Source: Anaerolineae bacterium
GTDB lineage: Bacteria > Chloroflexota > Anaerolineae > Aggregatilineales > JAFGMM01
DNA length: 64,000 bases
Reading direction: 5' to 3'
Assembly (NCBI GenBank): GCA_027494055.1
Contig: JAOSJO010000022.1
Coordinates: forward strand, 1-64,000
Of the stretch, positions 1-64,000 are shown piece by piece. Below the pieces are notes generated by a model. That model was not told the DNA's origin. It made no database searches and worked only from the letters and a program-made list of their open reading frames with translations. Position numbers and translations under genes: made by a program. Each line of letters starts with the position of its first letter. Within the stretch, counting starts at the first letter, position 1.

Positions 1-137
<137 letters not shown>

Positions 138-366
138 TGTTTTGTCTGTGGACACATCGTCCCACAGTACGGAGTCTCTTTCAGGCCCAGCATCACATCT
201 TTACAGGCTTCCTGTCACTATTCAGCTGTTAAGGTGCAAACAAAACGCCGCTGGACGCTTGCCCATCGGCGAGGCACGAACCGGCATCTAAGCGTTGGCT
301 GCGATTGCGTGTTCGGCTCGTCCCTCCTTTTCGGTTTTAGTGATCGCTCCGCATTGCGGAGTTGGA

Positions 367-1763
<1,397 letters not shown>

Positions 1764-1767
<4 letters not shown>

Positions 1768-2387
1768 TTGCCGTTCTCCGATGCCTTGACCTTGGGCGGC
1801 TCAAGCACCTTGTCCACCAGGCCGTAATCCACAGCCTGCTGCGCGGTCATGAAGAAGTCGCGCTCGGTGTCCTGCTCGATGCGTTCGAGCGGCTGGCCGG
1901 TGTGGTACGCCAGGATGCGGTTGAGCACGTCGCGCTGGCGCAGGATTTCCTTCGCCTGAATCTCGACATCGGTCGCCTGGCCGCCGCCGCCGGAGGTCCA
2001 CGGCTGGTGGATGTGCACGGTGGCGTTCGGCAGCGCGAAGCGCCGCCCGCGCGTGCCGGCGGTCAGCAACACGGTGCCGAAGCTGGCCGAGAACCCGACC
2101 GCCACAGTCGAGACCGGCGCGGGCACCTGCTGCATGGTGTCGTAGATTGCCAGCCCGCCGTAGACCGAGCCGCCGGGCGAGTTGATGTACATCTGAATCT
2201 CTTTGTCCGGGTCCTCGCGGCTGAGCACGAGCAACTGCGCCACGATCACGTTCGCGACCTGGTCGTTGATCGGCGTGCCGAGGAAGATGATGCGCTCTTT
2301 CAGCAGCAGCGAGTAGATGTCATAGGCGCGCTCGCCGCGCCCGGTGGTCTCGATCACCATGGGGATCAGGGCGTTGATGTCCGTCAT
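1764..2387 (-). CDS. clpP: ATP-dependent Clp protease proteolytic subunit ClpP
   Basis: [37 protein letters not shown]...[36 protein letters not shown]-type overlap with clpX. Confidence 0.96.
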
Positions 2388-2490
2388 TGTCGTGGCTCCT
2401 TCTCAGTGTTCCTACAATGTATAGCGTACAGCTAAATCACTTTTCGCGCGATAGTACCAGAATCTAACCCTCGAAGGGTAACGCGCCGGC

Positions 2491-4001
2491 CTAGTCGATG
2501 CGGACGATGCCGCCTTCCATGCGCTCGCCGGGGAAGAGCTTGCCCCGCTCCTCTTCCTGGACCTCCTCCGCGGCCTCGATCTCGTCGCGCAGGTCGTCGA
2601 GCGTCGCCACATGCTCGCTGTGGACCTTCTCGCCCTTCCTGGGCCTGGGCGACGGCCCCTTCGGCGGGTTCTCGCCCTTGGCAATCGCGATCAAACGCTT
2701 GACGGCGCGCCGCGTCATCACGTCCAGGCGGAAGTTCTCGCGCGCCGTTTCGCTCCGGTTGAGATAGCCCATCCACGCAAGGCCCAGGTCGCCGCCCAAC
2801 TGCTCGACCATCTCGTCCATTTCGGCCATCAGGTCGGCGTCGTCGGGCGCAAGTTCCTCTTCCGCGACGACCTTGCCCAACACCAACGCGCGGCGCAGGC
2901 GGCGCTCGGCAGACTCCGCGACATCGGCGGCCAGCTCTTCACGGGTCTTCCCGTTGATGCGCTGGTAATCCTCCAGCGTCAGGCCGCGCTGGCGCAGGTC
3001 CTGGTCCATCGTGTCAAGCATCTGGTCGATGTACTCTTCGACCATCATAGGGGGATATGCAAGTTGCGCGCCTTCGAGCACCTTTTCCATCACATCGTCC
3101 AGGTATGACCCTTCGGCCTCGTGGATGGCGTGTTCTTCGAGCTGGCGGCGCACCTCCATGCGCAGGTCGAGCAGGGTTTCGTGCTTGCCGTCCGTTACGT
3201 CGGCGGCGAAGGTATCGTTGAGCGTCGGCAGCGTGCGCGCGCTGACGCTCTCGACCGTGACATCGAAGGCCGCGCGCCGGCCGCGCATCTGCTCGTTCTC
3301 GAAGTCCTCCGGGACATCGAGCGTGAACGTCTTGTCATCGCCGGCGGAAAGCCCGACGATCTGCTCCGCGAAGCCGGGCAGGAAGTCGCGCTCCTGGTCG
3401 AGCACGAGTTCGAACGCCTCCTCATCGATGAGCAGATTCTCCGGCGCGACCTCGGCCTCCTCGTCGGGCGCTTCCTGGCCTTCGGGCAGCAACTCGCCAA
3501 AGAGGTCGAGCGTCACCACGTCACCCCAGTTGGCCGCGCGCGTCACCGGCTCGACGACGGCGCGGCGCACGCGCAGGTCTTCGAGCACTTCCTTGACTGC
3601 CTCATCGGTGACCTGGGGCTTCTCAAAGGGCACGCGCACCTCGCGGTAGTTGCCCAGATCGATCTCCGGCTGCAGCGGCACCTTAAAAGAGAGCACCAGC
3701 TCCGGGTCGGTCTCCACGTTTTCGAGCGTGCCGGGCGCATAGGGTTCAGGCCGCTCTCGTCGAGCGCATCAATGTAGACCTGCTGGCCCAGGTCTTCCAG
3801 GGCTTCCTCGAAAATTGCGCCCTCGCCGAGAAGCTGCAGAACGCGCGCGTAAGGCGCCTTGCCCTTGCGGAAGCCGGGGATGTTGACGCGCTGCGCCAGC
3901 CGCTTGGCGGCGCGGCGTTTGGCTTTTTCCAGCTCGGCGGCTTCCACCGAGACGGTCAGCATGGCTTCCTGGGTGTCAAGACGTTCAGTTTCGACATTCA
4001 T
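2491..4001 (-). CDS. tig: Trigger factor (frameshift near 3745 joins two ORFs)
   Basis: N-terminal ORF has IPGFRKGKAP motif; C-terminal ORF continues with LVLSFKVPLQPEIDLGNYREVRV and the PPIase/SurA-like region; a 1-nt deletion in ...AACCC(C)TATGCG restores the frame. Confidence 0.9.
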
Positions 4002-4084
4002 GATCGGGATTCTTTCCTCAGTTCGTTAATTACTAAACGGCTCCGCCAGCGTCATCGACCGCTGCGGGCCAGACTCGTGCGCGA

Positions 4085-4169
4085 TGGTGGGGAAGGCGGG
4101 ACTTGAACCCGCACGGATCACTCCACATGATCCTAAGTCATGCGCGTCTGCCACTTCCGCCACTTCCCC
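4085..4169 (-). tRNA. tRNA-Leu (anticodon UAG), CCA encoded
   Basis: Reverse complement GGGGAAGTGGCGGAAGTGGCAGACGCGCATGACTTAGGATCATG...GGGTTCAAGTCCCGCCTTCCCCACCA folds as a class II tRNA. Confidence 0.94.
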
Positions 4170-4382
4170 ACGATTCGCAGATTATAGCAGGGGAAAGACC
4201 CTGCGACCACCACGCGCGGCTTCTGTCGCCAGCGCGCCATTTCGGGGGCCATGTTGGGGCATCAGCGCCCTGGGCATCTCCCTGCCGCACGGGGGTCAGG
4301 GCGGGGCGTCAAATCGGGTCCATTGATATATTTTCGATTACACCTATACTTCTATTTAAATTAAGATCATACTTACCCACTA

Positions 4383-4411
4383 TTGACAAAAACGGCGATT
4401 TATCGGAGAAT
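4383..4411 (+). promoter_or_regulatory. Candidate promoter upstream of the surface-protein gene
   Basis: TTGACA-17 nt-GAGAAT within a locally AT-rich island (about 4320-4470). Confidence 0.45.
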
Positions 4412-4471
4412 AGAGTTAGTTCGTCGCAAGACGAAACGGTCAAACCGGTAGTGGCGACATGTTGACTGATA

Positions 4472-4640
4472 CCCCCCTCACCCCCGCCGACCTTCAGTCG
4501 GCACCCCTCTCCACGCTCCGCCGCGCTGCACGCGGCTGGGGAGAGGGGGATCAGACGCCAGATATGGCGGTTTCTGTTTCCCCTCCCCACCTGTGGGGGA
4601 GGGGTGCGCCGAAGGCGCGGGGGTGGGGGAGAAGGTGAGC
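4472..4640. repeat. Two GC-rich palindromic/inverted intergenic repeats
   Basis: CCCCCTCACCCCCGCCGACC...GGGGAGAGGGGGA and CCCCTCCCCACCTGTGGGGGAGGGGTGCGCCGAAGGCGCGGGGGTGGGGGAGA. Confidence 0.5.
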
Positions 4641-4809
4641 AATCACAATCGCGCCATCAGTCAAAAGTTCACCACTACCGTCAAACCTGCCTCGTAGCCC
4701 ACAGGCGGGTCGCGTTGTGTCGGCACGACGATGCAACCGCAACAGCCAATGTGCTCCCGTGCATCGGTGTTTGCCAGTCTGTCGATCTACTTCACAAAGG
4801 ACGAGAGAA

Positions 4810-7800
4810 ATGAACCACCACGCCTTTCCGTTCACCTCCCTTCACAGGCTGCATCATGCGCGCTACAAAGGGATACGTTGGCTTGTGATCCTCATGCTGG
4901 TCGCCGGCTGGGCGATAGGCCTGCAGCCCGTCGCGCCGGCCCAGGCGGCGACCGGAGTCGTCGGGACCGGCGCGCCGGCTTCGTGCACGGAAGCCGCGCT
5001 GCTTGCCCAGCTCAATGCTGCGCCGGCCGGCGGCCTCATCGTCTTCAACTGCGGCGCAGCGCCGCATACCATCACCCTGACGACACAGATCACCCTCGAC
5101 GCCACCTACGCAGCCACCACCATCGACGGCGGCGGCCTCATCACCCTCCAGCAGACCACGTTGGGGGTGCGCGTCTTCGAGGTGCAGACGAGCGCGAGCC
5201 TCACACTGGTGAATATCACGATCACAGGGGGCAATGTCGCCGTTGACGGCGGCGGCGGCATCCTCGTGAGTGGCGGCGCGCTGACGCTCGATGGCGCGAC
5301 CGTCACCGGCAATCAGGCAGTCGCCGGCGGCGGCATCCGCCTCACCGACGGCAGCGTCGTCATTCAGAACGGTAGCTCGGTCAGCAACAACACGGCCACA
5401 GGCACGGGCGGCGGCGGCGGGATGCGCATGAGCGGCCCCAGCAGCACGCTCACCATCACCGACAGCACCTTCGCCGGCAACCAGGCGCTCACCGACGGCG
5501 GCGGCGGCCTGTTCCGGGTTGCCACCGCCGGCGTCACCATCACGCGCAGCACGATCTCCGGCAATACCTCAAGTCAGCAGGGCGGCGGCCTCCTCTTCGC
5601 ATACGGTGATCCCGTCACCATCACCAACAGCACGGTTTCGGGGAACACTGCCAACAACTCGGCTTCGAGCGCTGTCGTCGGCGGGGGCATCCGCGCGGTG
5701 GGTACCACGGTCAATATCAATTACAGCACCATCGCCGGCAACAGCAGCCCGCTCGACGGCGGGATTGGCCGCTCAGACGGCGCAGTGGTGAACCTGCACA
5801 GTTCGATTGTGGCAGGGAGCACCGGTGCGGACTGCTCTGCGACGATGACCACGCTGGACTACAACATCGACAGCGACAACACCTGCGGCCTGACTGGCAC
5901 CAACGACCAGCCGAACGTGGACCCGCTCCTGGGCGCATTGCAGGACAATGGCGGCCCGACGCATACGCACGCGCTTGGCGCATCAAGCCCGGCAATCGAC
6001 ACCGCGGACAACACGACCTGCCCGGCCACCGACCAGCGCGGCGTGATCCGGCCCATCGACGGCGATGGCAATTCAACAGTCATCTGCGACATCGGCGCTT
6101 ACGAGGCCCCTACGGACATCCCCGACGCGGATATTTCCGTCAGCAAGGGCGTGAGCGACACGATGCCGGACGAGGGGCAGGCGATCAGCTACACCGTCAC
6201 GGTGACGAACAACGGCCCCGACAACGCCACTTCGGTCACGATCACAGACCAACTGCCGACGGGCGTGACCTACACCGGGTACTCGGCGACGCAGGGGACG
6301 TACACGTCAGGCACCGGCGTATGGAACGTCGGCGCGTTGGCGAACGGGGCGGATGCGACGCTCACGCTCAACGCGACGGTGAACACCGGCACCGGCGGGA
6401 GCACAATCACCAACACCGCCACCCGCACCGCCAGCACCCCGACTGACCTGTTCCCCTCAACGACAGCGACAGCGCCGCCATCACAGTCATCCTGCCGCAG
6501 GCGGACATCGAAGTCGAGAAGACCGTAAGCGACACGATGCCGAACGAGGGGCAGGCGATCAGCTACACCGTCACGGTGACGAACAACGGCCCTGACAACG
6601 CCACCTCGATCACGGTCACGGACCAGTTGCCGGCCGGCGTGACCTACACCGGGCACTCGACGACGCAAGGAGCCTACGCGCAGGGTACCGGCGTGTGGAA
6701 CGTCGGCGCGCTGGCGAACAGCGCAAGCGTGACGCTGACGCTCAACGCGACGGTGAACACCGGCACCGGCGGGAGCACGATCACCAACACCGCCACCCGC
6801 ACCGCCAGCAGCCCAACCGACCCGACGCCCGGCAACAACAGCGACAGCGCCGATATCACGGTCGTCGAGCCGCAGGCGGACATCGAAGTCGAGAAGACCG
6901 TAAGCAACATGACGCCGAACGAGGGACAGGCGATCACCTACACCGTCACGGTGACGAACAACGGCCCCGAAGACGCCACCTCGGTCACGGTCACGGACCA
7001 GTTGCCGGCCGGCGTGACCTACACCGGGCACACGACCACACAGGGGACGTACACGTCAGGCACCGGCGTATGGAACGTCGGCACGCTGGCGAACAGCGCA
7101 AGTGTGACGCTGACGCTCAACGCGACAGTGAACACCGGCACCGGCGGGAGCACGATCACCAACACCGCCACCCGCACCACCAGCAGCCCAACCGACCCGA
7201 CGGCCGGCAACGATAGCGACAGCGCCGATATCACGGTCGTCGTGCCGCGGGCGGACATCGAAGTCGAGAAGACCGTAAGCGACACGGCGCCCGACGAGGG
7301 GCAGGCGATCAGCTACACCGTCACGGTGACGAACAACGGCCCCGAAGATGCCACCTCGGTCACGGTCACGGACCAGTTGCCGGCGGGCGTGACCTACACC
7401 GGGCACTCGACCACACAGGGGACGTACACGTCAGGCACCGGCGTATGGAACGTCGGCACGCTGGCGAACAGCGCAAGTGTGACGCTGACGCTCAACGCGA
7501 CAGTGAACACCGGCACCGGCGGGAGCACAATCACCAACACCGCCACCCGCACCACCAGCAGCCCAACCGACCCGACGGCCGGCAACGACAGCGACGACGC
7601 CGCCATGACCGTCAACGTGCCGCAGGCGAACCTGTCGCTCACCAAGACGGACAGCCCGGATCCGATCCTGGTTGGCAACAACCTCATGTACACCATCACC
7701 GTCAACAACGCGGGGCCGGACGCCGCGACGGGGGTGACGGTCACCGACACGCTGCCGGCGAACGTGACCCTGATCTCACTCACGCCGAGCCAGGGCACGT

Positions 7801-10378
7801 GCGTCGGGACGACGGCGATCACCTGCAACCTGGGGACGATCAACAGTGGCGCGAACGCGACGATTGCCATCGGTGTGGCGACACAGGCCCAGGGTGTGCT
7901 CTCCAACACGGCTTTGGTCACGGCGGACCAGGACGATCCAGCGCCAGGGAACAACTCGGACACCGAAACAACGACCGTCTACGCTGGTCCGCCAGGCGCC
8001 GCGACGCTGGTCGCCCCCAGCGGCGTGATCGACGACGCGACGCCGACCTACGAATGGAACCCTGTCTCAACCGCGACGCAGTACCGGCTGTACGTGATGC
8101 AGACGGGCGGCGCGGTGGTCCACGACCAGACGTACCTTGCCTCCAATGTGTGCACGGCCAGCGCGTGCATGACCACGCCGAGCGCGGCGCTGAACAATGG
8201 CGAGTATGACTGGTGGGTGCGCACGTACAACGCCTCCGGCTGGGGCCAGTGGAGCAGCGCGATGCACTTCACCGTTAACGTGCCCGCGCCGGGGGCGGCG
8301 ACGCTGACCTACCCCACCGGCAACATCGGCGCGGACAACCAGCCCACCTACCAGTGGAGCGACGTGGCGAACGCCACCTGGTACCAGTTGTACGTCTCCG
8401 GCCCCAACAGCTATGTCTTCAACGGCTGGGTGCAGGACGCGAACGTCTGCAACGGGACGACGTGCAGCCACGACATCGGGGATGTGCTCGCCAACGGCGC
8501 GCATACGTGGTACGTGCGCACCTATGGGCCGGGCGGCTATGGCCCATGGAGCCCCGGCATGGCCTTCTTCGTCGGCGACCCGCTCCCGCCCGCGCCCATG
8601 CCCCAGCAGCCGACCGGGACTATCACCGACGCCAGCCCGGCGTTCTCCTGGCAGGAGGCGCAGTACGCCACGCACTACCGGCTTTACCTGGAAGGCACAG
8701 CCGGCGCGGTGCTCAACCAGCTCTACACGGTGAGCAGCGAAGTGACATGCACCGGCGGCGTGTGCACCGTCGATCCCGGTCTGGCGCTGAATAACGGCGC
8801 GTACCAGTGGTGGGTGCAGGGCAGCAACGCCACCGGCAACGGCCCGTGGAGCGCGCCGGCCGACTTCACCGTGGCGATACCCGCGCCAGGGGCGGCGACG
8901 CTGACCTACCCCACCGGCAACATCGGCGCGGACAACCAGCCCACCTACCAGTGGAACGACGTGCAGCACGCCACGCACTACCAGTTGTACGTCTCCGGCC
9001 CCGGCGGCTACCTCTTCAACGGCTGGGTGCAGGATGCAGCGGTCTGCAACGGGGCGACGTGCAGCCACAGCACTGGCGCAACGCTCGCCAACGGCGCGCA
9101 CACCTGGTACGTGCGCACCTGGAGTCCGGGCGGCTACGGCCCGTGGAGCGGCGGCATGGACTTCTTCGTCGGCGACCCGCTCCCGCCCGCGCCCACCCCG
9201 CAGCAGCCGACCGGGGCCATCACCGACCCCAGCCCGGCGTTCTCCTGGCAGGAGGCGCAGTACGCCACGCAGTACCGCCTGTACGTGGAAGGCGCGGCGG
9301 GTAGCGTGCTCAACCAACTCTACACTGTTGGCGCTGAGGTGACCTGCGCCAGCGGCGTGTGCACCGTCGATCCCGGCCTGACCCTCGCCAACGGCGCTTA
9401 CGCCTGGTGGGTGCAGGGCAGCAACGCCACCGGCAGAGGCCCGTGGAGCGCGCAGGCTGACTTCACGGTGGCCGTGCCCACGCCGGGGGCGGCGACGCTG
9501 ACCTACCCCACCGGCAACATCGGCGCGAACAACCAGCCCACCTACCAGTGGAGCGACGTGGAACACGCCACCTGGTACCGCGTGTACGTGACCGGCCCCG
9601 GCGGCTACCTGCACGACGCCTGGGTCATGGACGCGGCGGCCTGCGCGGGCGGCGGGTGCACCTACGACGCAGGACACACGCTCGCCAACGGGGCGTACCA
9701 ATGGTGGGTGCGCACCTGGAACCCGGCGGGCAACGGCCCGTGGAGCGCGGCCATGGACTTCTTCGTCGGCGACCCGCTCCCACCGGCGCCCACGCCCCAG
9801 CAGCCCACCGGCACGCTCTACCAGAACGCGCCCGCCTTCCAGTGGAGCGAGGCGCAGTACGCCACGCACTACCGCCTGTACGTGGAAGGCACGGCGGGTA
9901 GCGTGCTCAACCAGCTCTACACCGCCGGCGTCGAGGTGACCTGCACCGCCGGGGTCTGCACCGTCGATCCGGGCCTGGCGCTCGCCGACGGGGCATACGC
10001 CTGGTGGGTGCAGGCTAGCAACGCCACCGGCAGGGGTCCGTGGAGCGCGCGCGCCGACTTCACTATCGACGCCGTGCCCGATGCGCCCGTCCCGCAGCAG
10101 CCTGTCGGAACCATCACCGACACCAGCCCGACGTACACCTGGAGCGAACTGCCGAACGCGACGCACTACGAGCTGTACGTGTAACGGGGCTGGGCGGGGC
10201 ATACCTCCTCAACCAGACTTACGCCGTCGGCGCGGAGGTGACGTGCGCGGGCGGGACGTGCCAGGTGACGCCGGCGGACGTGCTGGCGGCGGGCGACTAC
10301 CGCTGGTGGGCGCGCGGCGTGAACAACGGCGTGGCGGGCGCGTGGCCCGCGCGCACCGACTTCACCGTCGTGCCATGA
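4810..10378 (+). CDS. Large secreted repeat surface protein: signal peptide, beta-helix/polymorphic-membrane-protein-like region, 4 DUF11-type repeats and Fn3-like repeats (frameshifts near 6465 and 10183)
   Basis: N-terminal hydrophobic signal (WLVILMLVAGWAIGLQPVAPAQA); GGGI...NST.SGN beta-helix repeats; [32 protein letters not shown] DUF11 units; PGAATLTYPTGNIGADNQPTYQW...WYVRTW.PGGYGPWS units. Confidence 0.85.
6127..7620 (+). repeat. Tandem DUF11-encoding repeats, 375-bp period (4 units)
   Basis: The GCGGACATCGAAGTCGAGAAG landmark recurs at 6501, 6876 and 7251 (exactly 375 bp); a divergent first unit starts at 6127, 374 bp earlier. Confidence 0.85.
8283..10080 (+). repeat. Tandem 597-bp repeats encoding two-domain Fn3-like modules (3 units)
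   Basis: ACGCTGACCTACCCCACCGGCAACATCGGCGCG begins at 8301, 8898 and 9495 (exact 597-bp period). Confidence 0.85.
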
Positions 10379-10440
10379 CCGCCCCCACGCCGCGTGCGCC
10401 AGGCATAAGGCGCTGGCCCGCGCACTGAGTTAGCGCGAAG

Positions 10441-10474
10441 CAGCCCCCGGTCACAAACCGGGGGCTGTTGCTTT
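10441..10474 (+). terminator. Rho-independent terminator downstream of the surface-protein gene
   Basis: CAGCCCCCGGT-CACAA-ACCGGGGGCTG (11-bp perfect stem) followed by TTGCTTT. Confidence 0.7.
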
Positions 10475-10605
10475 CCGGACGGCGCGCCGGTTCACGACGC
10501 TGCGGTGAATCGCGCGCTACCCCCTGCCCGGTATGCGCAATGGCGAGAAAAACACGAACGGCCCCATGCGGGGCCGCTCGTCAGAGGTCTGTTCCAGTGA
10601 TGCGC

Positions 10606-10719
10606 CTACAGACGGCGCAGGTGGAAGACGTGGGCACGAACCCTATTGGCCGCGTTCAGCAACCCGACCAGCAGCACAATCGCGCCGAGCACCATGCACG
10701 CATTGATGAGATTGAACAT
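10606..10719 (-). CDS. Putative 37-aa single-pass membrane microprotein downstream of minE
   Basis: MFNLINACMVLGAIVLLVGLLNAANRVRAHVFHLRRL; ATG start, one hydrophobic helix, basic C-terminus. Confidence 0.35.
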   Translation of the reverse strand: MFNLINACMVLGAIVLLVGLLNAANRVRAHVFHLRRL

Positions 10720-10765
10720 GCCTCGCCCCCAGGTCCCGGCGACGGCGCGCCTCACGCCGGCGTCA

Positions 10766-11032
10766 TCACCGCCGCTGCGCGTGCGCCACCAGGGGGATAT
10801 TCGCCACCAGCAGGCTCGCGCGCTTCTCCCGCTCGACAAACACCTCCACCCGCCGCTGGTCGATCTCGACGTACCTCGAGATCAGGTCGATCATCGCATC
10901 CCGCAGTTCGGCGAGCTTCTCTTCGGAGAGGTCGCTCCGGTCGTGGACGAGGACCAGTTGCAGGCGCTCTTTCGCCACCTGCGCGCTGTGTGCTGGGGAC
11001 CGGCCTAGAAGTCTGTCAAGGAAGCTGCCCAT
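10766..11032 (-). CDS. minE: Cell division topological specificity factor MinE
   Basis: AKERLQLVLVHDRSDLSEEKLAELRDAMIDLISRYVEID is typical MinE; sits directly downstream of minD. Confidence 0.9.
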   Translation of the reverse strand: MGSFLDRLLGRSPAHSAQVAKERLQLVLVHDRSDLSEEKLAELRDAMIDLISRYVEIDQRRVEVFVEREKRASLLVANIPLVAHAQRR

Positions 11033-11035
11033 GGG

Positions 11036-11855
11036 TTAGTATCCTCCGTTCACGCTCACCGTGGCGCGGAAGCGGCGCACGAAGCGCTGGAACGCGCCTT
11101 CCGGTTCCTCCATGATGAGGAGCGGCACCTGCTCGCCCATCAAGCGCCGCGCGATGTCGCGGAACGCCTGACCGGCCTTGGAGCGCCCGTCCATCACGGT
11201 GGGCGTGCCCCGGTTCGAGGCAATCAGCACGCTGGGGTCTTCCGGCACAATGCCAATCAGGTCAATGGCAAGGATGTCGAGCACGTCGTCGGCGCTGAGC
11301 ATCTCGCCGCGCTGCACCAGCTCCTGTTTGACGCGGTTGATGATGAGCGACGCCGGCCCCTTTTCCTCGGCCTCGACCATCCCGATGATGCGGTCGGCGT
11401 CGCGCACCGACGACACCTCCGGGTTGGTCACCACGAGGACATGGTCCGCCGGCGCAACCGCGTTGCGAAAGCCGCGCTCGATGCCCGCCGGCGAGTCGAT
11501 CAGGATATAGTCGCACTCGCCGCGCAGCTCGTCGGCGAGCCGCACCATATCCGACGGGCTGACCGCGGTCTTGTCCCCGGGTCTGCGCGGCGGGGATCAG
11601 GTACAGTTCCGGCAGGCGCTTATCCTTGATCATGGCCTGCGCGAGCCGGCACCGCCCCTCGATCACGTCCACCAGATCGTACACGATGCGGTTCTCCAGG
11701 CCCATCACCACATCCAGGTTGCGCAGGCCGATGTCTGCGTCGATGCACACCACGCGCTGCCCCAGGCTCGCCAGCGCGACCCCCAGGTTGGCGGTGGCGG
11801 TGGTCTTCCCGACGCCGCCCTTGCCTGACGTGACCGTGATGACTTTTCCGCTCAT
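11036..11855 (-). CDS. minD: Septum site-determining protein MinD (frameshift near 11576)
   Basis: MSGKVITVTSGKGGVGKTTATANLG deviant Walker A; CIDADIGLRNLDVVMGLENRIVYDLVDVIEG; ILIDSPAGIERGFRNA. Confidence 0.95.
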
Positions 11856-11922
11856 GACAAACCCTTCCTTTTGACTTGTGATCGGCTTTCTTGCCGCGTC
11901 GGTCTTCTACGCGCGTCTGACC

Positions 11923-12642
11923 CTATTCCCACAACTCGGCCATGATCCGCCCATCCCGCACGAAGGCCACCTCCGGCTTGGGATTGCGGCTCTTTTCTGC
12001 CGGCGCGATGGCGATATGGCTCGCGATGCGCAACTGCGTCGGCGCGAGGTCGAGCGCGCAGATCACCGCGCGTTCGTCGCCGTTCGCCCCGGCGTGGACC
12101 ATGCCCCGCAACCGGCCCCAGACCACCACGTCGCCCCCGGCCACGATCTCCGCGCCGGGGTTCACGTCGCCGATGACGACCACGTGCCCGGCGTGCCTGA
12201 CCGCGCTGCCGCTGCGCAGCGTGCGCTTGACCAGGACGCCCGTACCGCCCGTGAACTCGGTGTCAATCGGCTCCAGTTCCTCGAACTCAGGGGGCGCGTC
12301 CTGCAAGCGCCCCGCGCTGAGGTTCGTCTCCAGGCCCAGCAGCCGCGCCGCCTCGACGGTGGCGGCGTTCTCGCTGAGCACCGCCCACAGGCTCACCTCG
12401 CGCTCTGCCAGCGCGTTGCGCAGATCGAAGAGGCCGGTGCTGCGCACGGCGCGCTCGCCGAGGTTCACGGCAATGCGCGCCCCCTGAAAGAACGCCGCCT
12501 GCTCATCGATGCGCGCCGCCAGATCGCCGATGACCTTGGCCCACGGGCTGTCTGGCTCCACGCTGACCAGCAGCCCGTCCTTGATGCCCTTGATCGCGAT
12601 GTGATCGGCCAAATCACGCGCCACGGCTTGCGCTCCTTCCAC
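11923..12642 (-). CDS. minC: Septum site-determining protein MinC
   Basis: C-terminal GQ...RTLRSGSAVRHAGHVVVIGDVNPGAEIVAGGDVVVWGRLRGMVHAGANGDERAVICALDLAPTQLRIA. Confidence 0.9.
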   Translation of the reverse strand: MEGAQAVARDLADHIAIKGIKDGLLVSVEPDSPWAKVIGDLAARIDEQAAFFQGARIAVNLGERAVRSTGLFDLRNALAEREVSLWAVLSENAATVEAARLLGLETNLSAGRLQDAPPEFEELEPIDTEFTGGTGVLVKRTLRSGSAVRHAGHVVVIGDVNPGAEIVAGGDVVVWGRLRGMVHAGANGDERAVICALDLAPTQLRIASHIAIAPAEKSRNPKPEVAFVRDGRIMAELWE

Positions 12643-12646
12643 CTTG

Positions 12647-12850
12647 CTAGAAGAGCGTTGCTTTGTTGCCCGGTCGGGGATCGTAATGGCTGGCGAACTG
12701 CTCCAACACTTCCCATTCGATCAACCACGTGTTGGCGAACTTCTTCGCCGGCAGTTTCCCCTGACGGATGAGCCGCCGCACGCTCTCCGGGTGGATGCGC
12801 AGCTTCTCGGCTGCCTCTTGCACGGTCGCGTAGTCTTCGAACTCTCCCAT
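12647..12850 (-). CDS. Small helix-turn-helix (excisionase/MerR-like) DNA-binding protein
   Basis: MGEFEDYATVQEAAEKLRIHPESVRRLIRQGKLPAKKFANTWLIEWEVLEQF: HTH_17-like fold pattern. Confidence 0.7.
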   Translation of the reverse strand: MGEFEDYATVQEAAEKLRIHPESVRRLIRQGKLPAKKFANTWLIEWEVLEQFASHYDPRPGNKATLF

Positions 12851-13011
12851 CGCCCCCGGCCCTTCAGTTTTGTTGAAACCGTACAACAAGTATACGCGAG
12901 ATTCGTGCACCTGTCAAAAATGACAGGCCGCGCTCAGCGCGCCATGCACGATGCTTCGGTTGTCGCTTTTGCGGGGGGTCGGGTTCCCTGCCGGGGGTGG
13001 GACAGGGCGCG

Positions 13012-16000
13012 TCAGCGACCGACTTCTAACGTCCCTAGTATATACCGATTATCCACTGGAGCGCCAGTCGCGTCAACCACCGGCAGGCGCTCCAGCGTGG
13101 CGAGGAGATACATCCCCACCTGCACCTGGTACGTCCCCGGCGGCGCGTCGTCCTCCAGGCGCACCTGGTAGCCGTCCGGGATGCGCTCGCCGACCTGCCA
13201 CTGGCTGGTCGGGTACGTGCCCTGCACCGGGTAGGCGTCCGCCTGCCCGTGCAGCGCGCCGTCCGGCCCGATGAGCTGCACCGTCACCGTGTAGTCTTTG
13301 TCGAAGGCCCCCACCGGCTGCCACACCAGGTACACGTCGAGCAGGCCGCCCGGCTGCAGCGACGCCGCGCCGTAACGCGCCTCCAGCAGCAGCGCCTTCC
13401 CGCCGAAGTTGGCGCGCGCGTCGGGCGGGGCTTCCCCGCTCCGGGATGGGGGGCAGGACGAACCGGAAATCCAGGCTGACGTTGGAGACGCAGACCGAAG
13501 TCGCTTCCGCCGGCGCGCTCAGGGTGACCGGCAGCACCAGCGACGCGCCCGCCGGTAGCGACGGCAGCGCCTGCATCTCGGAAGGCAGGTCCTCGCACCC
13601 GGCGTACAGCGCCCGCCCGCTGACGTCGCCCAGCGCCCGCAGGTACAGGGTCGCCGCGACCGGCTGCCCTGCGACCGCATACGCCGGCGCGTCGTAACCC
13701 ACGAGCAACAGGTCATCGCTCAGGCGGTGGCGCACCGCCACCGACGGGCGCGGTACCGCCTCCGCCAGCGCCACGTCGAACGTGGCGACATCCGCCCACG
13801 CCAGCCCCAGGCCCGCCGGGTCGCTGTACCTCACCGCGCAGCACGCCGACTCCGCGTCGTCCCAGCGGCTATCGTAGGTGAGCGGCAGCCCTGCCGCCGC
13901 GAACGGCTCGAACAGGCCCACTTTGCAGCCAGTACTGCCCCGGCAGGAGGCCGTGCGCAAACGCGACCTCGTGGTAATCGGGGATGACCTCTCCGGGCTT
14001 CCAGGCGTTGGCGGGGTAGGTGTTGTTGACCGCGAACCGGTCGCGCCCCGCCCACACGACCTGGCCGTGGATGTCCAGAAGCCGCAGCCACACCTGGTGC
14101 CGCCCGGTCGCCTCGCCGTCGCGCCGCCAGTAGAGCGTCACGTGCGCGCTTTCGCCAATCTGCACCTCCGCCGCATCGACCGCATAGCCGAGCAGCCGCG
14201 CCCACCCGCCGAAGGTCACATCGCGCGGCGTCATGTCCGCCGGCGGCTCGGCCAGCGGCTCCGTGCCGACCTCCACGAGCGGGCCGGCGCTGCGCAGGTG
14301 ATACTGCCCTTCCAACCCCGGCAGGTAGCGCGCCAGGTAGACCGTCTGGCCGGCGGCCAGCCGCTCGGCGAGCACCGCGCGGTAGAGGTCCTCGTTGCCG
14401 AGCACCACCATGTCCATGTCGGGCCGCAGCCCCTCGACGCGGTGCAGGTACTCCAGCGGCGCGATCTTCTCGCTGTCGGCGAGGATGGCGGAGTCCGCCG
14501 CCAGCGGCAGGCTCAGGACGTAGCGGCCCCACGCTTCGAGCGCGCGCCCGCGCGCGGGGTCTTGCGCCGTGCCGTTGGTCCACAGCAGCGCCAGCGGCAT
14601 CAGCGCGGCGAGCGTGACCACCGGCGCAAACAGCCGCCGCCCGGTGCGCCCGTGAAACAGCTTGCTCGCCCACTCGCCGGCCGCGTGCACGGCGTAGGCC
14701 ATCCACATGGCGTGGATCACGTGCATCGGGATCAGGAACACGGCGATGTCCGGCACGATGTACACCAGCGCGTAGGCGAAATAAGCGCCATAGGCCAGCA
14801 GCGTGACCACACCCATCTCCGGGAACCAGCGCGCCAGCCGCGCCAGCCCGATCACGCCGAGGATCAGGCCGATCATGCCGAACTGGTCCACCACCAGCCG
14901 CCCGATGGTGAGCCAGCGGTCGGGCTGGCTCCAGTATTCGAGCATCACCGCCCCGCCGAAGCGCTGCCCGGTCACCCACGCGATGAAGTCGCCCAAGGGC
15001 AGCGTCGCGCCGTCGTGCAGCGCCGGCCACCGCAGCGGGAGGTACAGGTAGACGAGCAGGCCCGCGCCGAACAGCGCCGCAGCCGCCCCCCACTGGCGCG
15101 CGGTCAGCCTGGGGCGGCAGATCCCCAGCGTCGCCAGGGCCGCCGGGACCAGCAGCACAAGCGTGAGGTGGTTGGTCAGCCCGAGGCCGAAGGCGAGGGA
15201 AAGCGCCCACACGTGGCGCACGCGCATCGCGCCCTTCCCGCCGAAGCGCGGCGCGGTGACGTACAGCGCGTCCATGAGGACGCCCAGGACGATGACGACG
15301 AACAGCGCGTTGAGCGCGTACACCTCCGCCTCGACCGCCTGGCTCCAAAACGTTGCCGAGAAGGCCAGCGCCAGCCCGGCGAGCGCCGCCAGCAGCGGCC
15401 CGACCAGCCGCCCCAGCACCAGCGTTAGCCCGGCGCACGCCAGCGCCGCCGGGATCGCCGACGACAGGTTGACGCGCCACGCCATCGAGCCAACCGGGAT
15501 GAGCGAAGTCAGCTTGCCGAGCAGGAGGTAGAGCGGGTAGCCGGTCGGGTGGGCGACGCCGAGCACGGGCGCGGTCACCTGAAACTCGAAGGTATCCGCC
15601 CGGCCCACGTACTGCCCCAGCGTGAGCAGGTAGACGGCGAACGCGATGCCGCCGACCACAAGCGCCGGGACGTAGGAGCCACCCCTGTCTGTCGCCTCCG
15701 GGAAGCCGCTCACCCCCTGCCTCTCCAGCCAGCGCCGCCGCCAGGCGAGCGCGCCGGCCAGCATCAGCGACCCGATCAGCAGCGCCCACAGCCGGAGGAG
15801 GTTCACGTCAGGGGCGAGCAGGCCGACGAGCGTCAGGAAGAGCGGCGCGAAGTCCGCCGCCGCGACGCGCCGCCCGCGCCACAGCGCCCAGCACGCGAGC
15901 GCCCCCACGCCGCCGACGCCCCAGCGCAGCAGCGGCGTTTGATCGAAGAAGAGGAAGGTCAGCGGCCACGTTTCCCACAGCGCGCGCGCGAGCGCCAGGC

Positions 16001-16143
16001 CATAGCACAGGCCGGCGAGGAGCGGGAGCGCCCCCACATCTCGCGCCAGACAGGGGGCTTAAGCCCCCTGTCTTCAGGCCCTCTGTCTGGGGCGGTTCGG
16101 GCGCGGAATCGGTGTGTGCATCGAGGGTGAGGGAGGCAGCCAT
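13012..16143 (-). CDS. DUF2723-type multipass membrane protein (putative protein O-glycosyltransferase-like), frameshifts near 13425, 13925 and 16040
   Basis: LTLGQYVGRADTFEFQVTAPVLGVAHPTGYPLYLLLGKL...RVNLSSAIPAALA; ATGA overlap with the upstream PBP2 gene at 16143. Confidence 0.75.
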
Positions 16144-18510
16144 CAAGGCCCGGTCGCTTCGGTGGGTTGCGGGGTTGGCGCCGTCTCAGGTTCTGTTGTC
16201 GGCGTGAGCAGGTCGAGCGCGCCGGCGCCCGTCTCGGTGGCGCGGGTCGCCTTCAGGTTGAAGTAGGCGTCAATCACCTCCCGCACCGCCGGGAGCGCCA
16301 CGCCCGAACCCTCGCCGCCGTTATAGAGGAAGGCAATCACGATGATTTCCGGGTCTTCATACGGCGCGTAGCCCACATACCAGGCGTGCGCCGGCCAGTT
16401 GCCCGGCTGACACAGCCCCAGCGGGCGCGCCACGTCGTCGCAGTATTCGGCGGTGCCGGTCTTGCCCGCCACATTGACATAGGGAAGCGCGGCGGTCATA
16501 CCCGTGCCGTAGACGACGACATCGCGCATCCCCTGCTGCACCAGCGCGATATGCCGGGGTTCGACCAGCGGCGGCTGGTAGCTGGGGTTGTGCAGGTCAG
16601 GCCGGCAGATGCTGCGGGCGATAAAGCGCGGGTCTGACGTGTTGACGGTGTACGTGATTTCCTCCCACGCCACCTGATCGTCGCCTGGTTCCGGGTTCCG
16701 GTCCAGCATGTACGACCAGCGATAATCGACCAGCAGCCCTTCGCACTTCTGCTGGTTGTAGGTGGCGCTGCCGGGGTTGCAGGTGCAGGCCAGACTCTCC
16801 GGGCCGCGCAGGAGCATATCTTCGTAGGGCGTCAGCACCGGTGGGCTGCCGTCCTCCGGCGCGACGATGGAGCGCAGCACCTGCGGCTCGAAGGGGTCGA
16901 GCACCCGGCCCTCGGCGTCGAAGTAATCCTCGACAATCGTGGGCCGGTAGAGTATCCCCCCGTTGGCGATCGCCGCGACCATGTTGAGCAATTGCAGCGG
17001 CGTGGTGGTCACATACCCCTGGCCGAAGGCGGCGTTATAGGTATCGCCCGTGGACCAGTTCTCGCCGAGGTTGCGCCGTTTCCAGTCGCGGTCGGGCATA
17101 CGGCCGGCGGTCTCGCCGGGCAGCTCGATCCCGGAGAACGTCCCAACGCCAAAGGCGTGCGCGTAGCGCACCAGGTTGTCGATGCCCAACCCGCCCGACC
17201 TCAAGACCGACTCCGGCACATCCGGGTTGCCGCCGCCGATCTGGTAGAAGTACACGTCGCAGCTCTGGGCGATCCCTTCCAGGAACGCCACCTGGCCGTG
17301 GCCGGCATCCAGCCAACACACGAACCGCTGTGCGCGAGATGTCGTTGGGCGCGTAGCGGTTCGGGAGGTAGATGAAACCGGGGTCCTCAAGCACCGAATT
17401 CGGGTTGATGACATCCTCTTGCAGCACCCCAACCGCCGTGAGGACCTTCCACACCGAGCCGGGCGGGTAGAGCGCCGAGACAGCGTGGTTCACCAGCGGG
17501 TAAAGCGGGTTCTCAAGCTGGCTGAAGTAGTACTCCGCGTCGATGGCGCGGGCGAAGCGGGAGTTGTCGTAGGTCGGCCAGCTCACCATCGCCATGATTT
17601 CGCCGGTGTTGGGGTCCATGGCGATGACCACGCCCTGCTGCGTGACGACCTCGCCGACCTCCGCATTGACGATGTTGATGCGGCGGATGATGGCCTCCTG
17701 CGCCGCCTGTTGTAGCTCGGTGTCGAGCGTCAGGCGCAGGTTGCGGCCTGGGATGGCGGAGTCCTCGCGGAGCACGCTCACGATCTGGCCGGCCACGTCC
17801 ACCTCGACCACGCTCCAGCCCTTGCGCCCGGCCAGCTCGTCCTCCAGGTAGGCCTCGACGCCATCGTAGCCGATGCGGTCGAAGTTCGGGTCGTAGCCCA
17901 GTTCGAGCAATTCGAGTTGCTGTTCGGCAGGGATCGGTCCCAGGTAGCCGATGATCTGCGCAGTGAGCGCGGCGGTGGGGTACTCGCGCAGCGCCGCCAC
18001 CTGCACATCGACGCCCGGCAGGTTCAGCCGGTCTTCGAGCACGCGCATGGCGATGTTCCGGTCGATGTCGCGCGCCACCGTCACCGGGCGGTACGGCGCG
18101 ATGCGCGTGCCCTCGTCCACAAGGTCGAACAGGCTGCGCTCGTCGCTGCGCCCGGCGGCCTCGGCGGCTTCGTCGGTCGCCGGCACGTCGATGAGCGCGG
18201 CGAGCCGCTCCAGCACCCGTATCTCGTCTTCGACCGTCTCCGGCAGGTCCGCCGGGATCACCGTCACGTTGAAAGCCGGGACGTTGCGCGCCAGCGGACG
18301 CCCGAAGCGGTCCTCGATAGCGCCACGCGCCGCCGCGATGGGGCGTCTGGAGATGCGGTTCTCTTCCGCGAGTTCGCGCCAGTAGGTCCCTTCGGTGAAT
18401 TGCAGCGCATAGGTGCGCACGGCGAAGATCACGAAGGTCAGAACGACGATCACCTGAAAGAGTGACAGCCGCCAGCCCCGGTAGGGTTCCTGTCTTCTCG
18501 GCTCAAACAT
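16143..18510 (-). CDS. mrdA: Penicillin-binding protein 2 (peptidoglycan transpeptidase; frameshift near 17330)
   Basis: N-terminal TM plus RGAIEDRFGRPLARNVPAFNV; VIAMDPNTGEIMAMVSWPTYDNS; VAGKTGTAEYCDD KTG motif; next to mreCD. Confidence 0.9.
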
Positions 18511-18567
18511 GGAAAACCGACACCCGCATCAACTACAGACTCCAGGCCCCGACCACGGGCGCCTCAG

Positions 18568-19067
18568 CTAAAACGCCTCGATGCGCGGGTTCAGGCGCTC
18601 GTACAGGCGCGACATCACCAAGAAAATGGGCAGGATCAGGACCACGTTCAGCAGCGTCGTCGGCGCGGTGACGTAGACCAGCGAATACGCCCAATCGACG
18701 CTGTACCCGGTGAGCGCCATCACGGTGAGCACGGTCACGTGGGCAATCACCGACCCGATCAGGGTCACAAAGACCGGGATGACGATGTTGCTGCGATAGA
18801 GCTGGCCCTGAAGCAGGCTCCCCAACATCGCCACCAGGAGCAGCGCCAGCGACGACGCGCCCAGCGGCACGCCGGAGAGCAAATCCTGCGCGATCCCGCC
18901 GGCAAACGCCCAGAGGAACGCCTCGGGTAGGGCGCGACCAGCGCCCACGCGACGACCATCATCAGCATGAGATCGGGCGCGCCGCCCAGAAGCCGCAGGT
19001 TCGGCATGAGGGTGGACTTCAGGATTGCCACCAGGCTGAGCAGCAGAATGCCGAGAAAGCTTCCCAT
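18568..19067 (-). CDS. mreD: Rod shape-determining protein MreD (frameshift near 18930)
   Basis: Hydrophobic multipass MGSFLGILLLSLVAILKSTLMPNLRLLGGAPDLMLMMVVAW...FLWAFAGGIAQDLLSGVPLGASSLALLLVAML; follows mreC. Confidence 0.85.
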
Positions 19068-19085
19068 CGCGTCCCGCAGCCGCCC

Positions 19086-19946
19086 TTACGGCTGCGCCCC
19101 CCCTTCGGGCCGTTCGAACGTGCTCAGGTCGATGGGCCGGAAGTTGGTGATAATCAACACGAACTCCAGCCGGTCGAAATCATTGAGCGACCGGACCTCG
19201 GCTTCCTGGAAGAGTTCGAATTCAAAGCTGCGGATGCTGGTCACCTGCCCGATCACCAGGCCGGGCGGGAAAGCGCCGCCCAAACCCGATGTCACCACGA
19301 GGTCGCCGGGCGTGACCTCCGCGCCGCGCTCGATCAGCTCCATACGCAGCGTGCCCGAAAGCTGGCCGCGCACGCTGCCGTCGGCGCGGGAGGTTTGCAG
19401 GCGTGCGCTCACGCCGCTGCTGGGGTCGTTGATGAGCAGAACCTCGCTCGCGGCGGCGCGCACCTGGCTGATGCGCCCGATAAGGCCGAGTTCGGTGACC
19501 ACAGGCATCCCGACCTCAACGCCGTCGCGCGCGCCCCGGTTGATGTAGATGGTGCGCATGAAGCCGCTGGTGTCCAGCCCGATGACGTCCGCCGTCACAT
19601 ACTCGCGGTTGACGGCGGTGGAGGTGTAATCCAGCAGCGCGGCGATGCGTTGGTAGTCGTGCCGGACCTCGCGCAGGTCCACCAGCTCCGCCTGGAGGCG
19701 CGCCAGGCTGCGCTCCAGATCGCGGTTGCGCTCCTGCAGATCGCGGATGTTGGCGAAGTCCGTCACGGTGTTGGTGACGCCGGTCACAACTTCGTTCACC
19801 ACGCCCTGAACCAGGTTCAGCGGCACGGAGACGATGCTCTCCAGGGGGGCGAGCACGCCCGTGAGCGAGAGCACGATAATCACCATGCTGGCGAACGCCA
19901 AAATCACAAATAAGCCCGGCCGGCTGCGAAGCTCCCTCATGTACAA
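19086..19946 (-). CDS. mreC: Rod shape-determining protein MreC
   Basis: ADVIGLDTSGFMRTIYINRGARDGVEVGMPVVTELGLIGRISQV...LINDPSSGVSARLQTSRADGSVRGQ...PGDLVVTSGLGGAFPPGLVIGQV. Confidence 0.93.
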   Translation of the reverse strand: MYMRELRSRPGLFVILAFASMVIIVLSLTGVLAPLESIVSVPLNLVQGVVNEVVTGVTNTVTDFANIRDLQERNRDLERSLARLQAELVDLREVRHDYQRIAALLDYTSTAVNREYVTADVIGLDTSGFMRTIYINRGARDGVEVGMPVVTELGLIGRISQVRAAASEVLLINDPSSGVSARLQTSRADGSVRGQLSGTLRMELIERGAEVTPGDLVVTSGLGGAFPPGLVIGQVTSIRSFEFELFQEAEVRSLNDFDRLEFVLIITNFRPIDLSTFERPEGGAQP

Positions 19947-20216
19947 TCCACACCTGCTGACGTTGGGCCAATTATACAGCCATTACTTTAGTATGACATT
20001 AGAGACGCGCGGGCGGCCTGGGCGGCCTGTCTCTCTTTCCGGGAGCAGTCCGTGTCACAGCGTGACGCCACAGGCGGATGACCGATTCGGTAGCTCCCCG
20101 CGAGCCTGAAGATCGCAGGGCCAAGAACAACGCCGGAAGGGATGCGGCGATTCTGGGATTATATTCGCGCGCAATCTGTGGTTGGATCTCCCTGGCCGCC
20201 CCGGCCCACCGGGAGA

Positions 20217-20246
20217 CAAAAAAGCGCCCCTTTCACAGGGGCGCTG
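20217..20246 (-). terminator. Rho-independent terminator (minus strand)
   Basis: Minus strand: AGCGCCCCTGTGAAAGGGGCGCTTTTTTGT. Confidence 0.75.
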
Positions 20247-20277
20247 TAACTTCCGGCGCGAAGTGGCGTCCGCGCGG

Positions 20278-20958
20278 CTACTGCACCGTGAACGTGCAGC
20301 CAGACGAAATCGACTCGGTGAGCGTGCGGGGGCCAAATTTCACCCACCCGTCATCGACCGCCTGCGCCCAGGTCAGCGAATACGTCACGCGGTGCTCGCC
20401 CGGCTGCAAAAAGCCGACCGGCACGTGCCAGAACACCCCCCAGCCGCTCCTCGTCGGGATACCACCGGAGCGGCCCCTGGAAGTCGCTGTAGTTCTCCAG
20501 CGGCGCGCCGTCGAGGCGCACGTCATACGTGGCGTACTCAAGCTGCTGTTCCATGTACTGCGGCTCGGTCACGATCCACGCCCAGAAGATGCGCACCGGC
20601 GTGTCGGCGGTGGTCGTGCCGCCACTCCTGGTTGAACTCCTCGCAGTTCGCCAGCACGTCGAACGGCGGGATCGATGAGGTCGCCGTGGCGGTGGGTGCG
20701 TCGGTTGGCGTCACTGTGGGAGACGGCGTGGCCGACGGCTCCGGAGTTCAGGGTCGGGTAGGGCGTGTAGGTGGGATACGGCGTGTGGGTGGGGTACGGC
20801 GTGTAGGTGGGATAGGGCGTGTATGTTGGCAAGGGCGCCTGTGTCGGTGGCTCCGGTGTCGGCGTGCCGGCGTCCTGGGCCGGGGCGGGCGCTGTCGTCA
20901 GGGCGATGGCGACCAGCAGCCCGGCGATGAGCAAGGTTTTCATCACGTGTTTTTCCAT
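20278..20958 (-). CDS. Small secreted protein with Thr/Tyr/Pro repeats (frameshifts near 20440, 20625 and 20740)
   Basis: Signal peptide MEKHVMKTLLIAGLLVAIALTTAPAPAQD then LPTYTPYPTYTPYPTHTPYPTYTPYPT; the C-terminal domain is recovered across three frames. Confidence 0.55.
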
Positions 20959-21147
20959 CAGTGCCTCCAAGCGTCGTGCCTTGAGTATACACGAACCGCC
21001 CAAGTATGTTAACATAGCGTGGCGCGGCCCTCTGCCCGTCCAACAGGGTCCGCCAACCGGGCACGACAGGGCAATTAGAGCGCATCTGCGGGGAAGTGGC
21101 GAATCTGCGCCGCTGCCGGGCGACCGGCGCAGCAGGGAGGCAGGGCA

Positions 21148-21504
21148 ATGGATTTCTTGAAACGGCTGTTTGGGCTTGGTGGTGGTCAGCCGCACGACGC
21201 CAGCGGGATGTATTTCTACGTGCGCTCGCACCGCTGCGACGAAGTGGTGCAGGTGCGCATCGACCGGAACAACGACCTCAGCCTGCAAGACGACTTCGAG
21301 ACCTACTACGCGCGCAAAATCGTCGTCGGCACCGAGTGCTTCGACCGCATGGAGGCGGAGTTCTACTTCGACAAGAACCGTCGCCTCACCGACAAGACGG
21401 TCACGGGCGGCGTGTTCGTCGATTACGACGACTATGTCGCGTATCTGGAGAAGAAAGAGGCCGAGGAGTCTGAGGCGGACGACGCCCCCGCTCCGGAGGC
21501 GTAA
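21148..21504 (+). CDS. Conserved hypothetical small protein
   Basis: Intact 118-aa ORF MDFLKRLFGLGGGQPHDASGMYFYVRSHRCDEVVQVRIDRNNDLSL... with acidic C-terminus. Confidence 0.7.
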   Translation: MDFLKRLFGLGGGQPHDASGMYFYVRSHRCDEVVQVRIDRNNDLSLQDDFETYYARKIVVGTECFDRMEAEFYFDKNRRLTDKTVTGGVFVDYDDYVAYLEKKEAEESEADDAPAPEA

Positions 21505-21510
21505 CCGGAC

Positions 21511-22852
21511 CTACGTTTCGGCCTGGGGCGCGTCCTCGGGCTCTGTTGGCTCGACCGGCTCCACAGTCAGGCTCAGATTATCGACCGCTGTCACGCGCAC
21601 CTTCCCCCGGCGCGGATTCGCCCGCCCTTGCTGACAGCAGCCCAGCGCTCGCCGGCGACGAACACGGTCCCCGCCGGGTCCAGATCGGTGCGCGCCTGGG
21701 CCAACTGGCCCACCATCGCCTCCGCCCCGGTGACGGGCGGATTGCGCCTCTCGACCAGGCCCCGCGAGATGAAGAACAGGAAGAGGCCCGTCAGGATCGC
21801 CGCCTGGGCGACGACGACCGGGATCGAGAGTTCGCCGAAGGGCGCAAGTTCGGGCCGGCTGAAGAGGATCAGCGCGCCGATAATCAGGGTGACGCCGGCG
21901 CTCACGGCCAGGATGCCGGTGGTGGCGGGATTCTGCGCCTCGATGATGAAGAGCACCACCGCCAGCACGATGAACGCCACCCCAAGCCAGTTGATCGGGA
22001 GCACGCCCAGCCCGTAGAGCGCGAGCACCACGCACGCGAAGCCCAGCGTCCCGGCCACCCAGCCGCCCGGCGCGCTGAACTCGACCACGAGCAGCGTGAG
22101 GCCCAGGCTCAGCAGGGTGAAGACAATCGTGGGGTCGGTGAGCACCTGGAGCACCTGCTCCAGCGGGCTGAGCGGCAGCGTCTCCAGCGGCAGGCCGGCC
22201 GTGTGCAGCGTCACCTCCTGGTCGAGCGCCACCACCGAGAAGCCGTCCAGTTGTGCGAGCAGGTCGTCCACGCTCGCCGCGATGAAGTCCACCAGCCCGG
22301 CGTCGCGCGCCTCGGTCGCGTTGACGGCGCGCGCCTCCGTGACCGTGGCGGCGGCCAGCGCCTGCGCCGTCGCGCCGCGCCGTTCCGCGAGGCGCGCGCG
22401 CGGTCGCGGCCATCACCTCCTGCGCCTTCGTTTCGGAGGTCGAGTCGAGGTCGGAGCCGTCCAGGTTGATGGGGCTGGCCGCGCCGATCACCGTCTCTGG
22501 AGCCATGGCCGCCGCGTGCCCGGCCAGGGTGATGAGCGTCCCCGCCGAGGCCGCCATCGCCCCCTGCGGCGCGACGTACACGACCACCGGCACGCGCGTG
22601 GCGCGAATCGCCTTGACAATGGCCTCAGTCACGTTGAGGCTGCCCCCGGCGTGTTGAGCCGGAGCACGACCGCCTCGGCAGCGTTCTCCTCCGCGTGGCG
22701 GATGCCGCGCTCGATGTAGCCCTGCATCACCGGCGCGACCGGCCCCTCCGCGTCGAGCTGCAGGACGAACGCGCCGGCGGCGCGGCTCTCCCCGGCAGGG
22801 CGAGCGCCGCCGCAAGCAGAAGGCACAGGAAGGCGGCTGTCCTCGCGCGCAT
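21511..22852 (-). CDS. NfeD-like membrane-bound ClpP-class serine protease (frameshifts near 22395, 22650 and 22795)
   Basis: Signal peptide MRARTAAFLCLLLAAALALPG; VPVVVYVAPQGAMAASAGTLITLAGHAAAMAPETVIGAASP (protease core); C-terminal multi-TM plus OB-like domain. Confidence 0.85.
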
Positions 22853-23040
22853 CGCTGGCGTCCTCTCACGCGGCTTTGCGGCTCTGCTTCGATTATAGCA
22901 CCAGATTCCCGGCCTCCTCGACATAATCTGAAATTGGCCGGTGCTTCGAGCCGTCATTCAGGGGGAGGATCAGAACAGGAACCAATACGGATGGAAGCAG
23001 GGTCGGATCCATGCCGGCGGCGAGACCGGGCGAACGCAAA

Positions 23041-23067
23041 CAGGGGCGACCTCATAGATCGCCCCTG
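23041..23067 (-). terminator. Putative terminator hairpin downstream of the SPFH gene
   Basis: CAGGGGCGA/TCGCCCCTG 9-bp stem; weak T-tract. Confidence 0.45.
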
Positions 23068-23132
23068 ACCGCACCTTGCGATTACGCGATGCGGCTGGCC
23101 GCTGGCAAGCAGCGGCGCGCGACAGCGTGGGG

Positions 23133-24181
23133 CTAGTTCCCTCCGCCCTCGCCGTCCGACGCGGTTGGCGCGGGCGCACCCACGCTCTCCTGCCCTTCCA
23201 GCAGCGCTTGCAGGTCGAAGAGGAACGGGCTGTTGCTGGGGATGATGATGAGGCGCACGTCCGGGCCAAGTTGCTCGATGTAGCGCCACTGGATCAGGTT
23301 CGGGTTCTGGCTGATCTGCTCGTTGATGAGGCGCAGCGCCTCGGCCTCGGCCTCGGCGCGCGCGATGATGGCCTTCGCCTCGCCTTCGGCGCGCGTCACG
23401 GCGGCGTCAGCGTCACCGGCGGCGGCGCGGCGCACAGACTCGGCCTCGTTTGTGGCGCGCTGCACTTCCTGCTCGGCGATCTGCTTGCGCTCAACCGCGG
23501 CAACGAATTCCTCGCTAAACGTGATGTTGCGGATCGCGATGTCAACCAAGTCAAGCCCTTCGCTGCGCAGGCGCGGCGAGAGCGACTCAAAGATGTCGGG
23601 GCCAAGCGCCTCGCGCTGTCCGTAGACCTGGTCCACCGTCAACGCCGAGATGGTGTTGCGCACGTTATCGCGCGTGAAGGGGATCACCGCGCCCTCTTCG
23701 TAGCCGATGCGCCAGTCCCTGTAGACCTGGTTTGCCATCTCCGGCGTGATGCGGTAGATCACCGTCACATCGATACTGACCTCCTGACCGTCGCTGGTGC
23801 GCGCCTGGATCGGGGGACGACTCCCTCCCTCGGAGGGCGAAGCCATTGTCACGCTCTGGCGTTCGGTGGGGTAAATGGTCACCTGGTCAATGAAGGGAAT
23901 CACCCAGTTGATGCCAGGACCGAGCGGCACATCCACGATAGAGTCCTCGTCGCCGCCGATGGTGCGGAAGATCACGCCAACTTCCTGGGGGCAACGATAA
24001 TCAGGCCGGCGTTCATCACGCTCATGATGACGCCGCCGACGAGGCCGACGACCAACAGGATGACGCCAGGGCGCGCCGACGCGCGCCGTGATGTGGCGGA
24101 AACGGCCAGCGCGATGCCGCCGACCGCCAGCGCCCAGAAGACGAGGGCAAGAATGTTAACAATGCTGCTGATTCCGGTCAT
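23133..24181 (-). CDS. Prohibitin/SPFH (band 7) family protein (frameshift near 23980)
   Basis: GVIFRTIGG...ARTSDGQEVSIDVTVIYRI...AEQEVQRATNEAESVRRAAAGDADAAVTRAEGEAKAIIARAEAEAEALRLINEQ. Confidence 0.88.
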
Positions 24182-24477
24182 GTTTGTGCTATCTCCTTAT
24201 CGTTCGACACTGTGCAATCACAGATTCGTTTTCAAACCATCCCTGGTTTGATTGTATCGCATCTTCCACGCCCAGACCGGCCAGGGCAGCCAAACCCGGT
24301 CGTTTCTTATCCCATTCTTACCTGCCGGCCAGGCCCTTGCGCGCCATACGTCTTCATCTTATGTGCGTCGGACGACCGCGAGAACCCCAATAAATGGGCG
24401 TTGGCCGCCCTGCGCACACGAGGCAAAGGCGTCACGGGCTGGGGCGGGCAACCCGCCGCTGCGCGCGCCGCGCGGCG

Positions 24478-25452
24478 CTACTGCGACCACGACGTGGGCA
24501 CGCGGTCCCACCGGTGGGCGCGCAGCTTCGCCACCAGGTCGTCAGCGAGCGGTCCGGCGTCGCTGGTCACGATGTTCATCTCGACATGGTGGAGCTTGCG
24601 CATCCCTGGGATGATCGTGCTCACGGTACCGTTCGCCAGGATGAAGCGCAGCGCCATCTCGGCCATGGTCATGCCGTCGGGCACCAGCGGGCGCAGCGCC
24701 TCCACACGGTCCACCGTCGCGTCCAGGTTCTCCGGCACGAAGTAGCTGTTGCGCCAGTCACCCTTAGGCCAGCGCGTCTCTTTGGTCAGGTTGCCGATCA
24801 GGCTGCCCTCGTCGAAGGGGACGCGCGCAATAACGGCGACATCCAGTTCGTCACACACCGGGAAGAGTCCGTCCTCCGGGTTCTGGTCGAAGATGTTGTA
24901 GATCACCTGCACGGCGTCCACGTGGCCGGTGCGCAGCGCCTTGACGACGTTGGCCGGCTCCCACCGGTCCACGCTGATGCCGAACGCCTTGATCTTCCCC
25001 TGCTGCTTGAGGTCCTCGGCGGCGCGCTGCCACTGCTCGTCGTCCGCCCAGGTATCGTCCCAGGTGTGAAGCTGGATCAGATCGACGTGGTCCATGCCCA
25101 GGTTCTTGAGCGTGCGCTCCGTGTACTCGACGATGTGCGCGTAGGGGTAGCAGTCGTCGAGCGCGTACGTCGGCTCGGCCGGCCATTTGGAATTCTTCGG
25201 CGGGACCTTGCTGGCCGTGAACAGAATCTTGTCCGGGTGGGCGCGGACCAACTGCCCCAACAGGCGCTCGCTGTGACCCGCGCCATAGGCCCAGGCGGTA
25301 TCGAAGAAGTTGCAGCCCAACTCGACGGCGCGCTGGAGCGACTGCATCGACTCCGCGTCGTCGGAGCCGGTCCAGCCCCCCATGCCCCACATGCCGTAGC
25401 CAATATCGCTGACGTTCCAGCCGGTACGGCCAAACCTGCGGTAACGCATCAT
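24478..25452 (-). CDS. Aldo/keto reductase
   Basis: MRYRRFGRTGWNVSDIGYGMWGMGGW...FFDTAWAYGAGHSERLLGQL...DHVDLIQLHTWD. Confidence 0.92.
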   Translation of the reverse strand: MMRYRRFGRTGWNVSDIGYGMWGMGGWTGSDDAESMQSLQRAVELGCNFFDTAWAYGAGHSERLLGQLVRAHPDKILFTASKVPPKNSKWPAEPTYALDDCYPYAHIVEYTERTLKNLGMDHVDLIQLHTWDDTWADDEQWQRAAEDLKQQGKIKAFGISVDRWEPANVVKALRTGHVDAVQVIYNIFDQNPEDGLFPVCDELDVAVIARVPFDEGSLIGNLTKETRWPKGDWRNSYFVPENLDATVDRVEALRPLVPDGMTMAEMALRFILANGTVSTIIPGMRKLHHVEMNIVTSDAGPLADDLVAKLRAHRWDRVPTSWSQ

Positions 25453-25579
25453 CTCCCTCCTCGTGTCGCTGTGTCTGTAGGACTATTGTACCGGGTTGTT
25501 GGGCGGCTTGCATGGCGCGCGGCGGCGACCATCGACAGCAGACGCAGACGTGGGGTAAGATGACGCCCGGAGGCGCGGC

Positions 25580-26237
25580 ATGACGCTCGAACGGCTGTGG
25601 TGGGCGCTGGTCCGGTTTGGTTTCCGGCTGCTCTATAACGAGCTGGCCTTCACCTACGACCTGGTAAGCCGGGTCGTCTCGCTCGGCCAGTGGCGCGCGT
25701 GGCAGCGCGCGGCGTTTTCCCTATCTGGACGCCGCGCCCGGCGACATCGTGCTGGAGATTGCGCACGGCACCGGCGACATGCAGCTTGACCTGCGCGCCG
25801 CCGGGGTGCGCACGGTCGGCCTGGACCGGTCGCCGCACATGGGGCGCATCGCGCGGCGCAAGCTGGCGGGGCAGGGCTTCCGTGCGCGGCTGGTGCGCGC
25901 CGACGCGATGGCGCTACCCTTCGGTAACGCGCGCTTCCCCGCCGTCGTGAGCACCTTCCCCACCAACTTCATCGGGCACCCGCGCACGCTGGCGGAGATT
26001 CGCCGCGTGCTTCGCCCCGGCGGGCGGCTGGTGATCGTAATGAACGGGCAGCTTACCGGCGCGGGGCCGGTACCGCGCCTGCTGGAGCTTGCCTACCGCG
26101 TCACCGGGCAGCGCGACCCCTGGCCGGTGGACGGCATCCTGGCGCAGTTCCGCGAGGCCGGGCTGCCGGCCGAGTCCGTGAGCCGCGCGCTGCCGGTTAG
26201 CGCGGTATCGCTGATCGTGGCGCAGCGGGCGGACTGA
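25580..26237 (+). CDS. Class I SAM-dependent methyltransferase (frameshift near 25725)
   Basis: YLDAAPGDIVLEIAHGTGDMQLDLRAAGVRTVGLDRSPHM...LAEIRRVLRPGGRLVIVM. Confidence 0.8.
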
Positions 26238-26448
26238 CGCCGCCAGACCCATTTTCACCCATTTTCATGGAAAATTCGCGCGCCCGTTCGAGCGGCGGCG
26301 TGACGGCGTGGTAAGATAAAGAGGGCCACTGCCGCGAAAAACGATTGTGCCGCGCACGTAATGCGCCTATAATCGTCACGGGGCGCGCCACGTATGACGG
26401 CGTTGTTTCATATGGCATTATCCACCGCGCGAGCCTGAGGAACCTTCG

Positions 26449-29400
26449 TTGAGCAACCTCGATAACTTCATTGGCCGCGTTATCGGCGGGCGCTATGAGA
26501 TCATCAGCCTCCTCGGCAGCGGAGGCATGGCGGAGGTATACAAGGCGCGCCACCTTCAGCTTGACCGGCCCGTCGCCCTGAAGCTGATGCACAGCTTCCT
26601 CGCCACCGACGAGCGGTTCCGCGAGCGCTTCGAGCGCGAGGCGCGCGCCGTCGCCCGCCTGCGCCACCCCAACATCGTCCAGGTCTACGACTTCGACTTC
26701 GCCCCCGAAAACCGCCTGTACTACATGGTCATGGAGTACATCGACGGCCCGACGCTGCGCGAGCGGCTGGACGTGCTGTCGGAACAGGGCAAGCTGCTGC
26801 CGCTCGACGAGGTGATCCACATCGTCACCGATGTGGGCAGGGCGCTGTCTTACGCCTACGCCCGCGAGGGCATGATCCACCGCGACGTGAAGCCCGCCAA
26901 CGTGATGATCGACTCCGACGGGCGCGTGGTGCTCACCGACTTCGGCATCGTCAAGATTGCGGGCGGCGGCACCACGCTCACGGCCAGCGGCGTGATGATG
27001 GGCACGCCGTCGTACATGGCCCCAGAGCAGGGCCTCGGCCAGTCGGGCGATCACCGCGCCGACATCTACTCGCTCGGCGTGATGCTCTACCAGATGGCGA
27101 CCGGCAAGCTGCCCTACGAGGCCGACACGCCGCTCGCGGTCGTGCTCAAACACGTCAACGACCCGCTCCCCCCACCCATCGCCGTGAACCCGTCCATCCC
27201 GCGCGGCCTCGAAGTGGTCATCTACCGCGCGATGGCAAAATCCGCCGAGGAACGCTACCAGAGCGTTGACGACCTGATCGGCGACCTGCACAACCTCGAT
27301 GCGCTCGCCCACGCCGCGCTGCCGGCGCAGCCGGGCGCGCTCCCCGACGAGACGACAAAGTCCGCCGGCCCGGAGACCGCCGTGGACCTCCACACGCCGC
27401 CGCCGGGCGCGCCCATCGTCGCCGAGCCGACCAGGCCGGGCGCGGCCCCGCCGACTGTCGCCGGGCCGGCGCGGACTCAGCGGTCGATCTGGCTCTTCGG
27501 CGCGATTGGCATTGTCGCCATCGTGGTGGTCGCCATCCTCGCGTTCGCGCTGGGCCGTGGCGGCGGCCTCTCTGACGCGGACGCAACCGCAACCGGGCAG
27601 GCCTTCGCCGGCCAGACCGGGACCGCCGTCGCCGACGCCGGGGCGACGCAGGCCGCCGCGACGCAACTGGCGCTCGCCGCGCTGCCGACCGACACCCCGA
27701 CGACCGAACCGCCCTCGGAGACGGTCGCGCCCACACAGACTGAAGCGCCCACGCACACCGACACGGCGACGCCGCCCGAACCGTCACCCACCCCTGGCGC
27801 GACGCACACCGAAGCGCCCGCGCTCACGGACACGCCGGTCCTCGCCGACACGCTCCCGCCCGCCGCTGACGCCGTGACGGCGACTGAGACACCCACGCCG
27901 TCCCCCTCCGACACGCACACCGCCACGGTCACCGAGACGCCCACAGTCACCGACACGCCCACGCCGTCGCGCACCCCCACGCCGGCGACGCCGGTCATCG
28001 AGGTGGTGCGGATGATCGCGGTGCGCAGCGGGCCGGGGTCGCAGTACCCGGTGGTGGCGAACATCGGGACCGACGAGCGCATGGACCTCACCGGCATCAG
28101 CGAGGACGGCGCGTGGTACCAGGTGATTCTCCCCGACGGCGCGCTGGGCTGGCTGTCGGCGTCGGCGCGCGGCATCCTGGTCAACGCCTACGGCGACCTG
28201 AACGTGGTCCCCATCGTCACGCCAACGCTGACGCCGACCGAGACGCCAACAGACACACCCACCGCGACGCACACGCCAAGCGGGACGCCCACCGACACGC
28301 CCACGCCGACGGACACGCCGACCGATACACCGACCGCGACGGACACCCCGTCGGACACGCCCACGCCTTCGGACACGCCGACCGACACGCCCACCGCCAC
28401 GCATACCCCGTCGGACACGCCCACGCCTTCGGACACGCCGACCGACACGCCCACTGCGACGCACACGCCGTCAGACACGCCCACGCCTTCGGACACGCCG
28501 ACCGACACGCCCACTGCGACGCACACGCCGTCAGACACGCCGACCGATACGCCGACCGCCACGCACACGCCATCGGAAACGCCCACGGCAACCGACAGGC
28601 CGACGCTGACGCCAACGGACACGCCGACCAGCACACCCACGGCAACCGATACGCCAACCGCGACGCACACGCCGTCGGACACACCCACGCCGTCCGATAC
28701 CCCGACGCCCACGCCCGACCTGGCGGCCACAGGCGTCCAGCTCACGTTGGAGGCGCTCGCGACCATCCAGGAGGGCACGCTCGCGGCGCTGGCGACCCTG
28801 GCGGCGGCGACCAACACGCCGACCGCGACGCCAACGCCCAACCTCACGGCGACGTACTTCGCGTGTCGCTGGCTGTGGGACATGACGGCGCGGGAGCACG
28901 AGAACCTGGTGTGGGTCCCCACCGAGTGGGGCTTCACGCAGACCTTCGTCTTTGAGAACACGGGCACGTGCGCGTGGCCGGCGGGCACGCGCCTCGTCTA
29001 CATGTCGGGCGCGCAACTGGGCGGCCCCGCTCAGGTCGAAGTGCGCGATCCAGAAGGCGACTGGGCGCGCGCTGATGCGTTGCAGGTCCCGCCCGGCGGG
29101 CAAGGGCGCGTGGTCCTGCCGCTGCGGACCGATACCGAGCAGGGCGACCTGTGGAGCCGGTGGGCGCTGGCGCTCCCCGACGGGCAGCGCGTCGGCCCGC
29201 TGGTGAGCTTCGGCGTCCACGTCTACGACCTCGCCGTCGAGCAGCAGCCGACGGCGACCTCGCGCCCCGCGCTGCCCTCGCTGCTCGACACGCCGACAGC
29301 GCCGCCCGCAGAAGGCCCGGTGGCGATTGTCAATGTCACCGGGACCGCGAACCTGCGGTCGGGGCCGGGCACGGAGTACACCATCGCCGGCGGGGCGGCC

Positions 29401-29973
29401 GGCGGCCAGCGCCTGCCCATCATCGCGCAGGCCAATGACAACAGCAACAGAGTGTGGTATCTTGTCGAGCAGGCCGACGGCGCGCCGGCATGGGTCGCAT
29501 CGTGGATCGTTGTGGTCGAGCCGCCTGACGCCGAGATCGGGCCGGCGGCGACCGTGCCCGCGCCGCCCGTCTGGCAGCCGCCGACACAACCCGCGGCCAC
29601 GCAGCCGGGCGGAACGCAGCCAGGCGGGGCGCAGCCAACCACAACGCCGGGCGGCGGCCAGCAAGGCGAGCCGCTGGGCTTCTACCCGAACATCGGCACG
29701 TGCGCCTACGCGGGCGACGACTACGACTGCCTGGTGAACGTCCACATCTACGGTGGGACGCCGCCCTACACGCTGTGGTACCAGGGACAGCGCTATTACG
29801 GCGCTTCGCCACTAGAGATTTCAGTGCGCTGGCGGCGGTGCGACATTGCATTCTTCGAGATCAGGGTCCACGATGAGAGCGGCATCCCTGAAAATGACAA
29901 GATACAATCCTTCTCGATTGACCCCGCCACCTACGCCGACCGCTTCCCTGGCGGCCTTTGCCAGTTGCCGTAG
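26449..29973 (+). CDS. Transmembrane Ser/Thr protein kinase (STPK-1) with TM helix, SH3-like domains, Thr/Pro repeat stalk, NBR1-Ig-like domain and C-terminal Cys domain
   Basis: Kinase motifs [52 protein letters not shown] stalk; [34 protein letters not shown]...VWYLV. Confidence 0.93.
28321..28560 (+). repeat. 60-bp tandem repeat (about 3.5 copies) within the STPK-1 stalk
   Basis: Units starting at 28321, 28381, 28441 and 28501 share ACCGACACGCCCAC(Y)GC(S)ACGCAYACSCCGTCRGACACGCCCACGCCTTCGGACACGCCG. Confidence 0.9.
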
Positions 29974-30028
29974 CGCGGCGCTTGGCGCACGACGAGAGAT
30001 CGCAACCGAGCGAAACTGAGGGGACATC

Positions 30029-32001
<1,973 letters not shown>

Positions 32002-32054
32002 GACGCCGCTGCGCCGTCGTGTAAGTCTCGAAGTCGTGACATTGAGCAGGTATC

Positions 32055-35000
32055 GTGCCAGAAGATCGCACAGGGCGTTTCCTCGGTAAATACGAGATCA
32101 TTGAGCGCCTGGGGCGGGGGGGAATGGCGGAGGTCTTGCGCGCCTACCACCCCGCCCTGGACCGTTTTGTCGCCATCAAGTTGCTGCACCCCTTTCTGGC
32201 CGACGACCCCGATTTCAAGCGGCGCTTCGAGGGTGAGGCGCAGAACATCGCCAAGCTGCGCCATCCCAACATCGTCCAGGTGTACGACTTCGAGTTCGAC
32301 GAGGCGAACGAGTCGTACTACATGGTGATGGAACTCATCAACGGCCCGACGCTCAAGGACATGCTGTTCGACATGGCGAGCGCAGGCAGGCGGCTGCCGC
32401 TGGAGGAGTCGCTGCGCATCTGCCGTGACATCGGCCAGGCGCTCGCCTACGCGCACGCGCGCGACATGATCCACCGCGACGTGAAGCCGGCCAACATCAT
32501 GCACGATGTCGAGAACCGCCGCTACGTCCTGACCGACTTCGGCATCGCCAAGATCGTCACCGGCTCGCACGGCACCGCCACCACCGGCCTGCTCGGCACG
32601 CCGGCGTACATGTCGCCAGAGCAGGCGCTGGGCGAACCCGGCGACGAGCGCTCCGATCTCTACTCCCTGGGGGTGATCCTCTACCAGCTCTGCACCGGTC
32701 GCCTGCCCTACGACGCTGAGACGCCGCTGGCGATTGTGCTCAAACACGTCAACGACCCCATCCCCAACCCGCGCGACCTCAACCCGGACCTGCCCGAAAG
32801 CGTCGAGAAGATCATCTGCCGCGCCATGGCGAAGCTCCCCGAAGAGCGCTACCAGAGCGCGCAGGACATGGTCAACCACCTGGAAGACCTGGACCGCGCC
32901 GCCCGGATGCCCGTCCCGACCGACACGGCGCTGTCGAGCCGCGACGACACCATCCAGGTTGTGACGGGCAGCACGCCCGTCCTCCCTGAGGCCAGCATCC
33001 CCGCCGCGCGGCGGCGTCCCTGGGTGGGCCTCGGCGCGCTGGCGTTGATCGCGCTGCTGGCGCTGGTGGGCGTCGCCGTCGTGCCCAGCTTGCTCAACGG
33101 CGGCAGCCCCACGCCCGCGACGCCGCCAACCGCCACGCCGGCCACCCCCACGCCCGACCTGACCGGCACCGCCGACCGCGTGACGCTCAACGCCCTGGTC
33201 AACGCCTTCGCCACGCAGACCGTCGCCGCCTCGGAGACCCTGGCCGCCGAGACGGCGCTCGCGCTGACCGTCACCGACACGCCGACCGTCACGCCAACCG
33301 AGACGCCGACCCCGTCACCGACCGCGTTGCCGACGGCGACCAGCACGCCCACCCTCACCGTCACGCCCTCGCCCACCCGGACCGGCACGCCGGCGGCGAC
33401 CGCAACCCCCACCGCGATTCCCGCCGCCGCGGTGCTCGACCATCCGGAGGCGGTGTTGGGCGTGGCCTTCAGCCCGGACGGGGCGCGCGTGGCGACCGCA
33501 GGGGCCGACGGCCTGCTGCGGCTGTGGGAGGTCGAGACCGGCGCGCGCGTGCGCGTCTTCCGGGGGCACGAGGGCGCGGTCAACGCGGTCGCGTTCAGCC
33601 CGGTCGCGCGGCAGATCGCCTCGGCGGGCGCGGATGGCACGGTGCGCCTGTGGGACGAGCAGTCCGGCGCGCTATTGGCGACCCTCCAGGGCCATGAGGG
33701 AGCCGTGAACCGGATCGCCTTCAACCTGTACGCCACCCGCCTCGCCTCGGCGGGCGCGGACGGCGTGGTGCGCCTGTGGGATGGGGTCATGCTCCAGTCT
33801 GGGACGGGGCCGAGCGTCACCGAAGACACCGAGTTCAACCCCCTGATCGCCGTGCTCGAAGGGCACGAGGGGCGGATCACGGACATCGCCTTCAGCCCCG
33901 ACGGCACGATGCTGGCCTCGGCGGGCGCGGACGGCGCGATCCGCCTATGGGACGCGGTCACAGGGGCGCGGGCGCGCGTCATCGAGGCCCACGACGGGGC
34001 GGTGAACGACATCGCGTTCAGCCCGCCTGAGGGCAGCGTCCTCGCCTCCGCCGGGGAGGACGGCGCGATCCGCCTGTGGGACGGGCTGACGGGCGAGCCG
34101 CTGGCCGAGTTCCCCGCGCTCGACCGCGCCGTCGCGCGGCTGGCGTACAACCCCACCGGCAGCATGATCGGCTCTGTGGGCGCGGATGGCGCGGTGCGGC
34201 TGTGGAACGCGACGACCGGCGAGCAGTTGGCGCTGCTGGAGCGCCACGGCGGCCCGGTCGTGCGGCTCGCGTTCAGCCCGGACGACATCCGGCTGGCCTC
34301 CGGCGGCGCAGACGGGTCGCTCCACCTGTGGAGCCGGCAGACCAACCAGTGGCTCGCGACGTTCGGCCGGCACACCGCCGAAGTGACCGCGCTGGCCTTC
34401 TCGCAGAACAGCATGTGGGTCGCGTCAGCCAGCGCCGACGGCACCGCGCGGATCTGGCCCGTGCCCGACGCGCGCCCGGTCATCATCCAGCCCACGCGCG
34501 CGCCGTCGCCCACGCCGACGTCGGCCTTCACGCCCACGCCCAACATGACGGCCACCGTCGCCGCGTGCGTCTACGACTATGAGCTGGTCGCGCGCGATTA
34601 CGACCCGTCATACGAGCTATTCGAAGGCCAGTTCTACATCCCGATCCGCGCGCCGTTCACCGCTTCGCTCACACTCCGCAACACCGGCGAGTGCGACTGG
34701 GAACGCTACACGGAATTGGTGTTCGGCGAGGGCGAGCCGTTCAACGCCCCGGAGTCGGTGCTCATCCCGACCATCGTGCGCGTCGGCGAGGAATACACGT
34801 TCACCATCGCGATGCAGGCCCCGCCGCGCAACCGCCCGCACACCGGCACGTGGATACTGCGCACGCCGGCGGGCTTCCAGGTGGGCGCGCCGCTCGAAAT
34901 CACGATCTACGCCTACTACGTCAGCGACGCCGGCAGCGCGGTCACGCCGCCGCCCCCTGAGGGCGAGCCAGAGAACACGCCCGGCGGCCCGCTCCAGTTC

Positions 35001-35285
35001 TCGTTCTACATCCCCGGCTGCCAGTACGCCGGCGGCGACTTCGTCTGCAACGCCCACGTGAACCCCTCCGGCGGCGCGCCGCCCTACACCGTCGCCAGCA
35101 ACATGAGCGCGCCGGCGACGAGCGCGCCCTACGTCGTGCAGTTGCGCGGGCGGCGCTGCGAGTCGTTTGCGTACACCATCACCGTCACGGATAGCGCGGG
35201 CGGCGTGGCGCGGCAGGAGTTGTGGTTCGACGTGGCCGGCTATGCGGTGGCCTTCCCCGGCGGCGCGTGCAACGTGGGGGACTGA
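32055..35285 (+). CDS. Transmembrane Ser/Thr protein kinase (STPK-3) with about 8 WD40 repeats, NBR1-Ig-like domain and C-terminal Cys domain
   Basis: [36 protein letters not shown]; repeated (V/I)xxxAFSPDGxxLASAGADGxxRLWD units; TLRNTGECDWERYTELVFGEG. Confidence 0.94.
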   Translation: MPEDRTGRFLGKYEIIERLGRGGMAEVLRAYHPALDRFVAIKLLHPFLADDPDFKRRFEGEAQNIAKLRHPNIVQVYDFEFDEANESYYMVMELINGPTLKDMLFDMASAGRRLPLEESLRICRDIGQALAYAHARDMIHRDVKPANIMHDVENRRYVLTDFGIAKIVTGSHGTATTGLLGTPAYMSPEQALGEPGDERSDLYSLGVILYQLCTGRLPYDAETPLAIVLKHVNDPIPNPRDLNPDLPESVEKIICRAMAKLPEERYQSAQDMVNHLEDLDRAARMPVPTDTALSSRDDTIQVVTGSTPVLPEASIPAARRRPWVGLGALALIALLALVGVAVVPSLLNGGSPTPATPPTATPATPTPDLTGTADRVTLNALVNAFATQTVAASETLAAETALALTVTDTPTVTPTETPTPSPTALPTATSTPTLTVTPSPTRTGTPAATATPTAIPAAAVLDHPEAVLGVAFSPDGARVATAGADGLLRLWEVETGARVRVFRGHEGAVNAVAFSPVARQIASAGADGTVRLWDEQSGALLATLQGHEGAVNRIAFNLYATRLASAGADGVVRLWDGVMLQSGTGPSVTEDTEFNPLIAVLEGHEGRITDIAFSPDGTMLASAGADGAIRLWDAVTGARARVIEAHDGAVNDIAFSPPEGSVLASAGEDGAIRLWDGLTGEPLAEFPALDRAVARLAYNPTGSMIGSVGADGAVRLWNATTGEQLALLERHGGPVVRLAFSPDDIRLASGGADGSLHLWSRQTNQWLATFGRHTAEVTALAFSQNSMWVASASADGTARIWPVPDARPVIIQPTRAPSPTPTSAFTPTPNMTATVAACVYDYELVARDYDPSYELFEGQFYIPIRAPFTASLTLRNTGECDWERYTELVFGEGEPFNAPESVLIPTIVRVGEEYTFTIAMQAPPRNRPHTGTWILRTPAGFQVGAPLEITIYAYYVSDAGSAVTPPPPEGEPENTPGGPLQFSFYIPGCQYAGGDFVCNAHVNPSGGAPPYTVASNMSAPATSAPYVVQLRGRRCESFAYTITVTDSAGGVARQELWFDVAGYAVAFPGGACNVGD

Positions 35286-35303
35286 GCGCCGCGCCCCGCC
35301 CGC

Positions 35304-37084
35304 CTACGCGCCCCCCGGCGCGACCTCAATCGCCTTGAGCACCAGTATCCAACCGGCGCGCATCCGCGCTTCGTCGTAGACCTCCATCGCGGGCGTGTCC
35401 GGCTCCGTATAGAGGAAGACCTGGATCGTGTACGTGCCCGGCGCGAGGTCCGGCGGCAACGCCAGCGGGCGCGGGTCGGCGAAGGCGGTCTCCGGCGTCA
35501 GCGGCCCCCGGTACGCGAACGGGCCGTCGTTCCGCGCGACCACACGGTCGGACCGGTCCACCAGGTGAACCGCAACTTCATAGTCAACCTCCGGCGCGCT
35601 GAGCACGGCCCAGTTGAGGGTGAGGTCCACCGTCGCGCCGGGCGTGTAGACCGCTTCGGGCAGTTCGTAGCGCATCAGCAGGTGGGGGGCGAAGTGGAAC
35701 GCCTCGTGCGGGTTGGGCGGCGGCGCAAAGAGGAACCCGCCGACCTCGAACGCCGAGACGATCCGCCGGTCGCGGCGCGTTTCCTTGAGGTACAGCGCGG
35801 TAAACGCGCTGATCTGCGTGGGCCACTCCGTCACCAGCCACACGCGCTCGTGGCCGTCGGTGGCGGCGCGCACAGCCTCCTCAAACGCGAGGCTCGGCGG
35901 CGGCATGGGCATCGCGTAGACCGAGGCCGGCTCTGGCGCGCCGGGCCAGCGGTGCAGGAAGTAGTACCGGAACGGCAGCGTGAACAGGTGCTCGCCCTGG
36001 TGGATGAGCACCGGCTCGCCGGGCTGATAGTGCTGCGCCATCTCCTGCACGAACGCGCGCCACGGGAACTTGTCCGGCAGCAGCGGGTGGCGCGCCGCCG
36101 GCCCGGTGAGCACGATCAGCGCGGCCAGCGCGACAGCCAGCGGCAGGCGCAGCCGCGCCAGCCCCGCCCCGACCAGCAGCGCCACGCCCGGCGCGATGAG
36201 GAAGATGTTGCGCGGCGTGTAGGCGGGGAAGGCCACGTTGAGCGCCAGCGTCAGCGCAGCGGGGAGGGCAGCCCACAGCGCCGCCAGCCAGACCCCGCCG
36301 CGCGCCGCGCGGCCCCGCATCGCGAGCAGCGCCCACGCCGCCAGCACGCCGAACAGCAGCCATTGCCCCCGCTGAGCAGCGTCGCGAGCGATTTGACCTC
36401 GGCGAGAGTCGTGGGGAGCGCCTGCGCCAGCCCGCCGGGACGGGCGCGGGTCTGCCACAGGAGGATGGGCAGCCAGGGCAGGAAGAACGCGCCAGCCGCG
36501 CACGCCGGGAAGAGCCAGGCCGCGAGCCGCCGCCGCCGCGTCAGCAGCAGGTGGGCGGCCTGCGTCAGCGGCGCGAGCACGCCGAAGTAGTGCGTGTAGA
36601 GCAACGCCGCCGTCACGCCGATGTAGAGCCAGCGCCTGGCGCGCGGTGTTGCGCCGCAGCCAGCGCGCGTAAGCGTACATTGAGGCCGTCGCCAGCAGCG
36701 CCATGAGCATGTACATCCGCGCCTCGCGCGCGCGTAGTACGCGACGAAGCTCGACGCGCCGAACACCAGCGCCGCCGCCACGCCCGCGCGCGCCGAGAGC
36801 CGGTCGGCCCCAAGCCGGTAGAGCAGCGCCATGCACAGCGCCGCCATCAGCGTGGAGGGCAGGCGCGCGGCCAGCTCCGAGTCGCCGGCGGCGTCAACCC
36901 AGAAGTCGAGCAGCAGGAAGTAGAGCGGGGGGTGTACGTCGTTGACGACGCGCGCCAGCGCGCCGCCGGGCGTGGCCGGCTCAACCGCCCACAGGCTCCA
37001 CGCCTCGTCGAGCCACAGGCTGTCGCGGGTCAGCCGGGTCGCGAACCACGCCGTCACACCCAAGATGACGACCAGCGCAAGCAC
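35304..37084 (-). CDS. GT39/ArnT-like glycosyltransferase membrane protein (frameshifts near 36370, 36640 and 36735)
   Basis: SLWLDEAWSLWAVEPATPGGALARVVNDVHPPLYFLLLDFWVDAAGDSELAARLPS is typical of GT39-like (PMT_2) proteins. Confidence 0.8.
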
Positions 37085-37212
37085 CGGCCAGAGCCGGGCG
37101 CGCCGGCGAATCGCCGGTAGCTTCCCGGAAGCTGCGGGCTTCTGGGAAGCTACAAAACAGGCCTGCCATTTTCAAGAGAAGGTGTGTATCAGCAGCGGCG
37201 CGGCGGCGGCGC

Positions 37213-37949
37213 TCAGTCCATGTCCCGGTCGTCCGGCGCCTCACCGTTGTTGTCGAGCGGGTCCAAATCGGCGGTGTCGTCGTCCCGACCCGCGTCCTCA
37301 TCGACATCGACCACGCCGCCCCAGGGCGACTCGCCAAGCGCGGCCTCGTGCTCGGCGACGACTTCGGTGTCGGTCTCGACATTCTCGACAGCCGCGAAGA
37401 TTTGCTCATCGAGCGGGATGTCAGCGTCTTCCTCGACGCCCGGTTCGGCGTCCACCGGTTCGGCGTCCGCCGTTTCGGAGGCCGCCGCTCGGCGGCCTCT
37501 GCGGCGGCAAAGGGCGCCATCTCCTCGAAGACCGGTGGAATCTCGCCGCCCTTCATGGTGATGGTCCCCTGGATGAACGCGCCTTCCTCGGTCGAGATCG
37601 AACTGGCTTCGATGTCGCCCCAGACGCGCCCGGTGCGGAGCAGTTGCACGCGCTGCCCGCTGACGTTGCCGCGCACCGCGCCGGCGATGGTCACGTTGTT
37701 GCCAGCGACGATGTCGGCGGTGATGCGGGCGTTTTCGCCGACGAGCGCGTTACCGTCAAGCTCAAGGCTGCCCTCGAAGGTGCCTTCGAGCCGCACGCTG
37801 CCGGGGGTGTAGAGGTCGCCGCGCATGAGCGATCCGGGGCCAAGCACCGTCTCAAACGAGACGGATTCGGGCGGCGGCGGGGGGAGTTCGGTAGGACGGC
37901 GCTCCTCGTCTTCGCCTTGTGCGTGCTTGCTGCGTCCGAAAAGACCCAT
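37213..37949 (-). CDS. Bactofilin (polymer-forming cytoskeletal protein) with acidic C-terminal tail (frameshift near 37500)
   Basis: GPGSLMRGDLYTPGSVRLEGTFEGSLELDGNALVGENARITADIVAGNNVTIAGAVRGNVSGQRVQLLRTGRVWGDIEASSISTEEGAFIQGTITM. Confidence 0.87.
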
Positions 37950-38091
37950 TTCCCGCATTACTCCTGTGATTTCCAGATGGTGCGCCGTGAATATACTCAG
38001 GTTCACGTGCGCTGTCAATTGGCTTTTGGCGCGCGGATTCCGGTTTGTGGTAGAATGCCCCCTGACCCTCCCGGCTTCCAGGAGAAGATGC

Positions 38092-38577
38092 GTGACCGAA
38101 GCGCCGCCCGCTGCCCCGCAACCTGACCCGACCGTCAGGCGACGATACGCGCGTGAGGCCCATCGCCAGATTTGGGCGCCAATGATCCTGGCGGCCTGTG
38201 GGCTGGCGCTGTTCCTGGTCATCCTCGTGATCGTGTTCAACCGGGGGCTGGAGCGCCAGTTTTCCATCGTCAGCGATGTGATGCTGGTGTGTTTTACGCT
38301 GCTGCCGTGCATCGTCGGCGCGCTCGTGCTGTTTTTGCTCATGGCCTTCGCGGCCTTCGGCGTCTACGCCGCCAACGGGCGCGTGCCGCACCTGTTCGCG
38401 CGGGCGCGACGCGGCCTTGACGCGGCGCTCGGCAAGGTGAACCGCGCCGCCGGCGTGGCCGCGAAGCCGGTCGTCGGGCTGAACGCGCGCCTGACGTATT
38501 GGGGGCGCTACTTCGACCGGATTACGGCCCCATTCACGGCGACTTCTGCCAACAAGGAGAGCGACTCTGATGAGTGA
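38092..38577 (+). CDS. Hypothetical membrane protein (2 TM helices)
   Basis: GTG start; IWAPMILAACGLALFLVILVIVF and LPCIVGALVLFLLMAFAAFGVYA. Confidence 0.6.
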   Translation: MTEAPPAAPQPDPTVRRRYAREAHRQIWAPMILAACGLALFLVILVIVFNRGLERQFSIVSDVMLVCFTLLPCIVGALVLFLLMAFAAFGVYAANGRVPHLFARARRGLDAALGKVNRAAGVAAKPVVGLNARLTYWGRYFDRITAPFTATSANKESDSDE

Positions 38578-38782
38578 AAGCGAAATCGGCAACTGGAAAC
38601 AGCGCACGTACATCACCGGGGCGGTGGCGGGGCTGGTCGTGGGCGTGCTGGCGGCCTACCTGTTTATCCGCGCCGCCGACGAGAACGGTCATGGCACGCC
38701 GAAGGTCAACACGATGGACGCCATTCGCCTCAGCGCGACCACCATCGGCCTCCTGCGCCAGATCGCCACGCTGGGCCGCTAG
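38570..38782 (+). CDS. Small single-TM hypothetical protein (70 aa)
   Basis: MSESEIGNWKQRTYITGAVAGLVVGVLAAYLFIRAADENGHG...; start overlaps the upstream stop (translational coupling). Confidence 0.6.
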   Translation: MSESEIGNWKQRTYITGAVAGLVVGVLAAYLFIRAADENGHGTPKVNTMDAIRLSATTIGLLRQIATLGR

Positions 38783-38839
38783 CGGCGGCGCACGCCACTG
38801 CTAGCAAGCGAAGGGGCGGGCCTTGGACCCGCCCCATGT

Positions 38840-39586
38840 CTAGTGCATCCCCGCCAGCTCCTGCACCCGGCGCTCAAACACCTGTGCATTCCACCCGGCC
38901 ATATCGCCCACCAGGTTGCCGCGCGCGTCGAAGAACCCGAACGCGGGTATGCTGTTGCTGAAGAAACCCCTGATTAGCGCCCATTCCTCGTCGCTGGCGT
39001 AGTCCGCATTGACATATCTGAACGCGATCACACCGGCGTATTGCTGTTCGGCCCTGTACACGACAGGGTTTGCCTGCTGGCAGACATCTCACCAGTCCGC
39101 ATAGACATACACGATCAACGGGCGCTGCTTGACGTCCGCTGGCGCGCCCTCCGGCGCGGCAGCCGGCGCGCCAGAGAGGGACGACGAAATGGTGTGGAGC
39201 GCCGCCCCCGCAACCAGGACCAGCGCCGCCACGAGCAGCGCAAGCCCGATCAGGCTCTCGATCTGGTCGCGGCGGGGCCTGTCGGTGGGCGCGGGGGGCG
39301 CGCCGTCCTGGGGACCTTCGGCGAGGCGGCGCTTGAGGATCGCCAGGGCTTCGCGGGCGCGGGGAAACTCCGGCTCGATGGCGAGCACGTTCGTGACAGC
39401 GGTGCACGCCTCCGCGAGGTCGGGGGCGACCTTGGCGTAGCGCCACCAGCCCGCCGCGTTGTGCGCGTCGCGCGAGAGCACGTGCCGCAGCGCGCGGCGC
39501 GCCTCGTCGTAGCGCCCGTCCTTGATAAGCTGGTCGATGCGGTTCAGGCTCATGGCCTGCGGTTCGAAGGGTTGGACCGCGCTCAT
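38840..39586 (-). CDS. Membrane-anchored TPR-like plus thioredoxin-like protein with in-frame TGA at the redox Cys position (candidate selenoprotein)
   Basis: ORFs 39089-39586 and 38840-39061 are in the same frame, separated by TGA at 39091-39089: ...PLIVYVYADW-(TGA)-DVCQQANPVVYRAEQQYAGVIAFRYVNADYASDEEWALIRGFFSNSIPAFGFFDARGNLVGDMAGW...; TM helix LIGLALLVAALVLVAGAALH. Confidence 0.6.
39052..39068 (-). promoter_or_regulatory. SECIS-like hairpin downstream of the in-frame TGA
   Basis: Minus strand CCCTGT-CGTGT-ACAGGG; 6-bp stem, 5-nt loop with G at position 2; stem begins 20 nt after the TGA. Confidence 0.4.
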
Positions 39587-39787
39587 GCGTTGCTGCCTCG
39601 CCCTGTATCCTGGTCTTACGTAACCATTTTACAATGGAACCTTCAAGCAAAGATGAAGGTTTTGTGCATTTCGGGCCGCGTTCCCACCCGCCGCTTCCGT
39701 CCACGTTCTGAGGTGCGCGACTGTTGGATTTTGAATGATTACACGAGGGATGCTCTCTTGACCGCCCGTAGCGGCACAGCACGCTGT

Positions 39788-39882
39788 GCCCCTATCCACC
39801 GCCCTATCTGGCGGTAGGGGCGAACCGGCGGTTCGCCCCTACGCCCCGACATCTCGAGGCCTGTGATAGGCGCAGAGCCTGC
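39788..39882. repeat. Palindromic interspersed repeat, family A copy 1
   Basis: GCCCCTATCCACCGCCCTATCTGGCGGTAGGGGCGAACCGGCGGTTCGCCCCTAC...CATCTCGAGGCCTGTGATAGGCGCAGAGCC. Confidence 0.8.
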
Positions 39883-39988
39883 CGTGACTCTGCGAAGAGA
39901 TTACCGAGGTAACTCATCAAGTGTTGACGCGCTTCGCAAAACGTAGCGCAGCGCCGTGCAGGAGGCCGGTGGCAGCCCCACGCGCCGG

Positions 39989-40969
39989 CTAGCTGTGCCC
40001 CACGATGGCGCGCGGCTGGTAGGGTTCTTCCAGGTGCGCGATCTCGTCCGCAGATAGCGCGATCTCCAACGCGGCGACCGCCTCCTCCAGGTGGGGAATT
40101 TTGCTCGCGCCGATGATGGGGCTGGTGATGCCCGGCTTATGCAACATCCACGCCAGCGCAATCTGCGCAGGCGCGCAGCCGTGCTGCTCTGCCAGCGCCA
40201 CCACGCGGTCCACCACGTCGAAATCGTCGTCCCTGAAGTAGAAGTTGTGCGCCAGGTCGTCGGTGTGGCTGCGCTTGGTCGCCCCGCCCTTGTCGCGCGT
40301 CCGGTTGCCGGCCAGGAAGCCCCGCGCCAGCGGACTCCAGGGGATGAGGCCCACGCCTTCCGCCCGGCACAGCGGGATCATCTCGCGCTCTTCCTCGCGG
40401 TAGACCAGGTTGTAATGGTTCTGCATCGAGACGAACCGCGTCCAGCCGTGCAGGTCGGCGACGTAGAGCGCCTTGGCGAACTGCCACGCATACATGCTCG
40501 ACGCGCCGATGTAGCGCGCCTTGCCCGCCCGCACCACGTCGTGCAGCGCTTCGAGCGTCTCTTCGATGGGCGTGCTGTAATCCCAGCGGTGAATCTGGTA
40601 CAGGTCCACGTAATCCAGGCCCAGGCGGCGCAGCGAAGCGTCGATTGAGTCCATGATGTGCTTGCGCGAGAGGCCCCGCGCGTTCGGGTCGTCGCTCATG
40701 GGGTGGTAGACCTTGGTCGCAATCACCACCTCGTCGCGGCGCGTGAAGTCGCGCAGGGCGCGGCCCGTGATCTCCTCGCTGACGCCCAGCGAGTACATGT
40801 CTGCCGTGTCGAAGAAGTTGATGCCCAACTCCACCGCGCGCTTGATGATGGGGCGGCTGGTCTCCTCGTCCAGCACCCATGCGCGCCACGCCGGCGTGCC
40901 GTAGGTCATCATGCCGAGGCAAATGCGCGACACTTTCAGGCCGGTGCGGCCCAGGTTGACGTATTCCAT
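39989..40969 (-). CDS. Aldo/keto reductase
   Basis: MEYVNLGRTGLKVSRICLGMMTYG...NFFDTADMYSLGVSEEITGRAL...DYVDLYQIHRWDYSTPIEETLEAL. Confidence 0.94.
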   Translation of the reverse strand: MEYVNLGRTGLKVSRICLGMMTYGTPAWRAWVLDEETSRPIIKRAVELGINFFDTADMYSLGVSEEITGRALRDFTRRDEVVIATKVYHPMSDDPNARGLSRKHIMDSIDASLRRLGLDYVDLYQIHRWDYSTPIEETLEALHDVVRAGKARYIGASSMYAWQFAKALYVADLHGWTRFVSMQNHYNLVYREEEREMIPLCRAEGVGLIPWSPLARGFLAGNRTRDKGGATKRSHTDDLAHNFYFRDDDFDVVDRVVALAEQHGCAPAQIALAWMLHKPGITSPIIGASKIPHLEEAVAALEIALSADEIAHLEEPYQPRAIVGHS

Positions 40970-41240
40970 CGATGGCTCCTTTCACGTATGGGTGTGCGAT
41001 CAAGGCTGCCGCGCGCCGGCGGCAGCCCGGAGCGGTTTCTGCGCTCTTGGCGTGTATTTGTAAGTATAACATGCCCGGCGGCGACGCCGGACGCGGCGGC
41101 GCGGTTAGATGACAGCGTTCGGGAACGGGGATGCACGCGCCCAGATGCGTAACACGAAAGCACGAAACACGCGAAGCCAGGAAAGGATTGGGCGTTTTCT
41201 TCCGCGCTTTTCGTGGCTTTTATCTGTTCACCTTTTGGTT

Positions 41241-41316
41241 CCCGCGACTGAAATCGCGGGCTAATTCGTTTTCTCACCCGCTATCTTCTGCGATTAACCG
41301 ACGACTTCAGTCGTCG
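41241..41316. repeat. Two short palindromes (CCCGCGACTGAAATCGCGGG and CGACGACTTCAGTCGTCG)
   Basis: Perfect or near-perfect inverted repeats at 41241-41260 and 41299-41316 in intergenic DNA. Confidence 0.6.
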
Positions 41317-41663
41317 AGCTACGAAAAGCACACTATAGCGTGATACCGTGCGGACAACGTGAATGGATACCGTGGCTTCGTGTTTCCAATCTGCGCTGCC
41401 TCCCGGACTTTGCCATGCAATGGCGAGGTTAACCTGTGAGTCCATTGCTTGAATGCGCAACGCGCGGGGCGCGGGTTGCCGCTTTGCCCAAATCGGGCTA
41501 AACTCCCGCGCAGTAAGAGACGCGCAACCAGGACCGGCTGTGTGAGGGGCGGCTGGCGGGGCGGCGCGTGCTGTTTATTTGGTACAATCAGGAATCAAAG
41601 GAACAACGCGCCGCGCGAAGCGTTATTAAAGGTAGCGGTGTAGCAGGTATCGGGGGCGGAGTT

Positions 41664-44180
41664 GTGAAGCACATCCTGGCCTTGCTGCTGGTGCTGGGGC
41701 TGGCCCTGTCGCTCGGTGGCGCCCCTGCCCCACAGAGCAGTGCGACCGTTCAGATGAGCATCGAGGCCGGCTTCGATGGCTACTACCGGGCAAGCGCCTG
41801 GGTGCCGGTCTTCATCAATGTGAGCAACAACGGCCCGGACATCTCCGGCGAACTCCTGGTGCGCACGGTGGTGCGCGGCGTCGTTTTCGCCACCCCCATC
41901 GAACTCCCCACCCAGTCGCGCAAGCAGATCACGCTTTACATCACGCTCGACGGCACGGAGCCGGCCATCAACGTCGAACTGATGCATCACGGCATCCTCG
42001 TGGAGCGCATCGGCGCGCCCGTCCGCCTGGTGCAGCAACCAGACGTGCTCTACGGCGTCATCAGCGACGCGCCCGGCGGCGGCGTCAACCTCGACCGGGT
42101 GCGCCCGTTCGTCGGTGAGGCGTACCAGGCCAACCTGGGCATCCAACAACTGCCCGCACAGCCAGAGGCGCTCCGCGCCTTTGACGCAATCTACATCGGC
42201 GATGCGGACAGCGGGCGGCTCTCGCCGGCGCAGCGCCAGGCCCTCGCCGACTGGGTGCTGCGCGGCGGGCACCTCATCGTCAGCGGCGGGGCGTCGTGGC
42301 AGCGCACCACCGCCGGCCTGGGCGACCTCGTGCCGGCGGAGATCGACGGCACCACGACCGTCGCCGGTCTCGCCCCGCTGGAGGCGTACCTCGGTCGCCT
42401 CGGCGCAATGAGCGAAGCGCCCACCATCGTCACGACCGGGGCGGTCCGGGCCGGCGCGGAGGTGCTGGTCGCCATTCCGGGCGCGGACAGCGGCGCGGAT
42501 GTGCCGCTGCTGGTGCGCGACGCCTACGGCCAGGGCGTCGTCGATTACCTTGCCGCCGACCCCGCCACCGAACCGCTGATCTCGTGGGCCAACACGCCGG
42601 AACTCTGGACCACCCTGCTCACCTCCGCCGACCAGCGGCCAAGCTGGTGGGCCGGCTTCGGCGTCACGTCGAGCAGTTGGGGAGAGGCGCAGGACGCCAC
42701 CGAAATCATCCCGTTCGCGCTGCCCTCGCCCAACGTGATCGCCGGCTTCCTGATCGTCTACGTGCTGCTGATCGGGCCGCTCAACTACCTGGTGCTCAAC
42801 CGCCTGGGGCGGCGCGAGCTGGCGTGGATCACCATCCCGGCGATGATCCTGCTCTTCGGCGTCCTCGCCTACCTGACCGGCTTCGGGCTGCGCGGCACGC
42901 GCGCCGTCGTCAACCGGCTGCACGTGGTGCGCGTCTGGCCCGATGTGGACCGCGCCCAGGTCGAAGGGCTGGTCGGGCTGTGGTCACCCTTCCGCACCAC
43001 GTACACGGTGTCGGCGCCAGAGGGCCACACCCTGCAACCCATCCCGACCGGGGGCGGGCTCGTGGGCCTGAGCACAACGCGCGTCGAGGAAACTGATGTC
43101 TTCACTGTACAGGACGTGCCGGTCAACATCGGGTCGGTGCAGGGTTTGTCACGCAGGGCTACATCGACAATCCCCCCACGCTCGACGCCTCAGCGGCGCT
43201 GACCTTCCAGGGCTTCGGCGACGAGGCGACGGTGCGGGGGCAGCGTGACCAACCTGAACGACTTCCCGCTGGCGGATGCGGTCGTGCTGGTGCGCGGGAG
43301 CGCCTGGCCGCTCGGCACCCTTGAGCCGGCGGCGAGCAAACCCTTCCTGGTGTCGTTGCCCGGTTACAACGCCGACGACCCTGCCAGCGCGCCGCCCGCG
43401 CCGCTCGCGCTCGATTACCGCTACGACGTGCGCGGCGGCTATTACTACGGGTACGTCAACCCCAGGGGCGGGTCGGTCACGACGCAGGACATCCTCAACG
43501 CGCCGGACGACCTGTCGTACCGCGCCATCGGCACCGACCGCGACCGCGAACTGCGCCGCCGCCAGATGTTGCTGGAGGCGCTCGTCAACGACCTGCACCC
43601 GACGGCCGGCCGGGGCAACAACGTCTACATCGCCGCCTGGGCGGACCACGCCCCCATCGATGTGACCCTGATCGGCGCGGAGTACACGACGGTGGACAGC
43701 ACGCTCTACCTGTTCCAGGTGCCGGTCACCATCGAGACGCCGGACACGGAAGTCGTCATCAGCCCGCACGCGATGAGCTGGTCGATCTCCAAGGCGAGCA
43801 CGCGCTTTGACCTGATTCCCACCGCGCCGCGCAGCACCTACGGCAGTCGCAGCAGCTTCATGCTGGGCATCGACGAGCGCGTGGGGTTCCGCTTCACGCC
43901 GCTGCCCGGCCTGCGCCCCGCGCAGGTCACCGGCCTGAGCGTCAACCTGGAGGCAGTCGGCGGTGTGGACCTCCCCGGCGTCGCCCTGTGGGACTGGGCG
44001 GCTGGCGAGTGGGAGGTTGTGCCGGTAGACTGGGGCGCGAACAACGTCGCAGACGCCGCGCGCTTTGTCGGGCCGGAGGCCGCCGTGGAAGTGCTGCTCT
44101 TCAACCCGCTCACCGAGATGCCGGTCTCGATCTGGCGCGTGGAGATCACCCTTTTCGGTAAGCTGCAAGGGGACGTGTGA
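41664..44180 (+). CDS. Secreted/membrane protein linked to ABC transporter genes (frameshifts near 43150 and 43235)
   Basis: Signal peptide VKHILALLLVLGLALSLGGAPAP; VLRGGHLIVSGGASWQRT; C-terminal TM region NVIAGFLIVYVLLIGPLNYLVLNRLGRRELAWITIPAMILLFGVLAYL. Confidence 0.75.
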
Positions 44181-44181
44181 G

Positions 44182-45133
44182 ATGGCGCTGATTATCGAGA
44201 CCCACGACCTCGTGAAACGCTATGGCAAGCTGACTGCCGTCAACGACCTGTCGCTCCAGGTCGACGAGGGGGGCGATTTACGGTTTCGTCGGCCCCAACG
44301 GCGCGGGCAAGACCACCACCATGCGCATCCTGACCACGCTGCTGCGCCCCACCTCCGGCCAGGCCTACGTGGCCGGCCACTCGGTGAACAAGACGCCGCG
44401 CAGCGTGCGCCGCGCCATCGGCTATATGCCCGACTTCTTCGGCGTCTATGACGACATGAAGGTGTGGGAGTACCTGGACTTCTTCGCCGCCTGTTACGAG
44501 ATCCCCGAACGCGACCGCCCCGGCCTCATCAACGACCTCCTGGAACTGGTTGACCTGAAGCACCGCCGCGAGGACATGGTGGACACCCTCTCGCGCGGCA
44601 TGAAGCAGCGGCTGTGCCTGGCGCGCACCCTGGCGCACGACCCACAGGTCCTCATCCTCGACGAGCCGGCCTCTGGCCTGGACCCGCGCGCCCGCATCGA
44701 GATTCGCGAACTGCTGGTGGAGCTGGCCCGGATGGGCAAGACCATCTTCTTCTCGTCGCACATCCTGGCCGACGTGGCCGAGATCTGCACCCACATCGGC
44801 ATCATCGAGGCGGGCGAGATGGTGGCGCAGGGCAGCATGAGCGAGATGCGCCGCACGCTGATCCCGCACCGCGAGATCACGATCACCATGCTTGAGGGCG
44901 TCGAGGCGGCCAGGGCCACCCTCTCGGCGATTGCGGGCGTGACCGAGGTGACCGACATGCCGCCCAGCGAGGGCCGCCCGCGCCTGCACGTCAAGTTCGT
45001 CGGCGAGGATACCGGCGTCACCGCGATCCTCCAGACGCTCACGCAGGCGGGCGTGCCGGTCGTGAGCTTCGCCGAGGAGACGAAAGACCTGGAGTCGGTG
45101 TTCATGCGCGCCACGAAGGGGATCGTCTCATGA
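44182..45133 (+). CDS. ABC transporter ATP-binding protein (frameshift near 44270)
   Basis: FVGPNGAGKTTTMRIL Walker A; LSRGMKQRLCLARTLAHDPQVLILDEPASGLDPRARIEIR. Confidence 0.95.
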
Positions 45134-46053
45134 CGGTGGAGGCCCACCCACGCCGGGGGTTCTCCGAGCGGCTGCGCGGCAACCCGGTCGTGCTGAAGGA
45201 GTTGCGCGGCAGGATGCGCGGCCCGCGCGCCTTCGCCGTGATGACGGTCTACCTGGGGCTGACCAGCGGCCTCACGGTGCTGCTCTACGTCTTGCAAGCC
45301 GAGGCGATCAACCGCACCTCCACGCCCACCGGGAGCGACATCGGGCGCGTGCTCTTCTATGGCGTGGTCGCCATCGAGCTTTTCCTCGTGACCTTCATCG
45401 GCCCGGCCTTCACCGCGAGCGCGATCAGCGGCGAGCGCGAGCACCGCACCTACGAACTGCTGCGCACGACGCTGCTCTCCGCGAGCGCGCTGATGTTCGG
45501 TAAGCTGGTCTCGGCGCTGTCGTACATCGTGCTGCTGCTGTTTGCGGCGATCCCGCTCCAGGCCATCGCGTTTCTGTTTGGCGGCGTCAGCGTCGAGGAG
45601 CTGGTGCTCAGCCTGGTGATCCTGCTCGCGACCGCGCTGCAATTCGGCACGGTGGGGCTGTATTTCTCCGCCATCATGGACCGCACCCTCCCCGCCAGCG
45701 TCCTGACGTACAGCTACGCGCTGTTCACCACCGTCGGCCTGCCCATTTTCCTCGCGATCTTCCTGCCCATCTTCTCGCCGCTCGTCCGCCTGATTAACTC
45801 GTCGGCGGTGCAGGCGGCGGCGCTCTACGCGAGCGGGATCGTCGTGAGCACGAACCCGATTGCCACCATGCTCATCACGCAGACGTTCATCGCCGAGCGG
45901 CAGGAAATCGGCGCGTTTCAGTTCACGCTCGCGACAGGCCAGCAGGTGCCGGTCATCTCGCCGTGGATCCCATACACGATCTTCGCCGTGCTCACCTCGG
46001 TGGTGTTGATGTGGCTGACGGTGCAGCGCATTCGCCAGCAGGCGGACGAGTAG
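45130..46053 (+). CDS. ABC transporter permease
   Basis: Multipass; GPAFTASAISGEREHRTYELLRTTLLSASALMFGKLVSALSYIVLLLFAAIPLQAIAFLFGGVS. Confidence 0.9.
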   Translation: MTVEAHPRRGFSERLRGNPVVLKELRGRMRGPRAFAVMTVYLGLTSGLTVLLYVLQAEAINRTSTPTGSDIGRVLFYGVVAIELFLVTFIGPAFTASAISGEREHRTYELLRTTLLSASALMFGKLVSALSYIVLLLFAAIPLQAIAFLFGGVSVEELVLSLVILLATALQFGTVGLYFSAIMDRTLPASVLTYSYALFTTVGLPIFLAIFLPIFSPLVRLINSSAVQAAALYASGIVVSTNPIATMLITQTFIAERQEIGAFQFTLATGQQVPVISPWIPYTIFAVLTSVVLMWLTVQRIRQQADE

Positions 46054-46111
46054 GCTGCGCGATGCGGCAGCGGCGGGCGCATTTCGATTTAGGGGCAAGG
46101 ATGGGTTGGCA

Positions 46112-46142
46112 GCTCCCAGGGAGCTTGAAGCGCCCTGGGAGC
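46112..46142. repeat. Short inverted repeat, family B copy 1
   Basis: GCTCCCAGGG-AGCTTGAAGCG-CCCTGGGAGC. Confidence 0.65.
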
Positions 46143-46247
46143 TATGGGATGCCCCCTGATGAAGTTACCCTTTGCGGCGTAGACCCCTTGTCTGCGGTGG
46201 TTGAGTCGGTATACGATAAGAGCAGGTGTAGTTGAGACAGGTGCGCC

Positions 46248-48075
46248 ATGATACAGCCGGCGGCAGGTCAGGACATCAGCAAGCTCATCGCGGCATGGAA
46301 CGTGCGGCTGCGCCTCCAGCAGGCGCTGCACTGGCTGCCGCGCGGCCTATCGGCGGGGCTGGTCGCCGCCATTGTGATTGGCGTGGCGGCGCGCCTGCGG
46401 CCCATCCTGCTGCAAGAGCAGGTGCTTGTGGTCGGCCTGGGGGCGGCGGCAGCCGGCGGCCTGATCGCCTTCGTCGTCGTGTGGCTCTGGCCGCGCCCCA
46501 CGCTGGACTACGCGCGCCGCTATGACGCGCTGTTTGGCCTCAAGGAACGCCTGAGCACCGCGCTCGAACTCGTCGCCGGGCGGCTCGTCGCCGTGCACGG
46601 GGAGATCGCCGCGCTGCAACTGGAAGACGCCGTGACGAAGGCGCGCAGCGTCGATTACCGCGCGCACATGCCGCTTACGATCCGCTGGCGCGACTGGTTG
46701 ATCGCGCTGGGGCTGCTGGGGCTGTTCCTGCTGGTCTGGTGGCTGCCCAACCAGCAGGCCGCCGTGGCCGCGCAGCAGCAGGCGTTCGCGCAGGCGCTCG
46801 AAGGCCAGGTGGCCGACCTGCGCGACCTGCGCGAGGAGGTGCTCTCCGACTCGAGCCTCACCGAGGAAGAGCGCGAGGCGATCCTCAACACGCTGGACGA
46901 GACCATGGAGACGCTGGAACAGCCGGGCGTCTCGCGCGAGGAGGCGGTCGCGACGCTCTCCGAGGCGGAGGAGCAACTGCGCGAGCTGGCCGACAACGCC
47001 GACGACGCGCGCCGGATGGGCGACCTTGCCGAGGCGGGCGCGGCGCTCAACGAGGAGCCGGCCCAGGAGTTGGGCGAGGCGATGCAACAGGGCGACATGG
47101 AAAGCGCCGCCCAGCAAGCCGACCTGCTGGGCCAGCGGCTGGAGGGGCTGTCAGAGGCGCAGCGCCAGCAGTTGGCGGAACAACTCGAACAGGCGGCGGA
47201 GGCGCTGGAGGGCAGCAACCCCGAAGTGGCGCAGCAGATGCGTGAGGCGGCTGAAGCCCTCCGCGAGGGCGACCTCGAAGGCGCACAGGAGGCGCTGGAG
47301 CAGCTCTCGCAGCAGTTGCAGCAGCAGGACCAGCAAGGACAACAAGGGCAACAGGGGCAGCAAAGCCAGCAGGGCGAGCAGGCGCAGCAGACAATCGAGC
47401 GCATGGCCGACCAGATGCAGCAGGGCCAGCAGCAGATGGCGCAGCAGGGTCAGATGCCGGGCGAGCAGGACCCGCAGGGCCAGAGCCGGCCCGGCCAGAG
47501 CAGCCAGCAGGGGCAGCCCGGCAGCATGGGGAGCGAGAACCAGACCGAGAGTCAAGGCGGGCTGACGGGCGAGAGCGAGGGCACGGCCAACCAGCTCGGC
47601 GAGGGCAACCAGCCGGGCGCGGGCGAGATGACGGGCTTCGCCGAGGGTGAAGCGCCCGGCGGCCAGGGCATGGGCGAGCAGCAGGGCCAGCAGGAGGGCG
47701 AGGCGCGGCGCGGGCGAGGGCCAGGCCGGCTTTGGCGAGAGTACCGGCGCGGGTGGCGCGGCGGAAGAGGAGATCGGCACGGACAACGAGCCGGGTGGCA
47801 GAGGCGAGCGCCAGTACGAAGCGATCCTCGACCCCTCCCGCATCGGCGGGCAGGGCGCGGACGAGGTTGACCTGCCGATCAACCCCGAAGACCTGGAAGA
47901 GCTGCCCTGGCAGCCGGGCGAGCTTGCGATCCCGGAGGAGGGCGAGAGCCTGGTGCCGTACAGCGAGGTCTTCGGCGACTACGCCAACGCGGTCGACGAA
48001 GCGATGGAGAGCGGGCGCATCCCTCTGGGGCTGCGCGGCGTCATCCGCGAGTATTTCTCCTCGTTGGAGCCATAA
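46248..48075 (+). CDS. Membrane protein with N-terminal TM helices and a long Gln-rich coiled-coil/low-complexity region (frameshift near 47705)
   Basis: Three hydrophobic segments, then EEAEEQLRELADNADDAR..., QQLQQQDQQGQQGQQGQQSQQGEQAQQ; conserved C-terminus VPYSEVFGDYANAVDEAMESGRIPLGLRGVIREYFSSLEP. Confidence 0.75.
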
Positions 48076-48118
48076 ACTCCTGCGCGTTTCTTCCCCTGCT
48101 CTGAAAGTCGCGGTCTGG

Positions 48119-48154
48119 TCGCTCCCAGGGGACTTGAAGCTCCGTGGGAGTTGG
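48119..48154. repeat. Short inverted repeat, family B copy 2
   Basis: TCGCTCCCAGGGGACTTGAAGCTCCGTGGGAGTTGGGGAT aligns to the copy at 46112. Confidence 0.55.
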
Positions 48155-48304
48155 GGATTCGAGAAGAAAGTACATTATCGGATTGATTTCTTCAGGCGCG
48201 TTGGTCGGTGGGCTACGGAATACACACAACGGCACGACGCCAAAGCTGAACGGATACACAGAGGTGTTCGACGCCGCGCACTCCGGGTAAAATGACCGCT
48301 CACC

Positions 48305-49492
48305 ATGAACCTCCGCGCCTTTCTCGCCGTCGTCGCCGTGCTGCTGCTGGGCCTGCTCGCCGGGCTGGCGTTCCTGATCCTCGCGCAGGCGCTTATCCGC
48401 GCCGCGCCCCCACCGGCGACGCCCGCCGTCCCGCCGGAGACGCCCCTCACGCCGACCGCCACCACCGGCCCGCCCCCGCTTGAAACCTGCCCGCCGGAGC
48501 GCGTGGCGGCGGCGCATGAAGCCATGCCGCCCTACACCCCGACGACAGAAATGCAGTTCGTGACCGTGGCCGGCGCGGGCTTCGCCGCCGGCGGCGTCGA
48601 GTTCGTGGTGCGCGGCGTCAACTACTACCCGGCGCACAGCCCGTGGCGGCGCTTCCTCACCGAGGCGACGCCCGACACCGTCGCGGATGACTTCCGCCTG
48701 ATGCGCGCGGCCGGGCTGAACACACTGCGCATCTTCGTGTGGCACCAGCCGCTCTTCCAGTGCCCCGGCAGCGGCCCGACACCCCAGCCTGAGGCCTTCG
48801 CGCGGCTGGACGCCTTCATCCAACTGGCGGCGGAGGCGGGCTTTCGCCTGATCGTCACCCTCAACGACCTGCCCGACCTCGACAACTACCCGCTGTACAC
48901 CGCGCCGGCGCACACCCAGGCGCAGATGCGCTACATCGTGACGCGCTACCGCGACGAGCCGGCCATCATGGCGTGGGACCTGCGCAACGAAGGCGACATC
49001 GACTACCGCGAGCGCTTCGACCGGGCGCAGGTGCTCGCCTGGCTGGAGCAGGCCAGCGCGGTGGTGCGCGCGGCTGCGCCCCGCCAGCTTATCACGGCGG
49101 GGTGGCTGCAAGACGCCAACGCCACCGCGCCCTACGTGGACTTCCTCTCGTTTCACCACTGGCGCAGCGCCGAGGAGCTTGCGGCGCGCATCGCCGCGCT
49201 GAAGGCGCTGACCGACCAGCCCATCCTGCTTGAGGAGGTCGGCTACAGCACGCACGGGCGCTCAGAGGCGGAGCAGGCCGCCCTCCTCGACGCCGCCATC
49301 GCCGCCGCCGAGGGCGGTGGGCTGGCCGGCTGGCTGGTGTGGACGGCGTTCGACTTCCCGCGCGAGGCGACGTGTTTCCCGCCCGATTGCCCCTCGCCCG
49401 ACAACCAGGAGCATCACTTCGGCCTGTGGCGTGTCGATAGCGCGCCCAAGCTGGCGGTCGATGTGGTGCGCCGGTACACAGGCGCGCCATAG
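48305..49492 (+). CDS. Cellulase-family (GH5-like, clan GH-A) glycoside hydrolase, membrane-anchored or secreted
   Basis: VRGVNYYPAHSPW...LRAAGLNTLRIFVWHQPLFQ...IMAWDLRNEGDI (acid/base NE)...ILLEEVGYSTHGRS (nucleophile E region). Confidence 0.8.
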   Translation: MNLRAFLAVVAVLLLGLLAGLAFLILAQALIRAAPPPATPAVPPETPLTPTATTGPPPLETCPPERVAAAHEAMPPYTPTTEMQFVTVAGAGFAAGGVEFVVRGVNYYPAHSPWRRFLTEATPDTVADDFRLMRAAGLNTLRIFVWHQPLFQCPGSGPTPQPEAFARLDAFIQLAAEAGFRLIVTLNDLPDLDNYPLYTAPAHTQAQMRYIVTRYRDEPAIMAWDLRNEGDIDYRERFDRAQVLAWLEQASAVVRAAAPRQLITAGWLQDANATAPYVDFLSFHHWRSAEELAARIAALKALTDQPILLEEVGYSTHGRSEAEQAALLDAAIAAAEGGGLAGWLVWTAFDFPREATCFPPDCPSPDNQEHHFGLWRVDSAPKLAVDVVRRYTGAP

Positions 49493-49564
49493 CCGTCTCT
49501 TTTCACATTGTCCGCCCGGTGTTACGCCACAGTGTGTTCTTCGTAACCTGACGGCTCAAGCTGT

Positions 49565-49655
49565 TCCCTATCCACTGCCCTATCTGGCGGTAGGGGCGAC
49601 CCGGCGGGTCGCCCCCTGCATCTCAAGGTTTGTGATAGGCGCATAGCCATACCGT
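49565..49655. repeat. Palindromic interspersed repeat, family A copy 2
   Basis: CCCTATCCACTGCCCTATCTGGCGGTAGGGGCGACCCGGCGGGTCGCCCCCTGCATCTCAAGGTTTGTGATAGGCGCATAGCC. Confidence 0.8.
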
Positions 49656-49792
49656 GCCGTGTTATTCGTGGCCGATTCGCCTCTTGCCTCTACCATTTCC
49701 AGGTACGCCACTTTCACGGTATCCTATGTTCCCCTGCGGCCCGTCCACCGCAGGCGATAGGCCACCGTTCGGAGTTGTGGAGTGCTCACACT

Positions 49793-50775
49793 ATGTTCCG
49801 TAAGCGCATTCAGAATGTCTACGCGAATCTCTCGCCGAACAACCAGCGCGTGGCGCGCTACATCCTCGATCATTACCACGAGGCCGCCTTCATGAGCGCC
49901 AACCAGCTCGGTATGCTCCTCGATGTCGATGCCGCCACAATCGTGCGGTTTGCACAGCGGGTCGGCTACAGCGGCTACACCGACCTGCTGGAGGCATTGC
50001 GCAAGGCCGTCCAGCAGGACTTGCACCGCGCGCGCACCGCACCCACCGACCCGACGGACATGACCTCCACCACGCTTGCCGCGCTCGACATGCAGATCAA
50101 CAGCATTCAGGCCATGCGCGCGTCGCTTGACCAGACCCTGCTCAGCCAGGCGTTGGAGCGCATCCTGAATGCGAACCGCATCTACGTCATGGGCGAGGGG
50201 GTGTCAAGCCGCCTCGCCGACCTGGGCGCGTATGGGCTGCGCGTCATCGGCCTGGACGCCGTCACGGTCGAGCCAACCGTCGGCGACGCGCTCGCCGTCT
50301 TCATGCACGCCAGCCAGGATGACGTGATGGTCGCCATTGTCATCACGGAGCTTGCCCCCAGGTCACCAACGCGGTCAGGACAATGCGCGAGTGGGGCGTG
50401 CCGACTGTGGGCATCGTCGGCGCGCTTTACTGGCCGGTCGTGCAGTGGCTGGACATCGCGCTCGTCGCGCCCATCGAGTCGGTGACCTTCTTCACCAATT
50501 TCGCCGCCACGGCGGCGCTCATCAATGCAATGGGTGAGGGGCTGCTGGTGCGTCAGGGCGCGTGGATGGTCGAGCGCGCGCGCGGCCTCGCGAACATGGC
50601 GCAGGTTCTGATGGGCATCGACGCGCCCGTCGGCGCAGATGCGCCCGGCACGATGGTCTCCCGGATCGTCGCAAACCGCGACCGGATGGCGGCGCAAGCC
50701 GGGGACGCCGGCGCAACCGAAGACAACGCTGATGCCGCGCCTGGGGCCGGCGCATCACAGGAGGCGACGCCATGA
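49793..50775 (+). CDS. MurR/RpiR-family transcriptional regulator (HTH plus SIS domain; frameshift near 50357)
   Basis: RKRIQNVYANLSPNNQRVARYILDHYHEAAFMSANQLGMLLDVDAATIVRFAQRVGYSGYTDLLEALR; SIS domain NRIYVMGEGVSSRLADLGAYGLRVIG. Confidence 0.9.
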
Positions 50776-51766
50776 CGGCTGTGGAGGGCCGGCGTGTTTT
50801 CGTGACCGGCGCGACCGGCTTCATCGGTGGGGCGGTGGCGCTACGGCTCGCGGCGGAGGGGGGCGCGCGTGACCGGGCTGGCGCGCGACCCAGCGCGGGC
50901 CGGTTTCCTCAGCGAGGCCGGCGTGGAGGTGGTCCAGGGCGACATCGGCGACCCGGAACGGCTGCGCGCGCAGGTCGCCGGCGCGGAGGTGGTGTTCCAC
51001 CTGGCGGCGGCGGCCGGCGTCGCGACGCACGCGCGCATGGCCGCGGTCAACATCTGGGGGACCGACAACGTGCTCCAGGCGGCGCGCGACGCCGGCGTGG
51101 CGCGCTTCGTCCACGTCTCGACGATTTCGGTGTACGGCTACACGCGGCGCGGCGTCGTCGATGAGACGGCGCGCCTTCATCCGATAGGCGAGGGCTATGG
51201 CGACACCAAGGCCATCGGCGAGCGGCTGGCGCTCAGGAGCGGCCTGCCGGCGACCGTCGTGCGCCCGGCGCAGGTCTATGGGCCGCGCAGCCAGCCCTGG
51301 ACCGTGCGCCTCATCGACCTGACGCGGTGGTTCGTCCCCCTCGTGGACGGCGGGCGCGGGACGTGCCACCCGATCTACATCGACGACATCGTAGACCTGC
51401 TCGTCCTGGCCGCGCACCACCCCGACGCGCCGGGGCAGGTCTTCAACGGCTCGCCAGACCCGCCGGCGACATGGCGCGACTTCCTCACCGGCTACGGGCG
51501 GATGCACGGCCACAGCCGCGTCGTGAGCGTGCCGCGCTGGCTGCTCACCCTGCCTCTAGGGGGTGGCGGAGGGCGCGTTCCGCCTCACGGACCGGCGGCT
51601 GCCGGTGCGCACCATGCTCAACTTCCTCACCGCCGACGTGACGTACAGCAACCGCAAGGCGCGCGAGGTGCTGGGGTGGACGCCGCGCGTCGATCTCGCC
51701 GAGGGGATGCGCCGCAGCGAGGCATGGCTGCGCGCGCACGGCCACCTCCCGCCTGCGGTACAATAG
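50772..51766 (+). CDS. NAD-dependent epimerase/dehydratase (frameshifts near 50865 and 51560)
   Basis: VFVTGATGFIGGAVALRL; VVFHLAAAAGVATHARMAAVNIWGTDNVLQAARDAGVARFVHVSTISVYG. Confidence 0.88.
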
Positions 51767-51807
51767 GCCGGGCAAGGCCGTTCATACACCCTGGACCCTG
51801 AAAGCTG

Positions 51808-52667
51808 TTGCCAGAAATTCTGCTCCTCGGCGTGATCGGGTTGGCCGGCGTGGCGCTGGCGTGGTGGCTGCTCGTCACCACGGAGGGCGTCTACCTGGGC
51901 CGGCGCGTAGTCGTGTGGCTGTACGACCTCTATGCCCACCGCTACGACAGGATCAAGGGCTTCGACCCGGACGACGAAGCGACCTTTCTGGGACGGTACG
52001 TCTTCCACGCGCTGGAGGGCGCGCCGGCGGCGCTCGTGCTCGACGTGGCGACCGGCACCGGTCGCCTGCCGCTACTGCTGATGGAAGCGCCCGCCTTCAA
52101 CGGGCGCGTATGGGGGCTGGACCTCTCGCGCCGGATGCTGCGCGTGGCGGCGGAGAAGCTGGCGCCCTACGGGCAGCGCACCCGGCTGCTGTGGCAGGCG
52201 GCGGAAAGCCTCCCCTTTGTGGACGCTGCCTTCGACATGGTGACGTGCCTGGAGGCGCTGGAGTTCTTCACCGACCAGCGCGCCGTGCTGGCCGAGATCG
52301 CGCGCGTGCTGCGACCGGGCGGCGTGCTGGTGACGACGCGCCGCCTGGGCCGTGACGCGGCGCTGATGCCGGGCAAGGCGCTGAGCGAGGAAAATCTGGC
52401 GGCGCTGCTCGGCGCGCTGGGCCTTGAGGGCGTCGCGTTCTACCCGTGGCAGATGGACTATGACATTGTGCTGGCGCAAAAAACGGGCGCGCCGTCAGCG
52501 GGGAAGGGGGGCGTGCGCCCCTTGGAGGAGGCGCTGTGCTGTCCGGCGTGCCGCGCCGCCGCCTTTGTCGAGACGGCGGGCGCGCTCCGGTGCGAAGCGT
52601 GCGGCGCGCGGTACCCCATCGCCGGGGATGGCGTCATCCTGCTGCACGGGGGAGGGCGGCGCGCTAG
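51808..52667 (+). CDS. SAM methyltransferase with C-terminal zinc-ribbon/Trm112-like segment
   Basis: VLDVATGTGRLPLLLMEAP...CLEALEFFTDQRAVLAEIARVLRPGGVLVTTRR; CCPACRAAAFVETAGALRCEACGARYPIAGDGVILL. ORF track extends to 52800, probably because of a lost G. Confidence 0.82.
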
Positions 52668-52682
52668 CGCAGGGCGGGCGCG

Positions 52683-53585
52683 TCATGCTTCCTCGTCATC
52701 CGGCGGTTCGTCGTCATATTCCTCATCTTCCCACTCTTCGTCGTCCCATTCCTCGTCTTCCCATTCTTCCTCGTCCCACTCGCCGTCGTTCTCCCCGTAA
52801 GGATACTGCTTCGGCGCTTCGCCGACCGTCTCCACGACACGGGGGTAGTCGTCGGCTTCGGGCGCGTCCGGATTGATCGCGTGGACGCGCACCTTGAAGC
52901 GCCACTCGTCGCCATAGTCGAAGAGGTACATGAATTCCTGCTTGAGCCGCAGCCCCAGGTCTTCCAGCTTCGTCGTGCGGACGTCGCCCGGCTCCGGCCT
53001 ATTGTCCATCAGGAACATGGACATCTCAAGGTCCTCAGGGGAGATCAGTTCGGTCAGACCCTGAACCAACGCGATCAATTCTTCAATCATCTCCAAATCG
53101 TGCGGCGCGACTGTCTCAGGCGACTCGCCGGTCAGGCGCAGCGCCTCCGCCATGATTTCCTCGACAGACTTCCCCTCGCTCACCATTTCCATTAACGCGC
53201 CAACAAATTCACCCTCGCTCACCAGTGGGCCGACGCCGGTCTCCAGCGCGCCAGGAGCTGGCGCGCCAGGAACTGGCGCGTCGGCTTCCGTGAGTCCCTC
53301 TTCGTCCGCGTCGTCTTCTTCGCCCTCAACCCAGCCAGGCCAGAGGCCCCCCATGTCGGGAATCGGGTATCCGTAAGGGTCCAGGCCCTCCGGCATGCAG
53401 TACTCGGTCTCATTGTCCCAGGCTCTGCCGCTCATGAAAAACGAGTACAGGTGGTCGGCGTCCCAGCCGAAGGCCTTCTGAATTGCAGCGTGCAGGTCCT
53501 GCAACGTCTGGTCGGCGCGCATCTCAATTTTGCGCCACACGCGCCCCGTACCGGGCAATGCCACATGCAAAGTATATGTCTTCAT
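52683..53585 (-). CDS. pRiA4b ORF-3-like protein with highly acidic C-terminal repeats
   Basis: MKTYTLHVALPGTGRVWRKIEMRADQTLQDLHAAIQKAFGWDADHLYSFFMSG...LEDLGLRLKQEFMYLFDYGDEWRFKVRVHAI; tail EEEWEDEEWDDEEWEDEEYDDEPPDDEEA. Confidence 0.85.
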   Translation of the reverse strand: MKTYTLHVALPGTGRVWRKIEMRADQTLQDLHAAIQKAFGWDADHLYSFFMSGRAWDNETEYCMPEGLDPYGYPIPDMGGLWPGWVEGEEDDADEEGLTEADAPVPGAPAPGALETGVGPLVSEGEFVGALMEMVSEGKSVEEIMAEALRLTGESPETVAPHDLEMIEELIALVQGLTELISPEDLEMSMFLMDNRPEPGDVRTTKLEDLGLRLKQEFMYLFDYGDEWRFKVRVHAINPDAPEADDYPRVVETVGEAPKQYPYGENDGEWDEEEWEDEEWDDEEWEDEEYDDEPPDDEEA

Positions 53586-53769
53586 GCGTTGTTCTTTCCG
53601 CGCGTCTGCGCGACATGGACAGGACTCACATGCAGGCTCTGCGCCTATTCTACTACAGAAAAGGGCGCGAATGCGCCCAACCGCTCTCAGCGGGTGGACT
53701 GGGATGCATCCGCAAGCCGCGTGAGGAGTGGTTGAAACTGCCGCCATGTGGTACAGTAGGTGTGTCTAT

Positions 53770-53842
53770 GGTGCCTGTGGTGTAGCGGCAACACAACTGG
53801 TTGTGGCCCAGTAGAGCGTGGGTTCGAATCCCACCAGGCACC
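53770..53842 (+). tRNA. tRNA-His (anticodon GUG)
   Basis: GGTGCCTGTGGTGTAGCGGCAACACAACTGGTTGTGGCCCAGTAGAGCGTGGGTTCGAATCCCACCAGGCACC; G-1:C73 signature. Confidence 0.93.
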
Positions 53843-53858
53843 CTCGCGCTTGTTAGGC

Positions 53859-53892
53859 AACCCCACGGCCAACCGTGGGTTTGCGTTTTTTC
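53859..53892 (+). terminator. Rho-independent terminator downstream of tRNA-His
   Basis: AACCCCACGG-CCAA-CCGTGGGTTTGCGTTTTTT. Confidence 0.75.
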
Positions 53893-54059
53893 GCAGAAGA
53901 AGCCACAATGCCTCTCGCGAGGCATGGGGACCAGCAGCACGCAGCCACCCCACGCCGGTTTCACCGTTCCGACCCCCAGCAGAAACCGAACTGACGTTCT
54001 GGCATTGCCACCGTCCTTATGGTATCATACCTTATGTCGATCTAACAGGTTTGGTTGCT

Positions 54060-56685
54060 ATGGCGAACGGCAACTCACGCTCCGGATCGGGCAACGGCAT
54101 CAGGCGTAAACCCGTGTCGGAAGCCAAAACAGACAGGCGCTCAGGCAACAAGGGGCCGGCCCCGAAGCCGGACAGCGCTGAGGTTCGCCGCCGGCCGGCG
54201 AAAGAACCGACCGCGCCTGACGTTGACCTCCCGCCCCTGGACCGGCAGAGCAAGGTGCCTCGCTTCACCAACGAGGGCTTCTCCCTCGACCGCAAGCTCG
54301 ACCTGCTGGGCGTGGTGTTCGTGGTGTTTGCCCTCATCGCCCTGCTGGGCTACGTCTCCGAGCCGGGCAACCTCACCGGGGCGGTGCTCAACATCCTGGG
54401 CCAGTTGTTCGGGTGGCTCGCGCCGGGCGCGATTGCGCTGGTGGGCTTCATCGGCGTATGGCTGATCCTGCGCAACTTCCGGGACCGCCCGCCGCGCCTG
54501 CAGGTCTTCCGCCTGATCGGGTTCGTGCTGCTCTGCCTGACGTTGCTGGTCGGGATGCACTTTGCCGGGATGAACTTCTCGCCCGGCGTGGACCCCCGAA
54601 ACTTCGAGGTCGCCCTCTGGCACGCGCAGCAGGGCGAGGGCGGCGGCTACATCGGCGCGTACACCTACCAGTTCCTTGTCGAGGCCGCGGGCGTCGAGGC
54701 GACCGGCATCGGCTTGCTGGGCGCGGTGATTGCCAGCCTCATGCTGGCGCTCGGCCTGACCTTCAACGACATCGGCCAGGCCATCGTCGGGGCGGGGGCC
54801 AACCTGCGCAAGCTGGTTACGGGGCGGCGGCGCAGAGCGAAGACAGTCATCGTCATGGAGCCGCCCCAGGACGGCGCGCCCGGTTCCGGGCGCGCCCGAA
54901 CCGGCCACGGCGGCCCTCCCCAGCGGCGAAGAGGCCGAAACACCGCCCGAAGCGCCGCCGGCAGTGGGCCCGCCTGCGAGTAATCCAGCTCCAGGACCGC
55001 CGCCAAAGGCGTCCGCCGACTCGCTCTACGGCCCGCCGGGCCTCATCGTCAACCCGAACGCCCAGTGGAAGCTGCCGGATTACAAAGAGATTCTTGACGA
55101 AGGGACCGAGGGCGGCGTCTCTGACGAGGTGCTGCTGGAGCAGGCGCGCATCATCGAGGACACGCTGCGCAGCTTCGGCGCGCCGGGCCGCGTCGTGGAG
55201 GTCAACCCCGGCCCGGTGGTGACGCAGTTCGGCGTCGAGCCGGACTACCTCGAAAACCGGGGCGGCAAGAAGATCAAGGTCAAGGTCAACAAGATCGCCG
55301 CGCTCGCGGATGACCTCGCGCTGGCGCTGGCGGCCAAGGCGGTCCGCGTGGAAGCGCCGGTTCCGGGCAAGGGGTTCGTTGGCATTGAGGTGCCCAACCC
55401 GGAGACCGCGCTGGTCAGCCTGCGCGACGTGATGGACAGCGCCTCGTTCCGCCGCATCCGGTCGCAGTTGGCGATTGGCCTGGGCCACAGCGTGGACGGC
55501 GAGCCGGTCGCCGCCGACCTGACCGTGATGCCGCACCTGCTCATCGCCGGCGCGACCGGATCGGGCAAGTCGGTGTGCGTGAACGCCATCATCGCGTGCC
55601 TGCTGCTGCGCAACACGCCGGACGACGTGCGCATCATCATGGTGGACCCCAAGCGCGTCGAGCTGACCGGATACAACGGCATCCCGCACCTGGTCACGCC
55701 CGTGGTCACAGACCTGGAACGCATCGTCGGCGTGCTCAAATGGGTGACGCGCGAGATGGACGAGCGCTACCGCAAGTTTTCGGCGGCGGGCGCGCGCAAC
55801 ATCCTCAACTACAACCGCATGGTCGGCAAGAAGGGCGACCGCCTGCCCTACCTGGTGGTCATCATCGACGAGCTGGCCGACCTGATGATGATGGCCCCGG
55901 AGGAAACCGAGCGCGTCGTGACGCGCATCGCGCAGATGGCGCGCGCCACCGGCATCCACCTGATTATCGCCACGCAGCGCCCCAGCGTGGACGTGGTGAC
56001 CGGGCTGATCAAGGCCAACTTCCCGGCGCGTATCGCGTTCGCGGTGGCCTCGCAGGTCGACTCGCGCGTGATCCTCGACATGCCCGGCGCGGAGCGCCTC
56101 CTGGGTCGGGGCGACATGCTGTTCCAGTCGCCCGACGCCGCCGCGCCGGTGCGTATGCAGGGCGTGTTCGTCTCGGATGCGGAACTCAACCGCCTCGTGA
56201 CCTACTGGCAGAAGTCCGGCGCGGAGAGCGGCACCGTCACGGTCGGGGCGGCGGAGCCGGCGCAGGCGTCGCCGTCGCGCCCGGCGTCCGCACCGCAGCG
56301 TCCCGGCCAGCCGGCCCGGCCCGGCGCAACCGCGCCGCCGGCCGCCAGACACGCAGCGGCGACAGCGCCGCCCAGGCCCGCGCCTTCGCCCCCGGCTTCC
56401 ACCGCAGCCCCCGCGCCCAGGCCGGACGAACTTGCCAGGGTCGGCAAGGCGGCGCTGGAGCAAGCCAACGGCGACGTGGACGACCTCTATGATGATGCGG
56501 TCGCCGTGGTCCGCGAGATGGGCAAGGCGTCGGCGTCGCTGCTGCAACGCCGGCTGCGCATCGGCTACAACCGCGCCTCGCGCCTGATCGACACGATGGA
56601 GGCGCGCGGCGTCATCGGGCCGGCCGGCGAGAACCCCACCCAGCCGCGCGAAGTGCTCCCCACCGACAAGGGGCGCGCAGAATAA
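54060..56685 (+). CDS. ftsK: FtsK/SpoIIIE-family DNA translocase (frameshift near 54885)
   Basis: Four N-terminal TM helices; PHLLIAGATGSGKSVCVNAIIACLLLRNTPDDVRIIMVDPKRVELTGYNGIPHL; gamma winged-helix ASASLLQRRLRIGYNRASRLIDTMEARGVIGPA. Confidence 0.95.
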
Positions 56686-56748
56686 CGCCTGCTCCATTGA
56701 CCTCGCAGGGGCGAACCGGCGGTTCGCTCCGACCTCCACACCTCGCGA

Positions 56749-56776
56749 GTAGGGGCAAGGCATGCCTTGCCCCTAC
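56749..56776. repeat. 28-bp perfect palindrome (family A-like palindromic repeat)
   Basis: GTAGGGGCAAGGCATGCCTTGCCCCTAC, preceded by AGGGGCGAACCGGCGGTTCGCTCC at about 56708-56730. Confidence 0.75.
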
Positions 56777-56960
56777 TTGGAAGTCTCGTTTGCCTGTCCG
56801 CCCCTGAACCATAGCGCCCAGGGAACTGCCAAATCTCGGCGGCACGCCCCCGCCAGCCGCCGCATTCTTATCTGAATCTCAACAATTCCGACGTGCAGAT
56901 CGCGCGCCGGCGTGTCATAATCACAACTTTGCGGACAACGCGGACGAGGAGCGAACCATC

Positions 56961-58793
56961 ATGCGCGTGGGAATCGACTTCGGGACGACGAATTCCGCCG
57001 TTGCCTACTACGATGGGGCGAAGCTGGTCTCGATCCAGATCGATCCCCGGACCGACTACGTCCTGCCCTCGCTGATCTACATCGACCGCATGTACCAATC
57101 GGTCGTCGGCTATGAGGCGGCGCAGGCATACCTCAGGCGCGAATCGGGCCGCCGCGTCAAATGGGAGCGGCGCTACCTCGGCGAGATCGAAATCATGGTC
57201 GCCGGCACCGGGGGCAGCCCCATCGTCTACAACGAGGCCGTGATCGTCATGATCGACACCGCCGCCAACGGGCGGCTGATCCAGTCGATCAAGAGCGCGC
57301 TGCGCGACCCCAAGTACGACGGCACCTACGTCTTCGACCGCTTCTACACCATCGACGAACTCATCGCCATCGTGTTGAGCGAACTCAAGCGCGGCGCAGA
57401 GCAGCGCCTCGGCGGGGCGTGCACCGAAGCCATCATCGGCCGGCCGGTGAAGTTCTCCGACGACCCGGACATCAACGAGCGCGCGGAGGAGATCATCTAC
57501 AAGGCCGCGCTGCGCGCCGGGTTCACGGACATCAGCTTCGAGTTGGAGCCGGTCGGCGTCTCGTACCTGCACCACATCTCCAGCCCGACCCGCCACACCG
57601 CGCTCGTCTTCGACTTCGGCGGCGGCACGCTCGACCTGACGGTGGTCCGCGTCGGCGGCGAGAGGCGGCCCGAAATCCTCGCCACCAGGGGCGTGCTGGT
57701 GGGCGGCGACGACCTCGACCGGCGCATCATGCAGTCGCTGCTCAAGTACTTCGGGGAAGGCTCGACGCTCGACGGCTACCCCTTCCCGCATGACATCCTC
57801 GACCTGCTGCTGAGCTGGCAGACCATGCCGGAGGTCTCGCGCCCGCAGCACATGAACACGATCCGCGACCTGAAGCACGCCGCCAGCAACCCCACCGCCG
57901 TCGCGGCGCTGGAGACGCTGGTGAGCGAGAACGTTGGGTACAAGCTCTTCAGCGAGATCGAGCGGACCAAGATCGACCTGTCCACCTCCATTATCAGCCG
58001 GCTGGAGTTCCGCCACGGCCCGATCAAGATTCGGGAGGTCATCACGCGCATCCAGTTCGAGGCGATGATCGCCGAGGAGATCGCACAGATGGAGGCCGGC
58101 ATCAACGCGGTGATGGCGGACGCCGGACTGGAGCCGGCCGACATCGACGTTGTGCTGCGCACCGGCGGCTCGTCGCTGGCGCCGGCGGTCGCCGACCTGC
58201 TCGCCAGCATGTTCAGCGCGGCGCGCGTGCAGCAGGTGGAGCCGCTCGTCTCGGTGGTGGGCGGCCTGGCGGTCGCCGCGCACGCGGAGGCCGCGCGCCG
58301 CGCGCCACGCTACGCGGTCCGTTACGCGACGCCGGCGCAGCCGCTGATCGAGAACATTCGCACCGAGCGCGGCGGCGCATACGGCGCCTACACCATGCGC
58401 ATCGACGCCGCATGCTACAGCGATGTCAACATCACCGTCACCCAGTGCCCGGTGATGCTGAGCGGCCTGCCGGCGATCAAGGCCGCCGACGCCGACCACA
58501 CGGCGGAGTCGCCCACGTTTCTCAGGTTCGACCTCAAGCAGCCGGCGCGCGTCTACGTCGCCTACGAAGCCTCGGCGCAGTCGCGGCCCGCATGGCTGCG
58601 CGCCTTCACGCGCGAGAACGCCTTCATCGCCGTGAAGGGCGAATGGGTGGAGGAACGGCTGCTACAGCTCCACAGCAAGGAATTTCCGGCGGGCACGGTC
58701 ACGCTCGGCGGGAACCAGGCCGAGGGCGCTTCCAGCGACGTTTACCTGCAATACCTCGTCGTCGTCCAGGCGACGCCCGCCCCGGCCCGTTGA
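56961..58793 (+). CDS. Hsp70/DnaK-like (YegD-type) actin-fold ATPase with unusual C-terminal region
   Basis: MRVGIDFGTTNSAVAYYDG; TALVFDFGGGTLDLTVVRVGG; VVLRTGGSSLAPAVADLLASMF; C-terminal ~170 aa does not look like a DnaK substrate-binding domain. Confidence 0.88.
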   Translation: MRVGIDFGTTNSAVAYYDGAKLVSIQIDPRTDYVLPSLIYIDRMYQSVVGYEAAQAYLRRESGRRVKWERRYLGEIEIMVAGTGGSPIVYNEAVIVMIDTAANGRLIQSIKSALRDPKYDGTYVFDRFYTIDELIAIVLSELKRGAEQRLGGACTEAIIGRPVKFSDDPDINERAEEIIYKAALRAGFTDISFELEPVGVSYLHHISSPTRHTALVFDFGGGTLDLTVVRVGGERRPEILATRGVLVGGDDLDRRIMQSLLKYFGEGSTLDGYPFPHDILDLLLSWQTMPEVSRPQHMNTIRDLKHAASNPTAVAALETLVSENVGYKLFSEIERTKIDLSTSIISRLEFRHGPIKIREVITRIQFEAMIAEEIAQMEAGINAVMADAGLEPADIDVVLRTGGSSLAPAVADLLASMFSAARVQQVEPLVSVVGGLAVAAHAEAARRAPRYAVRYATPAQPLIENIRTERGGAYGAYTMRIDAACYSDVNITVTQCPVMLSGLPAIKAADADHTAESPTFLRFDLKQPARVYVAYEASAQSRPAWLRAFTRENAFIAVKGEWVEERLLQLHSKEFPAGTVTLGGNQAEGASSDVYLQYLVVVQATPAPAR

Positions 58794-58836
58794 GCGCGAC
58801 CCCGTCGCACAGCCAACCCAAAACCCAGCCAGCGGC

Positions 58837-59630
58837 CTAGCCCAGCACCGCGCGTGTGTGGGCAAGGGCGACCGCGTGCAGCGGGCCGTTGGACGCGAGC
58901 ACCGCGCCGTTGTTGAGCGCAAAGGGCGCGCCCGTGACTGTGGTGATGCGGCCCCCGCCTCCATGACCATCAGCGCACCGGCGGCCATGTCCCACGGCTT
59001 GAGCGTGAGATGCAGGTAGACGTCAAACCACCCGGCGGCGACGTAGGCCAGGTTCAGCGCGGCCGAGCCGTGGCAGCGCAGCGTGCGGCACTCGGCCACC
59101 ATGCGGCCCGCGATGGCATGGACCGCGTCGCGCGCCTCTGGCTCGCGCGGCCAGTCACAGGCTACGACCGCGCTGGCGAAGTCGTCCCGGTCGTTGACGC
59201 GCGCCGGCGCGCCATTGACAGTGAGGCCCGCGCCGCGCGCCGCTGCGAACAGGTAGTCATCGACCGGGTCGATGATCGCGCCGGCCTCGATCACGCCGTC
59301 CACCACGACCGCCACCGAGGTCGCGTAGCTGGGGATGCCGCGCGCGAAGTTGGTCGTGCCGTCGAGCGGGTCGATGATCCAGATCGCGCCCGGCGGCGGC
59401 GTCCACGCGCTGAAGTCATCGCCGTCGTGGACGCCCTCCTCGCTCAGGATGGCGTGGTCGGGATACGCGGCGTGGATCACGTCGATGAGGGCGCGTTCGG
59501 CGGCGAAATCGGCGGCGGTAACCTCGTCGCGGAAGCCTTTGGATTTCGTCGCCATCGGTTGGTCGCGCGCCTGGCGGATGGCGTCGGCGGCGGCCTGCGC
59601 GGCGCGGATGGCGGTGTCGAGCAGGGACAT
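58837..59630 (-). CDS. Inositol monophosphatase family protein (frameshift near 58955)
   Basis: ILSEEGVHDG...IWIIDPLDGTTNFARGIPSYATSVAVVVDG; WDMAAGALMVMEAGG. Confidence 0.92.
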
Positions 59631-59840
59631 GGGGCGGCCTACCTTTCGCGTCGTGTGTGCGTCGTTGTGCGCCCAAATGGTAGCGCCCGCGCGGCAAGGC
59701 GTCCACCTTTCCGGGTGCGCGGTGGGGCGAAGTGGGGCAACGATGCGTGTATTAGCACATATGTTCTAAGAAGATGCGCCAGAACTGTGTCACAGGACTA
59801 TAGTACTATCCTAAAATCCACAAAGAGGATCTTGTATCTT

Positions 59841-59886
59841 GTGGGAAAGTGTGGTATGATGTGGGTCGTAGTGGGGGATCGTGGTA
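59841..59886 (+). promoter_or_regulatory. MraZ-binding box (autoregulatory operator)
   Basis: GTGG repeats at 59841, 59851, 59861, 59871 and 59881 (exact 10-bp phasing), immediately upstream of mraZ. Confidence 0.8.
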
Positions 59887-59896
59887 CATAAACAAC

Positions 59897-60323
59897 ATGT
59901 TTTGGGGAGAATACACCCACACCATTGACGAAAAGGGCCGCCTGACGATCCCCGCGAAATATCGCATTGAACTGCACGAGGCGATGATTACGCGCGGTCT
60001 GGATCGTAACCTGGTATTGTACCCGGTGTCTGAGTGGGAGCAAATGGCCGGGCGCCTCCGGCAACTCCCCATCACCGACCCAAGCGCCCGTGCCTTGCAG
60101 CGGCTGTTCTTCTCAGGGGCGCAGGAGGTCACGCCCGACCGACAGGGGGCGCATCCTGATCCCGCCTTACCTGCGTGAGTACGCCGGGATCGACAGCAAT
60201 GTCATCATAGCCGGGATGCAGGCTTACGTCGAGATCTGGAACCCGGAAGCGTGGATGAGTGAGCTGCAGAGCGTTCAGGACACGAAAGCAAACGCCGAAG
60301 CGTGGCGGGCGCTGAACATCTAG
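59897..60323 (+). CDS. mraZ: Transcriptional regulator MraZ (frameshift near 60148)
   Basis: MFWGEYTHTIDEKGRLTIPAKYRIEL...LVLYPVSEWEQMAGRL...DRQGRILIPPYLREYAGI; extra G in CAGGGGGCGC breaks the frame. Confidence 0.95.
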
Positions 60324-60377
60324 CCGAAGCGAACGCCGCACCTTTTTAACCGAATGACGCGATTATCCTGGGTGAGG

Positions 60378-60520
60378 CCTGCTTACGGGCAGGTTCCTGG
60401 CCCAAGATTTCGGCCAATCTTGGCCCATTTCTTGCATCGGTAGTATACCGGGGCCCAGGCGGCGGTTGTCCATGAACGGGGGTCGGGGACACCGCCGCCC
60501 GGTAACCCCGGAGTTTTTTT
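60378..60520 (+). ncRNA. Structured leader with terminal rho-independent terminator/attenuator just upstream of ftsL
   Basis: Hairpins CCTGC/GCAGG, CCAAGATT/AATCTTGG, and nested CCGGGG..GGCGGCGGTTGTCC/GGACACCGCCGCC..CCCCGG followed by T7 at 60514-60520. Confidence 0.6.
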
Positions 60521-60534
60521 ATCCGGAGAGCGCC

Positions 60535-61023
60535 ATGGCGACCAACACGCGCAGCGAATGGCTGCAGCATGCGCTCCGGCAGGCGCCGTGGCGCGCCCAG
60601 GTCCAGGCGACGGCCCTCGTCGCCCTGGTCCTTGTCGTCGCCATCATTATCGGCGCGCTTTACCTGGCGCAAGCCACCAGCACTGCCACGGCCGGCCGCG
60701 ACCTCGAAGAACTCAACGCGCAGATCAAGCAACTGGAACGCGACATCGAACAACTGCGCGCGCAGATCGCTGCCGCCCAGACCGTGCCCAACATGACGCG
60801 CCGCGCGCAGGAATTGGGGTTCGTGCCGGCCGGCAACGAGCAGCTCCTGTACCTGGTCGTGGAAGGCTACCGCCCGCCTGAGCCAGCGCCCGTCGTGCCG
60901 GTCGAGCCACCGGTGGTCCCGGCCTACGACGAGACGCTCAACGACTGGCTCAACGTGCAGTGGGCCGGGCTGCTCGACCTGCTTGGCGTGGGCGGCGCGG
61001 ACGCGCAGGAGGCGCAGCCTTGA
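60535..61023 (+). CDS. FtsL/DivIC-like septum formation protein
   Basis: Short single-TM (VALVLVVAIIIGALYLAQA) plus coiled coil DLEELNAQIKQLERDIEQLRAQIAA, between mraZ and a PBP gene. Confidence 0.75.
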   Translation: MATNTRSEWLQHALRQAPWRAQVQATALVALVLVVAIIIGALYLAQATSTATAGRDLEELNAQIKQLERDIEQLRAQIAAAQTVPNMTRRAQELGFVPAGNEQLLYLVVEGYRPPEPAPVVPVEPPVVPAYDETLNDWLNVQWAGLLDLLGVGGADAQEAQP

Positions 61024-62746
61024 TCGAAACCATCGACCGCCGCCTGTCGGTCATCACCGGCCTGCTCTTGCTCATCAGCGTGCTGCTGGTGGCAAGGCTG
61101 GTGTCGTTCCAGCTTCAACTGCCGCCAGAGGTGCGTGACTACTTCGAGCGCATGAAGAATTCCTCCTATTACAGCGCGCACTACGAACCGCCCGAACGCG
61201 GCGAGATCTACGACCGCAACGGCCAGCTCCTGGCGACCAACTCGGTGGCGTACAAGGTGAGCATCGACGTGCCCTACGTGCGCGACCCGGAGCACGTGCT
61301 GGTGACCATCGCCGCGCTGACCGGTCGCGACCCGGTGGCGCTCTGGGAACAGTGGCTGGCGGCGACCGAGGGCGATAACAAGAAGCTCTGGTACCCGCTG
61401 GCCGGCACCGTCACCGAGGAGGTGGGCCGCCGCATCCAGGCGCAGAACCTGCCCGGCGTACAGCTTGAGCCAATCGCGACCCGCTACTATCCGCAGGGGG
61501 CGGTGGCCGGTCCGCTGCTGGGCTTCGTCAACGCAGAGGGACAGGGCTATTACGGCGTCGAGGGATACTACCAGTCGAAGTTGGCCGGGCGCGTCGAAGA
61601 CAGCACCAGCCTGGCGAGCAACATCCCCTTTGACGCGCGCTTCCAGCCGCCCCCAGGCCTGGCGCGGACCTGGTGCTGACCATCGACCGCGATGTGCAGT
61701 TCCTCACCGAGCAGACGCTCGTGCAGGGCGTCGAGGCGTACCAGGCGGACGGCGGCATCATCATCGTGATGGACCCGCGCGATGGCGCAATCCTGGCGAT
61801 GGCGAGCACGCCCGGCTATGACCCCAACCGCTACGAAGATTACACGGCCAAGGAGCGGATCAACCCGGCTGTCAGCAGCATGTACGAACCGGGGTCGGTG
61901 TTCAAGATACTCACGATGGCGTGCGCGCTGGAGAGCGGCGTCGTGACCCCCAACTCCGTGTACAACGACGAAGGCATCATTGAGGTAGGCGGGCGCGAAA
62001 TCTACAACTGGGACCGGCGCGCCTACGGCCAGCAGACCATGACCCAACTGCTGGTGCGCTCGCTGAACGTCGGCGCGGCCATGCTGAGCACCACGCTGGG
62101 GCCTTCGCGCTTCTACGCCTGCCTGGAGGGCTTCGGCATCGGCACGCCCACCGGCATCGACCTCCAGGGCGAGGCCACCGGCCTGCTCAAAGAGCCGGGC
62201 GACTCCGACTGGGCGGAGAGCGACCTGGGCACGAACTCGTTCGGCCAGGGCGTGGGCGTGACGCCGCTCCAGATGATCACGGCGGCGAGCGCCATCGCGA
62301 ACCATGGGCTGCTCGTGCGCCCGCACGTGATCTACCAGCAGATCGACGGCTCGGACGTGTTCACCGCGCAGCCGCAATACCTGGGCCGGCCCATCTCCGA
62401 GTCGACCGCGCGCACCGTCACCGACATGATGATCGACGTGATCCAGTACGGCGCGGATCAGGCCCTGGTCCCTGGCTATACGGTCGCCGGCAAGACGGGC
62501 ACCGCCGAGATCCCCTCGCCGGCGGGCTACATCGACGAGGAGACGATCACATCGCTCATCGCCTTTTTGCCCTCCTCTGACCCGCAGGTGATCGTGCTCG
62601 TCCGTCTCGACCGCCCGCGCACCTCGCGCTGGGGCACGCAGACTGCCGCGCCGTTGTTCTCACAATTTGCGCAAAGGCTGGTGGTGTTGTTAGAAATCCC
62701 ACCAGACAACGTCCGGCAGAGTATCGCAGCCAGCATCGGGGGGTGA
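61020..62746 (+). CDS. ftsI: Penicillin-binding transpeptidase, FtsI-like (TTG start; frameshift near 61665)
   Basis: ERGEIYDRNGQLLATNSVAYKVSIDV; NPAVSSMYEPGSVFKILTMACALE; VAGKTGTAEIPSPAGY; dcw context. Confidence 0.88.
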
Positions 62747-62774
62747 GCACTGCCGACCGAGCAAAGAAGGGAAC

Positions 62775-63374
62775 ATGCGTCCATTTGGCGCGCAGACGGA
62801 ATACGCCGCCCAGGCTTTCAGAGGCTTATCGCACCCGCAGGAAGCGATAGGCCAGCGGGCGTTTTACGAGTGTACGTTTGAAGCGTGCTCCTTTCTGGAA
62901 ACGGCCTTCGAAAGCTGCAAGTTCTTCGACTGCACGTTTCGTGAGTGCGACCTGAGCCTGATTAAGGTAAAAGGCTCGGCGTTCAGCAACACCGCATTCG
63001 CGGACTCGAAGATCATCGGCGTCAACTGGGCCGACGCCCGCTGGACCCGTTTTCGCATCGCCAACGCCATCAGCTTTGAACGGTGCACGCTCGACTATTC
63101 GACGTTCGTGGGCCTGAGCCTCAAGGGAATCCGGCTTGTGCAGTGCAGCGCGAGGGATGTCGATTTCGCCGAGGCCGACCTCACCGAGGCGGACTGCTCG
63201 GAGACGGACTTCGCCGACAGCCGCTTCCTGCATACCAACCTGACGCGCGCCAACTTCACGGGCGCGACGAATTACGCCATCGACCCAGGCCTCAACGTGC
63301 TGACGCAAGCCAGGTTCTCGCTGCCAGAGGCGATTGCGCTGCTGCGCGGCCTGGATATCGTACTGACCGAGTAG
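62775..63374 (+). CDS. Pentapeptide-repeat protein (about 199 aa)
   Basis: CTFEACSFLETAFESCKFFDCTFRECDLSLIKVKGSAFSNTAFADSKIIGVNWADARW...ADLTEADCSETDFADSRFLHTNLTRANFTGATNYAIDP. Confidence 0.92.
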   Translation: MRPFGAQTEYAAQAFRGLSHPQEAIGQRAFYECTFEACSFLETAFESCKFFDCTFRECDLSLIKVKGSAFSNTAFADSKIIGVNWADARWTRFRIANAISFERCTLDYSTFVGLSLKGIRLVQCSARDVDFAEADLTEADCSETDFADSRFLHTNLTRANFTGATNYAIDPGLNVLTQARFSLPEAIALLRGLDIVLTE

Positions 63375-63395
63375 GGATTGTGAGCGAGTAGCGCG

Positions 63396-64000
63396 GTGCT
63401 GACTCTAGGCCACCTTCTGGACGCCCTCACCGGCTTGCCGGCCGACGCGACGCCGGCGGCGGCGCACCCCATCGCCGAGGCCGTCATCGACTCGCGCGAG
63501 GCGACGCCTGATGCGCTGTTCGTCGCCCTGAAGGGCGAGCACACCGACGGCCACGAGCACGTGGGCGACGCCTTCCAGCGCGGCGCGGCGTTCGCGCTGG
63601 TCGAGCGCGCGCCGGCGCGCGACGTGCCGGTGATCGACCTGACGCAGCCGGTCGACGCCAGCGCGCTGGCTGAGGCGCTCAAGCCGCCCCTGTGCCTGCG
63701 CGTCGGGGCGACGCTGGCGGCGCTGCAACGCTTCGCCGCGTACTGGCGCGCGCGCTTTACGCCGCGCGTCATCGGCGTGACCGGGAGCGTCGGCAAGACC
63801 TCCAGCAAGGAGCTGATCGCCGCCGTGCTCGAGCAGCGCTACCAGACGCTCAAGAGCGCGGGGAATTACAACAACGAGATCGGGCTGCCGCTGACGCTGC
63901 TGAAGCTGAACGACACACACGAGCGCGTGGTGCTGGAGATGGGCATGTACGACGTGGGCGAGATCGCCGAGCTGTGCGCCATCGCCCGGCCCCACGTCGG
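63396..64000 (+). CDS. murF: UDP-N-acetylmuramoyl-tripeptide--D-alanyl-D-alanine ligase MurF (partial, runs off right edge)
   Basis: Own translation from GTG 63396: VLTLGHLLDALTG...DSREATPDALFVALKGEHTDGHEHVGDAFQRGAAFALVER...VIGVTGSVGKTSSKELIAAVLEQRYQTLKSAGNYNNEIGLPLTLL. Confidence 0.9.
   Translation, partial: MLTLGHLLDALTGLPADATPAAAHPIAEAVIDSREATPDALFVALKGEHTDGHEHVGDAFQRGAAFALVERAPARDVPVIDLTQPVDASALAEALKPPLCLRVGATLAALQRFAAYWRARFTPRVIGVTGSVGKTSSKELIAAVLEQRYQTLKSAGNYNNEIGLPLTLLKLNDTHERVVLEMGMYDVGEIAELCAIARPHV

Follow-up and report, generated by a model that had tools for sequence, protein, structure and literature searches.

The window, by which we mean the whole stretch of 64,000 nucleotides analysed here, comes from an Anaerolineae bacterium with an assembly of 5.7 Mb in 28 contigs, and it carries on its minus strand a predicted selenoprotein gene whose parts, together with the gene lying directly downstream, are as follows.

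38840..39586, minus strand: predicted selenoprotein gene (TPR-TM-thioredoxin), ATG start and TAG stop, from the TGA read-through translation, Pfam and AlphaFold2
39320..39547, minus strand: TPR region, residues 14-89 (PF14559, E=2.3e-6; AlphaFold2 helices)
39197..39271, minus strand: transmembrane (TM) helix, residues 106-130 (AlphaFold2 helix; preceded by RPRRD)
38846..39130, minus strand: thioredoxin (Trx) domain, residues 153-247 (PF00085, Foldseek, AlphaFold2)
39089..39091, minus strand: UGA read as selenocysteine (Sec) 166, first residue of UxxC (W-U-D-V-C), from the translation and the TGA at the same codon in relatives
39080..39082, minus strand: Cys169 (TGC), second UxxC residue, invariant in alignment A2
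39052..39068, minus strand: putative bacterial SECIS hairpin CCCUGU-CGUGU-ACAGGG, from its fold, its covariation with relatives and its absence from Cys homologs
38945..38947, minus strand: Pro214 (SIPAF), Trx cis-Pro position by alignment, nearly invariant in A2
36981-38342, minus strand: bactofilin gene

When the frame from 39586 to 38840 is translated with the TGA as a residue, it yields 248 amino acids, and the only internal stop is this TGA at codon 166. The preliminary description had joined the two halves in one frame without an indel, and the translation reproduces this to the exact coordinate; Pfam and AlphaFold2 likewise bear out its succession of TPR-like helices, TM helix and thioredoxin fold. 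TPR_19 matches residues 20-53 of the joined protein. The PF00085 match (30.6 bits against a cut-off of 23.5) runs over residues 153-220 and covers the TGA, in agreement with the earlier placing of this codon at the first Cys of a WCxxC motif. The AlphaFold2 model has a confident Trx fold from residue 151 on (pLDDT blocks of 86-97, mostly above 90), in the order strand 157-162, helix 167-182, strand 188-193, helix 199-205, strands 215-219 and 225-230, and helix 234-247. Residue 166 opens helix 1, where the attacking Cys sits, and the best PDB neighbours found by Foldseek are nearly all thioredoxins (E=4.3e-6). The conserved Gly231 is retained and the proline of SIPAF, already proposed as the cis-Pro region, holds up in alignment A2. 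The protein thus combines U166-D-V-C169 with P214 at the cis-Pro position, as in UxxC thioredoxins, and has what a selenoprotein should have, namely an in-frame UGA, a conserved frame and a redox position for the UGA.

A TPR(-TM) N-terminus of the same kind occurs elsewhere in the order, in proteins whose remaining part is unrelated, and the window protein, with its TPR and TM helix ahead of an unrelated region, belongs with them. Trx-less TPR-TM proteins also exist in the family, such as the 160-aa one in L012, and the gene could accordingly be decaying or truly end at the TGA, leaving a 165-aa TPR-TM protein and an untranslated Trx remnant. We hold this to be very improbable, since the stop sits within the Trx fold, at the boundary of strand 1 and helix 1 in the AlphaFold2 model, the next 82 codons run without a further stop or shift, and the active-site Cys, the cis-Pro and Gly231 are kept along with an intact SECIS.

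The hairpin is present as the preliminary description gave it, at 39068-39052, with a stem that begins 20 nt and an apical loop that begins 26 nt downstream of the UGA. According to the bSECIS rule, the stem has 4-16 bp, the loop 3-9 nt with a G within its first two positions, the distance from UGA to loop is 16-37 nt and the MFE is at most -7.5 (PMC13188914, Fig. 2); the hairpin fits, with 6 bp, the 5-nt loop CGUGU and an MFE of -14.5 in a 51-nt fold. The argument drawn earlier from this rule holds only in part, as a loosely SECIS-like hairpin follows 387 of the 1570 TGA trinucleotides in the window (25%). Synonymous recodings keep a 6-bp stem in 10% of cases, and single-sequence folding-energy z-scores are unremarkable and do not discriminate. 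The hairpin taken alone, or the loose rule alone, is therefore weak evidence. A perfect 6-bp stem with a CGUG loop at the exact offset is found after only one of the 1570 TGAs, which is that at 39091-39089.

We then examined relatives of the gene. Among 61 genomes of the order, a protein search selected Trx-like genes with a TGA at the exact codon in G001 (L045, which belongs to the family of the window protein), G034 (L046), G024 (L047 and L048) and G017 (L020), each with a hairpin at the window's offset and the loop CGUG. When this search was combined with a covariance model, trained on six sites with the window sequence among them, 22 of the 61 genomes, its own included, had at least one in-register TGA site. 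Sec homologs and Cys homologs meet at one and the same codon; homologs ending before the Trx fold, which would have spoken for a shorter protein, were not seen. A search of 154 genomes of the order with the window protein revealed no close ortholog; at E<=1e-9 it returned only one other match, a Cys form. The Trx domains of the other Chloroflexota Sec-thioredoxins are about 17-38% identical to the window's, and in a Trx-domain tree, which has few columns, the window lies on a long branch with a placement that is not usable.

Across six sites, the window's included, the helix is 94% paired, with 11 cells changed on both sides (0/500 shuffles), and the covariation score is 0.82, compared to 0.26 +/- 0.10 for shuffled and at most 0.19 for slid versions. 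Across 33 sites, most of which were picked by the covariance model, which favours structure, 94.4% of the positions pair and all six pairs are double-changed somewhere (37 cells, 0/500 shuffles). A DNA pattern that prescribed TGGTGA, TGY, the loop CGTG and some of the stem, with two pairs free as Y/R and one wholly free, was scanned against one genome per species (84,980 species). It matched at least 117 stretches, for which at least 80 loci are named; the matches listed are nearly all from Chloroflexota, with a few in records of Rokuibacteriota, Armatimonadetes and Actinomycetes, and they read W-U-x-x-C in frame with a Trx-like continuation. In the 78 distinct sites among the matches listed, pair 42-52 is CG in 63 and UA in 15, and pair 43-51 is AU in 42, GC in 35 and GU in one, with zero mismatches at either pair though these were allowed; the pair left entirely free is formed in 67 of the 78.

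The stem also separates Sec genes from Cys genes. When rows are selected purely on protein similarity, the four with Sec (the window and three relatives) have 5-6 of the six pairs and the loop CGUG, the window gene having all six and the family loop. Of 21 Cys homologs, all have 1-3 pairs except L063, which has five (p=0.0008, for rows that are related by descent). Apart from L063, the Cys homologs have lost the stem. In L063/L077 (G003:C181), a Cys thioredoxin, the SECIS stem is almost intact (5/6 pairs), and this gene may represent a recent change from Sec to Cys.

The preliminary description had pointed to selA, selB, selC and selD as the genes to look for, and all four are in the genome. 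The profile matches reach 538 bits for selA and 375 bits for selD, and tRNA-Sec scores 71.2 bits and is called tRNA-SeC(tca), anticodon UCA, by ARAGORN. In selB (L001), the wing domain (49 bits) and a GTPase part are encoded in two frames that overlap, a split that is probably an indel error in the assembly. The selD gene has itself an in-frame TGA, at CAGU: this SelD (L065) would carry Sec there, and its hairpin, GGCGCA-CGUGC-TGCGCC, has a stem beginning 26 nt downstream of the UGA and a loop like that of the window gene. Two further Trx-type Sec genes were observed in the same genome, one of the lipoprotein type with a perfect stem, ACCUGU/ACAGGU (L098, G000:C26:26101-26172), and one reading SNYULGC with a weaker stem (L238, G000:C22:716420-716491). 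Four weak covariance-model matches in this genome (L099, L237, L240, L241) have no TGA site within Trx-like sequence, and L239 and L242 were rejected as Sec sites, being ordinary WCGPC thioredoxins.

Could the TGA be a base-calling error for TGC or TGT, and the protein an ordinary CxxC thioredoxin? The assembly is indeed flawed, with selB split by a frameshift and several ABC_tran domains split as well. Its errors are, however, mostly frameshift-like, and among 141 ABC_tran matches in-frame TGAs occur almost only beside split domains. (One full-length ABC_tran domain, at G000:C22:414962-415375, has two in-frame TGAs, presumably from decay or error.) A Cys gene needs no hairpin, as the Cys homologs illustrate, and the genome has the Sec machinery and two more Sec-Trx genes. 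The error would also have had to strike the very codon that is Sec in relatives, with an intact SECIS behind it. Since the hairpin matches an element that covaries in relatives, which a wrong base leaves unexplained, we regard this explanation as very unlikely too. UGA-reassigned codes occur in some bacteria, but decoding of this UGA as Trp or by general readthrough has a negligible chance, because two Pfam-supported neighbours in the window, the bactofilin and ABC genes, terminate at TGA, in line with the earlier remark that TGA ends other genes here, the column holds Cys and not Trp in non-Sec homologs, and the genome has a tRNA-Sec(UCA).

In summary, the single frame, the TGA at the redox position, the covarying SECIS at a fixed distance and the complete machinery argue for a selenoprotein, and we consider it highly probable that the gene encodes one, with the UGA at 39091-39089 specifying Sec in a membrane-anchored thioredoxin. 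Sec insertion, as first proposed for this TGA, gains its support from the machinery, the hairpin and the TGA at the same codon in relatives.

SelB would bind the hairpin via the CGUG loop and bring Sec-tRNA to the UGA, and the full protein would be held in the membrane by one helix. The RPRRD preceding this helix would lie on the inner side by the positive-inside rule, which puts the TPR region probably in the cytoplasm and the Trx domain outside; this agrees with the N-termini of the relatives, mostly lipoprotein-like or TM-anchored when read by eye. Judging from the sequence, the protein is most likely an extracytoplasmic thiol-disulfide oxidoreductase in which Sec166 would attack substrate disulfides and Cys169 would resolve the selenenylsulfide. 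The genome has a DsbD_TM-type gene (CcdA/DsbD-type transporter), whose product could carry electrons across the membrane for the Trx domain and would probably serve its re-reduction. The TPR region may serve to bind a partner in the cytoplasm; the neighbouring bactofilin gene and the aldo/keto reductase gene upstream yield no functional hint. A transmembrane redox sensor, in which the outer Sec-Trx domain would read the envelope redox state and relay it through the membrane helix to the TPR region in the cytoplasm, is a rather unlikely alternative to the oxidoreductase. If it were true, Sec would do the sensing in a signalling protein instead of belonging to an enzyme, and in a sister architecture an FHA domain might relay the redox state to phospho-signalling.

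Other anchors were observed in the same kind of protein. An FHA-TM-thioredoxin(Sec) form occurs in several Anaerolineae (L048, L122, L138, L143, L163, L166, L180), where the FHA domain is backed by Pfam in L048 and judged from upstream sequence in the other six. L195, from an Actinomycetes-named record, joins by eye a Sec-thioredoxin to a rhodanese-like domain and a TM helix within a single frame. In seven Trx-like loci from genomes of the same order (L084, L106, L107, L108, L088, L115, L082), two in-frame TGAs give U-x-x-U ahead of a CGUG hairpin. U-x-x-U is known from Prx-like proteins; no Trx example was found in the literature examined.

With standard annotation, these genes would be truncated at the UGA. 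A 2006 survey (PMC1794560) counted only three selenoproteins in Chloroflexi, and two later reviews do not mention Chloroflexota (PMC13188914, PMC9312934). The TPR-TM, FHA-TM and rhodanese-TM Trx(Sec) forms are absent from these two reviews and from NCBIfam, where no tested form reaches a cut-off, that of NF041057 included, and titles and abstracts on Chloroflexota or Anaerolineae selenoproteins, outside subscription papers and preprints, hold nothing on such proteins. The window gene most likely belongs to an extensive group of exported selenium proteins in Chloroflexota, most of which have escaped annotation to date.

NF041057, the Rcas_1661 family of thioredoxin-like (seleno)lipoproteins (Rcas presumably denoting Roseiflexus castenholzii), resembles the window protein in being Trx-like, exported and of the UxxC type, and apparently occurs in the same phylum. 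The window protein has no match to it at E<=0.01, and the lipoprotein-type L046 scores 17 bits where 190 are required; the window protein also differs in having no N-terminal lipobox and a TM helix after its TPR region. NF041057 is DsbG-like in PMC13188914. Extracytoplasmic thiol-disulfide exchange is a likely common role with the thiol:disulfide interchange selenoprotein (PF13098, UxxC) and the DsbD C-terminal domain, but the window protein scores 18.1 bits against the PF13098 cut-off of 27, and although the DsbD model NF001419 matches it at E=2.6e-4, it lacks the DsbD membrane domain. With UxxC Trx (PF00085), a family of bacterial selenoproteins verified by experiment (PMC13188914, Table 1), it shares the fold, the domain family, the Sec at the N-terminal redox position and the SECIS just past the UGA, and is set apart by the TPR region and TM helix that precede the domain; against the TIGR01068 thioredoxin equivalog it scores 27.2 bits, with a cut-off of 96.8. 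Hence, the protein first described as a candidate new selenoprotein belongs to an established kind. The novelty lies in its TPR-TM-Trx(Sec) architecture and in how large the Chloroflexota set is, with its lipoprotein, FHA-TM, rhodanese-TM and U-x-x-U forms and one constant SECIS. The Sec codon, the SECIS offset and the CGUG loop are shared with the lipoproteins L098 and L118, the FHA-TM forms L048, L122 and L138 and the rhodanese-TM form L195, the anchors of which differ from the window's TPR-TM. Sec-thioredoxins anchored outside the membrane appear to be common in Anaerolineae and related Chloroflexota; the covariance model is ready for finding further ones, and the set is natural material for asking what role Sec has outside the cytoplasm.
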